Of a stretch of 51,772 nucleotides of DNA, positions 1-51,772 are shown in pieces. Location of the stretch: NCBI GenBank assembly GCA_029887795.1, contig JARXPE010000007.1:1-51772 (forward strand), written 5' to 3'. The stretch's first letter is position 1. Every line of letters begins with the position of its first letter. The DNA is from Thermoproteota archaeon (GTDB lineage Archaea; Thermoproteota; Methanomethylicia; Methanomethylicales; Methanomethylicaceae). Below the pieces are notes generated by a model, which saw nothing but the letters and a program-made list of their open reading frames with translations, ran no database searches and was not told where the DNA came from. Made by a program: the position numbers and the translations under genes.

Positions 1-210
1 TATCGTCTCTGGGGCGTTTCCGGTGCTGACCATCACCCTGTCTCCCTTATTTACTCCTATCCGCCTTAAGCCCCCTGCGACCCTGTTGACTATATCGAGA
101 AGTTCCTTATAAGATACGGTCTCCCCCTTCTTCGGAAAGATCATCGCCGGCTTGTCTCTGTAGTACAACGCATTTGTGTCAAGAAAAGACGTGAAGTTCA
201 AGTTTACCAT
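1..210 (-). CDS. AMP-binding acyl-CoA synthetase, N-terminal fragment
   Basis: This is the first 70 codons of a minus-strand gene that runs off the left edge. The ATG complement is at 208-210. The visible protein begins MVNLNFTSFLDTNALYYRDK and continues with a Y-K-E-L-L segment and G-G-L-R-R-I-G-V-N-K-G-D-R-V, the usual N-terminal layout of the ANL (acyl/aryl-CoA synthetase) family, which activates carboxylates with ATP and CoA. The ATP-binding core and catalytic lysine lie outside the window, so the substrate cannot be judged. It starts 3 nt after the stop of the Na+/solute symporter, so the two are probably cotranscribed: import of an organic acid, then CoA activation. The family assignment is fairly secure; the substrate is inference. 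Confidence 0.75.
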   Translation of the reverse strand, partial: MVNLNFTSFLDTNALYYRDKPAMIFPKKGETVSYKELLDIVNRVAGGLRRIGVNKGDRVMVSTGNAPETI

Positions 211-213
211 GGT

Positions 214-1728
214 CTACCTCGCCTCCAGCAACTCCAAGACTTCCCTTGAGGGCTTGGAAGTGAACAGGCTGACCACAAAGAAGAGCGGGAGCGAGACTGC
301 CATCGCGGGGATGACCGGATATATCCACGTGACTTTGTAGAGGAATTTGTACCAAAGCAGCCCAACCACCAGACCCGAGATCATAGACGCCATGGCCCCG
401 TACTTGGTCGCCCCCTTCCAGTAAAGCCCAATGGTGACCGGACCAAGGAAGCACACGAATATTGTGCCAAAAGCTGCCCCGACTATCTCCACGATTATAT
501 CCGTCTGGTAGAGCGTCAGCCCCAGTGAAATCACGGCGAAGAATATCGGAGAGATCTTGGCAAGGAGCAAAAGTTTCCTCTCGCCCCACTTGGGCTTTAT
601 GGGCTGGATAACGTCCCTCACAACAGCCCCGGATAGCACGAGGAACGTGATCGCCAGCGTCGACATAGACGCAGCCACAGGGGCAGCCAGCACAAGCCCA
701 CGTAGGCCCGGTGGCACTAGCATTGTTATCACCTTGGGTATCACCCAGTCTGTGTCTTTCATTAGAGTCGTTATCTCTCCACTTGACAGATATGGGTCGA
801 GTATGATGTGGCAGAAGGCGCCAAGGGAGAAGACCAGTATTGCATACACTGCCACCACCACCGAGCCTATGACCCTCCCCTTTCTTATCACCCTCACGTC
901 CTTGGCTGCATAGAACTGCATCAGGAGCGTTGGTAGGGCTACTTGGGCGAGGCTTATGGAGAACGTAATGCTCATGATCAAGGACGGCACCATTCCCGTA
1001 GCCATCGCAGGCTGCGGACCCATACCATCAAGGCGAAGCCACATTGACCCTGGTATCCTGTCCATTACCATCATCCCCTCCAGAGACCGGAGCCCGTTGA
1101 GAGGACCGCCCACGGCAGACATTATGGCGTAGAATGTTATAGATGCCGCAAATAGCATCAGCGCACCGAGGACTAGGTTATTCAGCGCCGCCGCCTTGAG
1201 CCCGCCAATGCAAACATATACTATCACTGGCAGTGCCAGCAAAATCAGCGCGACCTCAAACTTAATGTTTAGGACAGTAGCGAGTATTACCGCACCACCC
1301 TTGTATACGCTGGTCAGGTAAAGCGTGAAGAGGAGCAAGATCACGGACGCAGAAATGATCTTGGCACTCTTGCTCTGGTACCTGTGCTCTATGAAGTCAG
1401 GCACGCTTATTATGTTTGTCTTTGAGGAGTACCTGAACAGCCTCTCGGCTACGAGGATCCACATGAGTACGACCCCTATTATATGCCATGCCGTTAGCCA
1501 AGCCCCGAAACCTAGGTTGAATAAGTAAGTTGTTCCGCCCGCCAGAAAAGAGGCTGCGCTGAAATAAGTCGCCATTATCGAGAATGCGAGGACCCATGAA
1601 CCGAGAGTCTTCCCGGCTAGAAAATACCCTGATATTGAGCTGCTGACTCTGTACCCTCTGGCACCGATCACTATCACCACGCCTATCATGGCTAGAATTA
1701 TCAATACGTCAAGAGAAGCGAACTCCAA
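214..1728 (-). CDS. Sodium:solute symporter (SSS family)
   Basis: A roughly 504-residue integral membrane protein with about 13 hydrophobic segments. It resembles the SSS family (PutP/PanF/acetate-permease type) of Na+-coupled importers: an early GYFLAGKTLGSW segment, then ATYFSAASFLAGG, then IGLYWKGATKYGAMASM near the C terminus. The TTG at 1726-1728 is the preferred start (MEFASLDVLIIL): it follows an AGGAGGGGGT Shine-Dalgarno stretch and lies 1 nt after the stop of a small upstream membrane peptide. An in-frame upstream start near 1776 would lie within that peptide gene. The acyl-CoA synthetase directly downstream suggests a monocarboxylate or related acid substrate. Amino acid, pantothenate or sugar transport is not excluded. 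Confidence 0.85.
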   Translation of the reverse strand: MEFASLDVLIILAMIGVVIVIGARGYRVSSSISGYFLAGKTLGSWVLAFSIMATYFSAASFLAGGTTYLFNLGFGAWLTAWHIIGVVLMWILVAERLFRYSSKTNIISVPDFIEHRYQSKSAKIISASVILLLFTLYLTSVYKGGAVILATVLNIKFEVALILLALPVIVYVCIGGLKAAALNNLVLGALMLFAASITFYAIMSAVGGPLNGLRSLEGMMVMDRIPGSMWLRLDGMGPQPAMATGMVPSLIMSITFSISLAQVALPTLLMQFYAAKDVRVIRKGRVIGSVVVAVYAILVFSLGAFCHIILDPYLSSGEITTLMKDTDWVIPKVITMLVPPGLRGLVLAAPVAASMSTLAITFLVLSGAVVRDVIQPIKPKWGERKLLLLAKISPIFFAVISLGLTLYQTDIIVEIVGAAFGTIFVCFLGPVTIGLYWKGATKYGAMASMISGLVVGLLWYKFLYKVTWIYPVIPAMAVSLPLFFVVSLFTSKPSREVLELLEAR

Positions 1729-1729
1729 G

Positions 1730-1831
1730 CTACCCCCTCCTTGCCTTGTATATGCTGTAGAGTAGACCGAATACAAGTGAGATCAGGGCTAGAACATACC
1801 CGCTCAGAATGGCGGGATCGAGATCAATCAT
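1730..1831 (-). CDS. 33-aa single-span membrane peptide upstream of symporter
   Basis: A 33-codon ORF with ATG complement at 1829-1831 and stop TAG at 1730-1732. The protein starts MIDLDPAILSGYVLALISL, has one hydrophobic helix (about residues 8-26) and ends in a positively charged KARRG tail. Its final codons carry the AGGAGGGGG that serves as ribosome binding site for the symporter, whose TTG is 1 nt beyond, so translation is probably coupled. Small membrane proteins encoded just ahead of SSS permeases are known in bacteria (DUF485, DUF3311, YhdT types). This one is shorter, and I cannot assign it to any of them. It may be an accessory subunit or a coupling leader peptide. Confidence 0.5.
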   Translation of the reverse strand: MIDLDPAILSGYVLALISLVFGLLYSIYKARRG

Positions 1832-1849
1832 AAGGACACACCAGAACAT

Positions 1850-1881
1850 AAATGTTTAAAAATCATATTTATAAAACATTT
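1850..1881 (-). promoter_or_regulatory. Promoter of symporter operon with inverted repeat
   Basis: Read on the minus strand, a TTTTTAAACATT box (about 1851-1862) lies about 27 nt upstream of the ATG at 1831, the spacing expected of an archaeal TATA box driving a leaderless or nearly leaderless transcript. The box overlaps one arm of an inverted repeat, AAATGTTT (1850-1857) and AAACATTT (1874-1881). This is a possible operator; no regulator is known. Confidence 0.4.
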
Positions 1882-2019
1882 GTGTACTAAAATGTACATT
1901 AGTGTGGACTATAAAAATAAAGGTTGGAGATCAAACCCTTTTAGAAAATTCGAAGAGTAGCCATCATATGGTACACTTGCAAATTCGTCCTAGCTCTCGC
2001 AAAACTTTTGGCATAACCT

Positions 2020-2487
2020 CTAGATCAGATCTTTCGCACTAAATATTTTGAAGTCTGGATTTTTTGCAGTGGTTATCTCATGGTACTCTTTTCCCGCTCT
2101 TATGTTATGAAGGTCGGCATCTTCTGTCAGTAGGAGGTCGCAGTGATTTATAGCTGATGACAAGATCAGACAATCTATGAAATCGCATAGGCTTTTTCTG
2201 ATTTTGAATGCTGTGTGCAGAATCGAGCTGTCATGCGACTCTACTATATCTATGTTTTCATTGTACACCAGTGCCCTGATCCCCCTCATCACTTTTTCAG
2301 ACGGGATCCTTCCCGAGGCGACGTATTTTGCTCCCTTTGCCGATAGTTCAAATATAGTTATGCTGCTAATCGAAATTTGGTACCCTTTCTTCATGAGTCT
2401 TATCGGTATATCGGTGGGTAGGTTTTTTATTCCAATTCCAATTGCTGGTAAAAAATATGTTGTATCCAATAGTGCTCTCAACTTCAA
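2020..2487 (-). CDS. vapC: PIN-domain ribonuclease toxin (VapC-like)
   Basis: A 155-residue PIN-domain protein. The acidic residues that bind Mg2+/Mn2+ in this fold are visible: D8 (LLDTTYF), E47 (ITIFELS), D102/D105 (CDFIDCLIL) and E122/D123/D125 (LTEDADLH). VapC toxins cleave RNA, often tRNA, and are silenced by a VapB partner. Here the partner is the AbrB-type protein just upstream, whose stop overlaps this start by 4 nt, the usual tightly coupled type II toxin-antitoxin layout. The length is slightly above typical VapC (about 130-140). The RNA target cannot be read from sequence. Confidence 0.8.
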   Translation of the reverse strand: MKLRALLDTTYFLPAIGIGIKNLPTDIPIRLMKKGYQISISSITIFELSAKGAKYVASGRIPSEKVMRGIRALVYNENIDIVESHDSSILHTAFKIRKSLCDFIDCLILSSAINHCDLLLTEDADLHNIRAGKEYHEITTAKNPDFKIFSAKDLI

Positions 2488-2717
2488 TACTCAGCCTTCT
2501 GAGACAACTCTTTTCTGAAAACATGAACTTCCTCGAGGCTCACCTCTAAAAGCGGGGGTTCGCTCAATACCTCTTCGAGGCTCGGTATAGGCTCAACTAT
2601 AAGTCTTCCATCTTCGATCTTATAGATCACCTTGGTGTGAGCTTTTAGGCCTAATTTTTCTCTTATATCCTTTGGTGGGAACAACTCCCCTTTCGAGCCT
2701 ACTCGACTTTTTTCCAT
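2484..2717 (-). CDS. vapB: AbrB/MazE-type antitoxin (VapB-like)
   Basis: A 77-residue protein whose first 45 residues form a swapped-hairpin AbrB/SpoVT DNA-binding domain (VGSKGELFPPKDIREKLGLK, then hydrophobic strands ending LIVEPIP). The C-terminal tail (about 46-77) is acidic and hydrophobic, as expected of a segment that wraps round a PIN toxin. Its stop overlaps the toxin start by 4 nt, so the pair is cotranscribed and probably autorepressed. A TTAATTATCC-type AT-rich box on the minus strand near 2750-2762 could be the promoter. Confidence 0.8.
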   Translation of the reverse strand: MEKSRVGSKGELFPPKDIREKLGLKAHTKVIYKIEDGRLIVEPIPSLEEVLSEPPLLEVSLEEVHVFRKELSQKAEY

Positions 2718-2854
2718 TTACTCGAATCACCGAATAAAAGTTTCCATACCGGATAATTAAGCCTTTTCCTCTTTAGTTGTTAAGGCGGTCGTCTCTTCTA
2801 TTAAAACGCTGGGAGTTTAGCCGCAAAGAATTACTTACTTCGTTCTACACAAAT

Positions 2855-3544
2855 CTACATTTTGCGCTCTATCTTTTTCACACCCTTCTCGCTTCCGATG
2901 TAAGCGGCATTAGCCAGGTTCACAAAGAGACCGACCTCCACCACGCCAGGTATCCTCTTTAGCTCGAACTCAAGAGCCCTTGGGTCATTTATCTCATCGA
3001 ACTTTATGTCAAGTATAAAGTTCCCGTTGTCCGTCACCAGCGGTCCGTCCTTTCTATCCCCGCCATCCCTGAGTCTCGGATTTCCACCCAATATCCTTAC
3101 ACTGTTTGCCACCGTCCTCCAAGCCATCGGTATCACCTCTACTGGCACCGGCGTCTTTACTCCTAGCCTCTCGACCAATTTGCCCTCGTCGGCGATTACA
3201 ATGAACCTCTTTGCGGCAGAATCTACAATCTTCTCCCTTGTGAGAGCCGCCCCTCCGCCCTTTATAAGGTTCAGCTTGTTGTCCACTTCGTCCGCCCCAT
3301 CTACTGCCAAGTCAAGGATTGGGTGTTCCTCCAAGGTGGTCAGCCTTAAACCCTTCTCCATTGCGAGATACGCAGACTGGTATGAAGTCGGCACACACAG
3401 CACCTTCAGCCCTTCTTTTTCAATCCTCTCGGCGAGCATCTCTATGAAGATCGCGACCGTTGATCCGGTACCAATGCCCAGAATCTGGCCATCACGCACC
3501 TCGCTCAGCGCTGCCTGAGCAGCCCTTTTTTTACCTTCTATCAA
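2855..3544 (-). CDS. rpiA: Ribose-5-phosphate isomerase A
   Basis: This cytosolic enzyme interconverts ribose 5-phosphate and ribulose 5-phosphate. The family signatures are all present: GIGTGSTVAIFIEML, VDGADEVDNKLNLIKGGGAA, ALTREKIV, IVIADEGKLVERLG and PVPVEV. A longer reading frame reaches 3637, but the TTG at 3542-3544 (MIEGKKRAAQAAL) gives 229 residues, the normal family length, and sits behind GGTGG. A minus-strand TTTATTAT box at 3577-3584 then places transcription start just before this TTG. It is divergent from the arginine decarboxylase. In archaea RpiA mostly supplies ribose phosphate for nucleotides. Confidence 0.93.
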   Translation of the reverse strand: MIEGKKRAAQAALSEVRDGQILGIGTGSTVAIFIEMLAERIEKEGLKVLCVPTSYQSAYLAMEKGLRLTTLEEHPILDLAVDGADEVDNKLNLIKGGGAALTREKIVDSAAKRFIVIADEGKLVERLGVKTPVPVEVIPMAWRTVANSVRILGGNPRLRDGGDRKDGPLVTDNGNFILDIKFDEINDPRALEFELKRIPGVVEVGLFVNLANAAYIGSEKGVKKIERKM

Positions 3545-3576
3545 GAAACCACCGGTTATTAGTGATCTCTGTAAAA

Positions 3577-3584
3577 TAATAAAC
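3577..3584 (-). promoter_or_regulatory. TATA box of rpiA
   Basis: On the minus strand the sequence reads TTTATTAT inside an AT-rich stretch, about 35 nt upstream of the TTG chosen as the rpiA start. It supports the shorter protein, because the longer frame would begin upstream of this promoter. Confidence 0.5.
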
Positions 3585-3648
3585 TTTGTTGGATGTACTC
3601 TGTGCTCTGATATATTATAAGCATCGAGCCCAGTCAACTAACAACCCA

Positions 3649-3657
3649 AAAATTTAA
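3649..3657 (+). promoter_or_regulatory. TATA box of arginine decarboxylase gene
   Basis: AAAATTTAAC lies about 36 nt ahead of the ATG at 3689, which gives a predicted transcript start around 3680 and a very short leader. Confidence 0.5.
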
Positions 3658-3688
3658 CTTCTATACCATATTAATAATATTCAGTCCC

Positions 3689-4231
3689 ATGATACCTACA
3701 AAGATGTTCTTTGTCAAAGGTGTTGGAATACATAAGGAGCGACTCGCCTCCTTCGAGTTAGCCCTACGAGATGCTGGCATAGAAAAGTTCAACTTGGTCC
3801 ATGTATCGAGCATATTTCCTCCTGGTTGCAAGATAATCAGCAAGGAGGAAGGGTTGAGACTCCTCCAGCCAGGTCAGATAGTCTACTGCGTCATGGCAAA
3901 AAATGAGACGAACGAGCCGAACAGGCTCATATCCGCCGCGATAGGTCTTGCTTTACCGCACGAGAAGAACCTATACGGGTACCTCGCCGAGCACCACGCA
4001 TACGGTCAAAAGGGAGAGGTCGCTGGGGAGTACGCGGAGGACTTGGCAGCGACAATGCTCGCGATGACACTAGGAATCCCCTTCGACATAAACCAAGCAT
4101 GGAAGGAGCGCGAGCAGATATACAAAGCCAGCGGGCACATTATAAAAACCACCCACATAGTCCAGTCCGCAGAGGGGCACAAGGACGGACTCTGGACAAC
4201 AGTCATTGCTGCCGCAATCTTTGTACCATAG
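3689..4231 (+). CDS. pdaD: Pyruvoyl-dependent arginine decarboxylase
   Basis: A 180-residue proenzyme of the PvlArgDC family, which converts arginine to agmatine, the first step of archaeal polyamine synthesis. The self-cleavage motif [11 protein letters not shown] is at residues 37-47. Cleavage between S40 and S41 would make a small beta chain and an alpha chain with an N-terminal pyruvoyl group. Downstream blocks typical of the family are [27 protein letters not shown] and a C-terminal [14 protein letters not shown]. It stands alone behind its own TATA box, divergent from rpiA. Confidence 0.93.
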
Positions 4232-4403
4232 TTTTGTTCCACCAAAATACCGACTTTGCTGATCTTCTAACTGTTTGAATAAACATCTTTCAATGTAGTG
4301 AAGTTTTCTATCCTACGCGTCTCCTTTAATCTCTCGCATTGCGAAACTTTAGGCAAGATCCCTCCCATAAAGCCTATGAGTTAGAAGGTCTTATGCATTG
4401 TCA

Positions 4404-5264
4404 ATGAAGCTCAAAAGTACCCTTCTACTAATTGTGACGGTCTTGCTGTGGGGCTCTTCATTCGTATTTATAAAGCTCGGTCTTGAGGAGATCGCACCCC
4501 TCACGCTCGCCCTACTCCGCTTCCTGATCGCCACACCATTTCTCTTAATTTTGGTCGGGCTCACCTCTGGCTTCAAGGGGTTCGTCAAGGGATGGAAACA
4601 CATGCTAATTTTGGGTCTTACAGGCGTCACAGCATACCACGCATTCCAGAACATCGGCATGAGCATGACCAGTGCCTCCGAGTCCAGCATAATAATCGCT
4701 TCCAACCCCATATTCATAGCACTGTGCAGCAGGCACTTCCTCAAGGAGAGACTTAAGCCCATTGGGATCGCGGGCATAATCCTAGCCTTCTTAGGCGTCT
4801 TCACAATAGTCCTCAGGAATGGTATCTCTTTGGGCAATTCGTCAACGCTAGGAAACCTACTATGCCTAGGGTCCGTCTTCGCCTGGACCGCCTACTCAAT
4901 TTACGGGAAGCAGAAACTTAAGGAGAACAACGCCAACGAGATAACAGCTTACTCTTCGCTTTTTGGCACTATACTCCTGGCGCCCCTAGCGCTGATCTCG
5001 GAGGGTTTGAAACTGCCCACCTCATTCGTGCCTTGGATCTCCCTCCTTGCCTTGGGTCTCCTATGCTCTGCTGTCGCCTACTTATTCTGGTACAAAGCGC
5101 TAGAATTACTTCCAGCCTCTGAGGCAGGGTCCTACCTCTTCCTGATACCCGTAATAGCCTCCACCTTGGCATACTTTATTTTAGGCGAGCGGCTGGATCT
5201 TTTGTTCTTCGTGGGCGCCCTGCTCGTGATCATTGGCGTGATCATGACGACCCGCTCCCACTAA
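4404..5264 (+). CDS. EamA/DMT-family transporter
   Basis: A 286-residue protein with about ten membrane helices, made of two tandem EamA domains (roughly 8-135 and 148-283). Hallmarks are WGSSFVFIKLG at the N terminus, AFLGVFTIVLR closing the first half and YKALELLPASEAGSYLFLIPVIA in the second half. Members export metabolites or amino acids, but the substrate cannot be predicted. ATG 4404 is chosen over an in-frame TTG two codons upstream. It is convergent with mscL. The preceding gap (4232-4403) shows no clear structure. Confidence 0.85.
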   Translation: MKLKSTLLLIVTVLLWGSSFVFIKLGLEEIAPLTLALLRFLIATPFLLILVGLTSGFKGFVKGWKHMLILGLTGVTAYHAFQNIGMSMTSASESSIIIASNPIFIALCSRHFLKERLKPIGIAGIILAFLGVFTIVLRNGISLGNSSTLGNLLCLGSVFAWTAYSIYGKQKLKENNANEITAYSSLFGTILLAPLALISEGLKLPTSFVPWISLLALGLLCSAVAYLFWYKALELLPASEAGSYLFLIPVIASTLAYFILGERLDLLFFVGALLVIIGVIMTTRSH

Positions 5265-5329
5265 TAAAAAGTTTCCTACGGCCCAAAACTGTAAAAAAGT
5301 AAAAATTGAGATTTAGACTTCGGTTCTCC

Positions 5330-5698
5330 CTACTCTATGCCCATTCTCTTTGTTAGCTTGACTAGCAAGAATATCACGAACATAATTATTATGAATGTTA
5401 TCAAACTCCCCGTGAAGTGTCCGATCCTGAACGGTCCCATGGTGATCTCTTCCCAGACGATTCCCGGGGTGGCGAGCTGGACTATGGGCATTATCAGGTC
5501 GTCAACCAGTGCCTTCACAAGCGCGCCCAAATAAAGACCGACGATGAATGCGACTGCCATTCCCATGACCTTAAAGGTTTTAAGGAACACCTTAAACTCA
5601 TTGAGAAAACCTTTGGGGGGCGGAGGTGGTGGCGGGGCAGGTTTCGGCTCAAGCAGCTTTCGGATCTGCCTCAACTCCTCAAGAATCTCATCCGACAA
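5330..5698 (-). CDS. mscL: Large-conductance mechanosensitive channel, MscL family
   Basis: A 122-residue protein. The core FKVMGMAVAFIVGLYLGAL (from about residue 42) followed by VKALVDDLIMPIVQL matches MscL TM1 and its periplasmic continuation. A second hydrophobic span (about 95-115) and a KLTKRMGIE tail match TM2 and the short cytosolic end. MscL opens under membrane tension to release solutes during hypo-osmotic shock. Unlike bacterial MscL, it has an N-terminal extension with a charged helix (residues 1-18) and a proline run (PAPPPPPPPK). Start is TTG at 5696-5698 behind AAGGAGT. The gap up to 5949 is AT-rich with no gene I can support. Confidence 0.85.
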   Translation of the reverse strand: MSDEILEELRQIRKLLEPKPAPPPPPPPKGFLNEFKVFLKTFKVMGMAVAFIVGLYLGALVKALVDDLIMPIVQLATPGIVWEEITMGPFRIGHFTGSLITFIIIMFVIFLLVKLTKRMGIE

Positions 5699-5949
5699 TA
5701 TTATTCAACTCCTTTAAAATTCTTTTAATTTGTTATACATTTCTTGCATGAACTATATTAATTGTTGTAATTTTTCAAGCCGATGAGGCACCTTAAATAA
5801 ACCTGTTTTTAGGTCGGACACTACAATGACAAATACTTTGAGCGTGATGTGGCGTGCTTTTTTGTTAATGTCTATATAGCAAAAATACGGATTAAATGGG
5901 CATTTGTTTGGAGTTTGGATTGACTTCTGTTTAGCATCTGCCGATCCGA

Positions 5950-6474
5950 TCATGTTGGCGAGGCGGTTGCCGCTGGGACCAATTTAAAGCTCGATGCCTC
6001 CGACCCAGTAACCTTGGGGTTTATGTCTATGACTAGATAGGAGGTCTGACCTGGGTTGACCTGCACGCCGCCCCCTGTTATGGCTATCGTTATCTTGTCA
6101 GGAGGAACTTCGGCTGTGAAGTTAACTCCCCTTATCGTCACGATCGCTTGGATCACCTGAAAGCGGACCAAATTGTATTTGCCCGCCTGTAAGGTCCCCT
6201 GCCCTATGGTTTTGCTTACATTAACGACGCTTGTTAGGTCTATCCATCCGGCATCAACCACTTTAATCATACCAGTCTCATTCCCAGCGTCCGCCCTGTG
6301 TACCGTTATCTCACCGTATTGGATGTATACGTTCGTTGCCTCGTTCCAGTTCTGTGGAGGGTCCGTCATAATTACCGATAGCGTACCATACCCGTATGTA
6401 AAGTAAACTCCCGATCCTGCCGCCAAAGCCAGTATGCCCAACAATATAATGATTAGCCCCGTTCTTGTCTTCAT
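5950..6474 (-). CDS. Membrane-anchored DUF4382 protein
   Basis: A 174-residue protein with an N-terminal hydrophobic helix (about residues 7-27), then an extracellular beta-rich domain. The domain begins GTLSVIMTDPPQNWNEATNVYI and includes VYIQYGEITVHRA, WIDLT and YNLVRFQVIQA, the pattern of DUF4382 (TDPP near the strand start, then an I-x-V-H strand). The family is common in archaeal and bacterial envelopes and its function is unknown. ATG at 6472-6474 is preferred; a GTG three codons upstream is also possible. It is monocistronic. Confidence 0.75.
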   Translation of the reverse strand: MKTRTGLIIILLGILALAAGSGVYFTYGYGTLSVIMTDPPQNWNEATNVYIQYGEITVHRADAGNETGMIKVVDAGWIDLTSVVNVSKTIGQGTLQAGKYNLVRFQVIQAIVTIRGVNFTAEVPPDKITIAITGGGVQVNPGQTSYLVIDINPKVTGSEASSFKLVPAATASPT

Positions 6475-6669
6475 TTCAACCACTATGCATTATTCTACAA
6501 GGAAAAAGATAAGGAAAACTTAATGATCCGTTTCAAACAGTGAAAAGTGGATTGAAATTTTAATAAGACTGAATCAAAAGCCAACAAAAAACTTTCTAAC
6601 ATACCATTTTTACCAAATACCCATAAGTCATGCGAAAATCCAGCAAAAACGTTAAACTATTTTTGTAAG

Positions 6670-6746
6670 TGGAGCCCCAGAGGGGGTTTGAACCCCTGAC
6701 CAGCGGTTTACGAAACCGTCGCTCTGCCGGGCTGAGCTACTGGGGC
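6670..6746 (-). tRNA. tRNA-Thr (anticodon CGT)
   Basis: The reverse complement folds as a cloverleaf: acceptor GCCCCAG/CTGGGGC, D arm GCTC/GAGC, anticodon arm ACGGT-TTCGTAA-ACCGC and T arm AGGGG-TTCAAAC-CCCCT. The anticodon is CGT, which reads ACG threonine codons. The 27-43 pair is an A-C mismatch. No intron is seen. Discriminator U and an encoded CCA follow (6670-6673). A minus-strand TTTTTAAATAT box at 6781-6791 is the likely promoter. Confidence 0.93.
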
Positions 6747-6780
6747 CTACGCTCTGCCTTTGATATCCTTCTCCAAATCG

Positions 6781-6791
6781 ATATTTAAAAA
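6781..6791 (-). promoter_or_regulatory. TATA box of tRNA-Thr gene
   Basis: TTTTTAAATAT on the minus strand is centred about 40 nt upstream of the mature tRNA 5' end, the usual position for an archaeal tRNA promoter with a few bases of 5' leader. Confidence 0.5.
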
Positions 6792-6993
6792 TTGACATCC
6801 GCATTAATAGATAAACCCTTCTGCCATTAACCAAAAATCCACTACCAATTCTCAATTTTTCCATAATAATTATTCGATTTATTTTTTCTCAACCACAGGC
6901 ACGGCTCATATTTACCATATAATGCGAACACTTGCCATTGTAGGAGAATCCTTCAAAAACCCCCTTAACTCATAATATTCACAGGTCTCAAAA

Positions 6994-7986
6994 ATGAAAA
7001 TGAGCGTCTCGGATCTAGGAGAGCGGGGCATAATAGATCTCATATGGTCAATCATGGAGAGGGACGGACACTTATCTGGTCAAATCTTGCCCCCTTCGGA
7101 CGATGCCTCTGCCCTCTTATTGAGTGACGGGACATACCTTGTCCTGAAGGCAGATATGTTTGTAAAGATGACCGACGCGCCAAAAGGGATGCCCTCTTAC
7201 CATATGGGGGCAAAGGCGGTCACAATGAACATGAGCGACCTTGCATCCAAGGGTGCCCGCCCCTGGGCTTTTCTCTTCTCCTTGGGGGTTCCCAGGAAGT
7301 ATCCCCAGAAGGATCTAAGGGACCTCATATCTGGCTTGAGTTCTGCCACCAAGGAATACGGAGCACAGGTCCTTGGCGGGGATGTGGGTGAGGCAAGGGA
7401 TCTAATAATATCTGGCTTTGCGGTGGGAATTGCCAAGAATCTGGTCAGGCGCTCCGGGGCATCACCTGGCGACATAATAGCCGTGACAGGTGAATTTGGC
7501 AATACTGCAGCTGCCTACAAGATCCTGCTTGAGGGAATGAAAGCTCCAAATCGCCTCAAGAGCGCTTTGTGCAGGAGTGTCTACGAGCCTAGGGCAAAGG
7601 TCAGTCTTGGAGTAGCGCTGGCAGAATCAGGGACTGTAACGTCCAGTATGGACTCCAGCGACGGTCTCGCATTCACTCTGAATGAACTATCAAAGTCCAG
7701 CAGGGTCTCGTTCCGCATCACGAACTTACCCGTCTCTAAGGAGGCTTGCGAGTTCGCGTCAATTTACAAAATCTCTCCCGAGGACTTGGCTCTTTATGGT
7801 GGCGAGGAATACGAACTCGTCCTCACCATAAAGCAAGATAAATGGGCAGAGGCTTCAAAGGTGGCGGAGAGCGTTGGTGGCAGGCTTATAAGAATAGGAG
7901 AGGTGCTTCCTGGAAGCAAGGTTTTCTTGGCTAAAGGTCATGAAGAGGTAGAGATACCGCCCAAGGGCTGGGAGCACTTAAGGTAG
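6994..7986 (+). CDS. thiL: Thiamine-monophosphate kinase
   Basis: A 330-residue AIRS-like kinase that phosphorylates thiamine monophosphate to the active cofactor thiamine diphosphate. Visible signatures are PPSDDASALLLSDG, VLKADMFV (the usual K-x-D-x-F/L region), GAKAVTMNMSDLASKGARP, LGGDVGEA, VTGEFGNTAAAYKILL, MDSSDGLAFTLNELS and LYGGEEYELVLTI. All nucleotide- and Mg-binding aspartates appear present. Start is ATG 6994; a second ATG two codons on is equally possible. The radical SAM gene follows after 13 nt, so the two may be cotranscribed. Confidence 0.93.
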   Translation: MKMSVSDLGERGIIDLIWSIMERDGHLSGQILPPSDDASALLLSDGTYLVLKADMFVKMTDAPKGMPSYHMGAKAVTMNMSDLASKGARPWAFLFSLGVPRKYPQKDLRDLISGLSSATKEYGAQVLGGDVGEARDLIISGFAVGIAKNLVRRSGASPGDIIAVTGEFGNTAAAYKILLEGMKAPNRLKSALCRSVYEPRAKVSLGVALAESGTVTSSMDSSDGLAFTLNELSKSSRVSFRITNLPVSKEACEFASIYKISPEDLALYGGEEYELVLTIKQDKWAEASKVAESVGGRLIRIGEVLPGSKVFLAKGHEEVEIPPKGWEHLR

Positions 7987-7999
7987 TGGCGATGAGAGA

Positions 8000-9706
8000 T
8001 TGCGAGTCCTTATAATCGACGGCTACACCGACGAGCCTGCTGGGTTGGGAGTACCTCCATACATCGATGTCTACCCGAGGTACATAGCTGGCTCCATTTG
8101 GACCTTGGATCCATATGCCGAGATTATTTACGTGACCATAGACTCCGTCCGCGGGGACTTAGAACATTTAAGAGAACTCTCTTCATCTTGCGACCTCTCA
8201 ATCCTGATAGCCGGCGTAACAGTGCCCGGAAAATACCTAAGCGGTGCACCTGCCACCGTCAAGGACGCCCTTAGGCTGCCCTCTTTTTTAAACTCCAAGC
8301 ATACAGCAATATGCGGTCCTGCGGTCAGATTCGGCTTTGCCACAGGTGGCGGTAGCGTAGCACGCATTCCTAAGGAGCTGGAATCCCTTTACACCTTCGT
8401 AATAAAAGGCGACCCGGAGACTGTGGTTCACTCACTGTTAATGGAGAACTTCTCAGAAAAGGTCGACACGGACGCCATCAGACCGTCCTCAGACGCAATA
8501 AATGAATACGCCGCCAGGGGCGCCAGGATAATCCAGCAGCACCCATTCTACCCTGAAGGCCTAATATGTGAGATAGAGACCTTTCGGGGGTGCCCTAGGT
8601 CCATAACTGGAGGTTGCTCCTTCTGCACAGAACCGCTCCACGGTCTGCCTGACTTCAGATCCGTGAAGGGAATAGCAAAAGAAGTCTCGTCCCTGCACTC
8701 CTTCGGCGCCAGGAACTTCAGACTAGGAAGGCAGCCGGATCTTTTAATATACGGCTCAAAGGATCAAAACGACTCCCCTGCCCCATCCCCTTCGGCCCTA
8801 AAGCGGCTATTCTCGTCGGTTAGAAAGGTCGCACCAGATCTTAAGGTGCTTCACATAGACAATGTAAACCCTTCGACTATATTCAACCACCCGGAGGCAT
8901 CTGAGGAGGCGCTTAAGGTCATAGTCTCCCACCACACGCCGGGGGACGTCGCCGCACTTGGCATCGAGTCCGTGGATGAGGAAGTCATACGGAGAAACAA
9001 TCTTAAGGTTTGCCCTGAGGGCGCCATGCTCGCCATAGAGATCATAAATGAAGTAGGTAGAGAGAGGGGCGAGAACGGTCTCCCCCATCTTCTCCCTGGG
9101 GTCAATTTCGTATACGGACTACCAGGCGAGACGAAGGAGACCTTCGATATCAACCTCGAGTTCATGAGGGAGGTCCTAGAAAGAGGTCTAATGGTCCGGA
9201 GGATAAACCTAAGACAAGTGATGGTCCTTCCATCAACGAGGATGGAGTCCGTCGGCGATTACCTCGTCAGGAAACACAAGCACCTCTTCGTTGAGCACAA
9301 GAGAAGAATGCGGAACGAGATAGACCTCCCCATGATCAGGAGGGTCGTGCCAAGGTGGACCGTAATGCGAGATGTTAGAACTGAGCTTGTTGAAGGCGGC
9401 ATGACCTGGGCTCGCCAGATAGGCTCATACCCTATACTGGTGGGCATACCCCGGCAGATGCCCCTCGGCAAATTCGTTGACGTGGTGGTACTGACCCATG
9501 GTCCACGTTCTGTGAGTGGTCTAACTGTGCCCGTCCAAATAAACTCATTAACTATGAAGGAGCTGGAGGCGATACCGGGCATCGGCTCAAGGAGGGCGGC
9601 ATCTCTCGTAAGAAAAAGACCATTCAAAAGCCCCTCCGACCTCCTTTCGAGCATAGACGACCCCTCCCTGATTGAGCCCCTTCTCCCCCTGATGGAGTTT
9701 AAATAG
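8000..9706 (+). CDS. Radical SAM protein with C-terminal helix-hairpin-helix (COG1031-like)
   Basis: A 568-residue protein. Residues 1-160 resemble a cobalamin-binding-like N-terminal domain (VLIIDGYTDEPAGLGVPPYI). The radical SAM cluster motif is CPRSITGGCSFC, a CX7CX2C spacing rather than the classical CX3CX2C, typical of this archaeal family. GVNFVYGLPGETKETFDIN follows in the barrel. The last 60 residues hold a helix-hairpin-helix motif (LTMKELEAIPGIGSRRAASLVRKRPF), which usually binds nucleic acid. The substrate is not known; RNA or tRNA modification is a reasonable guess. TTG 8000 is chosen because it gives MRVLIIDGY; the nearby ATG at 7992 is out of frame. Confidence 0.85.
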   Translation: MRVLIIDGYTDEPAGLGVPPYIDVYPRYIAGSIWTLDPYAEIIYVTIDSVRGDLEHLRELSSSCDLSILIAGVTVPGKYLSGAPATVKDALRLPSFLNSKHTAICGPAVRFGFATGGGSVARIPKELESLYTFVIKGDPETVVHSLLMENFSEKVDTDAIRPSSDAINEYAARGARIIQQHPFYPEGLICEIETFRGCPRSITGGCSFCTEPLHGLPDFRSVKGIAKEVSSLHSFGARNFRLGRQPDLLIYGSKDQNDSPAPSPSALKRLFSSVRKVAPDLKVLHIDNVNPSTIFNHPEASEEALKVIVSHHTPGDVAALGIESVDEEVIRRNNLKVCPEGAMLAIEIINEVGRERGENGLPHLLPGVNFVYGLPGETKETFDINLEFMREVLERGLMVRRINLRQVMVLPSTRMESVGDYLVRKHKHLFVEHKRRMRNEIDLPMIRRVVPRWTVMRDVRTELVEGGMTWARQIGSYPILVGIPRQMPLGKFVDVVVLTHGPRSVSGLTVPVQINSLTMKELEAIPGIGSRRAASLVRKRPFKSPSDLLSSIDDPSLIEPLLPLMEFK

Positions 9707-9735
9707 AATGATGTCCTAGGTATCAGTAGACCATT

Positions 9736-10170
9736 ATGTTCTCCATCAAAAAGATCCTCGTGCCGGTCGACGGCTCGGAATATATGGACAGGACGATCAG
9801 GATGGCTTGCATGCTGGCAAAGCTGCTTGGAGCGGAGGTCACGATCTTGCATGTCGTGGCGATCCCCCAGCCCACAGGCATGGAAGCACTCCCTGAGGCT
9901 TCAAAGCGTTTGGAGGAAGTTGGTAATAAGATCCTTGAAGAAGCCAAGGTAATGGCAGAAGATCTTGGCATCTCGCCCAAGATGGAGATGGACATCTCGG
10001 TTGGCAACCCTGGAACAAGGATAGTCAAGAGGGCGGAGGAGTTGAAGGCAGACCTTATAGTAATCGGTGCGAAGGGTCGGGGCAGGCTTAGGGAGATCTT
10101 GATGGGCAGCGTTGCCAATGCCGTCGTGAACAACGCCCCTTGCCCTGTACTCGTGGTGCGCCCTCCTTGA
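9736..10170 (+). CDS. Universal stress protein (UspA family)
   Basis: A 144-residue single-domain Usp. The start IKKILVPVDGSEYMDR and the ATP-binding signature GAKGRGRLREILMGSVANAVV (about 115-135, the G-x2-G-x9-G-S pattern) indicate an ATP-binding Usp. The role is cytosolic and regulatory, poorly defined. A TTTAAATAG box overlapping the end of the previous gene (9699-9707) places transcription start just before the ATG. Confidence 0.92.
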   Translation: MFSIKKILVPVDGSEYMDRTIRMACMLAKLLGAEVTILHVVAIPQPTGMEALPEASKRLEEVGNKILEEAKVMAEDLGISPKMEMDISVGNPGTRIVKRAEELKADLIVIGAKGRGRLREILMGSVANAVVNNAPCPVLVVRPP

Positions 10171-10206
10171 GAAAAATATGTATAACACCGGCTCTAACTT
10201 TAGAGC

Positions 10207-10965
10207 ATGGATCTCTTTGAAGTAGTAGTCCTTGCGGTGCTGCAGGGACTAACCGAATGGTTGCCCATATCCAGCTCCGGACACTTGGTTCTGGCTGAAA
10301 CTATAATGGGGCTGGACGTACCATTGGGTTTTTACGCCGCCCTACACCTTGGCACACTGCTAGCGGTCATCGTTTACTTCAGGAGTGATCTCATTCACAT
10401 CATGAGCGCTTTTCTCAGAGCGGAGACGTCCAGCGTGGACTTCAAGCTTGGACTTTACGTAATCTCCGGGACAATTCCTACAATCGTCTTGGGGCTCCTC
10501 TTCAGGGACTTTTTCGAGTCGCTTTTCTCAAACCCGCTGGCAGTCGTGGTGGGTCTACTAATAACGGGTTTGCTCCTACTCTCCTCCAAGTTTGGTAGCA
10601 GATCCTTGAATGTAGACATGCCCCGATCTCTTCTTATTGGTCTTTTCCAGGGGTTCGCCATAGCCCCTGGCATATCTAGGAGCGGCGCCACGATCTCCAT
10701 AGCCCTAACTACTGGGGTTAAGTCAAAGGAAGCTTTTCGTTACTCCTTCATCCTTTCAATCCCAGCTATAATTGGCGCCAATGTACTAGAGTTCGGCAGC
10801 GCACTGTCCTTGGGCTACCTATCTGTTCTGGGCTTCATAATCGCCGCGGTAGCTGGCTACGTTGCTATAAAAATCGTCGACCGTGTCATTCTTAGGGAAA
10901 AATTCCATTTCTTCGCGATCTACTGCTTTGGCTTAGCACTGATCTCCCTTATAACCCTGTTATAG
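10207..10965 (+). CDS. uppP: Undecaprenyl-diphosphatase family protein (UppP/BacA)
   Basis: A 252-residue membrane protein with about eight helices and the two catalytic motifs of the family: LQGLTEWLPISSSGHLV (residues 14-30, including the (E/Q)-rich and SGH elements) and PGISRSGATISIAL. It dephosphorylates polyprenyl diphosphates. In archaea the lipid is presumably dolichyl or another polyprenyl diphosphate used in glycan assembly. A TATA-like AAAAATATGTATAA (10172-10185) about 27 nt upstream suggests a leaderless transcript starting at the ATG. Confidence 0.92.
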   Translation: MDLFEVVVLAVLQGLTEWLPISSSGHLVLAETIMGLDVPLGFYAALHLGTLLAVIVYFRSDLIHIMSAFLRAETSSVDFKLGLYVISGTIPTIVLGLLFRDFFESLFSNPLAVVVGLLITGLLLLSSKFGSRSLNVDMPRSLLIGLFQGFAIAPGISRSGATISIALTTGVKSKEAFRYSFILSIPAIIGANVLEFGSALSLGYLSVLGFIIAAVAGYVAIKIVDRVILREKFHFFAIYCFGLALISLITLL

Positions 10966-10994
10966 ATTCAGGCGCCCCATTTATTAACTACTTA

Positions 10995-11009
10995 CGAGAG
11001 GATCTCTCG
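10995..11009. promoter_or_regulatory. Palindrome between TATA box and CBS-protein gene
   Basis: CGAGAG-GAT-CTCTCG is a perfect 6+6 inverted repeat. It lies just downstream of an ATTTATTAAC TATA-like box (10979-10988) and 12 nt before the ATG at 11022, so it would overlap the transcription start. It is a candidate repressor site or 5' hairpin. Confidence 0.4.
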
Positions 11010-11021
11010 GGACTGACCTCT

Positions 11022-11444
11022 ATGGCCAAGGTCAGCGAATTCATGACAAAGAAAGTGGTCACGATCTCTCCTGAGGCATCGGTTTTGGATGCTTCCGTTC
11101 TCATGGCTGAAAAGAACATAGGCAGTGTGGTTGTCGTGGATGGTAAAATACCAGTTGGAATAGTCACAGAGAGGGACATTATTGCAGGTGTCGTTTCAAA
11201 GCACCTCTCCCCCGAGAAGACACTCGTTAAAGATGTCATGTCCAAACCGCTTGTGACATGCACGCCTGACTGCAACATAGACGAGGCTGCCTCCCTTATG
11301 CAGGCCCACAAAATAAAGCACCTCCCAGTCGTCAGGGGTGAAGCGCTCATAGGGATCTTCACTACGTACGATCTGATGGTTGCTAGGGGTCACGAATACG
11401 ATAGAATTCAGGCAACCATCGCCGAGCTGATGAAGGAGAAGTGA
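11022..11444 (+). CDS. Protein of two CBS domains
   Basis: A 140-residue protein made entirely of a CBS pair (about 7-57 and 72-125). Each domain has the usual hydrophobic-I-G-x-x-V-V-V and G-I-x-T-x-x-D elements (IGSVVVVDGKIPVGIVTERDI; LPVVRGEALIGIFTTYDLM). Stand-alone CBS proteins sense adenine nucleotides and act on partner enzymes or channels. The partner is not evident from neighbours. A T-rich tract follows the stop (11450-11459). Confidence 0.9.
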   Translation: MAKVSEFMTKKVVTISPEASVLDASVLMAEKNIGSVVVVDGKIPVGIVTERDIIAGVVSKHLSPEKTLVKDVMSKPLVTCTPDCNIDEAASLMQAHKIKHLPVVRGEALIGIFTTYDLMVARGHEYDRIQATIAELMKEK

Positions 11445-11445
11445 C

Positions 11446-11459
11446 CCCCTCTTTTTTTC
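11446..11459 (+). terminator. T-tract terminator after CBS gene
   Basis: CCCCCTCTTTTTTTC directly follows the CBS-protein stop. There is no strong hairpin. A U-rich tract of this kind is the signal used in archaeal termination, including FttA-dependent termination; fttA is in this window. Confidence 0.4.
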
Positions 11460-11610
11460 TAATATTTAAAAATTTCATTTTTTATGAAATCCCTCATAAA
11501 TGATGGGACAATTTTTGAATTGCAGAATCTTTCTGAAGTAATCGCTCTAAAAGTGGTCTTCTGGCACAACCCTTCACTAATCTGACCCTCTACTAAAACT
11601 GTCAAAAATT

Positions 11611-11706
11611 TGGCGGGCCTGAAGGGATTTGAACCCTTGACCAATGGGTTAAGAGCATCGGCCGCCTGATGGCGTCCACCGCTCTACCGTACTGAGCTAC
11701 AGGCCC
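11611..11706 (-). tRNA. tRNA-Lys (anticodon CTT) with 19-nt intron
   Basis: The reverse complement gives acceptor GGGCCTG/CAGGCCC, D arm GCTC/GAGC, T arm AAGGG-TTCAAAT-CCCTT, discriminator G and an encoded CCA. The anticodon arm closes only if 19 nt (11657-11675) are removed; the result is GTGGG-CTCTTAA-CCCAT with anticodon CTT. The intron therefore splits the 5' strand of the anticodon stem between positions 30 and 31 rather than the canonical 37/38 site. It contains a CGCC-ATCA-GGCG hairpin, in keeping with a bulge-helix-bulge splicing substrate. The exact cut sites are inferred from folding. Confidence 0.88.
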
Positions 11707-11730
11707 TAAGTCTTTCCGTAAAAGGAACAA

Positions 11731-11738
11731 AAATTTAA
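11731..11738. promoter_or_regulatory. Symmetric TATA box shared by tRNA-Lys and dphB
   Basis: AAATTTAA is centred 29 nt from the tRNA-Lys 5' end on one side and 27 nt before position 11762 on the other. It can serve both divergent genes. Confidence 0.5.
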
Positions 11739-11770
11739 GAGTTTCTCTCCATTCCAACTCAGTGGTCAAA

Positions 11771-12571
11771 ATGGGCTCATTAAGCTTCATCGGTCTCGGT
11801 CTTTCTGACGAGAAGGGTATGAGCCTCTACGGTCTTGAGCTTGCTAGGGCTGCAGACATTGTCCTACTTGAGACCTACACCAACGTCATGCCTTCCCTGA
11901 ACATCCAATCCCTAGAGGCGCTTATCAGCAAGGAGGTCAGAAGAGTTAACAGGCAGTTTATCGAGGACGGGAACTCCCTGCTCAGGGATGCCTCCGAGAG
12001 AGACGTTGCCTTATTAGTCCCCGGGGATCCATTTGTAGCCACCACCCACATTGAACTTAGGGTTAGGGCTGAGCGCATGGGCATACCCGTAAGGGTTGCC
12101 AACGCCCCCTCCATTATATCGGTTGCACCGGGTGTTGTAGGACTCCAGAACTACAAGTTCGGCAGGTCTGCAACCATAACCTTTCCCGACAACTACTCGG
12201 AGGTCCCCTACGACACGCTCAGCCAAAACCGTAAAGCGGGTCTACACACCCTGCTCTTCTTGGATCTTAGGGCGGAGGAGGGGCGCTACATGTCTGTCCC
12301 AGAGGGCATTAGTCTTCTGATGCAAATGGAGTCCCGCAGGCACGAAGGTGTGATCAGTCCAGGCACACTCATGATAGGGATCGCAAGGGCCGGCTCCCCA
12401 GACCAACTCGTGAGGGGTGGCAGGGCTGAAGAGCTCGCCTCCCTGGACTTCGGTCCGCCCCCACATTCCTTAATAGTCCCCGGAAGGCTCCACTTCATGG
12501 AGGCGGAGGCTCTCGAGGTACTGGCAAAAGTCGATAGGTCTCTATTAAGCAAGAACATCGACAGATCTTAA
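11771..12571 (+). CDS. dphB: Diphthine synthase
   Basis: A 266-residue SAM-dependent methyltransferase of the tetrapyrrole-methylase fold that methylates the modified histidine of elongation factor 2 on the way to diphthamide. Signatures are LSFIGLGLSDEKGMSLYGLELARAAD, the LLVPGDPFVATTH glycine loop, and VANAPSIISVAPGVVGLQNYKFGRSATI. These are characteristic of DphB and distinguish it from the cobA paralogue at 45.6 kb. ATG 11771 is used; a GTG at 11762 coincides with the predicted transcript start and would give a leaderless message three residues longer. Confidence 0.93.
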   Translation: MGSLSFIGLGLSDEKGMSLYGLELARAADIVLLETYTNVMPSLNIQSLEALISKEVRRVNRQFIEDGNSLLRDASERDVALLVPGDPFVATTHIELRVRAERMGIPVRVANAPSIISVAPGVVGLQNYKFGRSATITFPDNYSEVPYDTLSQNRKAGLHTLLFLDLRAEEGRYMSVPEGISLLMQMESRRHEGVISPGTLMIGIARAGSPDQLVRGGRAEELASLDFGPPPHSLIVPGRLHFMEAEALEVLAKVDRSLLSKNIDRS

Positions 12572-12588
12572 TATTTGTCTTTATCCAC

Positions 12589-12900
12589 ATGATCGATAAG
12601 TGCATGGTGACTATAATGGACGACGAGGTCGCAAGGGCAAAATTGAACCGCTACATCAACTACACCGAGGCGGTATTTAGAGAAATGACTGTTTATCCGC
12701 CCAACAACCCTGATCTCTCCTCAAAGCTTCAGTACAACCTCTCCTTGGCGAGGCAGTACTTCGAAGACTCGAAGTACTACTTTGGAAGGGGAGACTTTAT
12801 TACCGCTCTAATATGTATCGCATACTGTGAGGGGCTGCTGGACGCCTGCAGGAACCTCGGATGGCTGAAGTACGAGTGGGGTTTTGAAGGTAGGGGGTGA
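12589..12900 (+). CDS. DUF357 protein
   Basis: A 103-residue all-helical protein matching the archaeal DUF357 family: a tyrosine-rich core SLARQYFEDSKYYFGRGDFITALICIAYCEGLLDACRNLG, ending with LKYEWGF. The function is unknown. It abuts ribL (stop TGA followed at once by the TTG of ribL), a neighbourhood I associate with archaeal FAD synthetase genes. The true start could instead be the ATG at 12604 or 12616. Confidence 0.85.
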   Translation: MIDKCMVTIMDDEVARAKLNRYINYTEAVFREMTVYPPNNPDLSSKLQYNLSLARQYFEDSKYYFGRGDFITALICIAYCEGLLDACRNLGWLKYEWGFEGRG

Positions 12901-13371
12901 TTGAATTTGGGCAAAGGTAAGAGAGTACTCGCCGCGGGCTGCTTCGATCTGCTCCACTATGGGCATCTCAGGTACCTTGAGGAGGCAAAGAAGCTCGGTG
13001 GCGAAGGCGCCGAGCTCATAGTTGTTGTAGCTAGGGACTCCACAATCCTGAACAGAAAGGGCAGACCTCCGGTCATGAAGGAGGAGCATAGAAGGGCTTT
13101 GGTCGAAGCCCTTAAGCCCGTGGATAGAGCAATCTTGGGCGGTACGGATTTTGACACCCTCTCAGTGATTAAAGATGTGAAGCCCGACATAATCGCCCTG
13201 GGCTACGACCAAGACGACCTAGCCGAACTCCTCTCCAAGCAAAACTTGGGCGTAAAGGTGGTAAAGCTTGACAAGTACGGCGAGGTGAGCTCCTCCATGA
13301 TCAGAAAGATCATATATTCTACAAACCCCGTCAAACAAGGACCTTCAACTGGACCAGATCCCCGTCCTTAA
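12901..13371 (+). CDS. ribL: FAD synthetase (archaeal RibL)
   Basis: A 156-residue nucleotidyltransferase of the cytidylyltransferase-like fold that transfers AMP to FMN to make FAD. It has the signatures GCFDLLHYGHLRYLEEAKKLG (with HxGH), a cysteine-free middle and SSSMIRKII (the ISSTxI-like C-terminal motif). Start TTG 12901 follows the DUF357 stop directly; another TTG lies two codons on. The 3' end overlaps the convergent ribK gene by 41 nt, so the two enzymes that make FMN and FAD sit tail to tail. Confidence 0.9.
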   Translation: MNLGKGKRVLAAGCFDLLHYGHLRYLEEAKKLGGEGAELIVVVARDSTILNRKGRPPVMKEEHRRALVEALKPVDRAILGGTDFDTLSVIKDVKPDIIALGYDQDDLAELLSKQNLGVKVVKLDKYGEVSSSMIRKIIYSTNPVKQGPSTGPDPRP

Positions 13372-13999
13372 GCCCGAGCCTCTTTCTCACACTCTCCCCC
13401 GCTATTACCTCTACGACGTCTTGACCGTAGTGCGTCCTATGAATTAATAGGAGGGCACCATCCATCTTATCGTTTATCTTGGCTTTGAAGCACTTCACGT
13501 CCCCATAAGTCCTTTCCCCGTTCACGAATCCCTTCACAACTATCCCTGGTAGTAGCTCGAGCTCCTTCCTGGCCCTGATATCCTCTATGGACCTGAGTCT
13601 GAGGTTCAGCGTCCCAGGGTATGGCTTGAACCCAAGCTTTTCCTCGAACTGACCACTGTACCCGCTCTTGGTAACGTAGTACGCGCCTTCCCCAAAACCC
13701 GTGAACACTGTCCCGCTCATGAAGAAGACGTTCCTCCCCTCCTCGAAACCTGTCCTCAAAACCTCGTAGACTTCTCTTAGTGCAGACAGTCCCTTCTTAG
13801 TGATGAGGATGCTCTGCCCCTTGGGTAGCATCTCCCTGTCTATGTACCCCTCCCTTACCAATCGCAGCAGTCTCCTCGATGCGGTCTGCTGCGAGACACC
13901 CATTATCTTACCGAGCTCCTCTGTCCCTACCACCACCCTCCTCTTGTGCCCGCCCAGGTTTAACAGATGGTACAGGGTGAACCACTCCTCACTATTCAA
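13331..13999 (-). CDS. ribK: CTP-dependent riboflavin kinase with N-terminal winged helix
   Basis: A 222-residue archaeal RibK. Residues 1-90 form a winged helix-turn-helix (LGKIMGVSQQTASRRLLRLVREGYIDRE). Residues 95-222 are the kinase barrel with GTVFTGFGEGAYYVT, KLGFKPYPGTLNLRL and a C-terminal RLGLKDGDLVQLKV. It phosphorylates riboflavin to FMN with CTP. The fused HTH suggests that it may also act as a flavin-responsive regulator, as in RbkR-type proteins; that is inference. Its start overlaps the end of the endonuclease V gene by 8 nt. Confidence 0.92.
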   Translation of the reverse strand: MNSEEWFTLYHLLNLGGHKRRVVVGTEELGKIMGVSQQTASRRLLRLVREGYIDREMLPKGQSILITKKGLSALREVYEVLRTGFEEGRNVFFMSGTVFTGFGEGAYYVTKSGYSGQFEEKLGFKPYPGTLNLRLRSIEDIRARKELELLPGIVVKGFVNGERTYGDVKCFKAKINDKMDGALLLIHRTHYGQDVVEVIAGESVRKRLGLKDGDLVQLKVLV

Positions 14000-14612
14000 G
14001 CCTCGCCCTCCTCGCTATCTCTCTTGATATTTTATGCGCGAGAAATAAAGGCTCCGGAACCTTGTGCCCTCTGATACATCCCGATACGATCTTAACACTC
14101 TCCTCCAACGTAACCTTATTCCCCACACTCACGTAGATCCTCCCCAAGACCTTTCCTAAGACTTTTCCGTCCGCAACAATTGTGTCGCCCACAATAACCG
14201 AGCCTTTGATCCTCAATCTTCCCTTGGCTACACCAATACTCGGAACGTTGAAAACCACGCCGAAATGAGCAGCCAAGCCGCACCGCCGAGGGTGGCACAC
14301 CCCATGTCCATCCAGCATAAACACATCAGTCTCATCTCTAATATTTTTCATCAGCCTAAAGATAATTGGCATCTCCCTGAAAGCTAGGAGGGTGGGTATG
14401 TACGGCACATGGACCTCAGCCTCGGCGATCTCGACCTCCATAACCTCGAGCTCAGGATAGGATAGCAAAACGGCAGCACCATATCCCTTACCCTTGGCAT
14501 ACGCCACGTCGATTCCGCAGACGCTCCTTGGCTCCTTTGCGAGCCTTTCCTCTATCACCTTTTCTGACAGCCTTCTTTGAGCCTCGACCGCCCTCCTAAC
14601 ATCAAAAATCAT
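13992..14612 (-). CDS. nfi: Endonuclease V
   Basis: A 206-residue nuclease that cuts DNA (or RNA) one base 3' of deoxyinosine, repairing deaminated adenine. Motifs visible are CGIDVAYAKG (catalytic Asp), a VPYIPTLLAFREMP block that includes the PYIP wedge, DGHGVCHPRRCGLAAHFGV and IGVAKGRL. The length is normal. It is followed by ribK with an 8-nt overlap, presumably cotranscribed. Confidence 0.93.
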   Translation of the reverse strand: MIFDVRRAVEAQRRLSEKVIEERLAKEPRSVCGIDVAYAKGKGYGAAVLLSYPELEVMEVEIAEAEVHVPYIPTLLAFREMPIIFRLMKNIRDETDVFMLDGHGVCHPRRCGLAAHFGVVFNVPSIGVAKGRLRIKGSVIVGDTIVADGKVLGKVLGRIYVSVGNKVTLEESVKIVSGCIRGHKVPEPLFLAHKISREIARRARLE

Positions 14613-14678
14613 AGTTTTCCCTCAATACAATGCAGGGGTCCCAGATATCACTTTAATTTTTGCTTTTTTACCTTGTCC

Positions 14679-16250
14679 TCAGGAGATCAATCTTGAATAG
14701 ACCCCAATAAATACGGGTCCCCTTACGTCGATCTTTCCGCCCTTGCTGGTGATGTACCTCATCCCGACTTCGGTCAGCCTGAGGTTTATGTCGCTGAGGA
14801 GCTTCGCCATCCTGACCCTCAACTCCACCTCTCCCTCCCTCTCTATCTTAGCAGCGGCTGCCTTGGCTATAGCGTCCACGTACCTGATCTTGGTCCTCAC
14901 GCCCTTCTCCCTTGCCTCCTCTATGACCTTCACCTTCTCCATGCCTTTTTCAGGAACACCGAGCACGTTTGCGTTGTAAACCACGATCTCGTTGAAGGCT
15001 GCCGGTCCAACTAGCCTCACATTCGGATCTGGCTCAAAGACCTTCACTGCAACCCTCCTCCCACCAACTAATCCCTCATAAGCCAAGAACTCGCATGGGC
15101 TATTTGCGTCCCTGTTCTCCTCGATCGCCCTGACTATCGCCTTCTCCACAGCCTTTCCCTCCTCAGTTGTGGGCTCATCTATGAACTTGATCTGCCTCGC
15201 CAGCGCCGCATCCGACAAGATCCACTCGCCGTAGAACTGTGGATACGAGAGCTCCCTCACATCATTGTAGCCGTAGAGCAGGGCAGCAACCCTCTCCACT
15301 CCGATCCCTATGTTCAGTACAGGGAACTCTATCCCGTACCTTGCGAGTGCGATGGGGCTGTATAGCCCGAAGTCCACGACCTCGAACCACTCAGATCCAC
15401 CCAGCCTAGCAAAGACCTCGTATTCGGTCCCCGGTGCGTAGTACTTTGCCGTTATCTTCTTTCTCTCGAACCTGACATCCTTAAATCCCAATCTCTTCAG
15501 TATCTCTCCAGCCACAGTCTTCCCGTCCTCCACCGAGACCTCCTCGTCCATTATGACCGAGGATGCTGCATGGTGGAACTTCAGGTGCCTGGCGTCCTCC
15601 TGTTGCTCCCTCCTCGCCCTCAGCCCCACTGAGAAGAGCATGATTGGTCTCTCCAGTTTGTGCTGCACCGCCGCACACGTGAGGAACCACGCGCTAGTCA
15701 TATGTGACCTCAGAAGCTGCCTCGTCGGGATCGGCTCCAGCTTGCTGAACTGCGGAAACGCCTCATTCAAGATCTTCAGTGCAACTGTGTCCTCCACGTT
15801 CAGCGCCTCGGAGATCTTCTCAACAAGGTCATCCCCATCGATCCTGCCCTTCTTGTAGTCGTGGAGCGTCGCTCTTAGCCTCTCGAGGCTGTCTTCATCA
15901 ACGGGAGCGCCAGCCCTCCTTATCGCATCTATCTCCTTTGACCCTATGCCCACGTCTGGTCTGGGCAGGGTGGCTAGGTAGTAGCACCTGTCTAGTATCG
16001 CTGGTGCCTCGCTCCCGTACTGCTTGTATATGTCCGCCTCGTCGACTATCATAGGGTTGACCACCTCGTCGAACCCTAGGTCTAGATAAGCCTCCCGGAG
16101 CCTGTTTATCGTCTCCATGAGCACGTGCGGGCTCCCCTTTCTCCCCGCCATGAAGGCTCCCTTCCCCCCCACGAGGCTCCCCGTCTCCCTCCAGCACCCC
16201 TCAAAGTCCCTTTCCGCCTTCTCCAAGATCTCCCTAATGTTTATTCTCAT
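14679..16250 (-). CDS. sepS: O-phosphoseryl-tRNA(Cys) synthetase (SepRS)
   Basis: A class II aminoacyl-tRNA synthetase (523 residues, normal length) that charges tRNA-Cys with O-phosphoserine; SepCysS (not in this window) then converts it to cysteine. It resembles known SepRS from the start (EKAERDFEGCWRETGSLV) through RPIMLFSVGLRARREQQEDARHLKFHHAASSV to motif 3 NIGIGVERVAALLYG. The enzyme is largely confined to methanogens, Archaeoglobus and some uncultured archaea. ATG 16250 is chosen because GGGGTGA sits 5-6 nt upstream; an in-frame GTG at 16259 would overlap the translin-family gene by 4 nt. Confidence 0.94.
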   Translation of the reverse strand: MRINIREILEKAERDFEGCWRETGSLVGGKGAFMAGRKGSPHVLMETINRLREAYLDLGFDEVVNPMIVDEADIYKQYGSEAPAILDRCYYLATLPRPDVGIGSKEIDAIRRAGAPVDEDSLERLRATLHDYKKGRIDGDDLVEKISEALNVEDTVALKILNEAFPQFSKLEPIPTRQLLRSHMTSAWFLTCAAVQHKLERPIMLFSVGLRARREQQEDARHLKFHHAASSVIMDEEVSVEDGKTVAGEILKRLGFKDVRFERKKITAKYYAPGTEYEVFARLGGSEWFEVVDFGLYSPIALARYGIEFPVLNIGIGVERVAALLYGYNDVRELSYPQFYGEWILSDAALARQIKFIDEPTTEEGKAVEKAIVRAIEENRDANSPCEFLAYEGLVGGRRVAVKVFEPDPNVRLVGPAAFNEIVVYNANVLGVPEKGMEKVKVIEEAREKGVRTKIRYVDAIAKAAAAKIEREGEVELRVRMAKLLSDINLRLTEVGMRYITSKGGKIDVRGPVFIGVYSRLIS

Positions 16251-16255
16251 ACCAC

Positions 16256-16885
16256 TCACCCCTTCAACCTGTCCATGGCTCTCTCTATACTTCCCCTTAT
16301 CAGCCTTCCATGATGCGCCAAGGTCACGTCCGCCCTCGTCTCCTCCACCTGCTTTCTTATCATGTCGACCCTCCTCCTCAGGTTCGGAACAACCGCCCTA
16401 GGGTAGTCCAGCCCCTTCAGCGAGACGTAGACCTCCTCCATGGCCTTGAGCATCCTCTCAGCCTCCTCAATGTTGTCCCTCCTGAGCGAGTCCAAGGCGT
16501 ACCTCCTCATCTCCCCCACTGCGTCCGCAAGCCCCGCAATGTAAGCCTCCGCGGGCACCCCGACATCCTCAGGCTTTGGGAGGTCCTCGCCTTTCAATAT
16601 CGCCGTCACTATGGAAGCCTCGGCGAACTCCTGCATCGCCTGTGGCAGGGCTCCTAGGTATAGGTACTCGGGCTGATCCCTGCAAACCTCCAGTGAGCTA
16701 TGGAGGGCCTGGCGGGCCGCCTCTAGGTTCTCCATGGCGCTGACGGAGTCGCCCCTATGTATAGCCAAAATCGTGCTACCTGCCCTCCTTATAACCTCCC
16801 TGGAGTATGAGATCAGCCTCTCCCTTCTCTCGTCCTTCAACTTAAGCGTCTTGTTTATCTCGGATATTATCTCTGCGATCTTCAC
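16256..16885 (-). CDS. Translin-family RNA-binding protein
   Basis: A 209-residue all-helical protein like archaeal translin/COG2178: RERLISYSREVIRRAGSTILAIHRGD near the start, the conserved EFAEASIVTAILKGEDLP segment and a GLADAVGEMRRYALDSLRR helix. Eukaryotic translin forms octameric rings with TRAX and processes RNA; archaeal function is little known. The start is taken as GTG 16883-16885 behind GGGGG, overlapping the end of taw1 by 44 nt. A longer frame to 16948 would overlap more. It lies between taw1 and sepS, both concerned with tRNA. Confidence 0.8.
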   Translation of the reverse strand: MKIAEIISEINKTLKLKDERRERLISYSREVIRRAGSTILAIHRGDSVSAMENLEAARQALHSSLEVCRDQPEYLYLGALPQAMQEFAEASIVTAILKGEDLPKPEDVGVPAEAYIAGLADAVGEMRRYALDSLRRDNIEEAERMLKAMEEVYVSLKGLDYPRAVVPNLRRRVDMIRKQVEETRADVTLAHHGRLIRGSIERAMDRLKG

Positions 16886-17822
16886 AAACTTGCCCCCTTT
16901 TGGAAACCCTGCTGAGGAGAGCAACCCTACTCGCGGACACGTCGTCAACTAGGTCGTATCCGGATCTCTTGGCTAACTCGCCAGCGAACTCCACAACCTC
17001 CTCATGGTTGGGCATCGCCTCAGCCCCCAACCTCCATATAGACGACCCTACGTGCATGTAAGCCTTCACCTCGACATACGTGGGGTTGCCCATGTTCAGG
17101 ATCCTTGCATATCCATCTGGGTCCTCCATATTTAACCCCTTCACAAGTGTGATCCTTACCACCGTGGGGCAGGAGAAGCTCCTCAGCATCGACAAAGTCC
17201 TCATCAAAGCCTCCCAACTGCCATTCGTAGTGGGTCTGCAGACCCGCTTGTAAACCTCCTCAGACGGCGCGCTCACCGAGACGTATAGCTGTGTGGGCTC
17301 CCTCAGACCCTCCAGCGCCCTAGGGTTCGTCCCATTGGTAACTAGAAATGTCGTCATGCCCCTCCTGTGGAACTCCTCGATCAGCTCCGACAGCTTGGAA
17401 TACAGCGTCGGCTCTCCGCTGAGGCTTATCGCCACGTGCCTAGGTCGGATAGCCTCTTCATACTTAGCCTCAGGAACCTTTGGGTTCCCCTTGTAGCCGC
17501 TCAGCGCCCTCCTATGAGCTTCAATCGCCCCATCCACTATCTCCTTGGGCTCGTCCTCCGCTGGTATCCTGCCGCCCGCCCATTCAAACCCTCTCTCCCC
17601 TGGCAGCGGTCTCCAGCAGTACACGCACCTGTTGGTGCAGTAAACCAACGCCGGGCTCATCTGGAGGCACCTGTGCGTCTCGATGCCGTAGAACTTCCCC
17701 TTGTAGCAGATTTTTCCCTCGGTCAGCGCCTTCCTTACCCAATGGCAAGTCTTTACCCCTGAGTGCCTGCCAACTATCTGGTAACCCTGTGCCCTAAGCG
17801 TCCTGAAAGGCTCGTCTACCAA
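16842..17822 (-). CDS. taw1: tRNA 4-demethylwyosine synthase
   Basis: A 326-residue radical SAM enzyme that builds the tricyclic base imG-14 at position 37 of tRNA-Phe from N1-methylguanosine and pyruvate. It has the radical SAM triad CTNRCVYCWRPLPGERGF (CX3CX2C) plus further N-terminal cysteines (TCHW, ICYKGKFYGI, HRCLQMSP) for a second cluster, then AISLSGEPTLYSKLSELIEEFH and FLVTNGTNP. Start TTG 17820-17822 is 12 nt after the stop of the upstream proteasome subunit. With translin and sepS it forms a probable operon. Confidence 0.92.
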   Translation of the reverse strand: MVDEPFRTLRAQGYQIVGRHSGVKTCHWVRKALTEGKICYKGKFYGIETHRCLQMSPALVYCTNRCVYCWRPLPGERGFEWAGGRIPAEDEPKEIVDGAIEAHRRALSGYKGNPKVPEAKYEEAIRPRHVAISLSGEPTLYSKLSELIEEFHRRGMTTFLVTNGTNPRALEGLREPTQLYVSVSAPSEEVYKRVCRPTTNGSWEALMRTLSMLRSFSCPTVVRITLVKGLNMEDPDGYARILNMGNPTYVEVKAYMHVGSSIWRLGAEAMPNHEEVVEFAGELAKRSGYDLVDDVSASRVALLSRVSKRGQVCEDRRDNIRDKQDA

Positions 17823-17834
17823 AACTACCAGCCA

Positions 17835-18434
17835 CTACTTGGCGGGAAAGAACTCCTCCTTTGCCCCATCCTTGGAGATGACTGCAACGTCTACACCGTC
17901 CCCGGATGCCACGTCCCTGGAGATTGCAGCCCTCACAGCCTTCACCGCCAGCTCCTTGGCTTCGTCGACGCTCATTCCGTCCTTATATCCCTCCTCGATG
18001 ACACTGATCGCCATTGCCCCGCCTGTGCCCAGCGCCGCGAACTTGTCCTCAATCAGCGAACCAAGCTGATCAAGCACGAATAGCCTGTTTCCCTCCTCGT
18101 CCACCCCTCCGACCATAGTCTCAGTGAATACCGGGTAGTACCTCTGCGAGTAGAGTATGTTCGCCAATAGCTTCGCAGCCGACCTGACACTCATCCTCTT
18201 GTGGTAGTCCAACTCGTAGAGCCTGACCTCTGCCCCCAGTCTCCTGAGGATCGCCTGCGCGTCTGATACCAAGCCTGCAAATGCCACGCCGATCCTGTCG
18301 TTTACTAAAAATACCTTCTTACCCGCCTTGCTCATTATCGAGTAACCGTAAGAGATCCTCTTCTCAGAAGCCAGAACAACCCCGTCCTTACACACTATCC
18401 CTACGGTCGTCGCACCTACCGGTGGATATCCCAT
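17835..18434 (-). CDS. psmB: Proteasome beta subunit lacking catalytic Thr1
   Basis: A 199-residue Ntn-fold beta subunit of the 20S proteasome. The usual TTTVG that starts the mature chain reads ATTVG here, so the nucleophile position is Ala. Position 17, normally Asp, is Glu (ASEKR). Lys33 is kept. The pattern resembles the inactive beta type of Crenarchaeota. Other features (GVAFAGLVSDAQ, VGGVDEEGNRLFVLDQLGSLIED, ISRDVASGDGVDVAVI) are intact, so it should still assemble with the active beta at 30.3 kb. ATG 18434 is preferred: the TATA box lies at 18451-18460, too close to an in-frame TTG at 18449. Confidence 0.9.
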   Translation of the reverse strand: MGYPPVGATTVGIVCKDGVVLASEKRISYGYSIMSKAGKKVFLVNDRIGVAFAGLVSDAQAILRRLGAEVRLYELDYHKRMSVRSAAKLLANILYSQRYYPVFTETMVGGVDEEGNRLFVLDQLGSLIEDKFAALGTGGAMAISVIEEGYKDGMSVDEAKELAVKAVRAAISRDVASGDGVDVAVISKDGAKEEFFPAK

Positions 18435-18450
18435 TTGCGCCTCAGGCAAT

Positions 18451-18460
18451 ATTTAAAATC
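18451..18460 (-). promoter_or_regulatory. TATA box of inactive proteasome beta gene
   Basis: TTTTAAATAT on the minus strand is centred about 22-27 nt upstream of the ATG at 18434, so the message is probably leaderless. Confidence 0.45.
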
Positions 18461-18521
18461 CCCCTTCAACATTCAAAGGATGAGTAGCGGATTAAATAAG
18501 CTTTTACTTTGTTGATGACAC

Positions 18522-18758
18522 ATGCCTACCATTAGAGAGACGCTGAACAAGATCAGGTGGACCTTCCCGGAAGGGCTTAAGGGCATAGAGGTAGTTATAG
18601 TCCACAGGGGTGTACCTGGCGATAAGAAGGTTATAAGGGGGGAGGAGATCAAGGACGTTGCCCCTAGGGCGATAATCTGTGATGATGTTGTGATCCCCTA
18701 CCACAGGGTCTTATGTATAAGGAAGGGCGAAGAAATACTGTGGAGGAGACCTCAATGA
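18522..18758 (+). CDS. UPF0248 (DUF504/MJ1316-domain) small protein
   Basis: A 78-residue protein matching UPF0248: VVIVHRGVPGDKKVIRGEEI, then VIPYHRVLCIRKGEEILWRRP at the C terminus. The MJ1316 domain has been proposed to recognise RNA ends and is found fused to RNA-processing enzymes; its role is not proven. Its stop overlaps the start of the NOG1-like GTPase (ATGA at 18755-18758), so translation is coupled. An AAATAAGC box about 27 nt upstream suggests a leaderless transcript. Confidence 0.85.
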   Translation: MPTIRETLNKIRWTFPEGLKGIEVVIVHRGVPGDKKVIRGEEIKDVAPRAIICDDVVIPYHRVLCIRKGEEILWRRPQ

Positions 18759-19780
18759 GGCAGCCTTTCGAGAAAGTACCCACAGTCCTAACCGCAGAGG
18801 AACTAATAAACAAATCCCTCCGTGAGTCCATGGAGGCAGAGGTCTCCATGCCCCAGAAGCTGCCCGCCATAGTCAAGGCGAAGAGGAGGGAGGCTGCCAG
18901 GATCAAAACCGCGGAGAGGATCTCTGCCGGATACCTCGAACGCCTCGTCAAGTCCTTCCCTTCCATAGAGAAGGTTCACCCATTCTACAGAGATGTCTTG
19001 GAGATAACCTTCGGGGTTGCAAACACAAAGTCGCTCCTTGGGCGCATCAGCAGAACCTGTAGGGTTATCAGGGAGATCAGCCGGTCCTCGATCTCCAGCC
19101 TCAAACACGCCTCAACTCCGGGCGAGGCGGCAAGGCTCAGGAGGGTCTTTATGGGGCGCCTATCCTCCCTGATAAGGGAACTCGAGGATGACCTGATCGC
19201 CCTCTCATCCATCAGGGAGAAGATGAAGGACCTGCCAGCCGCAGACCCTGACATGCCTACCGTAATTCTGGCTGGTTATCCCGGGGTTGGGAAGTCCACG
19301 ATCGTGAGGGCAATCTCCTCCGCAAAACCGGAGGTTCGTTCCTACCCATTCACAACCAAGGAAGTGATAATCGGTCACTTCGAAGTTAAAGGCAAGCGAC
19401 TGCAGATTGTTGACACTCCAGGTCTACTCGACAGACCGCTGGAAAAGAGGAGCAAGACCGAAATGCTCGCGATATCCGCCCTAAGTCGCCTTCCTGGGCT
19501 CGTTGCCTTCATAGTCGACGTCTCCGAATCCAACGGCTTTACAATTCAGGACCAGAAATCCCTCTATGATGATCTAAAGAAAACCCTCAGCGCCCATGAA
19601 TTCTTAACTTTCTTCAACAAGACCGACATATCCACGCCCCTGCAGATAGCCACTGCCGAGTCCATATTTGGTTCCTGTACGAAGATGGCAGCAGCCAAAG
19701 GAGAAGGGCTTGAGGAATTCATAAAAGGCGTCTCCGAGGCACTTGAAAAAATCAAGAGCAAAAATTCCAACAGCAATTGA
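18755..19780 (+). CDS. NOG1-like GTPase
   Basis: A 341-residue GTPase of the Obg/NOG1 class, implicated in large ribosomal subunit assembly. Residues 1-150 form a helical domain (FPSIEKVHPFYRDVLEITFGV is typical of NOG1). The G domain follows with P-loop GYPGVGKST, switch RSYPFTTKEVIIGHF, DTPGLLDRP (G3) and FFNKTDI (G4). It lacks the long C-terminal extension of eukaryotic NOG1, as archaeal members do. ATG 18755, overlapping the UPF0248 stop by 4 nt, is chosen over an in-frame start at 18713. Confidence 0.9.
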   Translation: MRQPFEKVPTVLTAEELINKSLRESMEAEVSMPQKLPAIVKAKRREAARIKTAERISAGYLERLVKSFPSIEKVHPFYRDVLEITFGVANTKSLLGRISRTCRVIREISRSSISSLKHASTPGEAARLRRVFMGRLSSLIRELEDDLIALSSIREKMKDLPAADPDMPTVILAGYPGVGKSTIVRAISSAKPEVRSYPFTTKEVIIGHFEVKGKRLQIVDTPGLLDRPLEKRSKTEMLAISALSRLPGLVAFIVDVSESNGFTIQDQKSLYDDLKKTLSAHEFLTFFNKTDISTPLQIATAESIFGSCTKMAAAKGEGLEEFIKGVSEALEKIKSKNSNSN

Positions 19781-19976
19781 ATCTCGAAATCGCAATTAAC
19801 CTTGGCCTCCTACTGATTATAAAAAATCATAATTAAAATAGAACCTATTGACCAGCAACTTCGACAAAAATGGATTCTGGATAATGAATGATGGATAATG
19901 GGTAACAGGAATGGAAAATGAAAGGAAAAAGTAAAGTTTGAGATCTCACAATTACGATTATTTTATGATTTTGTGA
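19781..19976. other. AT-rich convergent intergenic region
   Basis: A 196-base gap between convergent genes (NOG1-like and rtcA). It contains a weak hairpin TGATT-ATAAAA-AATCA near 19815-19832 and a short direct repeat GGATAATG (near 19879 and 19893). No gene or clear terminator was found. Confidence 0.4.
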
Positions 19977-21029
19977 TTAATGTATTCCAGCCCCATCCAC
20001 CCTGAGGGTCGCGGATCCTCCCGGTCCCCTTTCGACCAACCACTTCAGCCCAAGGAACCTTTCAGTGAGCCAGATCATTGTCTCCGCATGCATGGTCAGC
20101 TCGGTCACGCCGATCTCAGACCTTCCCCTCGCCATAGCCATGTAAATGATGAGCATATCCCCGAGGTGCCTGTCTACAGCCATTCCGGTCTTTAGCTCTG
20201 CGAGGAGTTTCTCCGCAGCTTCCCTGCCCACTTCTTCAGCCCTCTTCTCCCTCGCCCCGAGGGCATCCGCTCCTATGTTTGGTCCGCTCTCAACCTCTGC
20301 CCAGAGGGCAACCCCGCTGCCGGGTCCGTCCCCCTCCCCCCTCTCCTCTGCTATCCTAACGTCCTCAAGCCCTGTTTCCCTGATTATGCGGACAGCTGAG
20401 GAAGCCTGTCTGCTCGCCACATGTGCCGGCAGACTTGTGCAGTGTGAAATCCCCCTCACAGCCAGCACCCTTCCCCTCTTCACTGCCACGATTGGTGACA
20501 ATGGCTTGGCGGGTCTGACCGCAAAGACAACCCTCCCTCCCCCTCTTGGATAATGCCCCCTCCTAAGCAACTCCACAGCACAATCCAAGCCCATACTCCT
20601 GAATGCGTCAATTGCCACATACCTGAAATAATCCACGGTCGGGCTCCATGGCACGTCCGTGCCCCCAATTATCGTAACCTCTGAGGTACCTTTGGCAAAG
20701 GAAAGTATTGGCAGGAGCGTCTGCATAACTAGGGTCACGCTGCCGGCGGTCTTTATGTCGAAAAGGTACCTCCCTGCCTTGATCTCCTTGGGCTCAAAAT
20801 ACACTTCTGTGCTTCCTATGGAAAGACCTTGCACAAGAGCGCCAGACACCTCTGCAGCTGCCTTCAACGCAGTCATGTGCTGCGGCTGCAGACCTGGCTT
20901 CGGCCTCTTCCCCCTTACGTTGAATACCCTTATGGGGCTGCCCGTCAGGCACGAGAGCGCCACAGCACTCCTGAGGAGTTGCCCTCCGCCCTCGCCATAA
21001 GAGCCGTCTAACTCCAGCACTGCGGGCAT
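19977..21029 (-). CDS. rtcA: RNA 3'-terminal phosphate cyclase
   Basis: A 350-residue enzyme that converts RNA 3'-phosphates to 2',3'-cyclic phosphates through a histidine-AMP intermediate. Signatures are LELDGSYGEGGGQLLRSAVALS at the start, RPKPGLQPQHMTA, the glycine-rich RRGHYPRGGGRV and DRHLGDMLIIYMA with H288 matching the adenylated histidine. The length is normal. It stands alone on the minus strand, divergent from ogt by a short gap that holds an AAAAATTTAAC box. Confidence 0.94.
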   Translation of the reverse strand: MPAVLELDGSYGEGGGQLLRSAVALSCLTGSPIRVFNVRGKRPKPGLQPQHMTALKAAAEVSGALVQGLSIGSTEVYFEPKEIKAGRYLFDIKTAGSVTLVMQTLLPILSFAKGTSEVTIIGGTDVPWSPTVDYFRYVAIDAFRSMGLDCAVELLRRGHYPRGGGRVVFAVRPAKPLSPIVAVKRGRVLAVRGISHCTSLPAHVASRQASSAVRIIRETGLEDVRIAEERGEGDGPGSGVALWAEVESGPNIGADALGAREKRAEEVGREAAEKLLAELKTGMAVDRHLGDMLIIYMAMARGRSEIGVTELTMHAETMIWLTERFLGLKWLVERGPGGSATLRVDGAGIH

Positions 21030-21112
21030 GGGTTAATCTTTTCTATGTGAAAAATTTAACTCTATTGGCGAAAAAGCCCATTCTGGGGCAGCCAAAAGAG
21101 ACTGTGACCAAG

Positions 21113-22199
<1,087 letters not shown>

Positions 22200-22295
22200 C
22201 TATCCACCCTCCGCCCACGCCAGTAAATAGTATACCCTCCATGGCTTTAACACTGTCGCCTTAAATACTTCCTCCGAGACCCGCCTCCTCAAGGA

Positions 22296-23057
22296 TCACA
22301 ATATCGCGAAGCGCCCTCCCACGCTCAATCCTGTCAACTCCTTCGCGCTCCCCTCTCTGATGGAGATCTCGTAGTGCCCACTGCTCCCCTTTATAATGAG
22401 GATCTCTCCTTCCCTCCCCTCCGAGTAAGTCCTCACATACCTCGCCCTGAAACTTTTGCCTCGGATCTTGATCACACACTCATCTTTGGGCTCTAGGTCG
22501 CCCTCCTTGAGACTCGTTACCAGGTTTCCAAAACGGTCCACGAATACAACCTCCCCTTCAGCCCTTCCCTTACCAACGACCCTGAAGAACTCTAAATCTA
22601 TGATTTTTTCGATCCTCCCTCCAACCTCCGCAAACTCGCCTCCCTTCGCCAGGAAGGCGGCGACTGGTGCAAAGACATCCCTGCCGTGGAAGGTTCCAGA
22701 GACTTCTTCCAATAACAACCTCCTATTAGAGATCTCCCTGACCTCCACCACGCCGTCATCCTTTGCGGCTGGCATCAAGACACCATTGTCAGGTCCCACA
22801 AAGTAGTAGTTTCTGCTCCTCACCGCAATTGCCATCCTGTCTGAACCAACCCCAGGGTCGACAACTGCCACGTGCACAGTTCCCGCGGGGAAGTACTTAT
22901 ACGATGAGTAGAGGACGAAGGCGCCGCCCTTAACATCAAAAGGCTGGACATCGGTTCCCAAGTCTATGACCTCGACACTGGGCGCGATCCTCTTTATAAC
23001 CCCTTTCATAATACCCACATAATGCCCACCGAAATCTGTGGTGAGTGTGACTATCAT
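22296..23057 (-). CDS. SAM hydroxide adenosyltransferase (DUF62 family)
   Basis: A 253-residue member of the S-adenosylmethionine hydrolase (adenosine-forming)/fluorinase-chlorinase superfamily. Key elements are LTTDFGGHYVGIMKGVI, VHVAVVDPGVGSDR, FVGPDNGVLMP, GTFHGRDVFAPVAAFLA and VVFVDRFGNLVTSL. The archaeal enzymes split SAM into adenosine and methionine using water; the physiological role is unclear. ATG 23057 lies about 23 nt from a TATATAAT box, giving a leaderless message; a GTG three codons upstream is also open. Confidence 0.9.
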   Translation of the reverse strand: MIVTLTTDFGGHYVGIMKGVIKRIAPSVEVIDLGTDVQPFDVKGGAFVLYSSYKYFPAGTVHVAVVDPGVGSDRMAIAVRSRNYYFVGPDNGVLMPAAKDDGVVEVREISNRRLLLEEVSGTFHGRDVFAPVAAFLAKGGEFAEVGGRIEKIIDLEFFRVVGKGRAEGEVVFVDRFGNLVTSLKEGDLEPKDECVIKIRGKSFRARYVRTYSEGREGEILIIKGSSGHYEISIREGSAKELTGLSVGGRFAIL

Positions 23058-23076
23058 CGTCTTCACCGGAGAAATC

Positions 23077-23084
23077 TATATAAT
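23077..23084. promoter_or_regulatory. Shared TATA box of divergent SAM-hydroxide and aminotransferase genes
   Basis: TATATAAT is centred about 24 nt from the ATG at 23057 (minus) and about 28 nt before the GTG at 23109 (plus). One box can therefore drive both genes with leaderless transcripts. Confidence 0.5.
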
Positions 23085-23108
23085 CTCCTTAAGTAATCTC
23101 ATACCGAG

Positions 23109-24269
23109 GTGCCTTATTTGAGTCTACCTCAGCTCATAATGCTCCCTGGTCCAACCAACGTCCCCCCACGGGTCTACTCTGCGATGTGCAGACCAATGAT
23201 AAATCACAGGGGGGCGGAATTCCACGAGATATTTGCACGGTTACTTGAGAATGCCAAGAAGGTATTCCAGACCGAAAACGACCTTTTTGTTCTCACCTCC
23301 TCTGGAACCGGAGGAGTGGAGTGCGCCGCAAGTAACATCTTGCTGCCTGGCGAGGAGGTTCTCGTTCCAGTCTTCGGGACATTCAGCGAGAGGTTGGCAG
23401 ACGCCTTCAAGGTCTACGGGGTAAACGTCGTAGAAATGAAGATAGACTTGGGAAAGACCCCTACCAAAGAAGCCATTGCCTCCGCCATCGACAGCAACCC
23501 CAATATAAAGGCGGTGGCGGTGGTGTACAACGAGACCTCGACCGGGACGACGGTGAGGGACCTGCCCGAGATCGGCAGGATCGTCAAAGACCGTGGTCTC
23601 CTCTTTATAGTGGACGCCATATCAGTTTTAGGTGGGGACGACCTGCCCACAGACAAATGGGGCATCGACGTATGCATCACGGCAACCCAGAAGTGCCTCG
23701 CCACGCCGCCAGGATTGGCGCTCATATCCGTGAGCAAAGAGGCCTGGAGAATGATCGAGAGGGCAAAGCCTAGGACTGAGTACTTCGACCTCATAAAATA
23801 CCGGAAGTTTAGGGACGAGAAGAAGGAGACACCATTCACGCCGGCGGTCAACCTGATCTTCGCCCTGGACGAGGCTCTCCAGATGATCCTCGAATACGGA
23901 CTCGAAAGATGGATAGGTCGGCACAAAAAAGCCTCCAGAGCCTATTACTCTGCTTTCTCCGCCCTGGGTCTATCATTCTTCGCCGAGGAGAGGAGCAGGT
24001 CAAACGTGGTGATCGCCGTGAACACGCCAAAAGGTGTTGCTTCCAAGGATCTTAGGGAAATAATGCGCAAGAAGTACGGTGTCGTCGTGGCCGGCGGATT
24101 CGGCTCACTGAAGGAGTCAATATTCAGGATAGGCAATATGGGAGTGATCACTCCCAAGGAGGTCCTGACCACCATCTCTTCGGTGGAAGCCTCTCTCCAA
24201 GAACTAAACTACCAGATCAATCCTGGGGCTGGTATCAGCGCTGCCCTTCCATTCCTAAAAGAAATTTAG
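23109..24269 (+). CDS. Class V aminotransferase (alanine-glyoxylate / serine-pyruvate type)
   Basis: A 386-residue PLP enzyme. LPGPTNVPPRVYSAM and NHRGAEFHEIF open the sequence as in alanine:glyoxylate and serine:pyruvate aminotransferases. SSGTGGVECAASN binds the cofactor phosphate, FIVDAISVLGGDDLP contains the PLP aspartate, and TATQKCLATPPG contains the Schiff-base lysine. The substrate is uncertain; in archaea related enzymes take part in serine/glycine or phosphoserine metabolism, and a link to sepS (which needs phosphoserine) is only a guess. GTG 23109 is supported by the TATA spacing; ATG 23142 is the alternative. Confidence 0.88.
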   Translation: MPYLSLPQLIMLPGPTNVPPRVYSAMCRPMINHRGAEFHEIFARLLENAKKVFQTENDLFVLTSSGTGGVECAASNILLPGEEVLVPVFGTFSERLADAFKVYGVNVVEMKIDLGKTPTKEAIASAIDSNPNIKAVAVVYNETSTGTTVRDLPEIGRIVKDRGLLFIVDAISVLGGDDLPTDKWGIDVCITATQKCLATPPGLALISVSKEAWRMIERAKPRTEYFDLIKYRKFRDEKKETPFTPAVNLIFALDEALQMILEYGLERWIGRHKKASRAYYSAFSALGLSFFAEERSRSNVVIAVNTPKGVASKDLREIMRKKYGVVVAGGFGSLKESIFRIGNMGVITPKEVLTTISSVEASLQELNYQINPGAGISAALPFLKEI

Positions 24270-24275
24270 CTGAGG

Positions 24276-24324
24276 CCTTTCCGAAAGGGACTTTTTTATA
24301 CTATTCTGATTTTTATACTATTCT
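24276..24324 (+). terminator. Hairpin plus T-tract with tandem repeat after aminotransferase gene
   Basis: CCTTT-CCG-AAAGG (24276-24288) followed by CTTTTTT forms a small intrinsic-terminator-like structure. The T-tract is duplicated: TTTTTATACTATTCT occurs at 24293-24307 and 24310-24324. It ends the plus-strand gene just before the convergent hypD. Confidence 0.5.
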
Positions 24325-24326
24325 AA

Positions 24327-25421
24327 CTATTTTTCGGCATCCTTTGGCCTGAACCTTCTGTACTTGTAAACAATCGAGCACGTGCCTTCGAGGCTTACCA
24401 TACAGGGTCCGATGGGGCGGTTGGGCGTGCACTCCTTACCGAAGAGCGGGCAGTCCTCTGGCTTCATAACACCCTTGAGAACCTCTCCGCACCCGCATCC
24501 CTCTGGCATGTAGTCCTCTGAGGGCACCTCGAGCCCAAACTTGCTGACCACATCAAAGTCCTTAAAGCGCCCCCTGAGCCTAAGTCCTGAGGACTCTATC
24601 CTACCTATCCCCCTCCACCATGCATCCGCCACCTCGAAGACTTCACTTATCGATTTTAAAGCTATTACGTTACCCTCCTCCCTCACCGCCCTAGTATACT
24701 CGTTCTCCACTCCCCACTTATCATCCCTTATCTGCCTAACAACACTCAATATGCCCAACATCACGTCCAAGGGCTCGAAACCCGCCACCACCATCGGCTT
24801 CCGATATTTCTCAGCGAGCCTCCTGTACGGCCTCACACCGATTATGGTGGACACATGCCCAGGGCAGATGAAACCGTCCAGACTCAAGCCAGATTTTAGA
24901 AGAAACTCCATCGCGGGGGGTATCAATTTATGGGTACTGAAGATACTGAAGTTCTCAGGCGGGCCCTTCAATATCTCAACTGCAGCCATTGGCGCTGTAG
25001 TCTCGAACCCTATGGAGAAGTGGACCACCTCCTTGCCCTTCTCCTGCCTTGCTATCCTCACCGCCTCCTCTATCCCGTAAACTAGCCTCACGTCACCGCC
25101 CCTTGTTTTTGCCTCGGAGAGCGAGGTTCTGGTGCCAGGAACCCTAATCACGTCACCAAACGTCGTGACAATTACCCCATCCCTCTGAGAGAGCTCTGCG
25201 ATGAGATCGATCTCGCTCCCTGGGGTGACACAAACAGGACACCCAGGACCTGCTACAACCTCAATATTCTCAGGGAGTAGATCCCTTATCCCAAAGTGTG
25301 TGATTGTCCACTCATGTGTCCCGCAGACGTGCATTATCCTTACACTAATTCCTCTTGACTCCTCCAAGATCCTCTCGGTCACCTTCCTAACAAGCTCCCT
25401 ATCCCTAAACTTCGAGAGCAA
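24327..25421 (-). CDS. hypD: Hydrogenase maturation protein HypD
   Basis: A 364-residue iron-sulfur scaffold that, with HypC, assembles the Fe(CN)2CO unit of [NiFe]-hydrogenases. Conserved cysteines are visible in HVCGTHE (C33), GPGCPVCVTP (C61, C64) and the C-terminal GCGCGEVL...CPLFGKEC...CMVSLEGTCSI cluster-binding region. The length matches the family. It follows hypC after a few bases. Presence of hypCD implies that the host makes [NiFe]-hydrogenase, another nickel enzyme in line with the F430 locus. Confidence 0.95.
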   Translation of the reverse strand: MLSKFRDRELVRKVTERILEESRGISVRIMHVCGTHEWTITHFGIRDLLPENIEVVAGPGCPVCVTPGSEIDLIAELSQRDGVIVTTFGDVIRVPGTRTSLSEAKTRGGDVRLVYGIEEAVRIARQEKGKEVVHFSIGFETTAPMAAVEILKGPPENFSIFSTHKLIPPAMEFLLKSGLSLDGFICPGHVSTIIGVRPYRRLAEKYRKPMVVAGFEPLDVMLGILSVVRQIRDDKWGVENEYTRAVREEGNVIALKSISEVFEVADAWWRGIGRIESSGLRLRGRFKDFDVVSKFGLEVPSEDYMPEGCGCGEVLKGVMKPEDCPLFGKECTPNRPIGPCMVSLEGTCSIVYKYRRFRPKDAEK

Positions 25422-25428
25422 CGCTCAA

Positions 25429-25653
25429 TTACCCCTCTGAGAGAACCTCTTTCCATGCCTTCAGAATTTCTTCTGCCTCGTCCTCCCTGATCTTTGCTAT
25501 TGCATACCCCGTGTGAACGAGGACATAATCCCCCACGCTAACACCCGCGTCTGCAACCAGCGCTAGCGAAGCCTCCCTTCTTACACCGCCCACCTCAATC
25601 TCTGCCCTATCTCCTTCTATCCTCACGACCTTAGCGGGTATCGCTAAGCACAA
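25429..25653 (-). CDS. hypC: Hydrogenase maturation chaperone HypC
   Basis: A 74-residue HypC/HupF chaperone. The TTG at 25651-25653 gives MCLAIPAKVVRIEGDRAEIE, the invariant start in which Cys2, exposed after Met removal, binds the iron centre. An AAGGTG ribosome binding site lies 7 nt upstream. A longer open frame exists but breaks this invariant N terminus, so it is rejected. It precedes hypD by 7 nt and is divergent from the metallophosphoesterase. Confidence 0.93.
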   Translation of the reverse strand: MCLAIPAKVVRIEGDRAEIEVGGVRREASLALVADAGVSVGDYVLVHTGYAIAKIREDEAEEILKAWKEVLSEG

Positions 25654-25713
25654 AAACAAACACCTTAAAAAGCAAAAACCATTATCTCTAAGTAAAACTT
25701 TGTGGTGGTTGCC

Positions 25714-26388
25714 ATGCCCAAAACCTTCAGCATCCTTGCCCTTTCGGACATTCACGGCAAGGAGTCATCCCTCAGATCCATATTGGATTCTTCTTTAAAC
25801 TCTTACAGCATAGATGCAATCTCAATCTCTGGGGACATAACCCACTTCGGGTCTTACGAAGACCTAAACAGAATACTCCGCATAATAGGCGAGACCGGGA
25901 AGCCCTTCTTCTACGTCCTTGGCAACTGCGACCCTCCGGAGTTTAGAATGGGCATCGAGTCCTTAGGCAAATGCCTGGAAGCAAAGTGCCACAAAATCGG
26001 GGATGTCGCCCTCATTGGCTCTGGAGGATCCACACCCACCCCCTTCGAGACCCCCTTCGAGGTTGATGAGGAAACGCTTGTACAGAATATCATGGGCGCA
26101 TCTTTGGAGTGTAAGGGCGAGATCGCCCTCTTGGTCACCCACAATCCTCCTCTCGGCTCAGTGGTGGACCTCACTAGAGGTGGGACACATGTCGGTAGCA
26201 GGGCGCTCCGCGAGCTTCTCCTCCGCCTTTCCCCAAGGGTTATGCAGTGCGGCCACATACACGAGGCACGGGGCAAGGAGCTGATCGGCAGAACTATCGT
26301 CTTCAACCCAGGTCCCGCCATGAGGGGGAACTATGCCATAGTGACGATAAGCGGTGAGAGTATTGACATCCAACACTGGACCGCATGA
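25714..26388 (+). CDS. Calcineurin-like metallophosphoesterase
   Basis: A 224-residue phosphoesterase of the YfcE-like type. The metal ligands are visible in order: ALSDIHGKE, SISGDITHFG, LGNCDPPE, LVTHNPPLG and QCGHIHEARG, followed by FNPGPAMRGNYA. The substrate (a nucleotide or phosphodiester) cannot be inferred. ATG 25714 is chosen; a GTG at 25702 is in frame. A CTTAAAAAG box at 25664-25672 gives suitable promoter spacing. Confidence 0.9.
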   Translation: MPKTFSILALSDIHGKESSLRSILDSSLNSYSIDAISISGDITHFGSYEDLNRILRIIGETGKPFFYVLGNCDPPEFRMGIESLGKCLEAKCHKIGDVALIGSGGSTPTPFETPFEVDEETLVQNIMGASLECKGEIALLVTHNPPLGSVVDLTRGGTHVGSRALRELLLRLSPRVMQCGHIHEARGKELIGRTIVFNPGPAMRGNYAIVTISGESIDIQHWTA

Positions 26389-26428
26389 TCCATCATACTA
26401 CACCCATGCCATTCACTACATCGAGGTC

Positions 26429-26977
26429 ATGTGCAAGGCTGCTTTCGAGGATATAGGCTCCCACGGGTGGGAGCATGTGGAGAGAGTCCGCACCCTATGT
26501 AAAATTATCGGGAAGAAGGAGGGAGCTGACCTATTGGTGCTGGATCTGGCAGCGCTCTTCCATGATGTAATGCGCACGAGCGAGGACCACGCCCTGCAGA
26601 GCGCAGAGTTTGCACGCTCAGTGCTCTCTACTATGGGTTTTGGAGATGATATCTGCGCAGCTGTTTATGAAGCGATAGCCAGCCACAGCTACTCCAGCGG
26701 GAGGTCGCCCAAATCGCTGGAGGCCAAAGTCCTGTCAGACGCTGACAAACTCGACGCTATGGGCGCCACTGGAATATACAGGACCATACAGTACAACACA
26801 GAGCGGGCGCTGCCACCCGCCAGGATTTTGGAACATATCAAAAAGAAGCTGCTAAACCTGCCGCAGACTCTCCAAACGGATTCGGCTAAAGAGATCGCAA
26901 AAAAGAGAATTCCAATAATGGAGCACTATCTCCGATGTTTGGAGGAGGAGCTCTTGGAGACCAGCATCTCCAAATAG
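26429..26977 (+). CDS. HD-domain phosphohydrolase
   Basis: A 182-residue HD-superfamily hydrolase. Metal-binding residues are seen in GSHGWEHVERV (first His), LAALFHDVMR (the HD pair) and LSDADKLDAMGATGIYRTI (the distal Asp). Similar small HD proteins act on nucleotides; the substrate is unknown. ATG 26429 follows GAGGTC; an in-frame GTG at 26354 would overlap the metallophosphoesterase by 35 nt. The 3' end overlaps the convergent CYTH gene by 52 nt. Confidence 0.85.
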   Translation: MCKAAFEDIGSHGWEHVERVRTLCKIIGKKEGADLLVLDLAALFHDVMRTSEDHALQSAEFARSVLSTMGFGDDICAAVYEAIASHSYSSGRSPKSLEAKVLSDADKLDAMGATGIYRTIQYNTERALPPARILEHIKKKLLNLPQTLQTDSAKEIAKKRIPIMEHYLRCLEEELLETSISK

Positions 26978-27483
26978 GACTCCGTTGTGAGCTTCTCCCT
27001 ATCTATCCCGAGCTTCTGTGATATTTCGAATAACTTATCCTTCAAACTTCCTGCATGCTCCAAAGACTCTCCCTCCATTAAAACCTCTATCTCCACGAAC
27101 CTTCCCAAACCTTCAACATCGTCCATAGAGACCAAGACCCCCTCCATCAGGAACTCCCTCCTCCTCTTCCTTATTACGAAAGCCTTCTCGAAGCCCAGCC
27201 TCTCAAGCAGAGCCACCGCTCCCTCAAGGTCGCTCACCCCGACCTCGATCTCCTCCCTCATCTTTGTCCCCGTCCCAACCCTCCTCCCCTTGAAAGTAAG
27301 AGTGTATTTTTCTCCCTCCCTCCTCAACCTCAGCGCCTCGTCCCTCTCCGCGAGATCCCTGCAAGGATGCCTGAAGTAAAAGTCCTCCTGGAATACCTCT
27401 CTGAGGTACCTCCCGCCCGCCTCTGTGATTTTTTCGCTCAGATCCTCCTCGACCTCCGCCTTCACCTCCACCTCTCTTCCCAA
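26926..27483 (-). CDS. CYTH-domain protein (CyaB/thiamine triphosphatase-like)
   Basis: A 185-residue CYTH (triphosphate tunnel) protein. The N-terminal REVEVKAEV carries the ExExK metal/triphosphate motif; arginine- and lysine-rich strands follow (ALRLRREGEKYTLTFKGRR), with EEIEVGV, MDDVEGLGRFVEIEVLM and a C-terminal SYLEML. It matches the class IV adenylate cyclase CyaB group, many members of which in archaea act as triphosphatases instead. It is convergent with the HD gene, overlapping by 52 nt. Confidence 0.88.
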   Translation of the reverse strand: MGREVEVKAEVEEDLSEKITEAGGRYLREVFQEDFYFRHPCRDLAERDEALRLRREGEKYTLTFKGRRVGTGTKMREEIEVGVSDLEGAVALLERLGFEKAFVIRKRRREFLMEGVLVSMDDVEGLGRFVEIEVLMEGESLEHAGSLKDKLFEISQKLGIDREKLTTESYLEMLVSKSSSSKHRR

Positions 27484-27601
27484 AGTTCTGCCCCCAAATC
27501 ATTCCCTCTGTCCTGCAAAATGAACCTTCCTCTTTTTTGCGAAGGAAAAGGTTTTAAAGAGGCGCATGTTGTTAGTCTTCCGACTGGTTGGTGTATCATC
27601 A

Positions 27602-28423
27602 ATGGCAATCAAGAATGGGGACTTCGTGCTCTTAGACTATGTTCTAAAGATCAAGGATACTGAGGAGATTTTTGACACCACCTTGGAGGACGAGGCAAAG
27701 TCTGCCAATGTTTACAACCCCGAAAACATCTACGAACCACGCCTCGTCATAGTCGGCCAGGGATGGATCATCAAGGGAATGGAAGATGGCCTAATAGGTC
27801 TCGAAGAAGGTCAGGAAAAGACCCTCGAGATACCTCCCGAGAAGGCGTTTGGCGAGAGAGACCCTACCAAAGTCAGAATTATCCCCGCTAGGGAGTTAAC
27901 CCGTCAGGGAATAACGCCAAAGCCAGGAGGCAGGATAGAAGTGGGCGGTGCGATTGCGACCGTCAGGAGCGTCGGCAGCGGTAGGGTGACGCTCGATTAC
28001 AACCACCCGCTCTCGGGGAGGACTATCTTGGCAAAGGTGGCGGTCAGGAAGATCTTGTCAGATCCGCTTGAGAAGATGAGGGAGCTGATCCATAGAAGGA
28101 TCCGCGGAATACCAAAAGAGAAGTTCATAATCTCCAAGATCGGAAGCATCGTCACCATAGAGATGCCCGAGGAGTCTTTCACGCTTGAGGACATACAGTT
28201 CGCAAAGAAGGGGATCGCGAGGGATCTCGGAAAACATTTTGACGATATAACCTCAGTCCAGTTCATCGAGACGCACAAGATAAGACCTGCCGAGAAAGCA
28301 AAGCCCGATAAGGCTCCTTCGGAGAAGGTATTATCGGAAAATGAGCCTTCGGAAAAGGCTTCTCAAGCCGAAGCGAAAACTGAGACAATAGCCAAAGCCG
28401 AACCCGCCGAAAAAACACAATAA
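27602..28423 (+). CDS. FKBP-type peptidyl-prolyl isomerase, long archaeal type
   Basis: A 273-residue protein-folding catalyst. Residues 1-90 and 125-160 are the FKBP domain (NGDFVLLDYVLKIKDTEEIFDTT, GQGWIIKGMEDGLIGLEEGQEKTLEIPPEKAFGERDP), interrupted by a SlyD-like flap. Residues 160-235 form an extra alpha/beta domain seen in long archaeal FKBPs. The last 40 residues are a low-complexity tail rich in Lys, Pro, Ser, Glu and Ala with repeated PSEK elements, probably disordered. ATG 27602 (MAIKNGDF) gives the family start; a TTTTAAAG box lies about 45 nt upstream. Confidence 0.9.
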   Translation: MAIKNGDFVLLDYVLKIKDTEEIFDTTLEDEAKSANVYNPENIYEPRLVIVGQGWIIKGMEDGLIGLEEGQEKTLEIPPEKAFGERDPTKVRIIPARELTRQGITPKPGGRIEVGGAIATVRSVGSGRVTLDYNHPLSGRTILAKVAVRKILSDPLEKMRELIHRRIRGIPKEKFIISKIGSIVTIEMPEESFTLEDIQFAKKGIARDLGKHFDDITSVQFIETHKIRPAEKAKPDKAPSEKVLSENEPSEKASQAEAKTETIAKAEPAEKTQ

Positions 28424-28461
28424 TCTCCTTTTTACCGTTCTTTCTTAAATCACAAAGACAC

Positions 28462-28890
28462 TCAATCTAGTGCAACCACTAGGACCTTTCTGAGATTCTT
28501 CCCGCATAGTGCAAGCTCGGAAACATCCTCCAATATGCTTATCATTTTGACTTTCGTGCCCTTTGCAATCCCTTCGGGCATGCAATAGCCCCTAAGCGTG
28601 CACCCCCTCTCCCTACACTCATCATACATGAAAGATATGATCGCCCCCTCGACCGCAAACTGCGCCTTTACAAGAACCTCCATCGGCGCCTCGGCCACTT
28701 TGGCAACTCTGACCTTACCTTCATACAGTTCGCAGTAGTGCTGCTTGTCCCTCACCTCCACGACCTCATACACCCTTCCTGGCACGAGCTTTCCCATACA
28801 CACCCCGAAGAGTTTACAACGCCTGCAAACTTCGGGTGGGGTCGAAGCAACAAACTTGAAACCCTTAGACGCCTGTGCCTCCCCAACCAT
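28462..28890 (-). CDS. UPF0179 cysteine-rich protein
   Basis: A 142-residue archaeal protein of unknown function. It resembles UPF0179: cysteine motif CRRCKLFGVC near residue 22, GRVYEVVEVRDKQHYC, and CRERGCTLRGYC in the second half. The paired cysteines suggest a bound metal or Fe-S cluster. ATG 28890 (MVGEAQASKGFKFV) fits the family start and has AAGGAGAT upstream; the frame remains open to 28938. Confidence 0.83.
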   Translation of the reverse strand: MVGEAQASKGFKFVASTPPEVCRRCKLFGVCMGKLVPGRVYEVVEVRDKQHYCELYEGKVRVAKVAEAPMEVLVKAQFAVEGAIISFMYDECRERGCTLRGYCMPEGIAKGTKVKMISILEDVSELALCGKNLRKVLVVALD

Positions 28891-28959
28891 GGTAACTATC
28901 TCCTTCAACCCTCCCGCCCCGCGAAACTCCTTAAACAATTAGCGAAAGTTTCCACCTTT

Positions 28960-29100
28960 CCTAATTTTCTATTTTCCCTAATTTTCTATTATTCTCTTTA
29001 CCTCTTCATCTAGTCCCTATCTCTCTTTATTTTATTACTTCTGCTCTTATTTCTTGTCTCCCTCTCCTTCTACCACTATCATTCTTCCTACATTATCGGC
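28960..29100. other. Polypyrimidine/polypurine tract between egsA and UPF0179
   Basis: About 140 bases almost free of G on the plus strand (purine-rich on the minus strand), with a near-perfect direct repeat of CCTAATTTTCTATT near 28970 and 28987. There is no coding potential. It may act in termination or simply be low-complexity drift. Confidence 0.45.
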
Positions 29101-29116
29101 ATAGTGTTCCAATCAA

Positions 29117-30169
29117 TTAATCTATAACCCCAGTTATCTTGCCTACCTCGATTGCCGCCTCTTTCGTAATCCCCCTCTCACCAAGAATCGTGTACCTTTC
29201 GGGTCTTATAGTATGCGCCATACTTAGCGCCTCTATTATATCCTCGTCCCTGACCCCCAACTCCTTTGCGGTGGTGGGAGCCCCAACCTTCGAGAGCACG
29301 TCCCTTATGTTCTTCCAGTCTCCGCCATGTAGATACATCATCATTATTGTACCGAGTCCGCACCTCTCTCCGTGGAAGGATCTGTCTCCAGCTATCCTCT
29401 CTAGCGCATGTGCAAAAAGGTGCTCGGACCCGCTGCATGGTCTGCTGCTCCCCGCTATACACATGGCGTACCCGCAGCTTATCAGCGCCTCTATGAGCGT
29501 CCTCAAACCGATCTCCAACCCTCTCGATATTAGATCTACGTTCTCAGCAACGAGCTCTGCCGACATTAGAGCCAACGACGCCGCATACTCTCCATAATAC
29601 TCTCCCTTCAGTCGGTGCGCGAGCCCCCAGTCCCTAACCGCCGTGAACTTTGCAATAATGTCCCCAACCCCGCTCACGATGTGCCTCTTCGGCGACCTCG
29701 CGATCAACTCCATGTCAGCCAATAACGCAATGGGCGGATGTGCCATGACTGATATGGACCCCTTCTCCGTCTTCAAGGATGCCACAGGTGATGATATTCC
29801 GTCATGCGCAGCAGATGTTGGCACGCTTATGAAGGGTATCCCCTTGTTGAATGATGCAAGTTTCGCTACATCAATGGTCTTTCCGCCCCCCACACTCACG
29901 ACCATGCCGACTCTTGTCTCTTCAATCAGAGAGCATATCGCCTCTACCTCTTGCTGAGTAGCCTCCTTAACACTCAATGTGTGCACCATGCGGGTTGGCA
30001 TTTCAATACTGTCCATCACGACCTTCGCGGGTTCCTTAGTGAATGTCTCGCCACACAACAGCAAAACATCCCCTCTGTAGTTTAGACCGTTCAGAACATC
30101 CCTCACCTTGGGGAGTACGTTCGGTCCAACTATCACAAACCTGGGGAGGTTGATAGCATGAATGTGCAA
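29117..30169 (-). CDS. egsA: sn-Glycerol-1-phosphate dehydrogenase
   Basis: A 350-residue enzyme that reduces dihydroxyacetone phosphate to sn-glycerol 1-phosphate, the backbone of archaeal ether lipids. Signatures are VVSVGGGKTIDVAK (nucleotide binding), ISVPTSAAHDGISSPVAS, IVSGVGDIIAKFTAVRDWGLA and the metal-binding SGSEHLFAHALE plus FHGERCGLGTI histidines. Start TTG 30167-30169 gives MHIHAINLPRFVIVG. It shares a divergent promoter region with the active proteasome beta gene. It is strong evidence that the host is an archaeon. Confidence 0.96.
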   Translation of the reverse strand: MHIHAINLPRFVIVGPNVLPKVRDVLNGLNYRGDVLLLCGETFTKEPAKVVMDSIEMPTRMVHTLSVKEATQQEVEAICSLIEETRVGMVVSVGGGKTIDVAKLASFNKGIPFISVPTSAAHDGISSPVASLKTEKGSISVMAHPPIALLADMELIARSPKRHIVSGVGDIIAKFTAVRDWGLAHRLKGEYYGEYAASLALMSAELVAENVDLISRGLEIGLRTLIEALISCGYAMCIAGSSRPCSGSEHLFAHALERIAGDRSFHGERCGLGTIMMMYLHGGDWKNIRDVLSKVGAPTTAKELGVRDEDIIEALSMAHTIRPERYTILGERGITKEAAIEVGKITGVID

Positions 30170-30214
30170 ATCCCATCACCATTGCGAGAAATTACTTAAC
30201 TCTCTACGTCACCC

Positions 30215-30224
30215 TTAAATATAT
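30215..30224. promoter_or_regulatory. Possible shared TATA box of egsA and psmB
   Basis: TTAAATATAT sits between the divergent genes. From it, predicted transcripts would have leaders of about 23 nt (egsA) and 35 nt (psmB). The psmB leader carries GGAGGCTGCC just ahead of the ATG. Confidence 0.4.
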
Positions 30225-30280
30225 GGATATTTGTCATTAAACTTGACTCTCGCTCATTCTCCGTAATCTCGGAGGCTGCC

Positions 30281-30937
30281 ATGTTGTCACCACAGGATAT
30301 TGAAGCCAAATTCGCTCTCTATGAGCGGCTGAAGAAGGGCACAACTACGGTAGGTGTAGTTTGCAGAGATGGGATAGTGTTGGCGACCGACCGGAGGGTC
30401 ACTTCGGGACTTTATGTGGCCCACAAAAGGGGGAGAAAACTCTTCGTACTGGATGACAATAAAGCGGCGACGATCGCAGGGCTTGTTGCGGATGCCCAAA
30501 TGATCATGGACTATCTCCGTTCTCACATCAACATGATGAAGCTAGCAAACAGAGGTCCCATCTCGACAAAGTCTGTGGCAACCCTCGCATCCAACATACT
30601 CTTTAGCTCCCGCTATTTCCCGTACATCGTCCAATTCATTGTGGCTGGAGTGGATGAAAGCGGACCTAAAATATACGTATTGGACTGGTTTGGGACATTG
30701 ACGGAGGAGAAGTTTGTATCCACCGGATCTGGCTCCCCCTACGCGGTTGGAGTCTTGGAGGCAACCCTGAAGAGGAACCCCTCGGTCTCAGAAGCCCTTC
30801 CCGTAATAGCCAAGGCGGTTAAGTCCGCCATAGAGAGGGATCCCGGGAGCGGAGAAGGAATAGATGTAATGGTGCTCACTAAGGATGGGATTAAGGAGCT
30901 CACGGATGAGGAGATCTCCAAGCTTCTACAACAATAA
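30281..30937 (+). CDS. psmB: Proteasome beta subunit, catalytically active
   Basis: A 218-residue beta subunit. A propeptide of about 20 residues ends KKG, and the mature chain starts TTTVGVVCRDGIVLATDRR, with Thr1, Asp17 and Lys33 all present. Later blocks ATIAGLVADAQMIMDYLR, FIVAGVDESGPKIYVLDWFG and KSAIERDPGSGEGIDVMVL are typical. It supplies the proteolytic sites of the 20S proteasome, presumably mixed with the inactive beta encoded at 18 kb. It is followed by fttA after about 110 nt in the same direction. Confidence 0.96.
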   Translation: MLSPQDIEAKFALYERLKKGTTTVGVVCRDGIVLATDRRVTSGLYVAHKRGRKLFVLDDNKAATIAGLVADAQMIMDYLRSHINMMKLANRGPISTKSVATLASNILFSSRYFPYIVQFIVAGVDESGPKIYVLDWFGTLTEEKFVSTGSGSPYAVGVLEATLKRNPSVSEALPVIAKAVKSAIERDPGSGEGIDVMVLTKDGIKELTDEEISKLLQQ

Positions 30938-31049
30938 TAGTGGTAGTAGGAGAAACGGTAAAAAGTAACCATGATGGTGAAAGCAGTCTTAGTATTGACG
31001 CTAACAACACGTCAAAAATAACCCTTCCGTCAGATAAAAGGTGCCGTAA

Positions 31050-32966
31050 ATGGCAAACCAAGGTAGTTTAGACACATTTGCAGAGATTAAGAAGGTCATA
31101 CTACGTGAGATACCTTCTGACGCAAGGCTGACAAAAGTGGAGTTCGAAGGTCCTAACATCGTAGTCTATGTTCAGAATCCTAACTTACTCATAGAGAACA
31201 GCGAACCTGTGAAGAGGATCGTCCACGAGATAAAGAAGCGAATAATAATCCGGGCGGATCCCAGCGCCCGGAAGACCGAGGATGAAGCTAAGAAGATCAT
31301 TGAAGAGATCATTCCGAAAGAAGCCGAGATAACCGATATGAACTTCGACGAGGGGACGGGCGAGGTCACAATACTTGCAAAGAAGCCCGGTCTAGTCATA
31401 GGCAAGGGCGGATCCACTCTCAGGGACATTGCCTACCACACCGGGTGGCGGGCTACCATAGTCCGATCCCCTCCGCTGAAGTCCCGGATCGTTGAGCAGA
31501 CGCTTTACTACATGAGCAAGGAGAGCGAGTACCGCCTTCAATTCCTGAGGAAAGTAGGCAGGAGGATACACCGCCCCCCATTATACAAGAGCGAGTGGGT
31601 CACAGTCACCGCTTTGGGTGGTTTCAGAGAGGTGGGGCGGCAAGCCATTCTCGTACAGACTCTGGACAGCAAGGTCCTAATAGACTGCGGAGTCAAGCCG
31701 GGTGCACAAAACCCATTGGACGAGTTTCCTCGGCTCGATGAGGTCGACCTGCAGGATCTGGACGCCGTGATCGTAACCCATGCGCATCTTGACCACTGCG
31801 GGCTGGTCCCCCTACTCTTCAAATACGGGTACAACGGTCCTGTGTACTGCACAAAGCCAACCAAGAGTTTAATGATACTCCTCCAGCTCGACTACTTGGA
31901 TGTTGCGGTAAAGGAGGGCAGACCTCCCCCCTACGGACTCAAAGAGGTCAAGAAGGAACTCTTGAACACAATAGCCCTGGACTATGGCGAGGTCACGGAC
32001 ATATCGCCCGACATCCGACTAACCCTCCACAACGCGGGTCACATCCTGGGGTCAGCCATGGTGCACCTGCACATCGGCGAGGGTCTTCACAACATAGTCT
32101 ACACCGGCGACTTCAAGTACGCGAGGACGCGCCTCCTTGAGCCGGCAACGTCATCATTTCCAAGGGCTGAGACCCTAATCATGGAAAGCACTTACGGCGC
32201 CCCAAACGATGTGGTGCCCTCAAGGGAAGAGACCGAGCGCCTATTCTTGGATTACATCCGGTCTACCATTCAGCAGGGCGGCAAGGTTCTGATACCCATC
32301 TTAGCCGTGGGAAGGGCGCAGGAGATCATGCTTGTCTTAGACGAGGCGATAAAGCTCGGGGCGATACCGCAGATCCCCGTATACATTGAGGGGATGCTTC
32401 AAGAGGTGACAGCTATACACACGGCATACCCCGAGGACTTGGCTCGCGACCTTAAGAACAGGATCTTCCACAAGGGCGAGAATCCGTTTCTCTCGGAGCA
32501 CTTCGTGAGCGTGGACGACAAGAGCGCAAGGCCCGACATTGCCGAGGGCAGCCCCTGCATAATAATGGCAACCTCGGGCATGCTGACGGGAGGTCCTGCT
32601 TTGGAGTACTTCCGGCTCTTGGCACCAGATCCTAAAAACACAATGATCTTTGTGAACTACCAGATCGAGGGGACACTCGGGCGCTCGATCCTACGAGGAG
32701 TCAGGGAGGTCCCGCTCACAGACCCCACTGGAAAACTGAACGTCGTGGAAGTCAAGATGAACGTAGTGTCCATGGACGGATTCTCAGGTCACAGCGACAG
32801 GAAGCAACTTTTAAGGTTCGTAAATAACCTCTCCCCAAGGCCCAAGCACGTACTCGTGGTACACGGGGAGGAGTCTAAATGTGTGAGCCTCTCGGAGTCT
32901 GTTAGGCGGTTCTTCAGGGTTGACGCGGCAGCTCCCAGTGTCGGAGAGAGGATAAGGGTAAAATAA
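31050..32966 (+). CDS. fttA: Archaeal CPSF1 ribonuclease / transcription termination factor FttA
   Basis: A 638-residue metallo-beta-lactamase/beta-CASP RNase that ends archaeal transcription by cleaving the nascent RNA. Two N-terminal KH-like domains (about 1-70 and 75-145, the second with a VIGKGGS GxxG loop at 117-122) precede the nuclease. The metal motif HAHLDHCG is at 244-251. Further beta-CASP elements are HNAGHILGSAMVH, YTGDFKYA, MESTYG, IIMATSGMLTGGPALEYF and a C-terminal SGHSDRKQL and HGEESKC. Start ATG is preceded by AAAAGGTG. It is full length. Confidence 0.96.
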   Translation: MANQGSLDTFAEIKKVILREIPSDARLTKVEFEGPNIVVYVQNPNLLIENSEPVKRIVHEIKKRIIIRADPSARKTEDEAKKIIEEIIPKEAEITDMNFDEGTGEVTILAKKPGLVIGKGGSTLRDIAYHTGWRATIVRSPPLKSRIVEQTLYYMSKESEYRLQFLRKVGRRIHRPPLYKSEWVTVTALGGFREVGRQAILVQTLDSKVLIDCGVKPGAQNPLDEFPRLDEVDLQDLDAVIVTHAHLDHCGLVPLLFKYGYNGPVYCTKPTKSLMILLQLDYLDVAVKEGRPPPYGLKEVKKELLNTIALDYGEVTDISPDIRLTLHNAGHILGSAMVHLHIGEGLHNIVYTGDFKYARTRLLEPATSSFPRAETLIMESTYGAPNDVVPSREETERLFLDYIRSTIQQGGKVLIPILAVGRAQEIMLVLDEAIKLGAIPQIPVYIEGMLQEVTAIHTAYPEDLARDLKNRIFHKGENPFLSEHFVSVDDKSARPDIAEGSPCIIMATSGMLTGGPALEYFRLLAPDPKNTMIFVNYQIEGTLGRSILRGVREVPLTDPTGKLNVVEVKMNVVSMDGFSGHSDRKQLLRFVNNLSPRPKHVLVVHGEESKCVSLSESVRRFFRVDAAAPSVGERIRVK

Positions 32967-33108
32967 AGTTTTACTTAGAGGCAATTATGATATCGATTTT
33001 AACTGGAATCAGCCAGAAAGCCCACGAGCTTTAGAGTTGGAATGAATTGTATGCCCTCAGTTGAAGGAAGTATTGGAATTACACATTAACTAAAGCATTA
33101 ATCATCAT

Positions 33109-33924
33109 CTATGGAGGGTTGCTTTCAGCCACGATAATGGTGCTAAAGAGCCACCAAGGGTCGTTGAAATTATCCAAGCGCAGCATGTTTATCGGGAATG
33201 TGAATATGCCCTCAATCCTCCAACTCTTGGACAATGCCTCAAAATAGTCATTAATTGAGTATAGGGCGTATTCTTGCTTGATTCTCACTACGTATCTTAA
33301 ATTTTCTCCACTACGCCTATAAAACACTTTTTCAGTCCGCACTCTTGAATTTACAGGATCGTAATTCCATGTGTGAAGCGAAAGAATATCTTCACTGAAT
33401 CTAAACCAGTTCTGAATTGATGGTGAAGAAAGCAACGAATTGAGAAATTTTTCTTTTAAAATATCAACTAGTATTAAAATTCCTTTCTTCCTTATTTTTT
33501 TACATAGGCTTGAGAAAAAAACCCTCATATCATCGACCGTTTTCCAAGCAGGTGCTAGAATGCAAATAGCAGCATCAAATTCACTAGGAGTTGTCGGGTC
33601 AAGGCAGAATTCTTTATAATCGCCCACAAAATAATTTGTATTTTTTGAGACTCCTAGTTTCTTCGCATCTCTCTTGGCTTCCTCAATACATTTTTTCGAG
33701 AGATCTATTCCAGTAACCTCGAAGCCGCAGACCGCCAAGCGGTTGGATATCCGCCCGACCCCGCATCCAAGGTCCAGAATGCGTTTTATTCGGCCCTTCT
33801 TCCGCAGTAACACCTCAATTAGGTCTATATCTCGATCTCCTGTCCAATATTGACTTTTTAGCATCTCGTACCAAAGGTTTTCATCATATCCATATATTTT
33901 GTTACCACTATTAGTCTCGGGCAT
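33109..33924 (-). CDS. Class I SAM-dependent methyltransferase at end of nickel-importer operon
   Basis: A 271-residue Rossmann methyltransferase with motif I ILDLGCGVGRISNRLA (about 49-64), acidic EVTGIDLSKKCIEEAK and a post-motif FVGDYKEF. The C-terminal half is unrelated to any family I recognise. It overlaps the upstream ABC ATPase gene by 14 nt, so it is translated as part of the importer operon. The stretch is visibly more AT-rich than the preceding 30 kb. Context suggests a role in nickel-ligand synthesis or modification of F430, but that is speculation; a generic small-molecule methyltransferase is equally possible. Confidence 0.8.
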   Translation of the reverse strand: MPETNSGNKIYGYDENLWYEMLKSQYWTGDRDIDLIEVLLRKKGRIKRILDLGCGVGRISNRLAVCGFEVTGIDLSKKCIEEAKRDAKKLGVSKNTNYFVGDYKEFCLDPTTPSEFDAAICILAPAWKTVDDMRVFFSSLCKKIRKKGILILVDILKEKFLNSLLSSPSIQNWFRFSEDILSLHTWNYDPVNSRVRTEKVFYRRSGENLRYVVRIKQEYALYSINDYFEALSKSWRIEGIFTFPINMLRLDNFNDPWWLFSTIIVAESNPP

Positions 33925-34861
33925 ACAAATGGCACCTCACCATTCCACCATCGATCAAAAAAGGTAAAGGCCTCCGCGACTCGCAAACAGTAGTAGAATG
34001 CTTGCATCTTGGATGGAAACTACATCCAGATGGAGGCGTGACCATGCTGGGACTCTCTCCCGGTATAGGCAAAAGCCCTCTAGACGGCAACGACAAAAGC
34101 AAAGCCTGAGAATATGGATGTCTTGGAGACTCGAAGAACTCTCTCTTATAGCAAACCTCTACTAGGTCTCCGCAGTAAAGTACACAAATTCTATCTGAGA
34201 CTTCTTTCAGGAAATTGAGGTCATGGGATACAATAATCATAGATTCAAAGTTTTTTCTTGAAATTTTTATGAGCTCTATCACCAGTCGCTTCATACGTTC
34301 ATCTAGCCCCTTTGTGGGCTCGTCCACAAATAAAATCTTGGAGGGTGCAGAGGTTCCCATTGCAACCAAGACGCGCTGAAGTGTTCCGCCGCTTATTTGG
34401 TGCCTATATATCTGTGCCACCTTTGATGGATTTTTTACTCCGAGTTTTCCCAGAAGATCTGATGCCATATTATACCCCTCCTCCTTGGACTTTCCAAAAT
34501 GCTCCATGGGGCGCTCTGAAATTTGAACCCAGTTTCTTATACAAGGGTTTAATGACCCGAAACCCTGAGGGATTATTGAAAAACTTCTACCAAGGATTTT
34601 CTTGAATTCTCTCTCCTTTATATTTAGGATGTTTAGACCGTTATAAAAGATCCTCCCTCTCACCTTGGCGTTTTCCGGGAGCAACCTTAGTGTTGCTTGA
34701 AGTAGGACTGTTTTCCCACTTCCGGACTCACCAACTATTCCAAGAACTTCCCCTCTATAGACTTCAAGGTCTATGCCTCTAAGGGCATTTACTTTGAGTC
34801 CGCCCATGTCAAAGGTGACTTCAATCCCATTGTACTCTAAAAGCGCCCTTGAATCATGCAT
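33911..34861 (-). CDS. ABC transporter ATPase, nickel/oligopeptide type (NikD/OppD-like)
   Basis: A 316-residue importer ATPase. Walker A is GESGSGKTVL, the Q-loop is IIPQGFGSLNP, the signature is ISGGTLQRVLV (Thr replaces the usual Gln of LSGGQ), Walker B is ILFVDEPTKGLD and the switch His is in IIVSHDLNF. The last 60 residues carry the oligopeptide/nickel-specific C-terminal domain with cysteines (GCSFHPRCKHSTTVC...VRCHLY), a pattern known to hold an Fe-S cluster in some dipeptide importers. ATG 34861 is chosen (MHDSRALLEYNGIEV); it overlaps the other ATPase gene by 8 nt. Confidence 0.9.
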   Translation of the reverse strand: MHDSRALLEYNGIEVTFDMGGLKVNALRGIDLEVYRGEVLGIVGESGSGKTVLLQATLRLLPENAKVRGRIFYNGLNILNIKEREFKKILGRSFSIIPQGFGSLNPCIRNWVQISERPMEHFGKSKEEGYNMASDLLGKLGVKNPSKVAQIYRHQISGGTLQRVLVAMGTSAPSKILFVDEPTKGLDERMKRLVIELIKISRKNFESMIIVSHDLNFLKEVSDRICVLYCGDLVEVCYKREFFESPRHPYSQALLLSLPSRGLLPIPGESPSMVTPPSGCSFHPRCKHSTTVCESRRPLPFLIDGGMVRCHLYARD

Positions 34862-35804
34862 ACCTCCAACACCTGACCTTTCTACCCCCATAAACCTCGG
34901 ACTCTGGGGGAGGATATTGGCAGCATACCTCAGAAACTATTTCGCACTCGCCATAGAAACCGCACGGAGAATTTTGTTTGAACTCTGTCTTGGGCGGCAC
35001 TCCCATTAATAATGATTTTGTGTACGGATGAAGTGGCGTTTTTAATATATCACGTGTATATCCAGATTCTACGATCCTTCCACCGAGCATTACAAACATT
35101 TTTTCAGAAACTAATTTTGCAAGCTCCAGGTCATGAGTTAAGAATACGATGCCAATATTCGACTCTGATTGTAAATCAAGTATCGTCCTTACAATCTTTG
35201 CCTGAATGGAGGGATCAAGCATAGAGGTAGGCTCATCGGCTATGATGATCTCAGGGCTTAAGATAAATGCTCTTGCGATGACAACTCTCTGGAGCTCCCC
35301 TCCGCTGACGTTCCTGGGTTTTCTCCTAAGCTGATCCATCCCAATGCCCACTCTTTCGCAGACCTCTTTAACTCTCTCAAATTCATCTTGCTTAGAGCAA
35401 ATCTTTTGTATCCTAAGCGGTTCCGCCAAGCTGTCATAAAGATACCATGTGGGATCGAGAGCGAGGTCGGGGCATTGTGGGATGTATTGAACTCGCATTC
35501 TGAAAACCTTTTTCTCACTTTTGTTTAACTCAGAGAGCTTTTTTCCCTCGAATCTAACCTCTCCAGAATTCGGGGTGATCAATCCGCACAAGATCTTTGC
35601 GAGAGTGCTCTTGCCACTGCCCGACTCGCCAATTATGCACACCTTTTCGCCTTTAAAGATGGAGAAGTTTACGTTCTCCAATGCAACTGTCTTTCTCCTC
35701 TTAAAAGATATATACCATTTAGATACGTGCTCTGCACTTAGAATCACATTGGACTCTAAATTATTCGGAGTTCTTATTCCTGAAAGATCCTGAATTAACC
35801 TCAA
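34854..35804 (-). CDS. ABC transporter ATPase, nickel/oligopeptide type (NikE/OppF-like)
   Basis: A 316-residue second ATPase of the importer: Walker A GESGSGKSTL, Q-loop YIPQCPDLALDP, signature VSGGELQRVVIARA, Walker B IIIADEPTSMLD, H-loop FLTHDLEL. The C-terminal part again has a cysteine cluster (SPCGFYGEC...CCQYPPPE...RCWRY). The frame is open to 35921, but the TTG at 35802-35804 overlaps the permease stop (ATTTGA) and has GGAGGG 6 nt upstream, so it is taken as the start. Confidence 0.88.
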   Translation of the reverse strand: MRLIQDLSGIRTPNNLESNVILSAEHVSKWYISFKRRKTVALENVNFSIFKGEKVCIIGESGSGKSTLAKILCGLITPNSGEVRFEGKKLSELNKSEKKVFRMRVQYIPQCPDLALDPTWYLYDSLAEPLRIQKICSKQDEFERVKEVCERVGIGMDQLRRKPRNVSGGELQRVVIARAFILSPEIIIADEPTSMLDPSIQAKIVRTILDLQSESNIGIVFLTHDLELAKLVSEKMFVMLGGRIVESGYTRDILKTPLHPYTKSLLMGVPPKTEFKQNSPCGFYGECEIVSEVCCQYPPPESEVYGGRKVRCWRYA

Positions 35805-36637
35805 ATTTTTCCCTCCAAAGATTTCGGACCAATTCGGTATCTCTGCTCCAAACCCATCCCTAATAGAATAAATCCAAGGCTCGTCATAGAGATGGCGATG
35901 CCTGGCGGAACAAAAGTCCACCAGGCTCCTTGCAAAAGCGCACCCCGCGTCATTGCAAAATGTAGGATGGTTCCCCAGCTTGGATTTGTAGGATCGCTTA
36001 GCCCGATGAAGCTCAACCCCGCCTCAAGAAGGATCGCATGGGAGATGCTGAGTACAAATCGTGCCAAGACAACTCCCAATACGTTAGGGAGGATGTGCCT
36101 GAACACGATGTAGATTTTACTTGCATCTATTCCGATTAGGCCCTCTACAAATGTGCTGGATCTAAGTTGCCAGGCACGGGCTCTCACCAGTCTGGCGGTG
36201 GTTGGCCACCAGAGTAGACCGATAACCAAGACAACGTTCCAAAAAGATGGCGACAGGTAGGCTGTCAGAACTATCATGAGTGGCAGTGCGGGAATCACTA
36301 TGAAGAGGTCCGTTAACCAACCCAATATATCATCTAAACTACCCCCGCAGAATCCTGATAAAGCTCCAATTACAGTTCCTATTAGAGTGGATACCAGTGA
36401 TCCTATTATCCCTATGGAAAGTGAAACTCTGCTCCCGCGGAATATTAAAGTCAGAACATCATCACCTAAATCGTCAGTCCCTAAAAGGTTAGATTGTGAA
36501 GGAGGTGAGTAGGGAGATTCTGATCTAGGATAAAAGATCACATTACCAACTACAAACGATAAAATTACCATTACTAAAACGAGCGATATTAAGAGCAACC
36601 CTGTGGTCTCCATAAAGGATGGTTTAATTCCGACCAT
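35801..36637 (-). CDS. ABC transporter permease (NikC/DppC-like)
   Basis: A 278-residue membrane permease with about six helices. An N-terminal span is followed by the PYSPPSQSNLLGTDDLGDDVLTLIFRGSRVSL segment that defines the DppC/NikC branch, and the cytoplasmic EAA loop GIDASKIYIVFRHILPNVLG. It pairs with the DppB/NikB-type permease upstream, whose 3' end it overlaps by 14 nt. ATG 36637 is the start. Confidence 0.9.
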   Translation of the reverse strand: MVGIKPSFMETTGLLLISLVLVMVILSFVVGNVIFYPRSESPYSPPSQSNLLGTDDLGDDVLTLIFRGSRVSLSIGIIGSLVSTLIGTVIGALSGFCGGSLDDILGWLTDLFIVIPALPLMIVLTAYLSPSFWNVVLVIGLLWWPTTARLVRARAWQLRSSTFVEGLIGIDASKIYIVFRHILPNVLGVVLARFVLSISHAILLEAGLSFIGLSDPTNPSWGTILHFAMTRGALLQGAWWTFVPPGIAISMTSLGFILLGMGLEQRYRIGPKSLEGKI

Positions 36638-37640
36638 TTTCCCTCAACCTTATCCTAGGATCAATTGCATATGATGCAAGATCTGCCAATGCATTAGCCA
36701 GCACAACAATCAAAGCAGTCATGGTAAAAGTTGCTTGCAGCAAGGGGTAGTCCCTCTCCACAACTGCTTGCCACATAGTGTAACCCATCCCGGGCCAGCT
36801 GAATGCTATCTCAACTAATAGTGCCCCTGAAAACGTAAACCCCAACTCAATTGCAGCGATGGATAAAAAAGGAGCAAGGGAGGGGATAAAGAGATGCCTA
36901 ATCTTAAATTTAATATAACTCAATCCCTTTGATTTTGCAGTGATTATGAATGGTTCTTCGGCTATCTCTAGTGTGAGCCCCCTCATTATGATTGCAACAT
37001 AAGCGGCATTAAATAGGGCGATCACACTAAAGGGGAGGATCATGTGGCTGACACCCGTGATTATAGACATTCCGGGGGAGGGCGCCCCTCCAATTGGCGT
37101 AAGGTTGAACCAGAGCGAAAATACAAGAATTGCAACTATGGCCATCCAATAAGGGGGCACCGAATACAACACCATTAGTAAGGATGAAATAGCTTTCTTA
37201 TGGGCCCTTTCGGGGTTAAACCCCAAGTGAAGACCCAGCATCGCCCCTGTCACCAAAGATAACAAGGTCGGAGGCAGAGTCATAAGTAAGGTCAAGGGGA
37301 CTCTCTCCGCTATTATCTCTGCTATTGGTCTTCCATAACTGAACGAGTATCCTAGGTCTCCTCTGAACAGGTTGCCCAAGTAGATGATGAACTGATCAAA
37401 TATTGGTTTGTTCAGTCCGTACTTGGCACTTAAGGATTGTATCAGCTCCGGATTCCTTATCGCCGCTCCGTAAACTTCTTCTCCAAACAGAAAGAGAAGA
37501 GGATCTCCGGGCATCAGTCTTGGCATAGCAAAATTTAGAAATATGATGGTAAAAACTAGAGTAAAATACCTAACAAACTTTCGGATAAAAAAAGATGTAT
37601 TGAGTGACGCTCTCATCGCTGGATCGTTAAGACCTTCCAA
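36624..37640 (-). CDS. ABC transporter permease (NikB/DppB-like)
   Basis: A 338-residue permease with the DppB/NikB features: FIIRKF-like N-terminal helix followed by NFAMPRLMPGDPLLFLFG, LGDLGYSFSYGRPIAEIIAERVPLTLLMTLP-like segment, the EAA loop TAKSKGLSYIKFKIRHLFIPSLAP and EIAFSWPGMGYTMWQAVVERDYPLLQA. Start TTG 37640 has GGAGGT about 10 nt upstream; an ATG eight codons on is the alternative. It follows the binding-protein gene after 17 nt. Confidence 0.9.
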   Translation of the reverse strand: MEGLNDPAMRASLNTSFFIRKFVRYFTLVFTIIFLNFAMPRLMPGDPLLFLFGEEVYGAAIRNPELIQSLSAKYGLNKPIFDQFIIYLGNLFRGDLGYSFSYGRPIAEIIAERVPLTLLMTLPPTLLSLVTGAMLGLHLGFNPERAHKKAISSLLMVLYSVPPYWMAIVAILVFSLWFNLTPIGGAPSPGMSIITGVSHMILPFSVIALFNAAYVAIIMRGLTLEIAEEPFIITAKSKGLSYIKFKIRHLFIPSLAPFLSIAAIELGFTFSGALLVEIAFSWPGMGYTMWQAVVERDYPLLQATFTMTALIVVLANALADLASYAIDPRIRLRENGRN

Positions 37641-37657
37641 TTAGGCAATTACCTCCA

Positions 37658-39280
37658 TCACTTAACAACCACTGAAAACCATGTGTCCTTACCAAGAATT
37701 CCGTACATTGTGTCATAGACGAGCCCACTAACGAGATCGGATCTATAGGGCTGTATTATTTTGCCCCAGTACAAGGGTATGGCATACATATTCTCGGCAT
37801 ACAGATCTTGCAGTTTAGCATAGAGTTCCCTTACGCGGGTCTGGTTGGCAGTCTTTATTATCTCATCGACTACTGAATGGTATACTGGATCGCCCACGTT
37901 CGCCCATCCCATGTTTCTGTTATCGAAGTACAGCGTGCCTGCACCCGCGTACATTATCATACCCCAAAATGTTGTTCTGGAGATTGCTGAATCGAAGTCT
38001 TTAGTGTTCTGAGTGATAGTCTGGAATGTGCTGACGTCCGCCGTCACTATCTGCGTCCTTATCCCTATTTTTTCAAGATCCCTCTTCACGAGCTCCGCGA
38101 GCTTGAGCGACTCAGAAATATCCGATCTAGCCAAGATCCTCATGTTAAAGTCAGTCCCGTTGGGGTATTCCCTCCAGCCATCCCCATTTCGGTCGAGGAA
38201 CCCAATAGAAGAGAGGATCTCGCCAGCATAGGATGCATTCTTCATTAGTTTTGGTTTAGGAACATAATAGTCCCAACAGTCTGGTATCCATCCTCTAGTA
38301 GGGGTCTTGGCATATCCTGCTGATATGTAGTTGACATAATCGCTGTATTCAAGTGCGTAGGATATCGCAATCCTGAACTCGGTCATATTATAGGGATATC
38401 GCATGCAGTTAAACCACAAACTGTTGTCCACCCCAAAGTTCGGCAAGATGATCATCGTTACGTTCTTATCTTCTAACAAGGAAGGCACATAGATCGGATC
38501 TATGCCCTTCGCATATGCATATGTGGCCGCAATATCGCCTTTCTTAAGTGCCATTAACATGGCGTCCGTAGTCGTGTACATCTTTAGAATTACTTTATCC
38601 ACATTGGGCGGCCCCCTCCAGTAATCCTTGTTTGAGAGGAATGTCATTGTGCCCGATGCTGCATCGAAGCCGCCGTAAACAAATGGTCCGCATCCGACGT
38701 TCCTATCGTTACCGGTGTATGATGCTGGTTCTGCGACGCTCGACCATATATGTTTGGGCATCAATCTCGTTGCAGCCAACCCAACCACGAACGAGTTCCA
38801 TTCTTTGCTAAGTGTTACCTCGACGGTTCTATTATCCAGTGCCGATGCGGATTGAACAAACTGGAAGTGTGTTGCGTAGTTGGGATCCTTTTGTTTGAGG
38901 TACATTATCGTGAATGCCACATCCTCGGCTGTAACTCTTTGCCCATCGTGCCATTTCGTATCCACAATCAGGGTCAACCTCCAAACCTTTGAATCACTTG
39001 TAGTCCAGTTTACTAAGTATGGAACTATGTTTCCCGAGGCATCCACTCTCGCCAAAGGATCAAGAATAAAGCAGGCTGAGAAGATCCCCATGTAATAGTC
39101 TTTGACGTAGTTGTCCGTCTTAACGACATTTACGGTTCCTATTGTTAGCGTCCTCGTTACATTTTGAGTCTGCTGTGTGGTTTGGTTAGGGTTAAAAAAT
39201 CCTGTGGGCGCCGATACCATCACACCAACTATTGCTACTATGATTATTCCCGCCGAAATTAGCAAATAAGTCTTTTTCAA
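37658..39280 (-). CDS. Substrate-binding protein of nickel/oligopeptide importer
   Basis: A 540-residue family-5 extracellular solute-binding protein. An N-terminal hydrophobic anchor (about 4-24, no lipobox cysteine) is followed by a Thr/Gln-rich linker and the conserved KWHDGQRVTAEDVAFTI segment, then DYWRGPPNVDKVILKMY and FRIAISYALEYSDYV. Family members bind peptides, nickel-metallophores or other solutes. The position next to the F430 genes and a shared operator suggest nickel or a nickel complex; sequence alone does not prove it. Start TTG 39280 has GGTGA about 10 nt upstream and a TTTTAAAA box at 39306-39314. Confidence 0.88.
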   Translation of the reverse strand: MKKTYLLISAGIIIVAIVGVMVSAPTGFFNPNQTTQQTQNVTRTLTIGTVNVVKTDNYVKDYYMGIFSACFILDPLARVDASGNIVPYLVNWTTSDSKVWRLTLIVDTKWHDGQRVTAEDVAFTIMYLKQKDPNYATHFQFVQSASALDNRTVEVTLSKEWNSFVVGLAATRLMPKHIWSSVAEPASYTGNDRNVGCGPFVYGGFDAASGTMTFLSNKDYWRGPPNVDKVILKMYTTTDAMLMALKKGDIAATYAYAKGIDPIYVPSLLEDKNVTMIILPNFGVDNSLWFNCMRYPYNMTEFRIAISYALEYSDYVNYISAGYAKTPTRGWIPDCWDYYVPKPKLMKNASYAGEILSSIGFLDRNGDGWREYPNGTDFNMRILARSDISESLKLAELVKRDLEKIGIRTQIVTADVSTFQTITQNTKDFDSAISRTTFWGMIMYAGAGTLYFDNRNMGWANVGDPVYHSVVDEIIKTANQTRVRELYAKLQDLYAENMYAIPLYWGKIIQPYRSDLVSGLVYDTMYGILGKDTWFSVVVK

Positions 39281-39305
39281 TCACTCTCACCTTATGATAT
39301 TACTT

Positions 39306-39314
39306 TTTTAAAAG
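39306..39314 (-). promoter_or_regulatory. TATA box of importer operon
   Basis: TTTTAAAAA on the minus strand is centred about 30 nt before the TTG at 39280. The 20-nt palindrome lies about 19 nt further upstream. Confidence 0.45.
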
Positions 39315-39332
39315 TTAGTAACACTTAACTTT

Positions 39333-39352
39333 TTTGTTTCTTATGAAACAAA
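39333..39352. promoter_or_regulatory. Operator-like palindrome upstream of nickel-type importer
   Basis: TTTGTTTC-TTAT-GAAACAAA has 8-nt perfect arms around a 4-nt centre. It lies in the divergent region between the importer and the sirohydrochlorin synthase gene, just upstream of the importer TATA box. The same sequence, differing by one centre base, precedes hemA at 50.67 kb. That makes it a strong candidate for a binding site of a dimeric regulator common to both operons. Confidence 0.7.
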
Positions 39353-39478
39353 GAACTCAAGTTTTTGTTCTGACAATTTAAAAATGGTCTCATATCTCAT
39401 GGATGACATACCGTTAAAAAATCAGGTTTAATTAAATTGACTCAATTAAATAATTAGGTTGGTTATGGGGGTAATGCC

Positions 39479-39940
39479 TTGGTAAAAAAGGGGGTGCTTC
39501 TCTACTTTAAAACAGAGGGAATGAGGGTTTTGGTCGTAGGATCGGGCAATATTGGGCGGAGAAAAATCTTTAAACTAATCAATGGCGGGGCCGATGTGAC
39601 AGTTGTAACGAAAGGAAGACTAGATGGAATCGAATCTTTCGGTGCAAAAATCGAGATCGGCGACGGTCTTGAGTACCTTTCAAAAAATATAGATCAATTC
39701 GATATGGTCGTCGCAGCCACAAACGATCCGGAATTAAATTCTAAGATCTCCAAGTTAGCCATGCACCACAGAAAGCTGGTAAATTCCGTCACTTCTTCTG
39801 AAGAATGCAATATAATGTTTCCTGCTATTCTGGATTACAAAAAGTTTCAGATAGGGGTAACGACAGGCGGCTCAGATCCTAAACTCGCCAAAAGGGTAAA
39901 GGAAAAATTGTCGCAATTGATAAAACCAGAAGAATTCTGA
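39479..39940 (+). CDS. Precorrin-2 dehydrogenase / sirohydrochlorin synthase
   Basis: A 153-residue protein like the N-terminal domain of CysG (Met8p/SirC): the NAD-binding MRVLVVGSGNIGRRKIFKLINGGADVTVV, VVAATNDPELN, and CNIMFPAILDYKKFQIGVTTGGSDPKLAKRVKEKL. It oxidises precorrin-2 to sirohydrochlorin, the substrate of the nickel chelatase CfbA, so it fills the one gap in the hem-cob-cfb run. It lacks the longer C-terminal helical part of Met8p. TTG 39479 follows GGGGGTAATGCC. It is convergent with cfbB, 6 nt apart, and divergent from the importer. Confidence 0.9.
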   Translation: MVKKGVLLYFKTEGMRVLVVGSGNIGRRKIFKLINGGADVTVVTKGRLDGIESFGAKIEIGDGLEYLSKNIDQFDMVVAATNDPELNSKISKLAMHHRKLVNSVTSSEECNIMFPAILDYKKFQIGVTTGGSDPKLAKRVKEKLSQLIKPEEF

Positions 39941-39946
39941 CCAATG

Positions 39947-41314
39947 TCACCTGCGAATATACTCCCTGCAGGTCGAAAGGAACTTGGCTGGCACCTTAGG
40001 GCATGTCATGTAGTGGAGATGAGTATACATTCCCACGGTTCTATGGACCAAGGCTCCGTCCAATCCATCCCTGATCCCATTTCCCCTGAGAACTTTAAAG
40101 ACAAACTCTGATCCAATGTTTTCTACATATGAATGGTGAAATTCGTGTCCCTTTAGAGTAATTCCGACATCTGATATGGGGCTTTCAGCTTTACCCTCCA
40201 GCTCAACGTAACTCAGGGCCTTCGGTTGGTTAGAAAAATAAACATCCCCATCGAATGCGCCAACCATATTGCGTTTTTCTCCGTTGTAGTTTATTGACCT
40301 GCAAAGGTATATTAAGCCACCACATTCCCCGACCACCGGCATCTCATCTAAGATCCTATCTTTTATGGATTTGATGAGGGGCTGGTTTGCTTCTAGTTCT
40401 CTTGCGAACACCTCTGGATATCCACCACCGATCAAAATTCCAGAGATATCGTTTCCAATGGTCCCGTCTGATAAGCTGTTCATTACAGATATTTCGGCTC
40501 CCATCCCCCTCAGCACAGCTAAATTGTCATAGTAATAGAATGAGAAGGGCGCATCCATGAAAATTCCAATTTTTGTCCGTCCGACGCTTTGGGGAATCTC
40601 CATCACATCACCATCGATTTCTGGACAGGAGTTCATTAATTCAAGAAGCCTCTCTAAATCCAGACGAGGCTCAAGCAGGTTGGTTGCATTATTTATCATA
40701 AGATCTGTGTCTGAGAGCTCATTGGGCGTAATAAGGCCAAGATGTCGCTTTTTTATAACCAGTGTTGAAGAACGGTATAGTACACCAAGGATGGGTACTT
40801 TGGTGTAGTGTTGGATTGCCCTCCTCAGTTTTTCCTCATGTAAACTATCCCTAACGTAGTTTAAAATCACGCCAGCAATGTTCACTTTTCTGTCTAAGGC
40901 CTGAAAACCAATTATTTGTGCAGCCGCGCTCCTATTCAGACTCTTGCAGTCTAACACCAAAATTACAGGGGCTGATAAGATTTTTGCAACATGAGCGGTG
41001 CTCCCTAGATCTCCAATTGGGGACTCGCCCTCATAAAGCCCCCTCACCCCTTCTATCACCGCAAAATCGGTGCCTTTGCAGCCCGATAGGAATACGCGCC
41101 TTAAGGTGTTTTCGTCCATCATCCACGAGTCTAGATTCCGACAATGCCTTCCGGACACCTTGCTTAAGTACATCGGGTCGATGAAATCTGGTCCTATCTT
41201 GAATGGCTGTACTTTAAAACCTCTCTTTCTCATTATCTTTATAATCGCAGCTGCAATCAATGTTTTGCCAGAGTCGCTGGATGTTGCCGAAATTATAACT
41301 CTAGGGATTCTCAC
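39947..41314 (-). CDS. cfbB: Ni-sirohydrochlorin a,c-diamide synthase
   Basis: A 455-residue CobB/CbiA-type glutamine amidotransferase that amidates the a and c acetates of Ni-sirohydrochlorin. The N-terminal ATPase half starts RVIISATSSDSGKTLIAAAI and PFKIGPDFIDPMYLSKVSGR; the C-terminal GATase half has GGGYPEVFARELEAN and the nucleophile in VVGECGGLIYL, with the partner His late in the chain (GMYTHLHYM). CobB-type cobyrinate amidation is the alternative, but the neighbours cfbA, C, D and E make F430 the pathway. GTG 41314 overlaps cfbC by 14 nt. Confidence 0.93.
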   Translation of the reverse strand: MRIPRVIISATSSDSGKTLIAAAIIKIMRKRGFKVQPFKIGPDFIDPMYLSKVSGRHCRNLDSWMMDENTLRRVFLSGCKGTDFAVIEGVRGLYEGESPIGDLGSTAHVAKILSAPVILVLDCKSLNRSAAAQIIGFQALDRKVNIAGVILNYVRDSLHEEKLRRAIQHYTKVPILGVLYRSSTLVIKKRHLGLITPNELSDTDLMINNATNLLEPRLDLERLLELMNSCPEIDGDVMEIPQSVGRTKIGIFMDAPFSFYYYDNLAVLRGMGAEISVMNSLSDGTIGNDISGILIGGGYPEVFARELEANQPLIKSIKDRILDEMPVVGECGGLIYLCRSINYNGEKRNMVGAFDGDVYFSNQPKALSYVELEGKAESPISDVGITLKGHEFHHSYVENIGSEFVFKVLRGNGIRDGLDGALVHRTVGMYTHLHYMTCPKVPAKFLSTCREYIRR

Positions 41315-42086
41315 CGAAGATCTCCTCCAGCTCCTTTATGGACAACCAGTTAGGAACCTTTGCCTGCTTATTATTAAATATCGATATCGAAATGGACCTG
41401 ATCGCGCGCGAAACTTCTGAGTCATGAAAAATTTCTATGGAAGTTTTTCTTTTTTTATCCGCAAAGATCAGTTCCTCGGAATAAGGCACGCTTCCAATGA
41501 TCGGGATTCCTATCCTCTTTGAGAACTCTTCAATGTACCTCATCCCTTTTGAGGTTGCCTTATTGTAGATGATTCCACAAGCCGCTGCCTTAATAGAAGC
41601 GAGACCTCTGCAGATGTTGTTTGCCGCATATATCGACATGAACTCGTCTGAAGTTACAATGATGACACCCTCGGCATATTTTTCTTTCACAACCACTGCG
41701 AGCCCGCCGCAGACAATATCTGCTGGGACATCAAATATCACAAAATCAAAGCTCTCGATCTTTAATTTCTGCAGTAAATACCCAATCCCTAAGATTAATC
41801 CTCTCCCAGCGCACCCAACTCCTGGCTCAGGACCCCCTATCTCAACACAATGTACTCCGTTGATTCCTTGGAACAAGAAACTCTCGGGTGCTGGGTTCTT
41901 ATCTATCTTCATCAGTTCCAAGAGCGGATCTATCTTTTTACCCAAGATGTTGGTCGCCGAGTCTGATTTCGGGTCGCACCCCACCAGCAATATTTTTAAT
42001 CCCATCTCTCCTAGAGCGGCAGCGATGTTGGATGCAAGAGTGGACTTGCCTATCCCACCCTTTCCGTATATGGCGACAGATTTCAA
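41301..42086 (-). CDS. cfbC: Ni-sirohydrochlorin a,c-diamide reductive cyclase, NifH-like subunit
   Basis: A 261-residue NifH homologue that passes electrons, with ATP hydrolysis, to CfbD. Walker A is YGKGGIGKSTLASN; the two cysteines that bridge the [4Fe-4S] cluster between monomers are C92 (GVGCAGRG) and C126 (DIVCGG). It is shorter than nitrogenase NifH and ends with an unusual tail (NKQAKVPNWLSIKELEEIF). Start TTG 42086 overlaps the cfbD stop by 4 nt (TTGA). Confidence 0.94.
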   Translation of the reverse strand: MKSVAIYGKGGIGKSTLASNIAAALGEMGLKILLVGCDPKSDSATNILGKKIDPLLELMKIDKNPAPESFLFQGINGVHCVEIGGPEPGVGCAGRGLILGIGYLLQKLKIESFDFVIFDVPADIVCGGLAVVVKEKYAEGVIIVTSDEFMSIYAANNICRGLASIKAAACGIIYNKATSKGMRYIEEFSKRIGIPIIGSVPYSEELIFADKKRKTSIEIFHDSEVSRAIRSISISIFNNKQAKVPNWLSIKELEEIFGENP

Positions 42087-43171
42087 CCCTTATCCTCCCT
42101 CGATACCATCCTTATACTCTCCCCCAGTATGGACTTGCAGATCCTTCTATTGCCCAAAGATGCCCTGTGGGCATGGCGCTCATTTATAACGTAATCATAT
42201 CCTAGGGACTTTAGGTTGTAAGTTGCTCTTGTACCGGAGCTCACAGCAACCGTTCTTATTTTACCTTCCACCGCCACTGCATGCGGTATTCCCAATATTA
42301 TTGCTAGATCAGGTTTAACTTCCATTATGTACTCCGTTGCCCTCTCACCAGAGACGGGATACTCGTCCAAACCCCCCGTGATCCTCTCAATGAAAATACC
42401 TTTGCAACTCAACTCCCTAAGTATCTCTTTCGAATATGATCTTATCCTGGGGAGTCCCACATTTGGGTCTAGATTGGCTATAAAACGGAGATTTCCACTT
42501 TTTCCCTTCTTGGCATCGCTCAACGCAAGGAGTGTATCGGCGTATATAAATGCAGTCTCCTTTTTGGCATTAAGAATGCATGCGACATCGCCGCCATCCC
42601 TCAGAGTTCGAAGTATCTGGCGTGCGACCATGTTCGGATCGTCTCCTTGGCAATTGCCGATGTACTCAGATCTGGCGGTCCCCCTCCTGCGTTCTACCAA
42701 GGCTGCCATTTCCAGCATGTACTTTTGCCTCTCGTACTCGTCCTGAGTTATGAGACCCGCATTAGTGGCCTCTTTCAGTACCTCTATTGCTCCTACGGTG
42801 TTGTCTCCTGATCCGCTATGGACACTGCAACATAAGCATTTTTCAATAACACCTGCTTCTATTGCCGCCTTTTTTAGATTCTCGCCGATTATCATACTGG
42901 CACATGTTCCAACCACGCCGATCAAATGCGGATTGAACAACTCATCAACCCTCTTAAGAACCTTTGATAATCTCCCCTCCCCTCCAAAGACCAATTCATT
43001 ATCTGACAGGGCCGTCGTCACTATCTTTACCCCCTCCTTCTCAAGTAGCCTAGCCGGACCGAAACAGCAACCCGATGGTCCATGCAAAACGATCACATCG
43101 GCGTCAAGATCCCTGAGCATATACATGGCAGCCGCAATTGGGCTTGGTCTGGGGTGGATTATTATGGACAT
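42083..43171 (-). CDS. cfbD: Ni-sirohydrochlorin a,c-diamide reductive cyclase, NifD-like subunit
   Basis: A 362-residue NifD/BchN-type catalytic subunit. With CfbC it performs the six-electron reduction and gamma-lactam ring closure that yields 15,17(3)-seco-F430-17(3)-acid. Candidate cluster ligands are C35/C36 (HGPSGCCFGPA), C90 (VVGTCASMIIGENL) and the C112-x-C114-C115 group. ATG 43171 (MSIIIHPRPSPIAAA) is the start: GAGGGGAT precedes it and cfbE ends 1 nt before; the longer frame to 43216 would overlap cfbE. Confidence 0.94.
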   Translation of the reverse strand: MSIIIHPRPSPIAAAMYMLRDLDADVIVLHGPSGCCFGPARLLEKEGVKIVTTALSDNELVFGGEGRLSKVLKRVDELFNPHLIGVVGTCASMIIGENLKKAAIEAGVIEKCLCCSVHSGSGDNTVGAIEVLKEATNAGLITQDEYERQKYMLEMAALVERRRGTARSEYIGNCQGDDPNMVARQILRTLRDGGDVACILNAKKETAFIYADTLLALSDAKKGKSGNLRFIANLDPNVGLPRIRSYSKEILRELSCKGIFIERITGGLDEYPVSGERATEYIMEVKPDLAIILGIPHAVAVEGKIRTVAVSSGTRATYNLKSLGYDYVINERHAHRASLGNRRICKSILGESIRMVSREDKG

Positions 43172-43172
43172 T

Positions 43173-44468
43173 TTATCCCCTCTCGAGACGGAGGGTCGGC
43201 ACTTTTGCTTTTTCAAAATAGACCTCGTTTTCTGACCTCTTTGTCATTAACGGTTTCAGGGCTTCGCCAAGCTCACCAAAAAGGTGTATCTCTTCGAAAT
43301 TACTTGAGTTGAGGATTTCCGCCAATGCCTTAGGCTGCACAGATCCGCATGTTGTCTTCAGCCTTCCCCCTAATTCTAACCTTGCTGGCGGCAAAACCTC
43401 AATGTAATCTCTAATAGATGTTGCCACAACCTTTTCGTTTATTGCTGGACTCCTGTTAAGGACTAGTGGGCCCGACGGATCCTCTAAAACCATCTTTTTG
43501 CCGAACACCTCCGGAGGAAATTCCACATGATCTTCAAGTTCTCCAAAAAATCTTGCGATCGAAACTCCAACAAGCATATTTTCTAAATGCTGTCTGCCAA
43601 CAGGCCTTTCGTGGGCCTCAACTGAAATTCTTGAGTATGCGGGCCCTCCCATTGTCATGAATCCCTCGAATATTGCCACAAACTCGATGTTGCCAACACC
43701 AATCCGGATCCTATCTGCGGAAACTTCAGATGAATAATGCTGTGTCGAGAAGTATTGGGTTCCCGAAATCCCTCTCAACAAAGGGTCGTCCGCGTTTATT
43801 AGGACTGTAGATTTTGACTTTTTGTTCTTCACCATTGAAATCTTTGCCATCAGCGCCGAAGAAGAACCCTTCGCTATCGAGTAATTGTCATACACATTCT
43901 TTATTATTCCTAGGTCAGCCATCCCAGTCCCGCCTAGCGAAACCTCAAAGATGGCGAGATCTGGCTCCTTCGGGCAAAGCTTTAAAGCCCTTATTATATT
44001 TGCAGGAGTCGAGCTGACATCTTTTAATAGGATCTTCTCATGACCTTCTTCCGTTAAGTATATTCCGTCGCTTGTAAGACTCAGTATGGAATAGTTGTCC
44101 CTCAATATTGAGATTGCACATTTTACAGCAGTCGTCTTACCGAAGCTTCCAGTGATCTCCACAATGGGAAACTTAATTTTGTCATAGATTAGCATTTTAA
44201 CGGCTTCATGGTGCGTCACCATCTTCCCATTACTGCAAGTGAACATTGAAGAGGGAAAATGGACTGGCCTCACTATTAGATCGTATTTGGACAAATCAAA
44301 AGAATTTGGCAACTCTGACTCGATCTTAAACTCTCCCGAGTATTTGTCATAGTCCTCTTTCTCTAAAGTTCTATAGACATCTATGCATGTGACGTTATCT
44401 CCCCTTTCACTGAATGCCTCGGATATTGTCAATCCGCCATGTGTAGCGTCTATCACGAGCACCTTCAA
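43173..44468 (-). CDS. cfbE: Coenzyme F430 synthetase (MurF-like)
   Basis: A 431-residue Mur-ligase-like ATP enzyme that closes the six-membered carbocyclic ring F in the last step to coenzyme F430. The P-loop is EITGSFGKTTAVKCA (GSFGKTT at 107-113), followed by SLTSDGIYL, SSTPANIIRA and a C-terminal ligase-like part with INADDPLL and PPARLELGGRLK. It is not a true peptidoglycan MurF; gene context and CfbE-like N terminus (VLVIDATHGGLTISEAF) decide. Start TTG 44468 overlaps the cfbA stop by 4 nt. Confidence 0.93.
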   Translation of the reverse strand: MKVLVIDATHGGLTISEAFSERGDNVTCIDVYRTLEKEDYDKYSGEFKIESELPNSFDLSKYDLIVRPVHFPSSMFTCSNGKMVTHHEAVKMLIYDKIKFPIVEITGSFGKTTAVKCAISILRDNYSILSLTSDGIYLTEEGHEKILLKDVSSTPANIIRALKLCPKEPDLAIFEVSLGGTGMADLGIIKNVYDNYSIAKGSSSALMAKISMVKNKKSKSTVLINADDPLLRGISGTQYFSTQHYSSEVSADRIRIGVGNIEFVAIFEGFMTMGGPAYSRISVEAHERPVGRQHLENMLVGVSIARFFGELEDHVEFPPEVFGKKMVLEDPSGPLVLNRSPAINEKVVATSIRDYIEVLPPARLELGGRLKTTCGSVQPKALAEILNSSNFEEIHLFGELGEALKPLMTKRSENEVYFEKAKVPTLRLERG

Positions 44469-44857
44469 TCCCTTAAAGCCTCCGCAATTCTGTCAGATAG
44501 TATGTCTGCTATACGGTCGTCTTCGCCTATTGGTTCGCTGAGTACTACAGCTATTCTCTTTTTTCCAAAAATGAGAGTTCCTGTCTTTGAACCTTTGGGC
44601 AGCCCCAAAATTTTTGGTATATCCTGATCTACATGAACCCCCCTCGTGAGAAAGACCGGCTGAACTATAACTCTATCAACGCCCGACTCCGCCATTTCTT
44701 CTAATACCGTTTGTAGAGGCGGCTCATTGATCTGTACGAATGAGTACCTCACAAGGGGGTATTTTTTCCTAATTTTTTTGGCAAAATATTCTATCGCACT
44801 TTTATTGTAGGGCTCTTTGCTCCCATGTCCCACCAAAACGACTCCAAACTTATTCAT
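44465..44857 (-). CDS. cfbA: Sirohydrochlorin nickelochelatase
   Basis: A 130-residue short-form class II chelatase (CbiXS type) that inserts Ni2+ into sirohydrochlorin. The metal-binding histidines are H11 (LVGHGSKEP) and H75 (RGVHVDQDIP), matching the two active-site histidines of archaeal CfbA. It lacks the histidine-rich loop found in some. Such enzymes also insert Co2+ for B12; the operon with cfbE-D-C-B argues for nickel. It starts 1 nt after the hemD stop. Confidence 0.93.
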   Translation of the reverse strand: MNKFGVVLVGHGSKEPYNKSAIEYFAKKIRKKYPLVRYSFVQINEPPLQTVLEEMAESGVDRVIVQPVFLTRGVHVDQDIPKILGLPKGSKTGTLIFGKKRIAVVLSEPIGEDDRIADILSDRIAEALRD

Positions 44858-44858
44858 A

Positions 44859-45605
44859 TTACATCACCTTAATGAAAGAGGAAACTCCCGCAATAGAATG
44901 ATCTGGGGCAACCAGAGGGTCTATGCCGAATGATTTCAGCGCTTTAGCAGTTTCAGGTCCGATTGCCACCACACGCGTCCTAGTCAGAAGTTCTTCCAAT
45001 TCCCTGCAACCTGTGTAGGGTAAAAATTTCCACATTAGCTCAAATGATGCGCGCGAAGTAAAGACTACAAAATCCGCACCAGCCCTTAACTCCTTGAGAA
45101 GCTCTTCGACCCCTTCCAAATTCAATTTGGGCGAATAAATGCGATATTCATCCACAGGAATGCCCTTACTGAAAAGCTCATCGAACATCGAATTATCGGC
45201 AAAACTGCTTCTTATCAAGGCCAAAGATGAGAATGACGATTTCATATTTCCACTAGTAATATATGCGCTAAGTGCTTTACTCGTGTACTCATCTGGCATC
45301 TCGACGTTTCTGAGCCCAAACTTAGCAAGAGACTTTTTTGTTGAAGGTCCGACCGCGAACAGCCTCATCTCTGATAGTATTCTTATGATCTCTTTATTCG
45401 GATTAACAATCTCTATAGCTCTAGGGCTCATGAATGCCGCCGAGTCGTGGCGCCTTTCCAGTAATCTCTCCTTCAATATCCGGATCTCTCTAATGTTTGG
45501 TAGTAGCCTTATTGTGCTTATCCTCACAGGGTCATAACCTGATTCCAGAAAAGGTATGGGATCAAAAGGCGAAACTGCGGTCAATATAACTCTTCGGTGC
45601 CTCAT
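44859..45605 (-). CDS. hemD: Uroporphyrinogen-III synthase
   Basis: A 248-residue enzyme that cyclises hydroxymethylbilane with inversion of ring D. HemD sequences are poorly conserved, but the two-lobed pattern is visible: AAFMSPRAIEIV and RLFAVGPSTKKSLAKFGL in one lobe, ADFVVFTSRASFELMW and VVAIGPETAKALKSFGI in the other. The location between cobA and cfbA, with a 4-nt overlap with cobA, confirms it. Confidence 0.9.
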   Translation of the reverse strand: MRHRRVILTAVSPFDPIPFLESGYDPVRISTIRLLPNIREIRILKERLLERRHDSAAFMSPRAIEIVNPNKEIIRILSEMRLFAVGPSTKKSLAKFGLRNVEMPDEYTSKALSAYITSGNMKSSFSSLALIRSSFADNSMFDELFSKGIPVDEYRIYSPKLNLEGVEELLKELRAGADFVVFTSRASFELMWKFLPYTGCRELEELLTRTRVVAIGPETAKALKSFGIDPLVAPDHSIAGVSSFIKVM

Positions 45606-46321
45606 TTAGCGAACAGCCCCACGACTCTACCTACTACTACGACCCCAGGATCTTTACCATTGTAGCACTTCTCTGCGAGGTCCCTAAGGCGCGTAATTTC
45701 CCTCTCGACCGAACCATTCCTCGAAGTTATGATCGCCGCGTAATTGTCAGGATCCGCGCCCCCTTCAATGAGCTTCTTAGCCACAAGATCAAGCTTCTTC
45801 ATCGTCATAAGTATCACTAACGTTCCAGGAAATTTGGCATGGGTCTTCAGATATTCGTCTTCGTCTTTTTCATTTGCTAGGCTTCCACTCAGAATGACTA
45901 TTGAAGAAGAGACCCCCCGCATAGTTAAAGGAATCTCTGCCAGCGTTGGCATTGCAACAGCGGATGTTAGACCGGGTACGACCTCAACATCTATTCCTGC
46001 TTTTCTGAGCGCCTGCAGTTCTTCGCCACCCCTCCCGAACACAAAAGGGTCGCCGCTCTTCAAGCGAACCACACAAAGCCCTTCATTGGCAAGCCTTATC
46101 ATCAAATTCGTAATGTCTTCCTGTCTTTCGGGACCGTCTCTTGGTTGCTTTCCGACGTAGATTTTCATGATCGCATTTTTTGCAATATTGAGCAGCCCCT
46201 CGTCAACAAGGCGATCATAAAGTATTACATCGGCCTCGGAAATGATTTTATAAGCCCTTAAAGTGAGATTATCCATTCCCAAAACACCTGCACCTACCAG
46301 ATAGACCTTACCCTTCACCAT
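45602..46321 (-). CDS. cobA: Uroporphyrinogen-III C-methyltransferase (SUMT)
   Basis: A 239-residue SAM-dependent enzyme that methylates uroporphyrinogen III at C2 and C7 to give precorrin-2, the branch point to sirohydrochlorin. Signatures are VYLVGAGVLGMDNLTLRAYKII, VILYDRLV, RLKSGDPFVFGRGGEELQAL and PGLTSAVAMPTLAEIPLT. ATG 46321 has GGAGGGAAT just upstream and overlaps hemC by 14 nt; the frame is open a little further upstream. Confidence 0.95.
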   Translation of the reverse strand: MVKGKVYLVGAGVLGMDNLTLRAYKIISEADVILYDRLVDEGLLNIAKNAIMKIYVGKQPRDGPERQEDITNLMIRLANEGLCVVRLKSGDPFVFGRGGEELQALRKAGIDVEVVPGLTSAVAMPTLAEIPLTMRGVSSSIVILSGSLANEKDEDEYLKTHAKFPGTLVILMTMKKLDLVAKKLIEGGADPDNYAAIITSRNGSVEREITRLRDLAEKCYNGKDPGVVVVGRVVGLFAK

Positions 46322-47240
46322 ATTCCCTCCAGAACCAGCGAATCTCATTATCATTCATAACAACTTCAGCAGCTTTCCTTCCAGCACCTTCAGGATCGCC
46401 CCTCGGAAAGCTGAATGTAAATACCTTAGATTTTGACCCGTCCAAGGCATAAAGACCGCATATAGCCCTCAAAAAATTACCATCAGCCCTAGCCGTAAAC
46501 CCGACGGGTGCGGAGCAGCCCGATCCGATAATTTTTAGAAATTCCCTCTCAGCCAAAACCTCTTCCATATCATCTGGCGAGTTTATCCTCGATGCCAATG
46601 ATCTTATATCAAAGTCTTGGCTCCTTGCAGTTACGGCTAGCGCGCCCTGACCCGGACTTGTTGGAAAAAGTTCGATTGTCATCTGCTCCCATTTTCCTCC
46701 GAACCCCAGCCTGATCAATGCAGCCTCTGCAATAACTATCCCATCATATTTCTCTTCCATCAGGCACCGAATTCTGGTGTCTACATTGCCCCTCAAAGGG
46801 ACTATGTTAAGATCTCTTCTTAAACACTTGATCTGAGCGGCCCTCCTTAAGCTACTGGTACCTATGGTAGCTCCTTTGGGCATGGAGCTTAGCGATGGGT
46901 ATCTGTTGGAGACGAAGGCATCGCATGGGGAAAGCCTCTCCGGAACAGCCACAATGGAAACTCCCACTGGAAGTGATGTCGGCACGTCTTTCATGCTGTG
47001 GACTGCGAGATCAATTTCGCCTTTAAGGAGTGCTTCGTCTATCTCTCTCTCGAAGATCCCTTTTCCAATTTCTTTTATTGTTGATTCCTCTATTTTATCT
47101 CCGGTCGTCTTTATCTTCACCACAGTAAATTTAAAATTGCAATCATTTAACTCCTGTAACCTCTTAATCACACACTCTGTCTGTATGAGTGCCAAACGGC
47201 TGCCTCTAGTCCCGACTCTGACCTCCCTCAATCCTACCAC
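46308..47240 (-). CDS. hemC: Hydroxymethylbilane synthase (porphobilinogen deaminase)
   Basis: A 310-residue enzyme that joins four porphobilinogens. RVGTRGSRLALIQTECV and AVHSMKDVPTSLP are in the N-terminal domain, GTSSLRRAAQIKCLRRDL in the second, and the dipyrromethane cofactor cysteine is C242 in IGSGCSAPVG. Start is GTG 47240, overlapping hemL by 7 nt; a TTG three codons on (47231) would lie just after the hemL stop and is also plausible. Confidence 0.95.
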   Translation of the reverse strand: MVGLREVRVGTRGSRLALIQTECVIKRLQELNDCNFKFTVVKIKTTGDKIEESTIKEIGKGIFEREIDEALLKGEIDLAVHSMKDVPTSLPVGVSIVAVPERLSPCDAFVSNRYPSLSSMPKGATIGTSSLRRAAQIKCLRRDLNIVPLRGNVDTRIRCLMEEKYDGIVIAEAALIRLGFGGKWEQMTIELFPTSPGQGALAVTARSQDFDIRSLASRINSPDDMEEVLAEREFLKIIGSGCSAPVGFTARADGNFLRAICGLYALDGSKSKVFTFSFPRGDPEGAGRKAAEVVMNDNEIRWFWREYGEG

Positions 47241-48481
47241 CCGTCGACATTAACAGCTGATAGGGTCGCCTGTAAAGTCTCTTCTATGTCCTTGTCAACA
47301 TGTGCGGTAGATAGAAAGCAACATTCGAACTGAGACGGAGGGAGGAAAACGCCCCTCTCCAACATTAAACTGTGAAATTTCTGGAATCTGTCCACACGAG
47401 ACCTCCTAGCACTCTCGGCGTCCTTAACCGCATTTTGCGTAAAGAATATGGTGAACATGGAACCTATCCTGTTTATCTGGATCGGAATGTCCGCATCCCC
47501 AAATATTTCCTCGATGCCCTTACACAGAAATTCTGTTTTGAATTCCAAGTCTGAATATATGTGGTCTTCGAGCTTCCTCAAGACGGCCAGACCTGCAGAC
47601 ATGGTCACCGGATTTCCATTAAAAGTTCCTGCATTGTATACCCTGCCCGCTGGAGCAACCATCTCCATTAACTCCCTCTTCCCTCCAAAAACCCCAACTG
47701 GAAATCCGCCGCCAATCACCTTTCCCAGTAGGGTTATATCGGGTTTTATATTGAATACTCTCTGAGCCCCTCCCCTCGAAAGGCGGAAGCCCGTAATCAC
47801 CTCATCGAAAATCAAAATCGCTCCCGCCTCGTCACATGCTCTTCTAACCTCTTGCAGGAATCCCTTCTCTGGAGGTATTACCCCCATGTTACCCATCACC
47901 GGCTCCACGATTACGCAAGCAACATCTTCGTTAATTCCGTCCAATTCAGAAAAGTCGTTGAATGGAATCACTTTTGTTTTGTCGAGTAAAGTAGTGGGTA
48001 TGCCATCGCTGGCAGGATATTTTTTAATGCCGACTCCGTTAACCAACAGCGAATCAACAGCTCCGTGGTAGCATCCGTCGAATTTTACTACAACATCTCT
48101 CTTTGTGAACGCTCTGGAGAGTCTGATTGCACTCATTGCTGCTTCCCCTCCCGAGTTCACAAATCTGACCATCTCCATGGAGGGTACTGCCCTAATGATC
48201 TCCTCTGCGAGCTCCAGCTCCGCCAAATGAGGAGTCCCAAAGACTGTGCCCTTAAAAATCTGATCTTTAACGAACTCCAACAAAAAGCTGGGCGTATGGC
48301 CAAATATCAGAGGTCCATATGCCATGCAGTAGTCGATCAGCTCTCTTCCATCTTCTGTAAATAGGCGGGAGCCATGCGCGGAAGATGTAAAAAACGGGTA
48401 GGGTCTAAAAGATCTAACGGGGCTACTCACGCCACCAGGGAGGACCTTTCTGCTTCTTGAGAAAAGATCATTAGACCTCAT
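47234..48481 (-). CDS. hemL: Glutamate-1-semialdehyde 2,1-aminomutase
   Basis: A 415-residue PLP enzyme that forms 5-aminolevulinate from glutamate-1-semialdehyde. It has LPGGVSSPVRSF, VNSGGEAAMSAIRLSRAFT, FDGCYHGAVDSLLV, LIFDEVITGFRLSRGGAQ and the PLP lysine in LLGKVIGGGFPVGVFGG (K254). ATG 48481 overlaps the hemB stop by 4 nt (ATGA); another in-frame start two codons upstream gives MQMRSN. Confidence 0.95.
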   Translation of the reverse strand: MRSNDLFSRSRKVLPGGVSSPVRSFRPYPFFTSSAHGSRLFTEDGRELIDYCMAYGPLIFGHTPSFLLEFVKDQIFKGTVFGTPHLAELELAEEIIRAVPSMEMVRFVNSGGEAAMSAIRLSRAFTKRDVVVKFDGCYHGAVDSLLVNGVGIKKYPASDGIPTTLLDKTKVIPFNDFSELDGINEDVACVIVEPVMGNMGVIPPEKGFLQEVRRACDEAGAILIFDEVITGFRLSRGGAQRVFNIKPDITLLGKVIGGGFPVGVFGGKRELMEMVAPAGRVYNAGTFNGNPVTMSAGLAVLRKLEDHIYSDLEFKTEFLCKGIEEIFGDADIPIQINRIGSMFTIFFTQNAVKDAESARRSRVDRFQKFHSLMLERGVFLPPSQFECCFLSTAHVDKDIEETLQATLSAVNVDGW

Positions 48482-49449
48482 CTGCATCCTTCCCTCAAAA
48501 TACCTATTGCCTCAGGGGAAAAGTATGAAATTATAATGTCCGCCCCTGCCCTTTTTATTGCCATTAGAGTTTCCATCAGAACTTCTCTCTCGGGCGTGCC
48601 AGTACTCTTGCAGTATTCTCTAATCATGACATATTCGCCGCTCACTTGGTATGCCGCCAACGGACACCTTAAAATCCTGCGCAGATCACTTATAATGTCA
48701 AGATATGGCATTGCTGGCTTGACCATTACTATGTCTGCCCCCTCCTTTATATCTTGGACAGCCTCAATTACCGCCTCTCTCCTATTTCTGAAGTCCATCT
48801 GGTATGAGGAGCGATCGCCGAATGTGGGAGCGGATGAAGCGACATCTCGGAAAGGCGAGTACAAATAGGACCTATACTTTGTTGAATAGGACATTATTCC
48901 TAAATCATAAAAACCAGCCTCGTCCAGCGCCTCCCTTATCGCCAAGACCTGCCCATCCATCATGGCAGAGGGAGCAACAATATCCGCCCCGGCCTCAGCA
49001 TGACTCACTGCTATTCTAGAAAGTATCGAAAGCGTCTTACTCCTGTTAATCTTGCCACCTTCTACTATGCCACAATGACCGTGATCCGTATATTGACAGA
49101 GACAAACGTCTGTTAATATATTGATCGCAGAGAAGGACTCTTTTATCATCCTTATCGCCCGCTGAGTTACCCCATCCTTGCTGTAAGCAGCCGTGCCCAA
49201 AGGATCTTTCGATGAGGGTATGCCAAATATCAGGAAAGATCTTATGCCAGACTCTACGTAATTGGAAATTTTTTCCAATAAACCGGACAATGGTATTTTT
49301 TCCATACCTCCCCAGCGTGAAGCCTCAACCTCCCCATGTTCCTTTACAAATATTGGAAAAACGAATTTATCGGGCATCAGGCTAGTTTCAGATACCAGAT
49401 CTCTAATTGCTTTATTTCTCCTAAGTCTGGATGTAATCGTTCTCATCAT
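48478..49449 (-). CDS. hemB: Porphobilinogen synthase (5-aminolevulinate dehydratase)
   Basis: A 323-residue enzyme that condenses two 5-aminolevulinates. It is of the zinc-dependent type: C116, C118 and C126 lie in DVCLCQYTDHGHCG. The Schiff-base lysines are K191 (MSYSTKYRS) and K244 (VMVKPAMPYL). Start is ATG 49449 or the adjacent ATG 49446, with GGAGGGAGT upstream; the coding region overlaps the end of hemA by 29 nt. Confidence 0.95.
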   Translation of the reverse strand: MMRTITSRLRRNKAIRDLVSETSLMPDKFVFPIFVKEHGEVEASRWGGMEKIPLSGLLEKISNYVESGIRSFLIFGIPSSKDPLGTAAYSKDGVTQRAIRMIKESFSAINILTDVCLCQYTDHGHCGIVEGGKINRSKTLSILSRIAVSHAEAGADIVAPSAMMDGQVLAIREALDEAGFYDLGIMSYSTKYRSYLYSPFRDVASSAPTFGDRSSYQMDFRNRREAVIEAVQDIKEGADIVMVKPAMPYLDIISDLRRILRCPLAAYQVSGEYVMIREYCKSTGTPEREVLMETLMAIKRAGADIIISYFSPEAIGILREGCR

Positions 49450-50635
49450 TAAAGACTCCCTCCGCCTTTATTCCAGAATTTGCTAATGGCAAAATAATAT
49501 CCCGCATAAAAGCATAAGTGAGCTCATCTAAGGCCTTCCTTTGATCATCCGTAAAGTCGAACCTTTTGAACGCTAGTTGAAGAGCGCGCCTTCTCTTAAC
49601 CTCAGCCCACCTCATGAGCCTCTCTAAAGTTATATCTGTTCTATCTAATTGGAATCTATCCTTTAGCGCTTTTAAAGATCGTTCTATAATTTCTTTAGCC
49701 TCATGTATCGAATTCTCTCTGACTTCGAGATTTCTCCTTGCGATGCTATTTATATGATCTAGGTCCACAAGATCTATGCCTGGAATTTCCTTTATCCTTT
49801 CATCCACTCCCCTGGGGTTCGATACGTCCACGATCAAAAGTCTTTTTCTAACATCAAAAGTTTCGAAGTCCTCCTTTGTTAAGACTAGGTGGGGGGACGA
49901 AGTTGCGCATACAATTGCGTCGGCGTCAATAATAACCTCCCTTAACCTACCGAAATTGACAGCGATCCCGCCCACCTCATTAGCCAGTCGCTCTGCTCGA
50001 GAGTAAGTCCTATTGGCAACAAAGACAGTCACGGTCCCTCTCCGAGGTATGGATTTTGCTATCATGCATCCTATCTTCCCGGCGCCTATTATGACCAATT
50101 TCTTCTTTTCGAGAGACCCAATTTCATTCGATATGGTCTTTATAACGAGGTTTCCTAGAGAAACAGAGCCTTTACAAATGGATGTTTTTCGTCTTACCAT
50201 CCTACCGCAATTTATTGCCGCAACAAATATGGACTCCATTATAGTTTTAGCAGTTCCATAAGCCTTTGCGAGTTTTAAGCTATCTTCAATTTGGTGTAAG
50301 ATTTCTGTCTCTCCAACTATGACCGATTCTAACCCTGCGGCCACATAAAAAAGATGCCTGAGCGCCTCTTCTCCCTCAAAAAGTTCTCCATAAGAATCGA
50401 TTTGATATTTGCTCCTACTGACCTTCATTAAAAATTCCTTAAGTAAGCCTCCGTTTATATTCGGTCCCACTGCATAGAATTCCACTCTGTGACATGTTTG
50501 AACTATAACGCATTCCTCAGCCCCTTCCTCCTTGAGTCCATTTAAAGCTGAGCCAATATCCTTCAGAGTGAAACTTTCCAGTATCCTTACCGGGGATTTT
50601 TTGTGGCTTATTGATAAGCAATGTATTGATAGCAT
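49421..50635 (-). CDS. hemA: Glutamyl-tRNA reductase
   Basis: A 404-residue NADPH enzyme that reduces glutamyl-tRNA to glutamate-1-semialdehyde, the first committed step of tetrapyrrole synthesis. The catalytic cysteine is C48 in QTCHRVEFYAVG (His in place of the common Asn after Cys). GETEILHQIEDSLKLA, SLGNLVIKT and the NADPH domain VIIGAGKIGCMIAKS follow, with a C-terminal dimerisation helix. It is the first gene of the long minus-strand F430 operon; an ATAAAATTTA box about 27 nt upstream suggests a leaderless start at the ATG. Confidence 0.95.
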   Translation of the reverse strand: MLSIHCLSISHKKSPVRILESFTLKDIGSALNGLKEEGAEECVIVQTCHRVEFYAVGPNINGGLLKEFLMKVSRSKYQIDSYGELFEGEEALRHLFYVAAGLESVIVGETEILHQIEDSLKLAKAYGTAKTIMESIFVAAINCGRMVRRKTSICKGSVSLGNLVIKTISNEIGSLEKKKLVIIGAGKIGCMIAKSIPRRGTVTVFVANRTYSRAERLANEVGGIAVNFGRLREVIIDADAIVCATSSPHLVLTKEDFETFDVRKRLLIVDVSNPRGVDERIKEIPGIDLVDLDHINSIARRNLEVRENSIHEAKEIIERSLKALKDRFQLDRTDITLERLMRWAEVKRRRALQLAFKRFDFTDDQRKALDELTYAFMRDIILPLANSGIKAEGVFNDENDYIQT

Positions 50636-50656
50636 CGACTCTTAGTATAGGGTCCT

Positions 50657-50668
50657 AAATTTTATTTT
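50657..50668 (-). promoter_or_regulatory. TATA box of hemA operon
   Basis: AATAAAATTTA on the minus strand, centred about 27 nt upstream of the hemA ATG, directly abuts the 20-nt palindrome. The palindrome would therefore cover the TFB recognition element. Confidence 0.5.
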
Positions 50669-50669
50669 T

Positions 50670-50689
50670 TTTGTTTCATATGAAACAAA
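50670..50689. promoter_or_regulatory. Operator-like palindrome upstream of hemA
   Basis: TTTGTTTCATATGAAACAAA is a perfect 20-nt palindrome, extended on both sides by further T and A. It abuts the hemA TATA box. It is the same element as at 39333-39352, pointing to common control of F430 biosynthesis and the adjacent importer. It does not look like the bacterial NikR site (GTATGA-N16-TCATAC). Confidence 0.75.
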
Positions 50690-50726
50690 AAACAGCATAG
50701 AAACCATTTCTGAAAAATCATTATTA

Positions 50727-51230
50727 TTATCTATGGTTTTGTAAAGCCTTTTGGAAAAATATACCGTTGTTACAATAAGGAATGAAAGTGGCGCTCCTGC
50801 CGGCGGAGTAGAAGTCCGCGGCCGATAGGGTGAGGCAGGCTATCACCTTACCCGACTCGTCGGCGACCCATATCCCCACCCCCAGGTTATCTCCTCCAAT
50901 TGAGAGCGTCTTGCTCATGTAGATCTTGAGGGCGGCGAAGCTCACGTTGGTCGGCAGCGGAGTGAACAGACCTCCGGGCTTATAGTCTTACCACCCCAGG
51001 TCCACGGCCGGGTACCTGGTAGCCAAGAGCTGTATCGTGCCGGCCCACGACTTGTACTCCCCCACGACCTTAGTGACGGGACCAGCGGCGGTTGGGGGCG
51101 GCGGTGCCTGAGCCGCGTCGGGGCAGGCGGGCGCGGACGCGACGGGCGGGCTCATTGATGAGGTCAGCATTAGTGCGGCTGCGAGGAGGATCGGGATGAA
51201 GGCCTTACAACCGCAACTGCGCGTGGGCAA
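50727..51230 (-). pseudogene. Secreted protein gene interrupted by in-frame TAA
   Basis: One frame of about 167 codons broken by a single TAA at 50988-50990. The first 80 residues are a signal peptide (hydrophobic FIPILLAAALMLTSS, ending around PPVASA), a proline-rich linker and KSWAGTIQLLATRYPAVDLGW. After the stop, the same frame continues DYKPGGLFTPLPTN, then VSFAALKIYMSKTLSIGG and GIWVADESGKVIACLTLS to a TAG/TAA-type end near 50727. A TATA box (TTTATAAAA, 51264-51273) and GGAAGGTGAT before TTG 51230 are intact. The gene is much more GC-rich than its surroundings, except the last 15 codons. No family recognised. It could be a recent nonsense mutation or a sequencing error. Confidence 0.55.
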
Positions 51231-51410
51231 TCCGGAATCACCTTCCGAAATTAATCTCCGCTGATTTTATAAAGAGGTTTGGGGCGGCTCATGCTTCGGG
51301 GCGGGCGTTTCTATCCACATTCGAGCCAATATCCTTTTTCTTCTTTTAGATCGAGCCTGCCACAACATCCAAGCGTTCCTCCAGCCGACTCGACCTCCAT
51401 GAATTTTTTC

Positions 51411-51422
51411 CTTTTTAAATTT
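51411..51422 (+). promoter_or_regulatory. TATA box ahead of the 58-aa ORF
   Basis: TTTTTAAATTTC is centred about 27 nt upstream of the GTG at 51444, the right distance for a leaderless message or the start of a small RNA. Confidence 0.4.
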
Positions 51423-51443
51423 CGATGAGCTTCTATTTTTTGG

Positions 51444-51620
51444 GTGAGTCTTGTGGCAGATGATGGGGAAAGAGGGGCGGGCGCGGGTTCAGGTACTGGT
51501 GCGGACTTTAGCGCCGCTGCCGAAAAGGGAGCTGAGTCTAACGCTGGTGTTGGCGTTGTGGGGGAGGAGAGGGCGATCGCGCGAGGGGTAGTTAGTGCCT
51601 GGGAGGAGAGGGGAAGTTAG
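51444..51620 (+). CDS. Possible 58-aa Gly/Ala/Glu-rich small protein
   Basis: A GTG-initiated ORF with stop TAG at 51618-51620. The product is low in complexity (VADDGERGAGAGSGTGADF, then alternating Ala, Glu, Gly and Val, and a C-terminal AIARGVVSAWEERGS helix). It has no recognised domain and is GC-rich. The upstream TATA box at leaderless spacing is the main reason to report it. It could equally be the body of a small non-coding RNA or a decayed gene. It lies just ahead of a CRISPR array. Confidence 0.35.
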   Translation: MSLVADDGERGAGAGSGTGADFSAAAEKGAESNAGVGVVGEERAIARGVVSAWEERGS

Positions 51621-51656
51621 TGTTTAAAAGCAATTGGCATTAGTATAGCGAATACA

Positions 51657-51772
51657 TTCAATCCTTGTTTTAATGGACTTTACACTTAAACATGCAAAAG
51701 TTCCACCTCACCTGTACTATAAAATGAACTTCAATCCTTGTTTTAATGGACTTTGCACTTAAACGTCAGCGC
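51657..51772 (-). CRISPR. CRISPR array edge (two repeats, one full spacer)
   Basis: Two 35-nt repeats at 51657-51691 and 51730-51764 differ at one base (T versus G within ACTTTACAC/ACTTTGCAC). They enclose a 38-nt spacer (51692-51729); a second spacer begins at 51765 and runs off the window. On the minus strand the repeat begins GTTTAAGTG and ends GGATTGAA, the usual orientation of archaeal repeats, so the array is probably transcribed leftwards with its leader outside the window to the right. The left repeat would then be the leader-distal, last one. No cas genes are in the window. Confidence 0.88.

Follow-up and report, generated by a model that had tools for sequence, protein, structure and literature searches.

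Eukaryotic 20S proteasomes carry inert beta subunits (beta3, beta4, beta6, and beta7) in the same ring as the active ones, which cuts the number of active sites. Three of the seven subunits of this ring are active (PMC13022661), and the same review, from 2026, describes archaeal beta rings as typically made of a single subunit with 14 sites. In the literature that we found, a mixed archaeal beta ring is described only in S. acidocaldarius (PMC4569737). The alpha subunit Saci0613 and an N-terminally truncated Saci0662 formed an inactive 28-subunit cylinder, Saci0909 with alpha but without Saci0662 gave no stable assembly, and the three proteins together produced an active mixed particle in which Saci0909 was in the minority (Anjum et al. 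2015, PMC4569737). Our literature search found no biochemistry for relatives of Saci0662 outside Sulfolobales. Chain H of Saci0662 in PDB 6z46 begins with Met-Thr2, and native residue 1 is thus absent from the published inert construct. The residue called T1 in the Saci0662 study appears to be alignment position 2, native residue 1 having been removed.

We analysed a window of 51,772 nucleotides (the whole stretch of DNA at its full length), which is contig 36 of a Methanomethylicaceae genome of 1.25 Mb that is 92% complete and carries mcrA. The window encodes a beta subunit that resembles Saci0662:

17835 to 18449, minus strand: psmB1, non-catalytic proteasome beta subunit of 204 residues with a TTG start (TIGR03634, PF00227, tree, and AlphaFold model)
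18411 to 18413, minus strand: codon of the Ala at mature position 1, which is Thr in catalytic subunits (translation and alignments)
18414 to 18449, minus strand: 12-residue prosegment LPEAQMGYPPVG (translation and conserved TTG)
18459 to 18467, minus strand: Shine-Dalgarno-like, purine-rich stretch GAAGGGGGA preceding the TTG (alignment of 18 relatives)

The identification of the frame as a proteasome beta subunit, made in an earlier note from the letters alone, is borne out by the profile searches: psmB1 scores 239.3 bits against TIGR03634, above the curated cut-off of 224, and 189 bits against PF00227 (cut-off 22.4). The protein reads ...PPVG-ATTVGIVCKDGVVLASEKR..., with Ala at mature position 1, as the note had said and as translation, alignments, and congeneric genomes agree. 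Since the congeners carry the same residue, Ala1 is not a sequencing error. The start codon at 18449 is TTG in all 18 family members examined, and a GGAGG-like stretch precedes it in most of them. The ATG inside the frame (18434) lacks such conservation in these 18, and we rejected it as a start in favour of the conserved TTG. With this start, the claim that almost no propeptide is left does not hold: the prosegment has 12 residues (that of T. acidophilum has 8), a length that is normal for archaea.

Among the residues that define catalytic subunits, psmB1 lacks Thr at mature position 1 and keeps Lys33, Asp166, Ser169, and an acidic residue 17 (Glu). The replacement of Asp17 had been taken as a further sign of inactivation. 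We discarded Glu17 as a second lesion because two active, crystallised beta subunits have it, that of T. acidophilum (ATERR) and that of A. fulgidus (ATEKR). In Thermoproteota, residue 17 is Glu in 152 of the 161 sequences of the psmB1 type (hereafter beta1) and Asp in all 40 sequences of the Thr1 subunit beta2. The catalytic subunits of T. acidophilum (1pma), A. fulgidus (6he5/1j2q), and M. jannaschii (3h4p) share with psmB1 the fold, Lys33, Asp166, Ser169, and the match to TIGR03634. They differ from it by having Thr1 instead of Ala. Beta1 also tends to depart from active subunits at position 131, which is Ser in 65 of 69 active subunits and in 7 of 161 beta1, the rest having mostly Ala, Thr, or Gly. 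The AlphaFold model of psmB1 (pLDDT 87.8) has the Ntn-hydrolase/proteasome fold, and the best 50 matches obtained with it in Foldseek are all proteasome subunits. It superimposes on the beta subunit of 6z46 with TM-scores of 0.82/0.91 and 46% identity over the core.

Orthologues of psmB1 were read at increasing distance, starting within the genus and ending with the phylum as a whole. In 161 distinct beta1 relatives, a set defined by the absence of Thr1 and for which the tree provides the independent test, position 1 is Ala in 156, Gly in 3, and Ser in 2, and Lys33 and Asp166 are invariant. Ala1 was also found in 80 out of 80 named genome loci, which had been retrieved by a pattern lying outside position 1. 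We built a tree with IQ-TREE from 90 rows, 86 representatives and 4 solved references, leaving out positions 1–3; Asgard and eukaryotic beta subunits are not among the rows. All non-Thr1 sequences fall in one clade (support 100/99, stem of 0.36), every Thr1 sequence is outside it, and the state of position 1 changes once on the tree. Saci0662 (PDB 6z46) is inside the non-Thr1 clade. psmB1 groups there as well in this tree, a check that the earlier note had suggested along with an alignment. The most economical reading of these sequences is that beta1 would have been inactivated in a single ancient event. The dN/dS of psmB1 relative to congeners and family members is 0.009–0.13, within the range of active subunits, which indicates that the gene is not decaying.

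The catalytic subunit that would accompany psmB1 is encoded in the same window, as had been proposed, and is followed by a conserved neighbour:

30281 to 30937, plus strand: psmB2, catalytic beta subunit and presumed ring partner (TIGR03634, 227 bits, and alignment)
31050 to 32966, plus strand: aCPSF1, beta-CASP ribonuclease, downstream of psmB2 (TIGR03675, 930 bits)

psmB2 has Thr1, Asp17, Lys33, Ser129, Asp166, and Ser169, and a prosegment of 20 residues. The adjacent aCPSF1 is found in 35 of 40 beta2 loci. A Thr1 beta2 is present in the host genome and in nearly all other genomes read, and most of the 299 Thermoproteota genomes surveyed have three proteasome subunit genes. Beta1 and beta2 are separated by 2–12 kb in several genomes, a proximity that fits an old local duplication.

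We conclude that psmB1 is very probably a structural beta subunit without catalytic function (beta1, the counterpart of Saci0662), which shares a mixed ring with beta2 in the main 20S proteasome. It belongs to the clade of Saci0662, has the same fold and a residue other than Thr at position 1, and coexists with a separate Thr1 subunit, as Saci0662 does with one other beta subunit, which confers activity. The closest relatives of Saci0662 in the tree also have a non-Thr residue 1 (Ala in L261, Ser in L263). The two proteins differ in that psmB1 comes from another lineage, with a methanogen host and an additional beta3-alpha2 operon. The presence of an inert beta subunit beside an active one is well supported by the conserved Ala1, the strong selection, the orthology with Saci0662, and the Thr1 paralogue. 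For psmB1 itself, our data show that position 1 is Ala, that the predicted fold is that of a beta subunit, that the gene is under purifying selection and orthologous to Saci0662, and that beta2 is encoded alongside it. The inertness, the binding to alpha, and the mixed ring come from the work of others on the Sulfolobus orthologue only. By analogy, the Methanomethylicaceae particle may be built as in Sulfolobus, with alpha1. Beta1 would then fold as a normal beta subunit and contact the alpha ring without providing a nucleophile, and it would share the beta rings with beta2, which would supply the active sites. Such a particle would have fewer than 14 of them. Lacking Thr1, psmB1 would be unable to remove its own prosegment by autolysis; the prosegment would either stay on or be cut back by an active subunit next to it. 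Unlike the eukaryotic ring, this one is expected to contain just two kinds of beta subunits. Four points were counted against this reading. The biochemistry that we found is confined to Sulfolobales, and a few genomes showed no beta1. Since the published Saci0662 construct starts from Met-Thr2, native residue 1 lies outside the inertness test, and the presence of beta3 and alpha2 in the host genome argues against a firm choice of the alpha ring for beta1.

A threonine follows Ala1, and it could be argued that this Thr2 is the real nucleophile, exposed by cleavage between Ala1 and Thr2, and that beta1 is active. Position 2 is indeed Thr in 160 of 161 beta1. However, it is also Thr in 69 out of 69 active subunits, and its conservation must therefore have another cause. 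The spacing between position 1 and Lys33 in psmB1 is that of active subunits. As there is no indel in this stretch, residue 14 of the frame is mature Thr2, which as a nucleophile would be one residue off in geometry, and the scenario by which the earlier note could have been overturned (Thr14 as the true first residue after an indel) fails. In addition, the Saci0662 chain of 6z46 starts at Met-Thr2, and the particle with truncated Saci0662 is inactive (PMC4569737). We thus consider an active beta1 highly improbable. It is also unlikely that beta1 works outside the main 20S core, in separate inert rings or in another complex, e.g., as a decoy or an assembly scaffold. Particles containing only beta1 are physically possible, because Saci0662 and alpha alone form a full inert cylinder (PMC4569737), and the beta3 and alpha2 genes of the host genome also speak for this idea. 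Yet mixed active particles have been isolated, Saci0909 needs Saci0662 to assemble stably (PMC4569737), and the usual set across the phylum is one of three subunit genes. The loss of a catalytic residue could also point to a decaying pseudogene or to an artefact in the assembly of the host genome. We give practically no weight to this explanation, which is refuted by the congeners and the dN/dS values: Ala1 is common to the congeners and about 150 other sequences, and the frame is intact and scores above the curated TIGR03634 cut-off.

The structural subunit proposed here has the following neighbours, among them one of the methanogen-type genes near beta1:

16842 to 17822, minus strand: TYW1 (4-demethylwyosine synthase), 12 bases downstream of psmB1 (TIGR03972, 423 bits)
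18713 to 19780, plus strand: NOG1-type GTPase, divergent neighbour of psmB1 (PF17835/PF06858)
14679 to 16259, minus strand: SepRS (O-phosphoserine-tRNA ligase), methanogen-type gene near beta1 (TIGR00470, 614 bits)

A TYW1 homologue is found in 46 of the 161 beta1 loci (the flanks are limited), and a NOG1-type GTPase is near beta1 in 33 loci. A protein of the Translin family (PF01997; 16256 to 16948, minus strand) adjoins TYW1 and SepRS, with a homologue in 25 beta1 loci. The nearest named relatives of the psmB1 protein are in Methanomethylicales MAG-3 (98%) and Methanomethylicota WYZ-LMO10 (96%); other Methanomethylicota come next, Methanosuratincola and Methanomethylicus among them. We rejected the idea that a methanogen took up this gene horizontally from crenarchaea, because beta1 groups with its own class and the phylum carries it throughout. 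The earlier note had described a mixed active/inactive ring as a crenarchaeal-type trait, found here along with methanogen genes. The inert subunit beside an active one stands. The surprise that the note implies is not supported, because the trait is phylum-wide and the Methanomethylicaceae lie within Thermoproteota, where SepRS and a ‘crenarchaeal’ proteasome gene are expected together. Overall, the observation is partly confirmed and its interpretation partly supported.

Our search found no PAN above the cut-off in the 92%-complete host genome. The best matches are two tandem-AAA, Cdc48-like proteins in frames of 724 and 753 residues (G000:C23:30611-32395 and C6:12292-13881), which may be the unfoldases. 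The search of the host genome for a ubiquitin gene is uninformative either way, the family having been matched in none of the control genomes. No beta1 was found in three of the genomes read: G292 (98% complete), G247 (92%, fragmented), and G059 (86%). A congener of G059 (G080) has beta1. In G292 and G247 the cause may be either a gap in the assembly or a genuine loss, and beta1 may perhaps not be indispensable in every genome. G247 has two Thr1 beta subunits (L267 and L276).

psmB1 is thus ordinary for its lineage, and inert structural subunits of this kind were already known from Sulfolobus. What the survey adds is that the Sulfolobus-type inert beta is the rule in nearly the whole phylum Thermoproteota, including methanogens and Bathyarchaeota, and presumably also the ammonia oxidisers. 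The most economical reading is that a homogeneous ring of 14 sites does not describe Thermoproteota. Routine annotation hides the inert subunits, since they are named endopeptidase complex beta by the NCBIfam model. In our search, which left most of the subscription literature aside, we found no paper stating that Ala1 is phylum-wide, and we claim no novelty for it.

The host genome has five proteasome genes (alpha1, beta1, beta2, beta3, and alpha2), two of which form a second operon on another contig:

G000:C12:88351-89600 (L094:4352-5625), contig 12: beta3, then alpha2

By sequence, beta3 has the full set of catalytic residues and no prosegment; a start codon (ATG, TTG, or GTG) immediately precedes Thr1 in every homologue read. 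In bacterial HslV, Thr1 is exposed by removal of Met, and by analogy the removal of the initiator Met may expose Thr1 of beta3. Both proteins score below the curated archaeal equivalog profiles (219 bits for beta3 against a cut-off of 224, 203 for alpha2 against 287), and beta3 forms its own clade in the IQ-TREE tree (100/100, stem of 0.96). It is patchily distributed in 25 of the 299 Thermoproteota genomes, with a clear gap in scores from 220 to 173 bits: it occurs in five genera of the host family (g1 to g5), not in two others (g6 and g7), and in scattered members of three other families. It is conceivable, at slightly under even odds, that these methanogens have two types of 20S proteasomes, a mixed alpha1-beta1-beta2 core and a uniformly active beta3-alpha2 core maturing by Met removal. 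If so, 20S cores of two kinds would be present in one cell, with unequal numbers of active sites and distinct ways of maturing.

The two beta1 orthologues with Ser at position 1 (L263:1483-2073 and L265:1486-2076) belong to families f27 and f20, and they might retain, or have regained, a weak activity.
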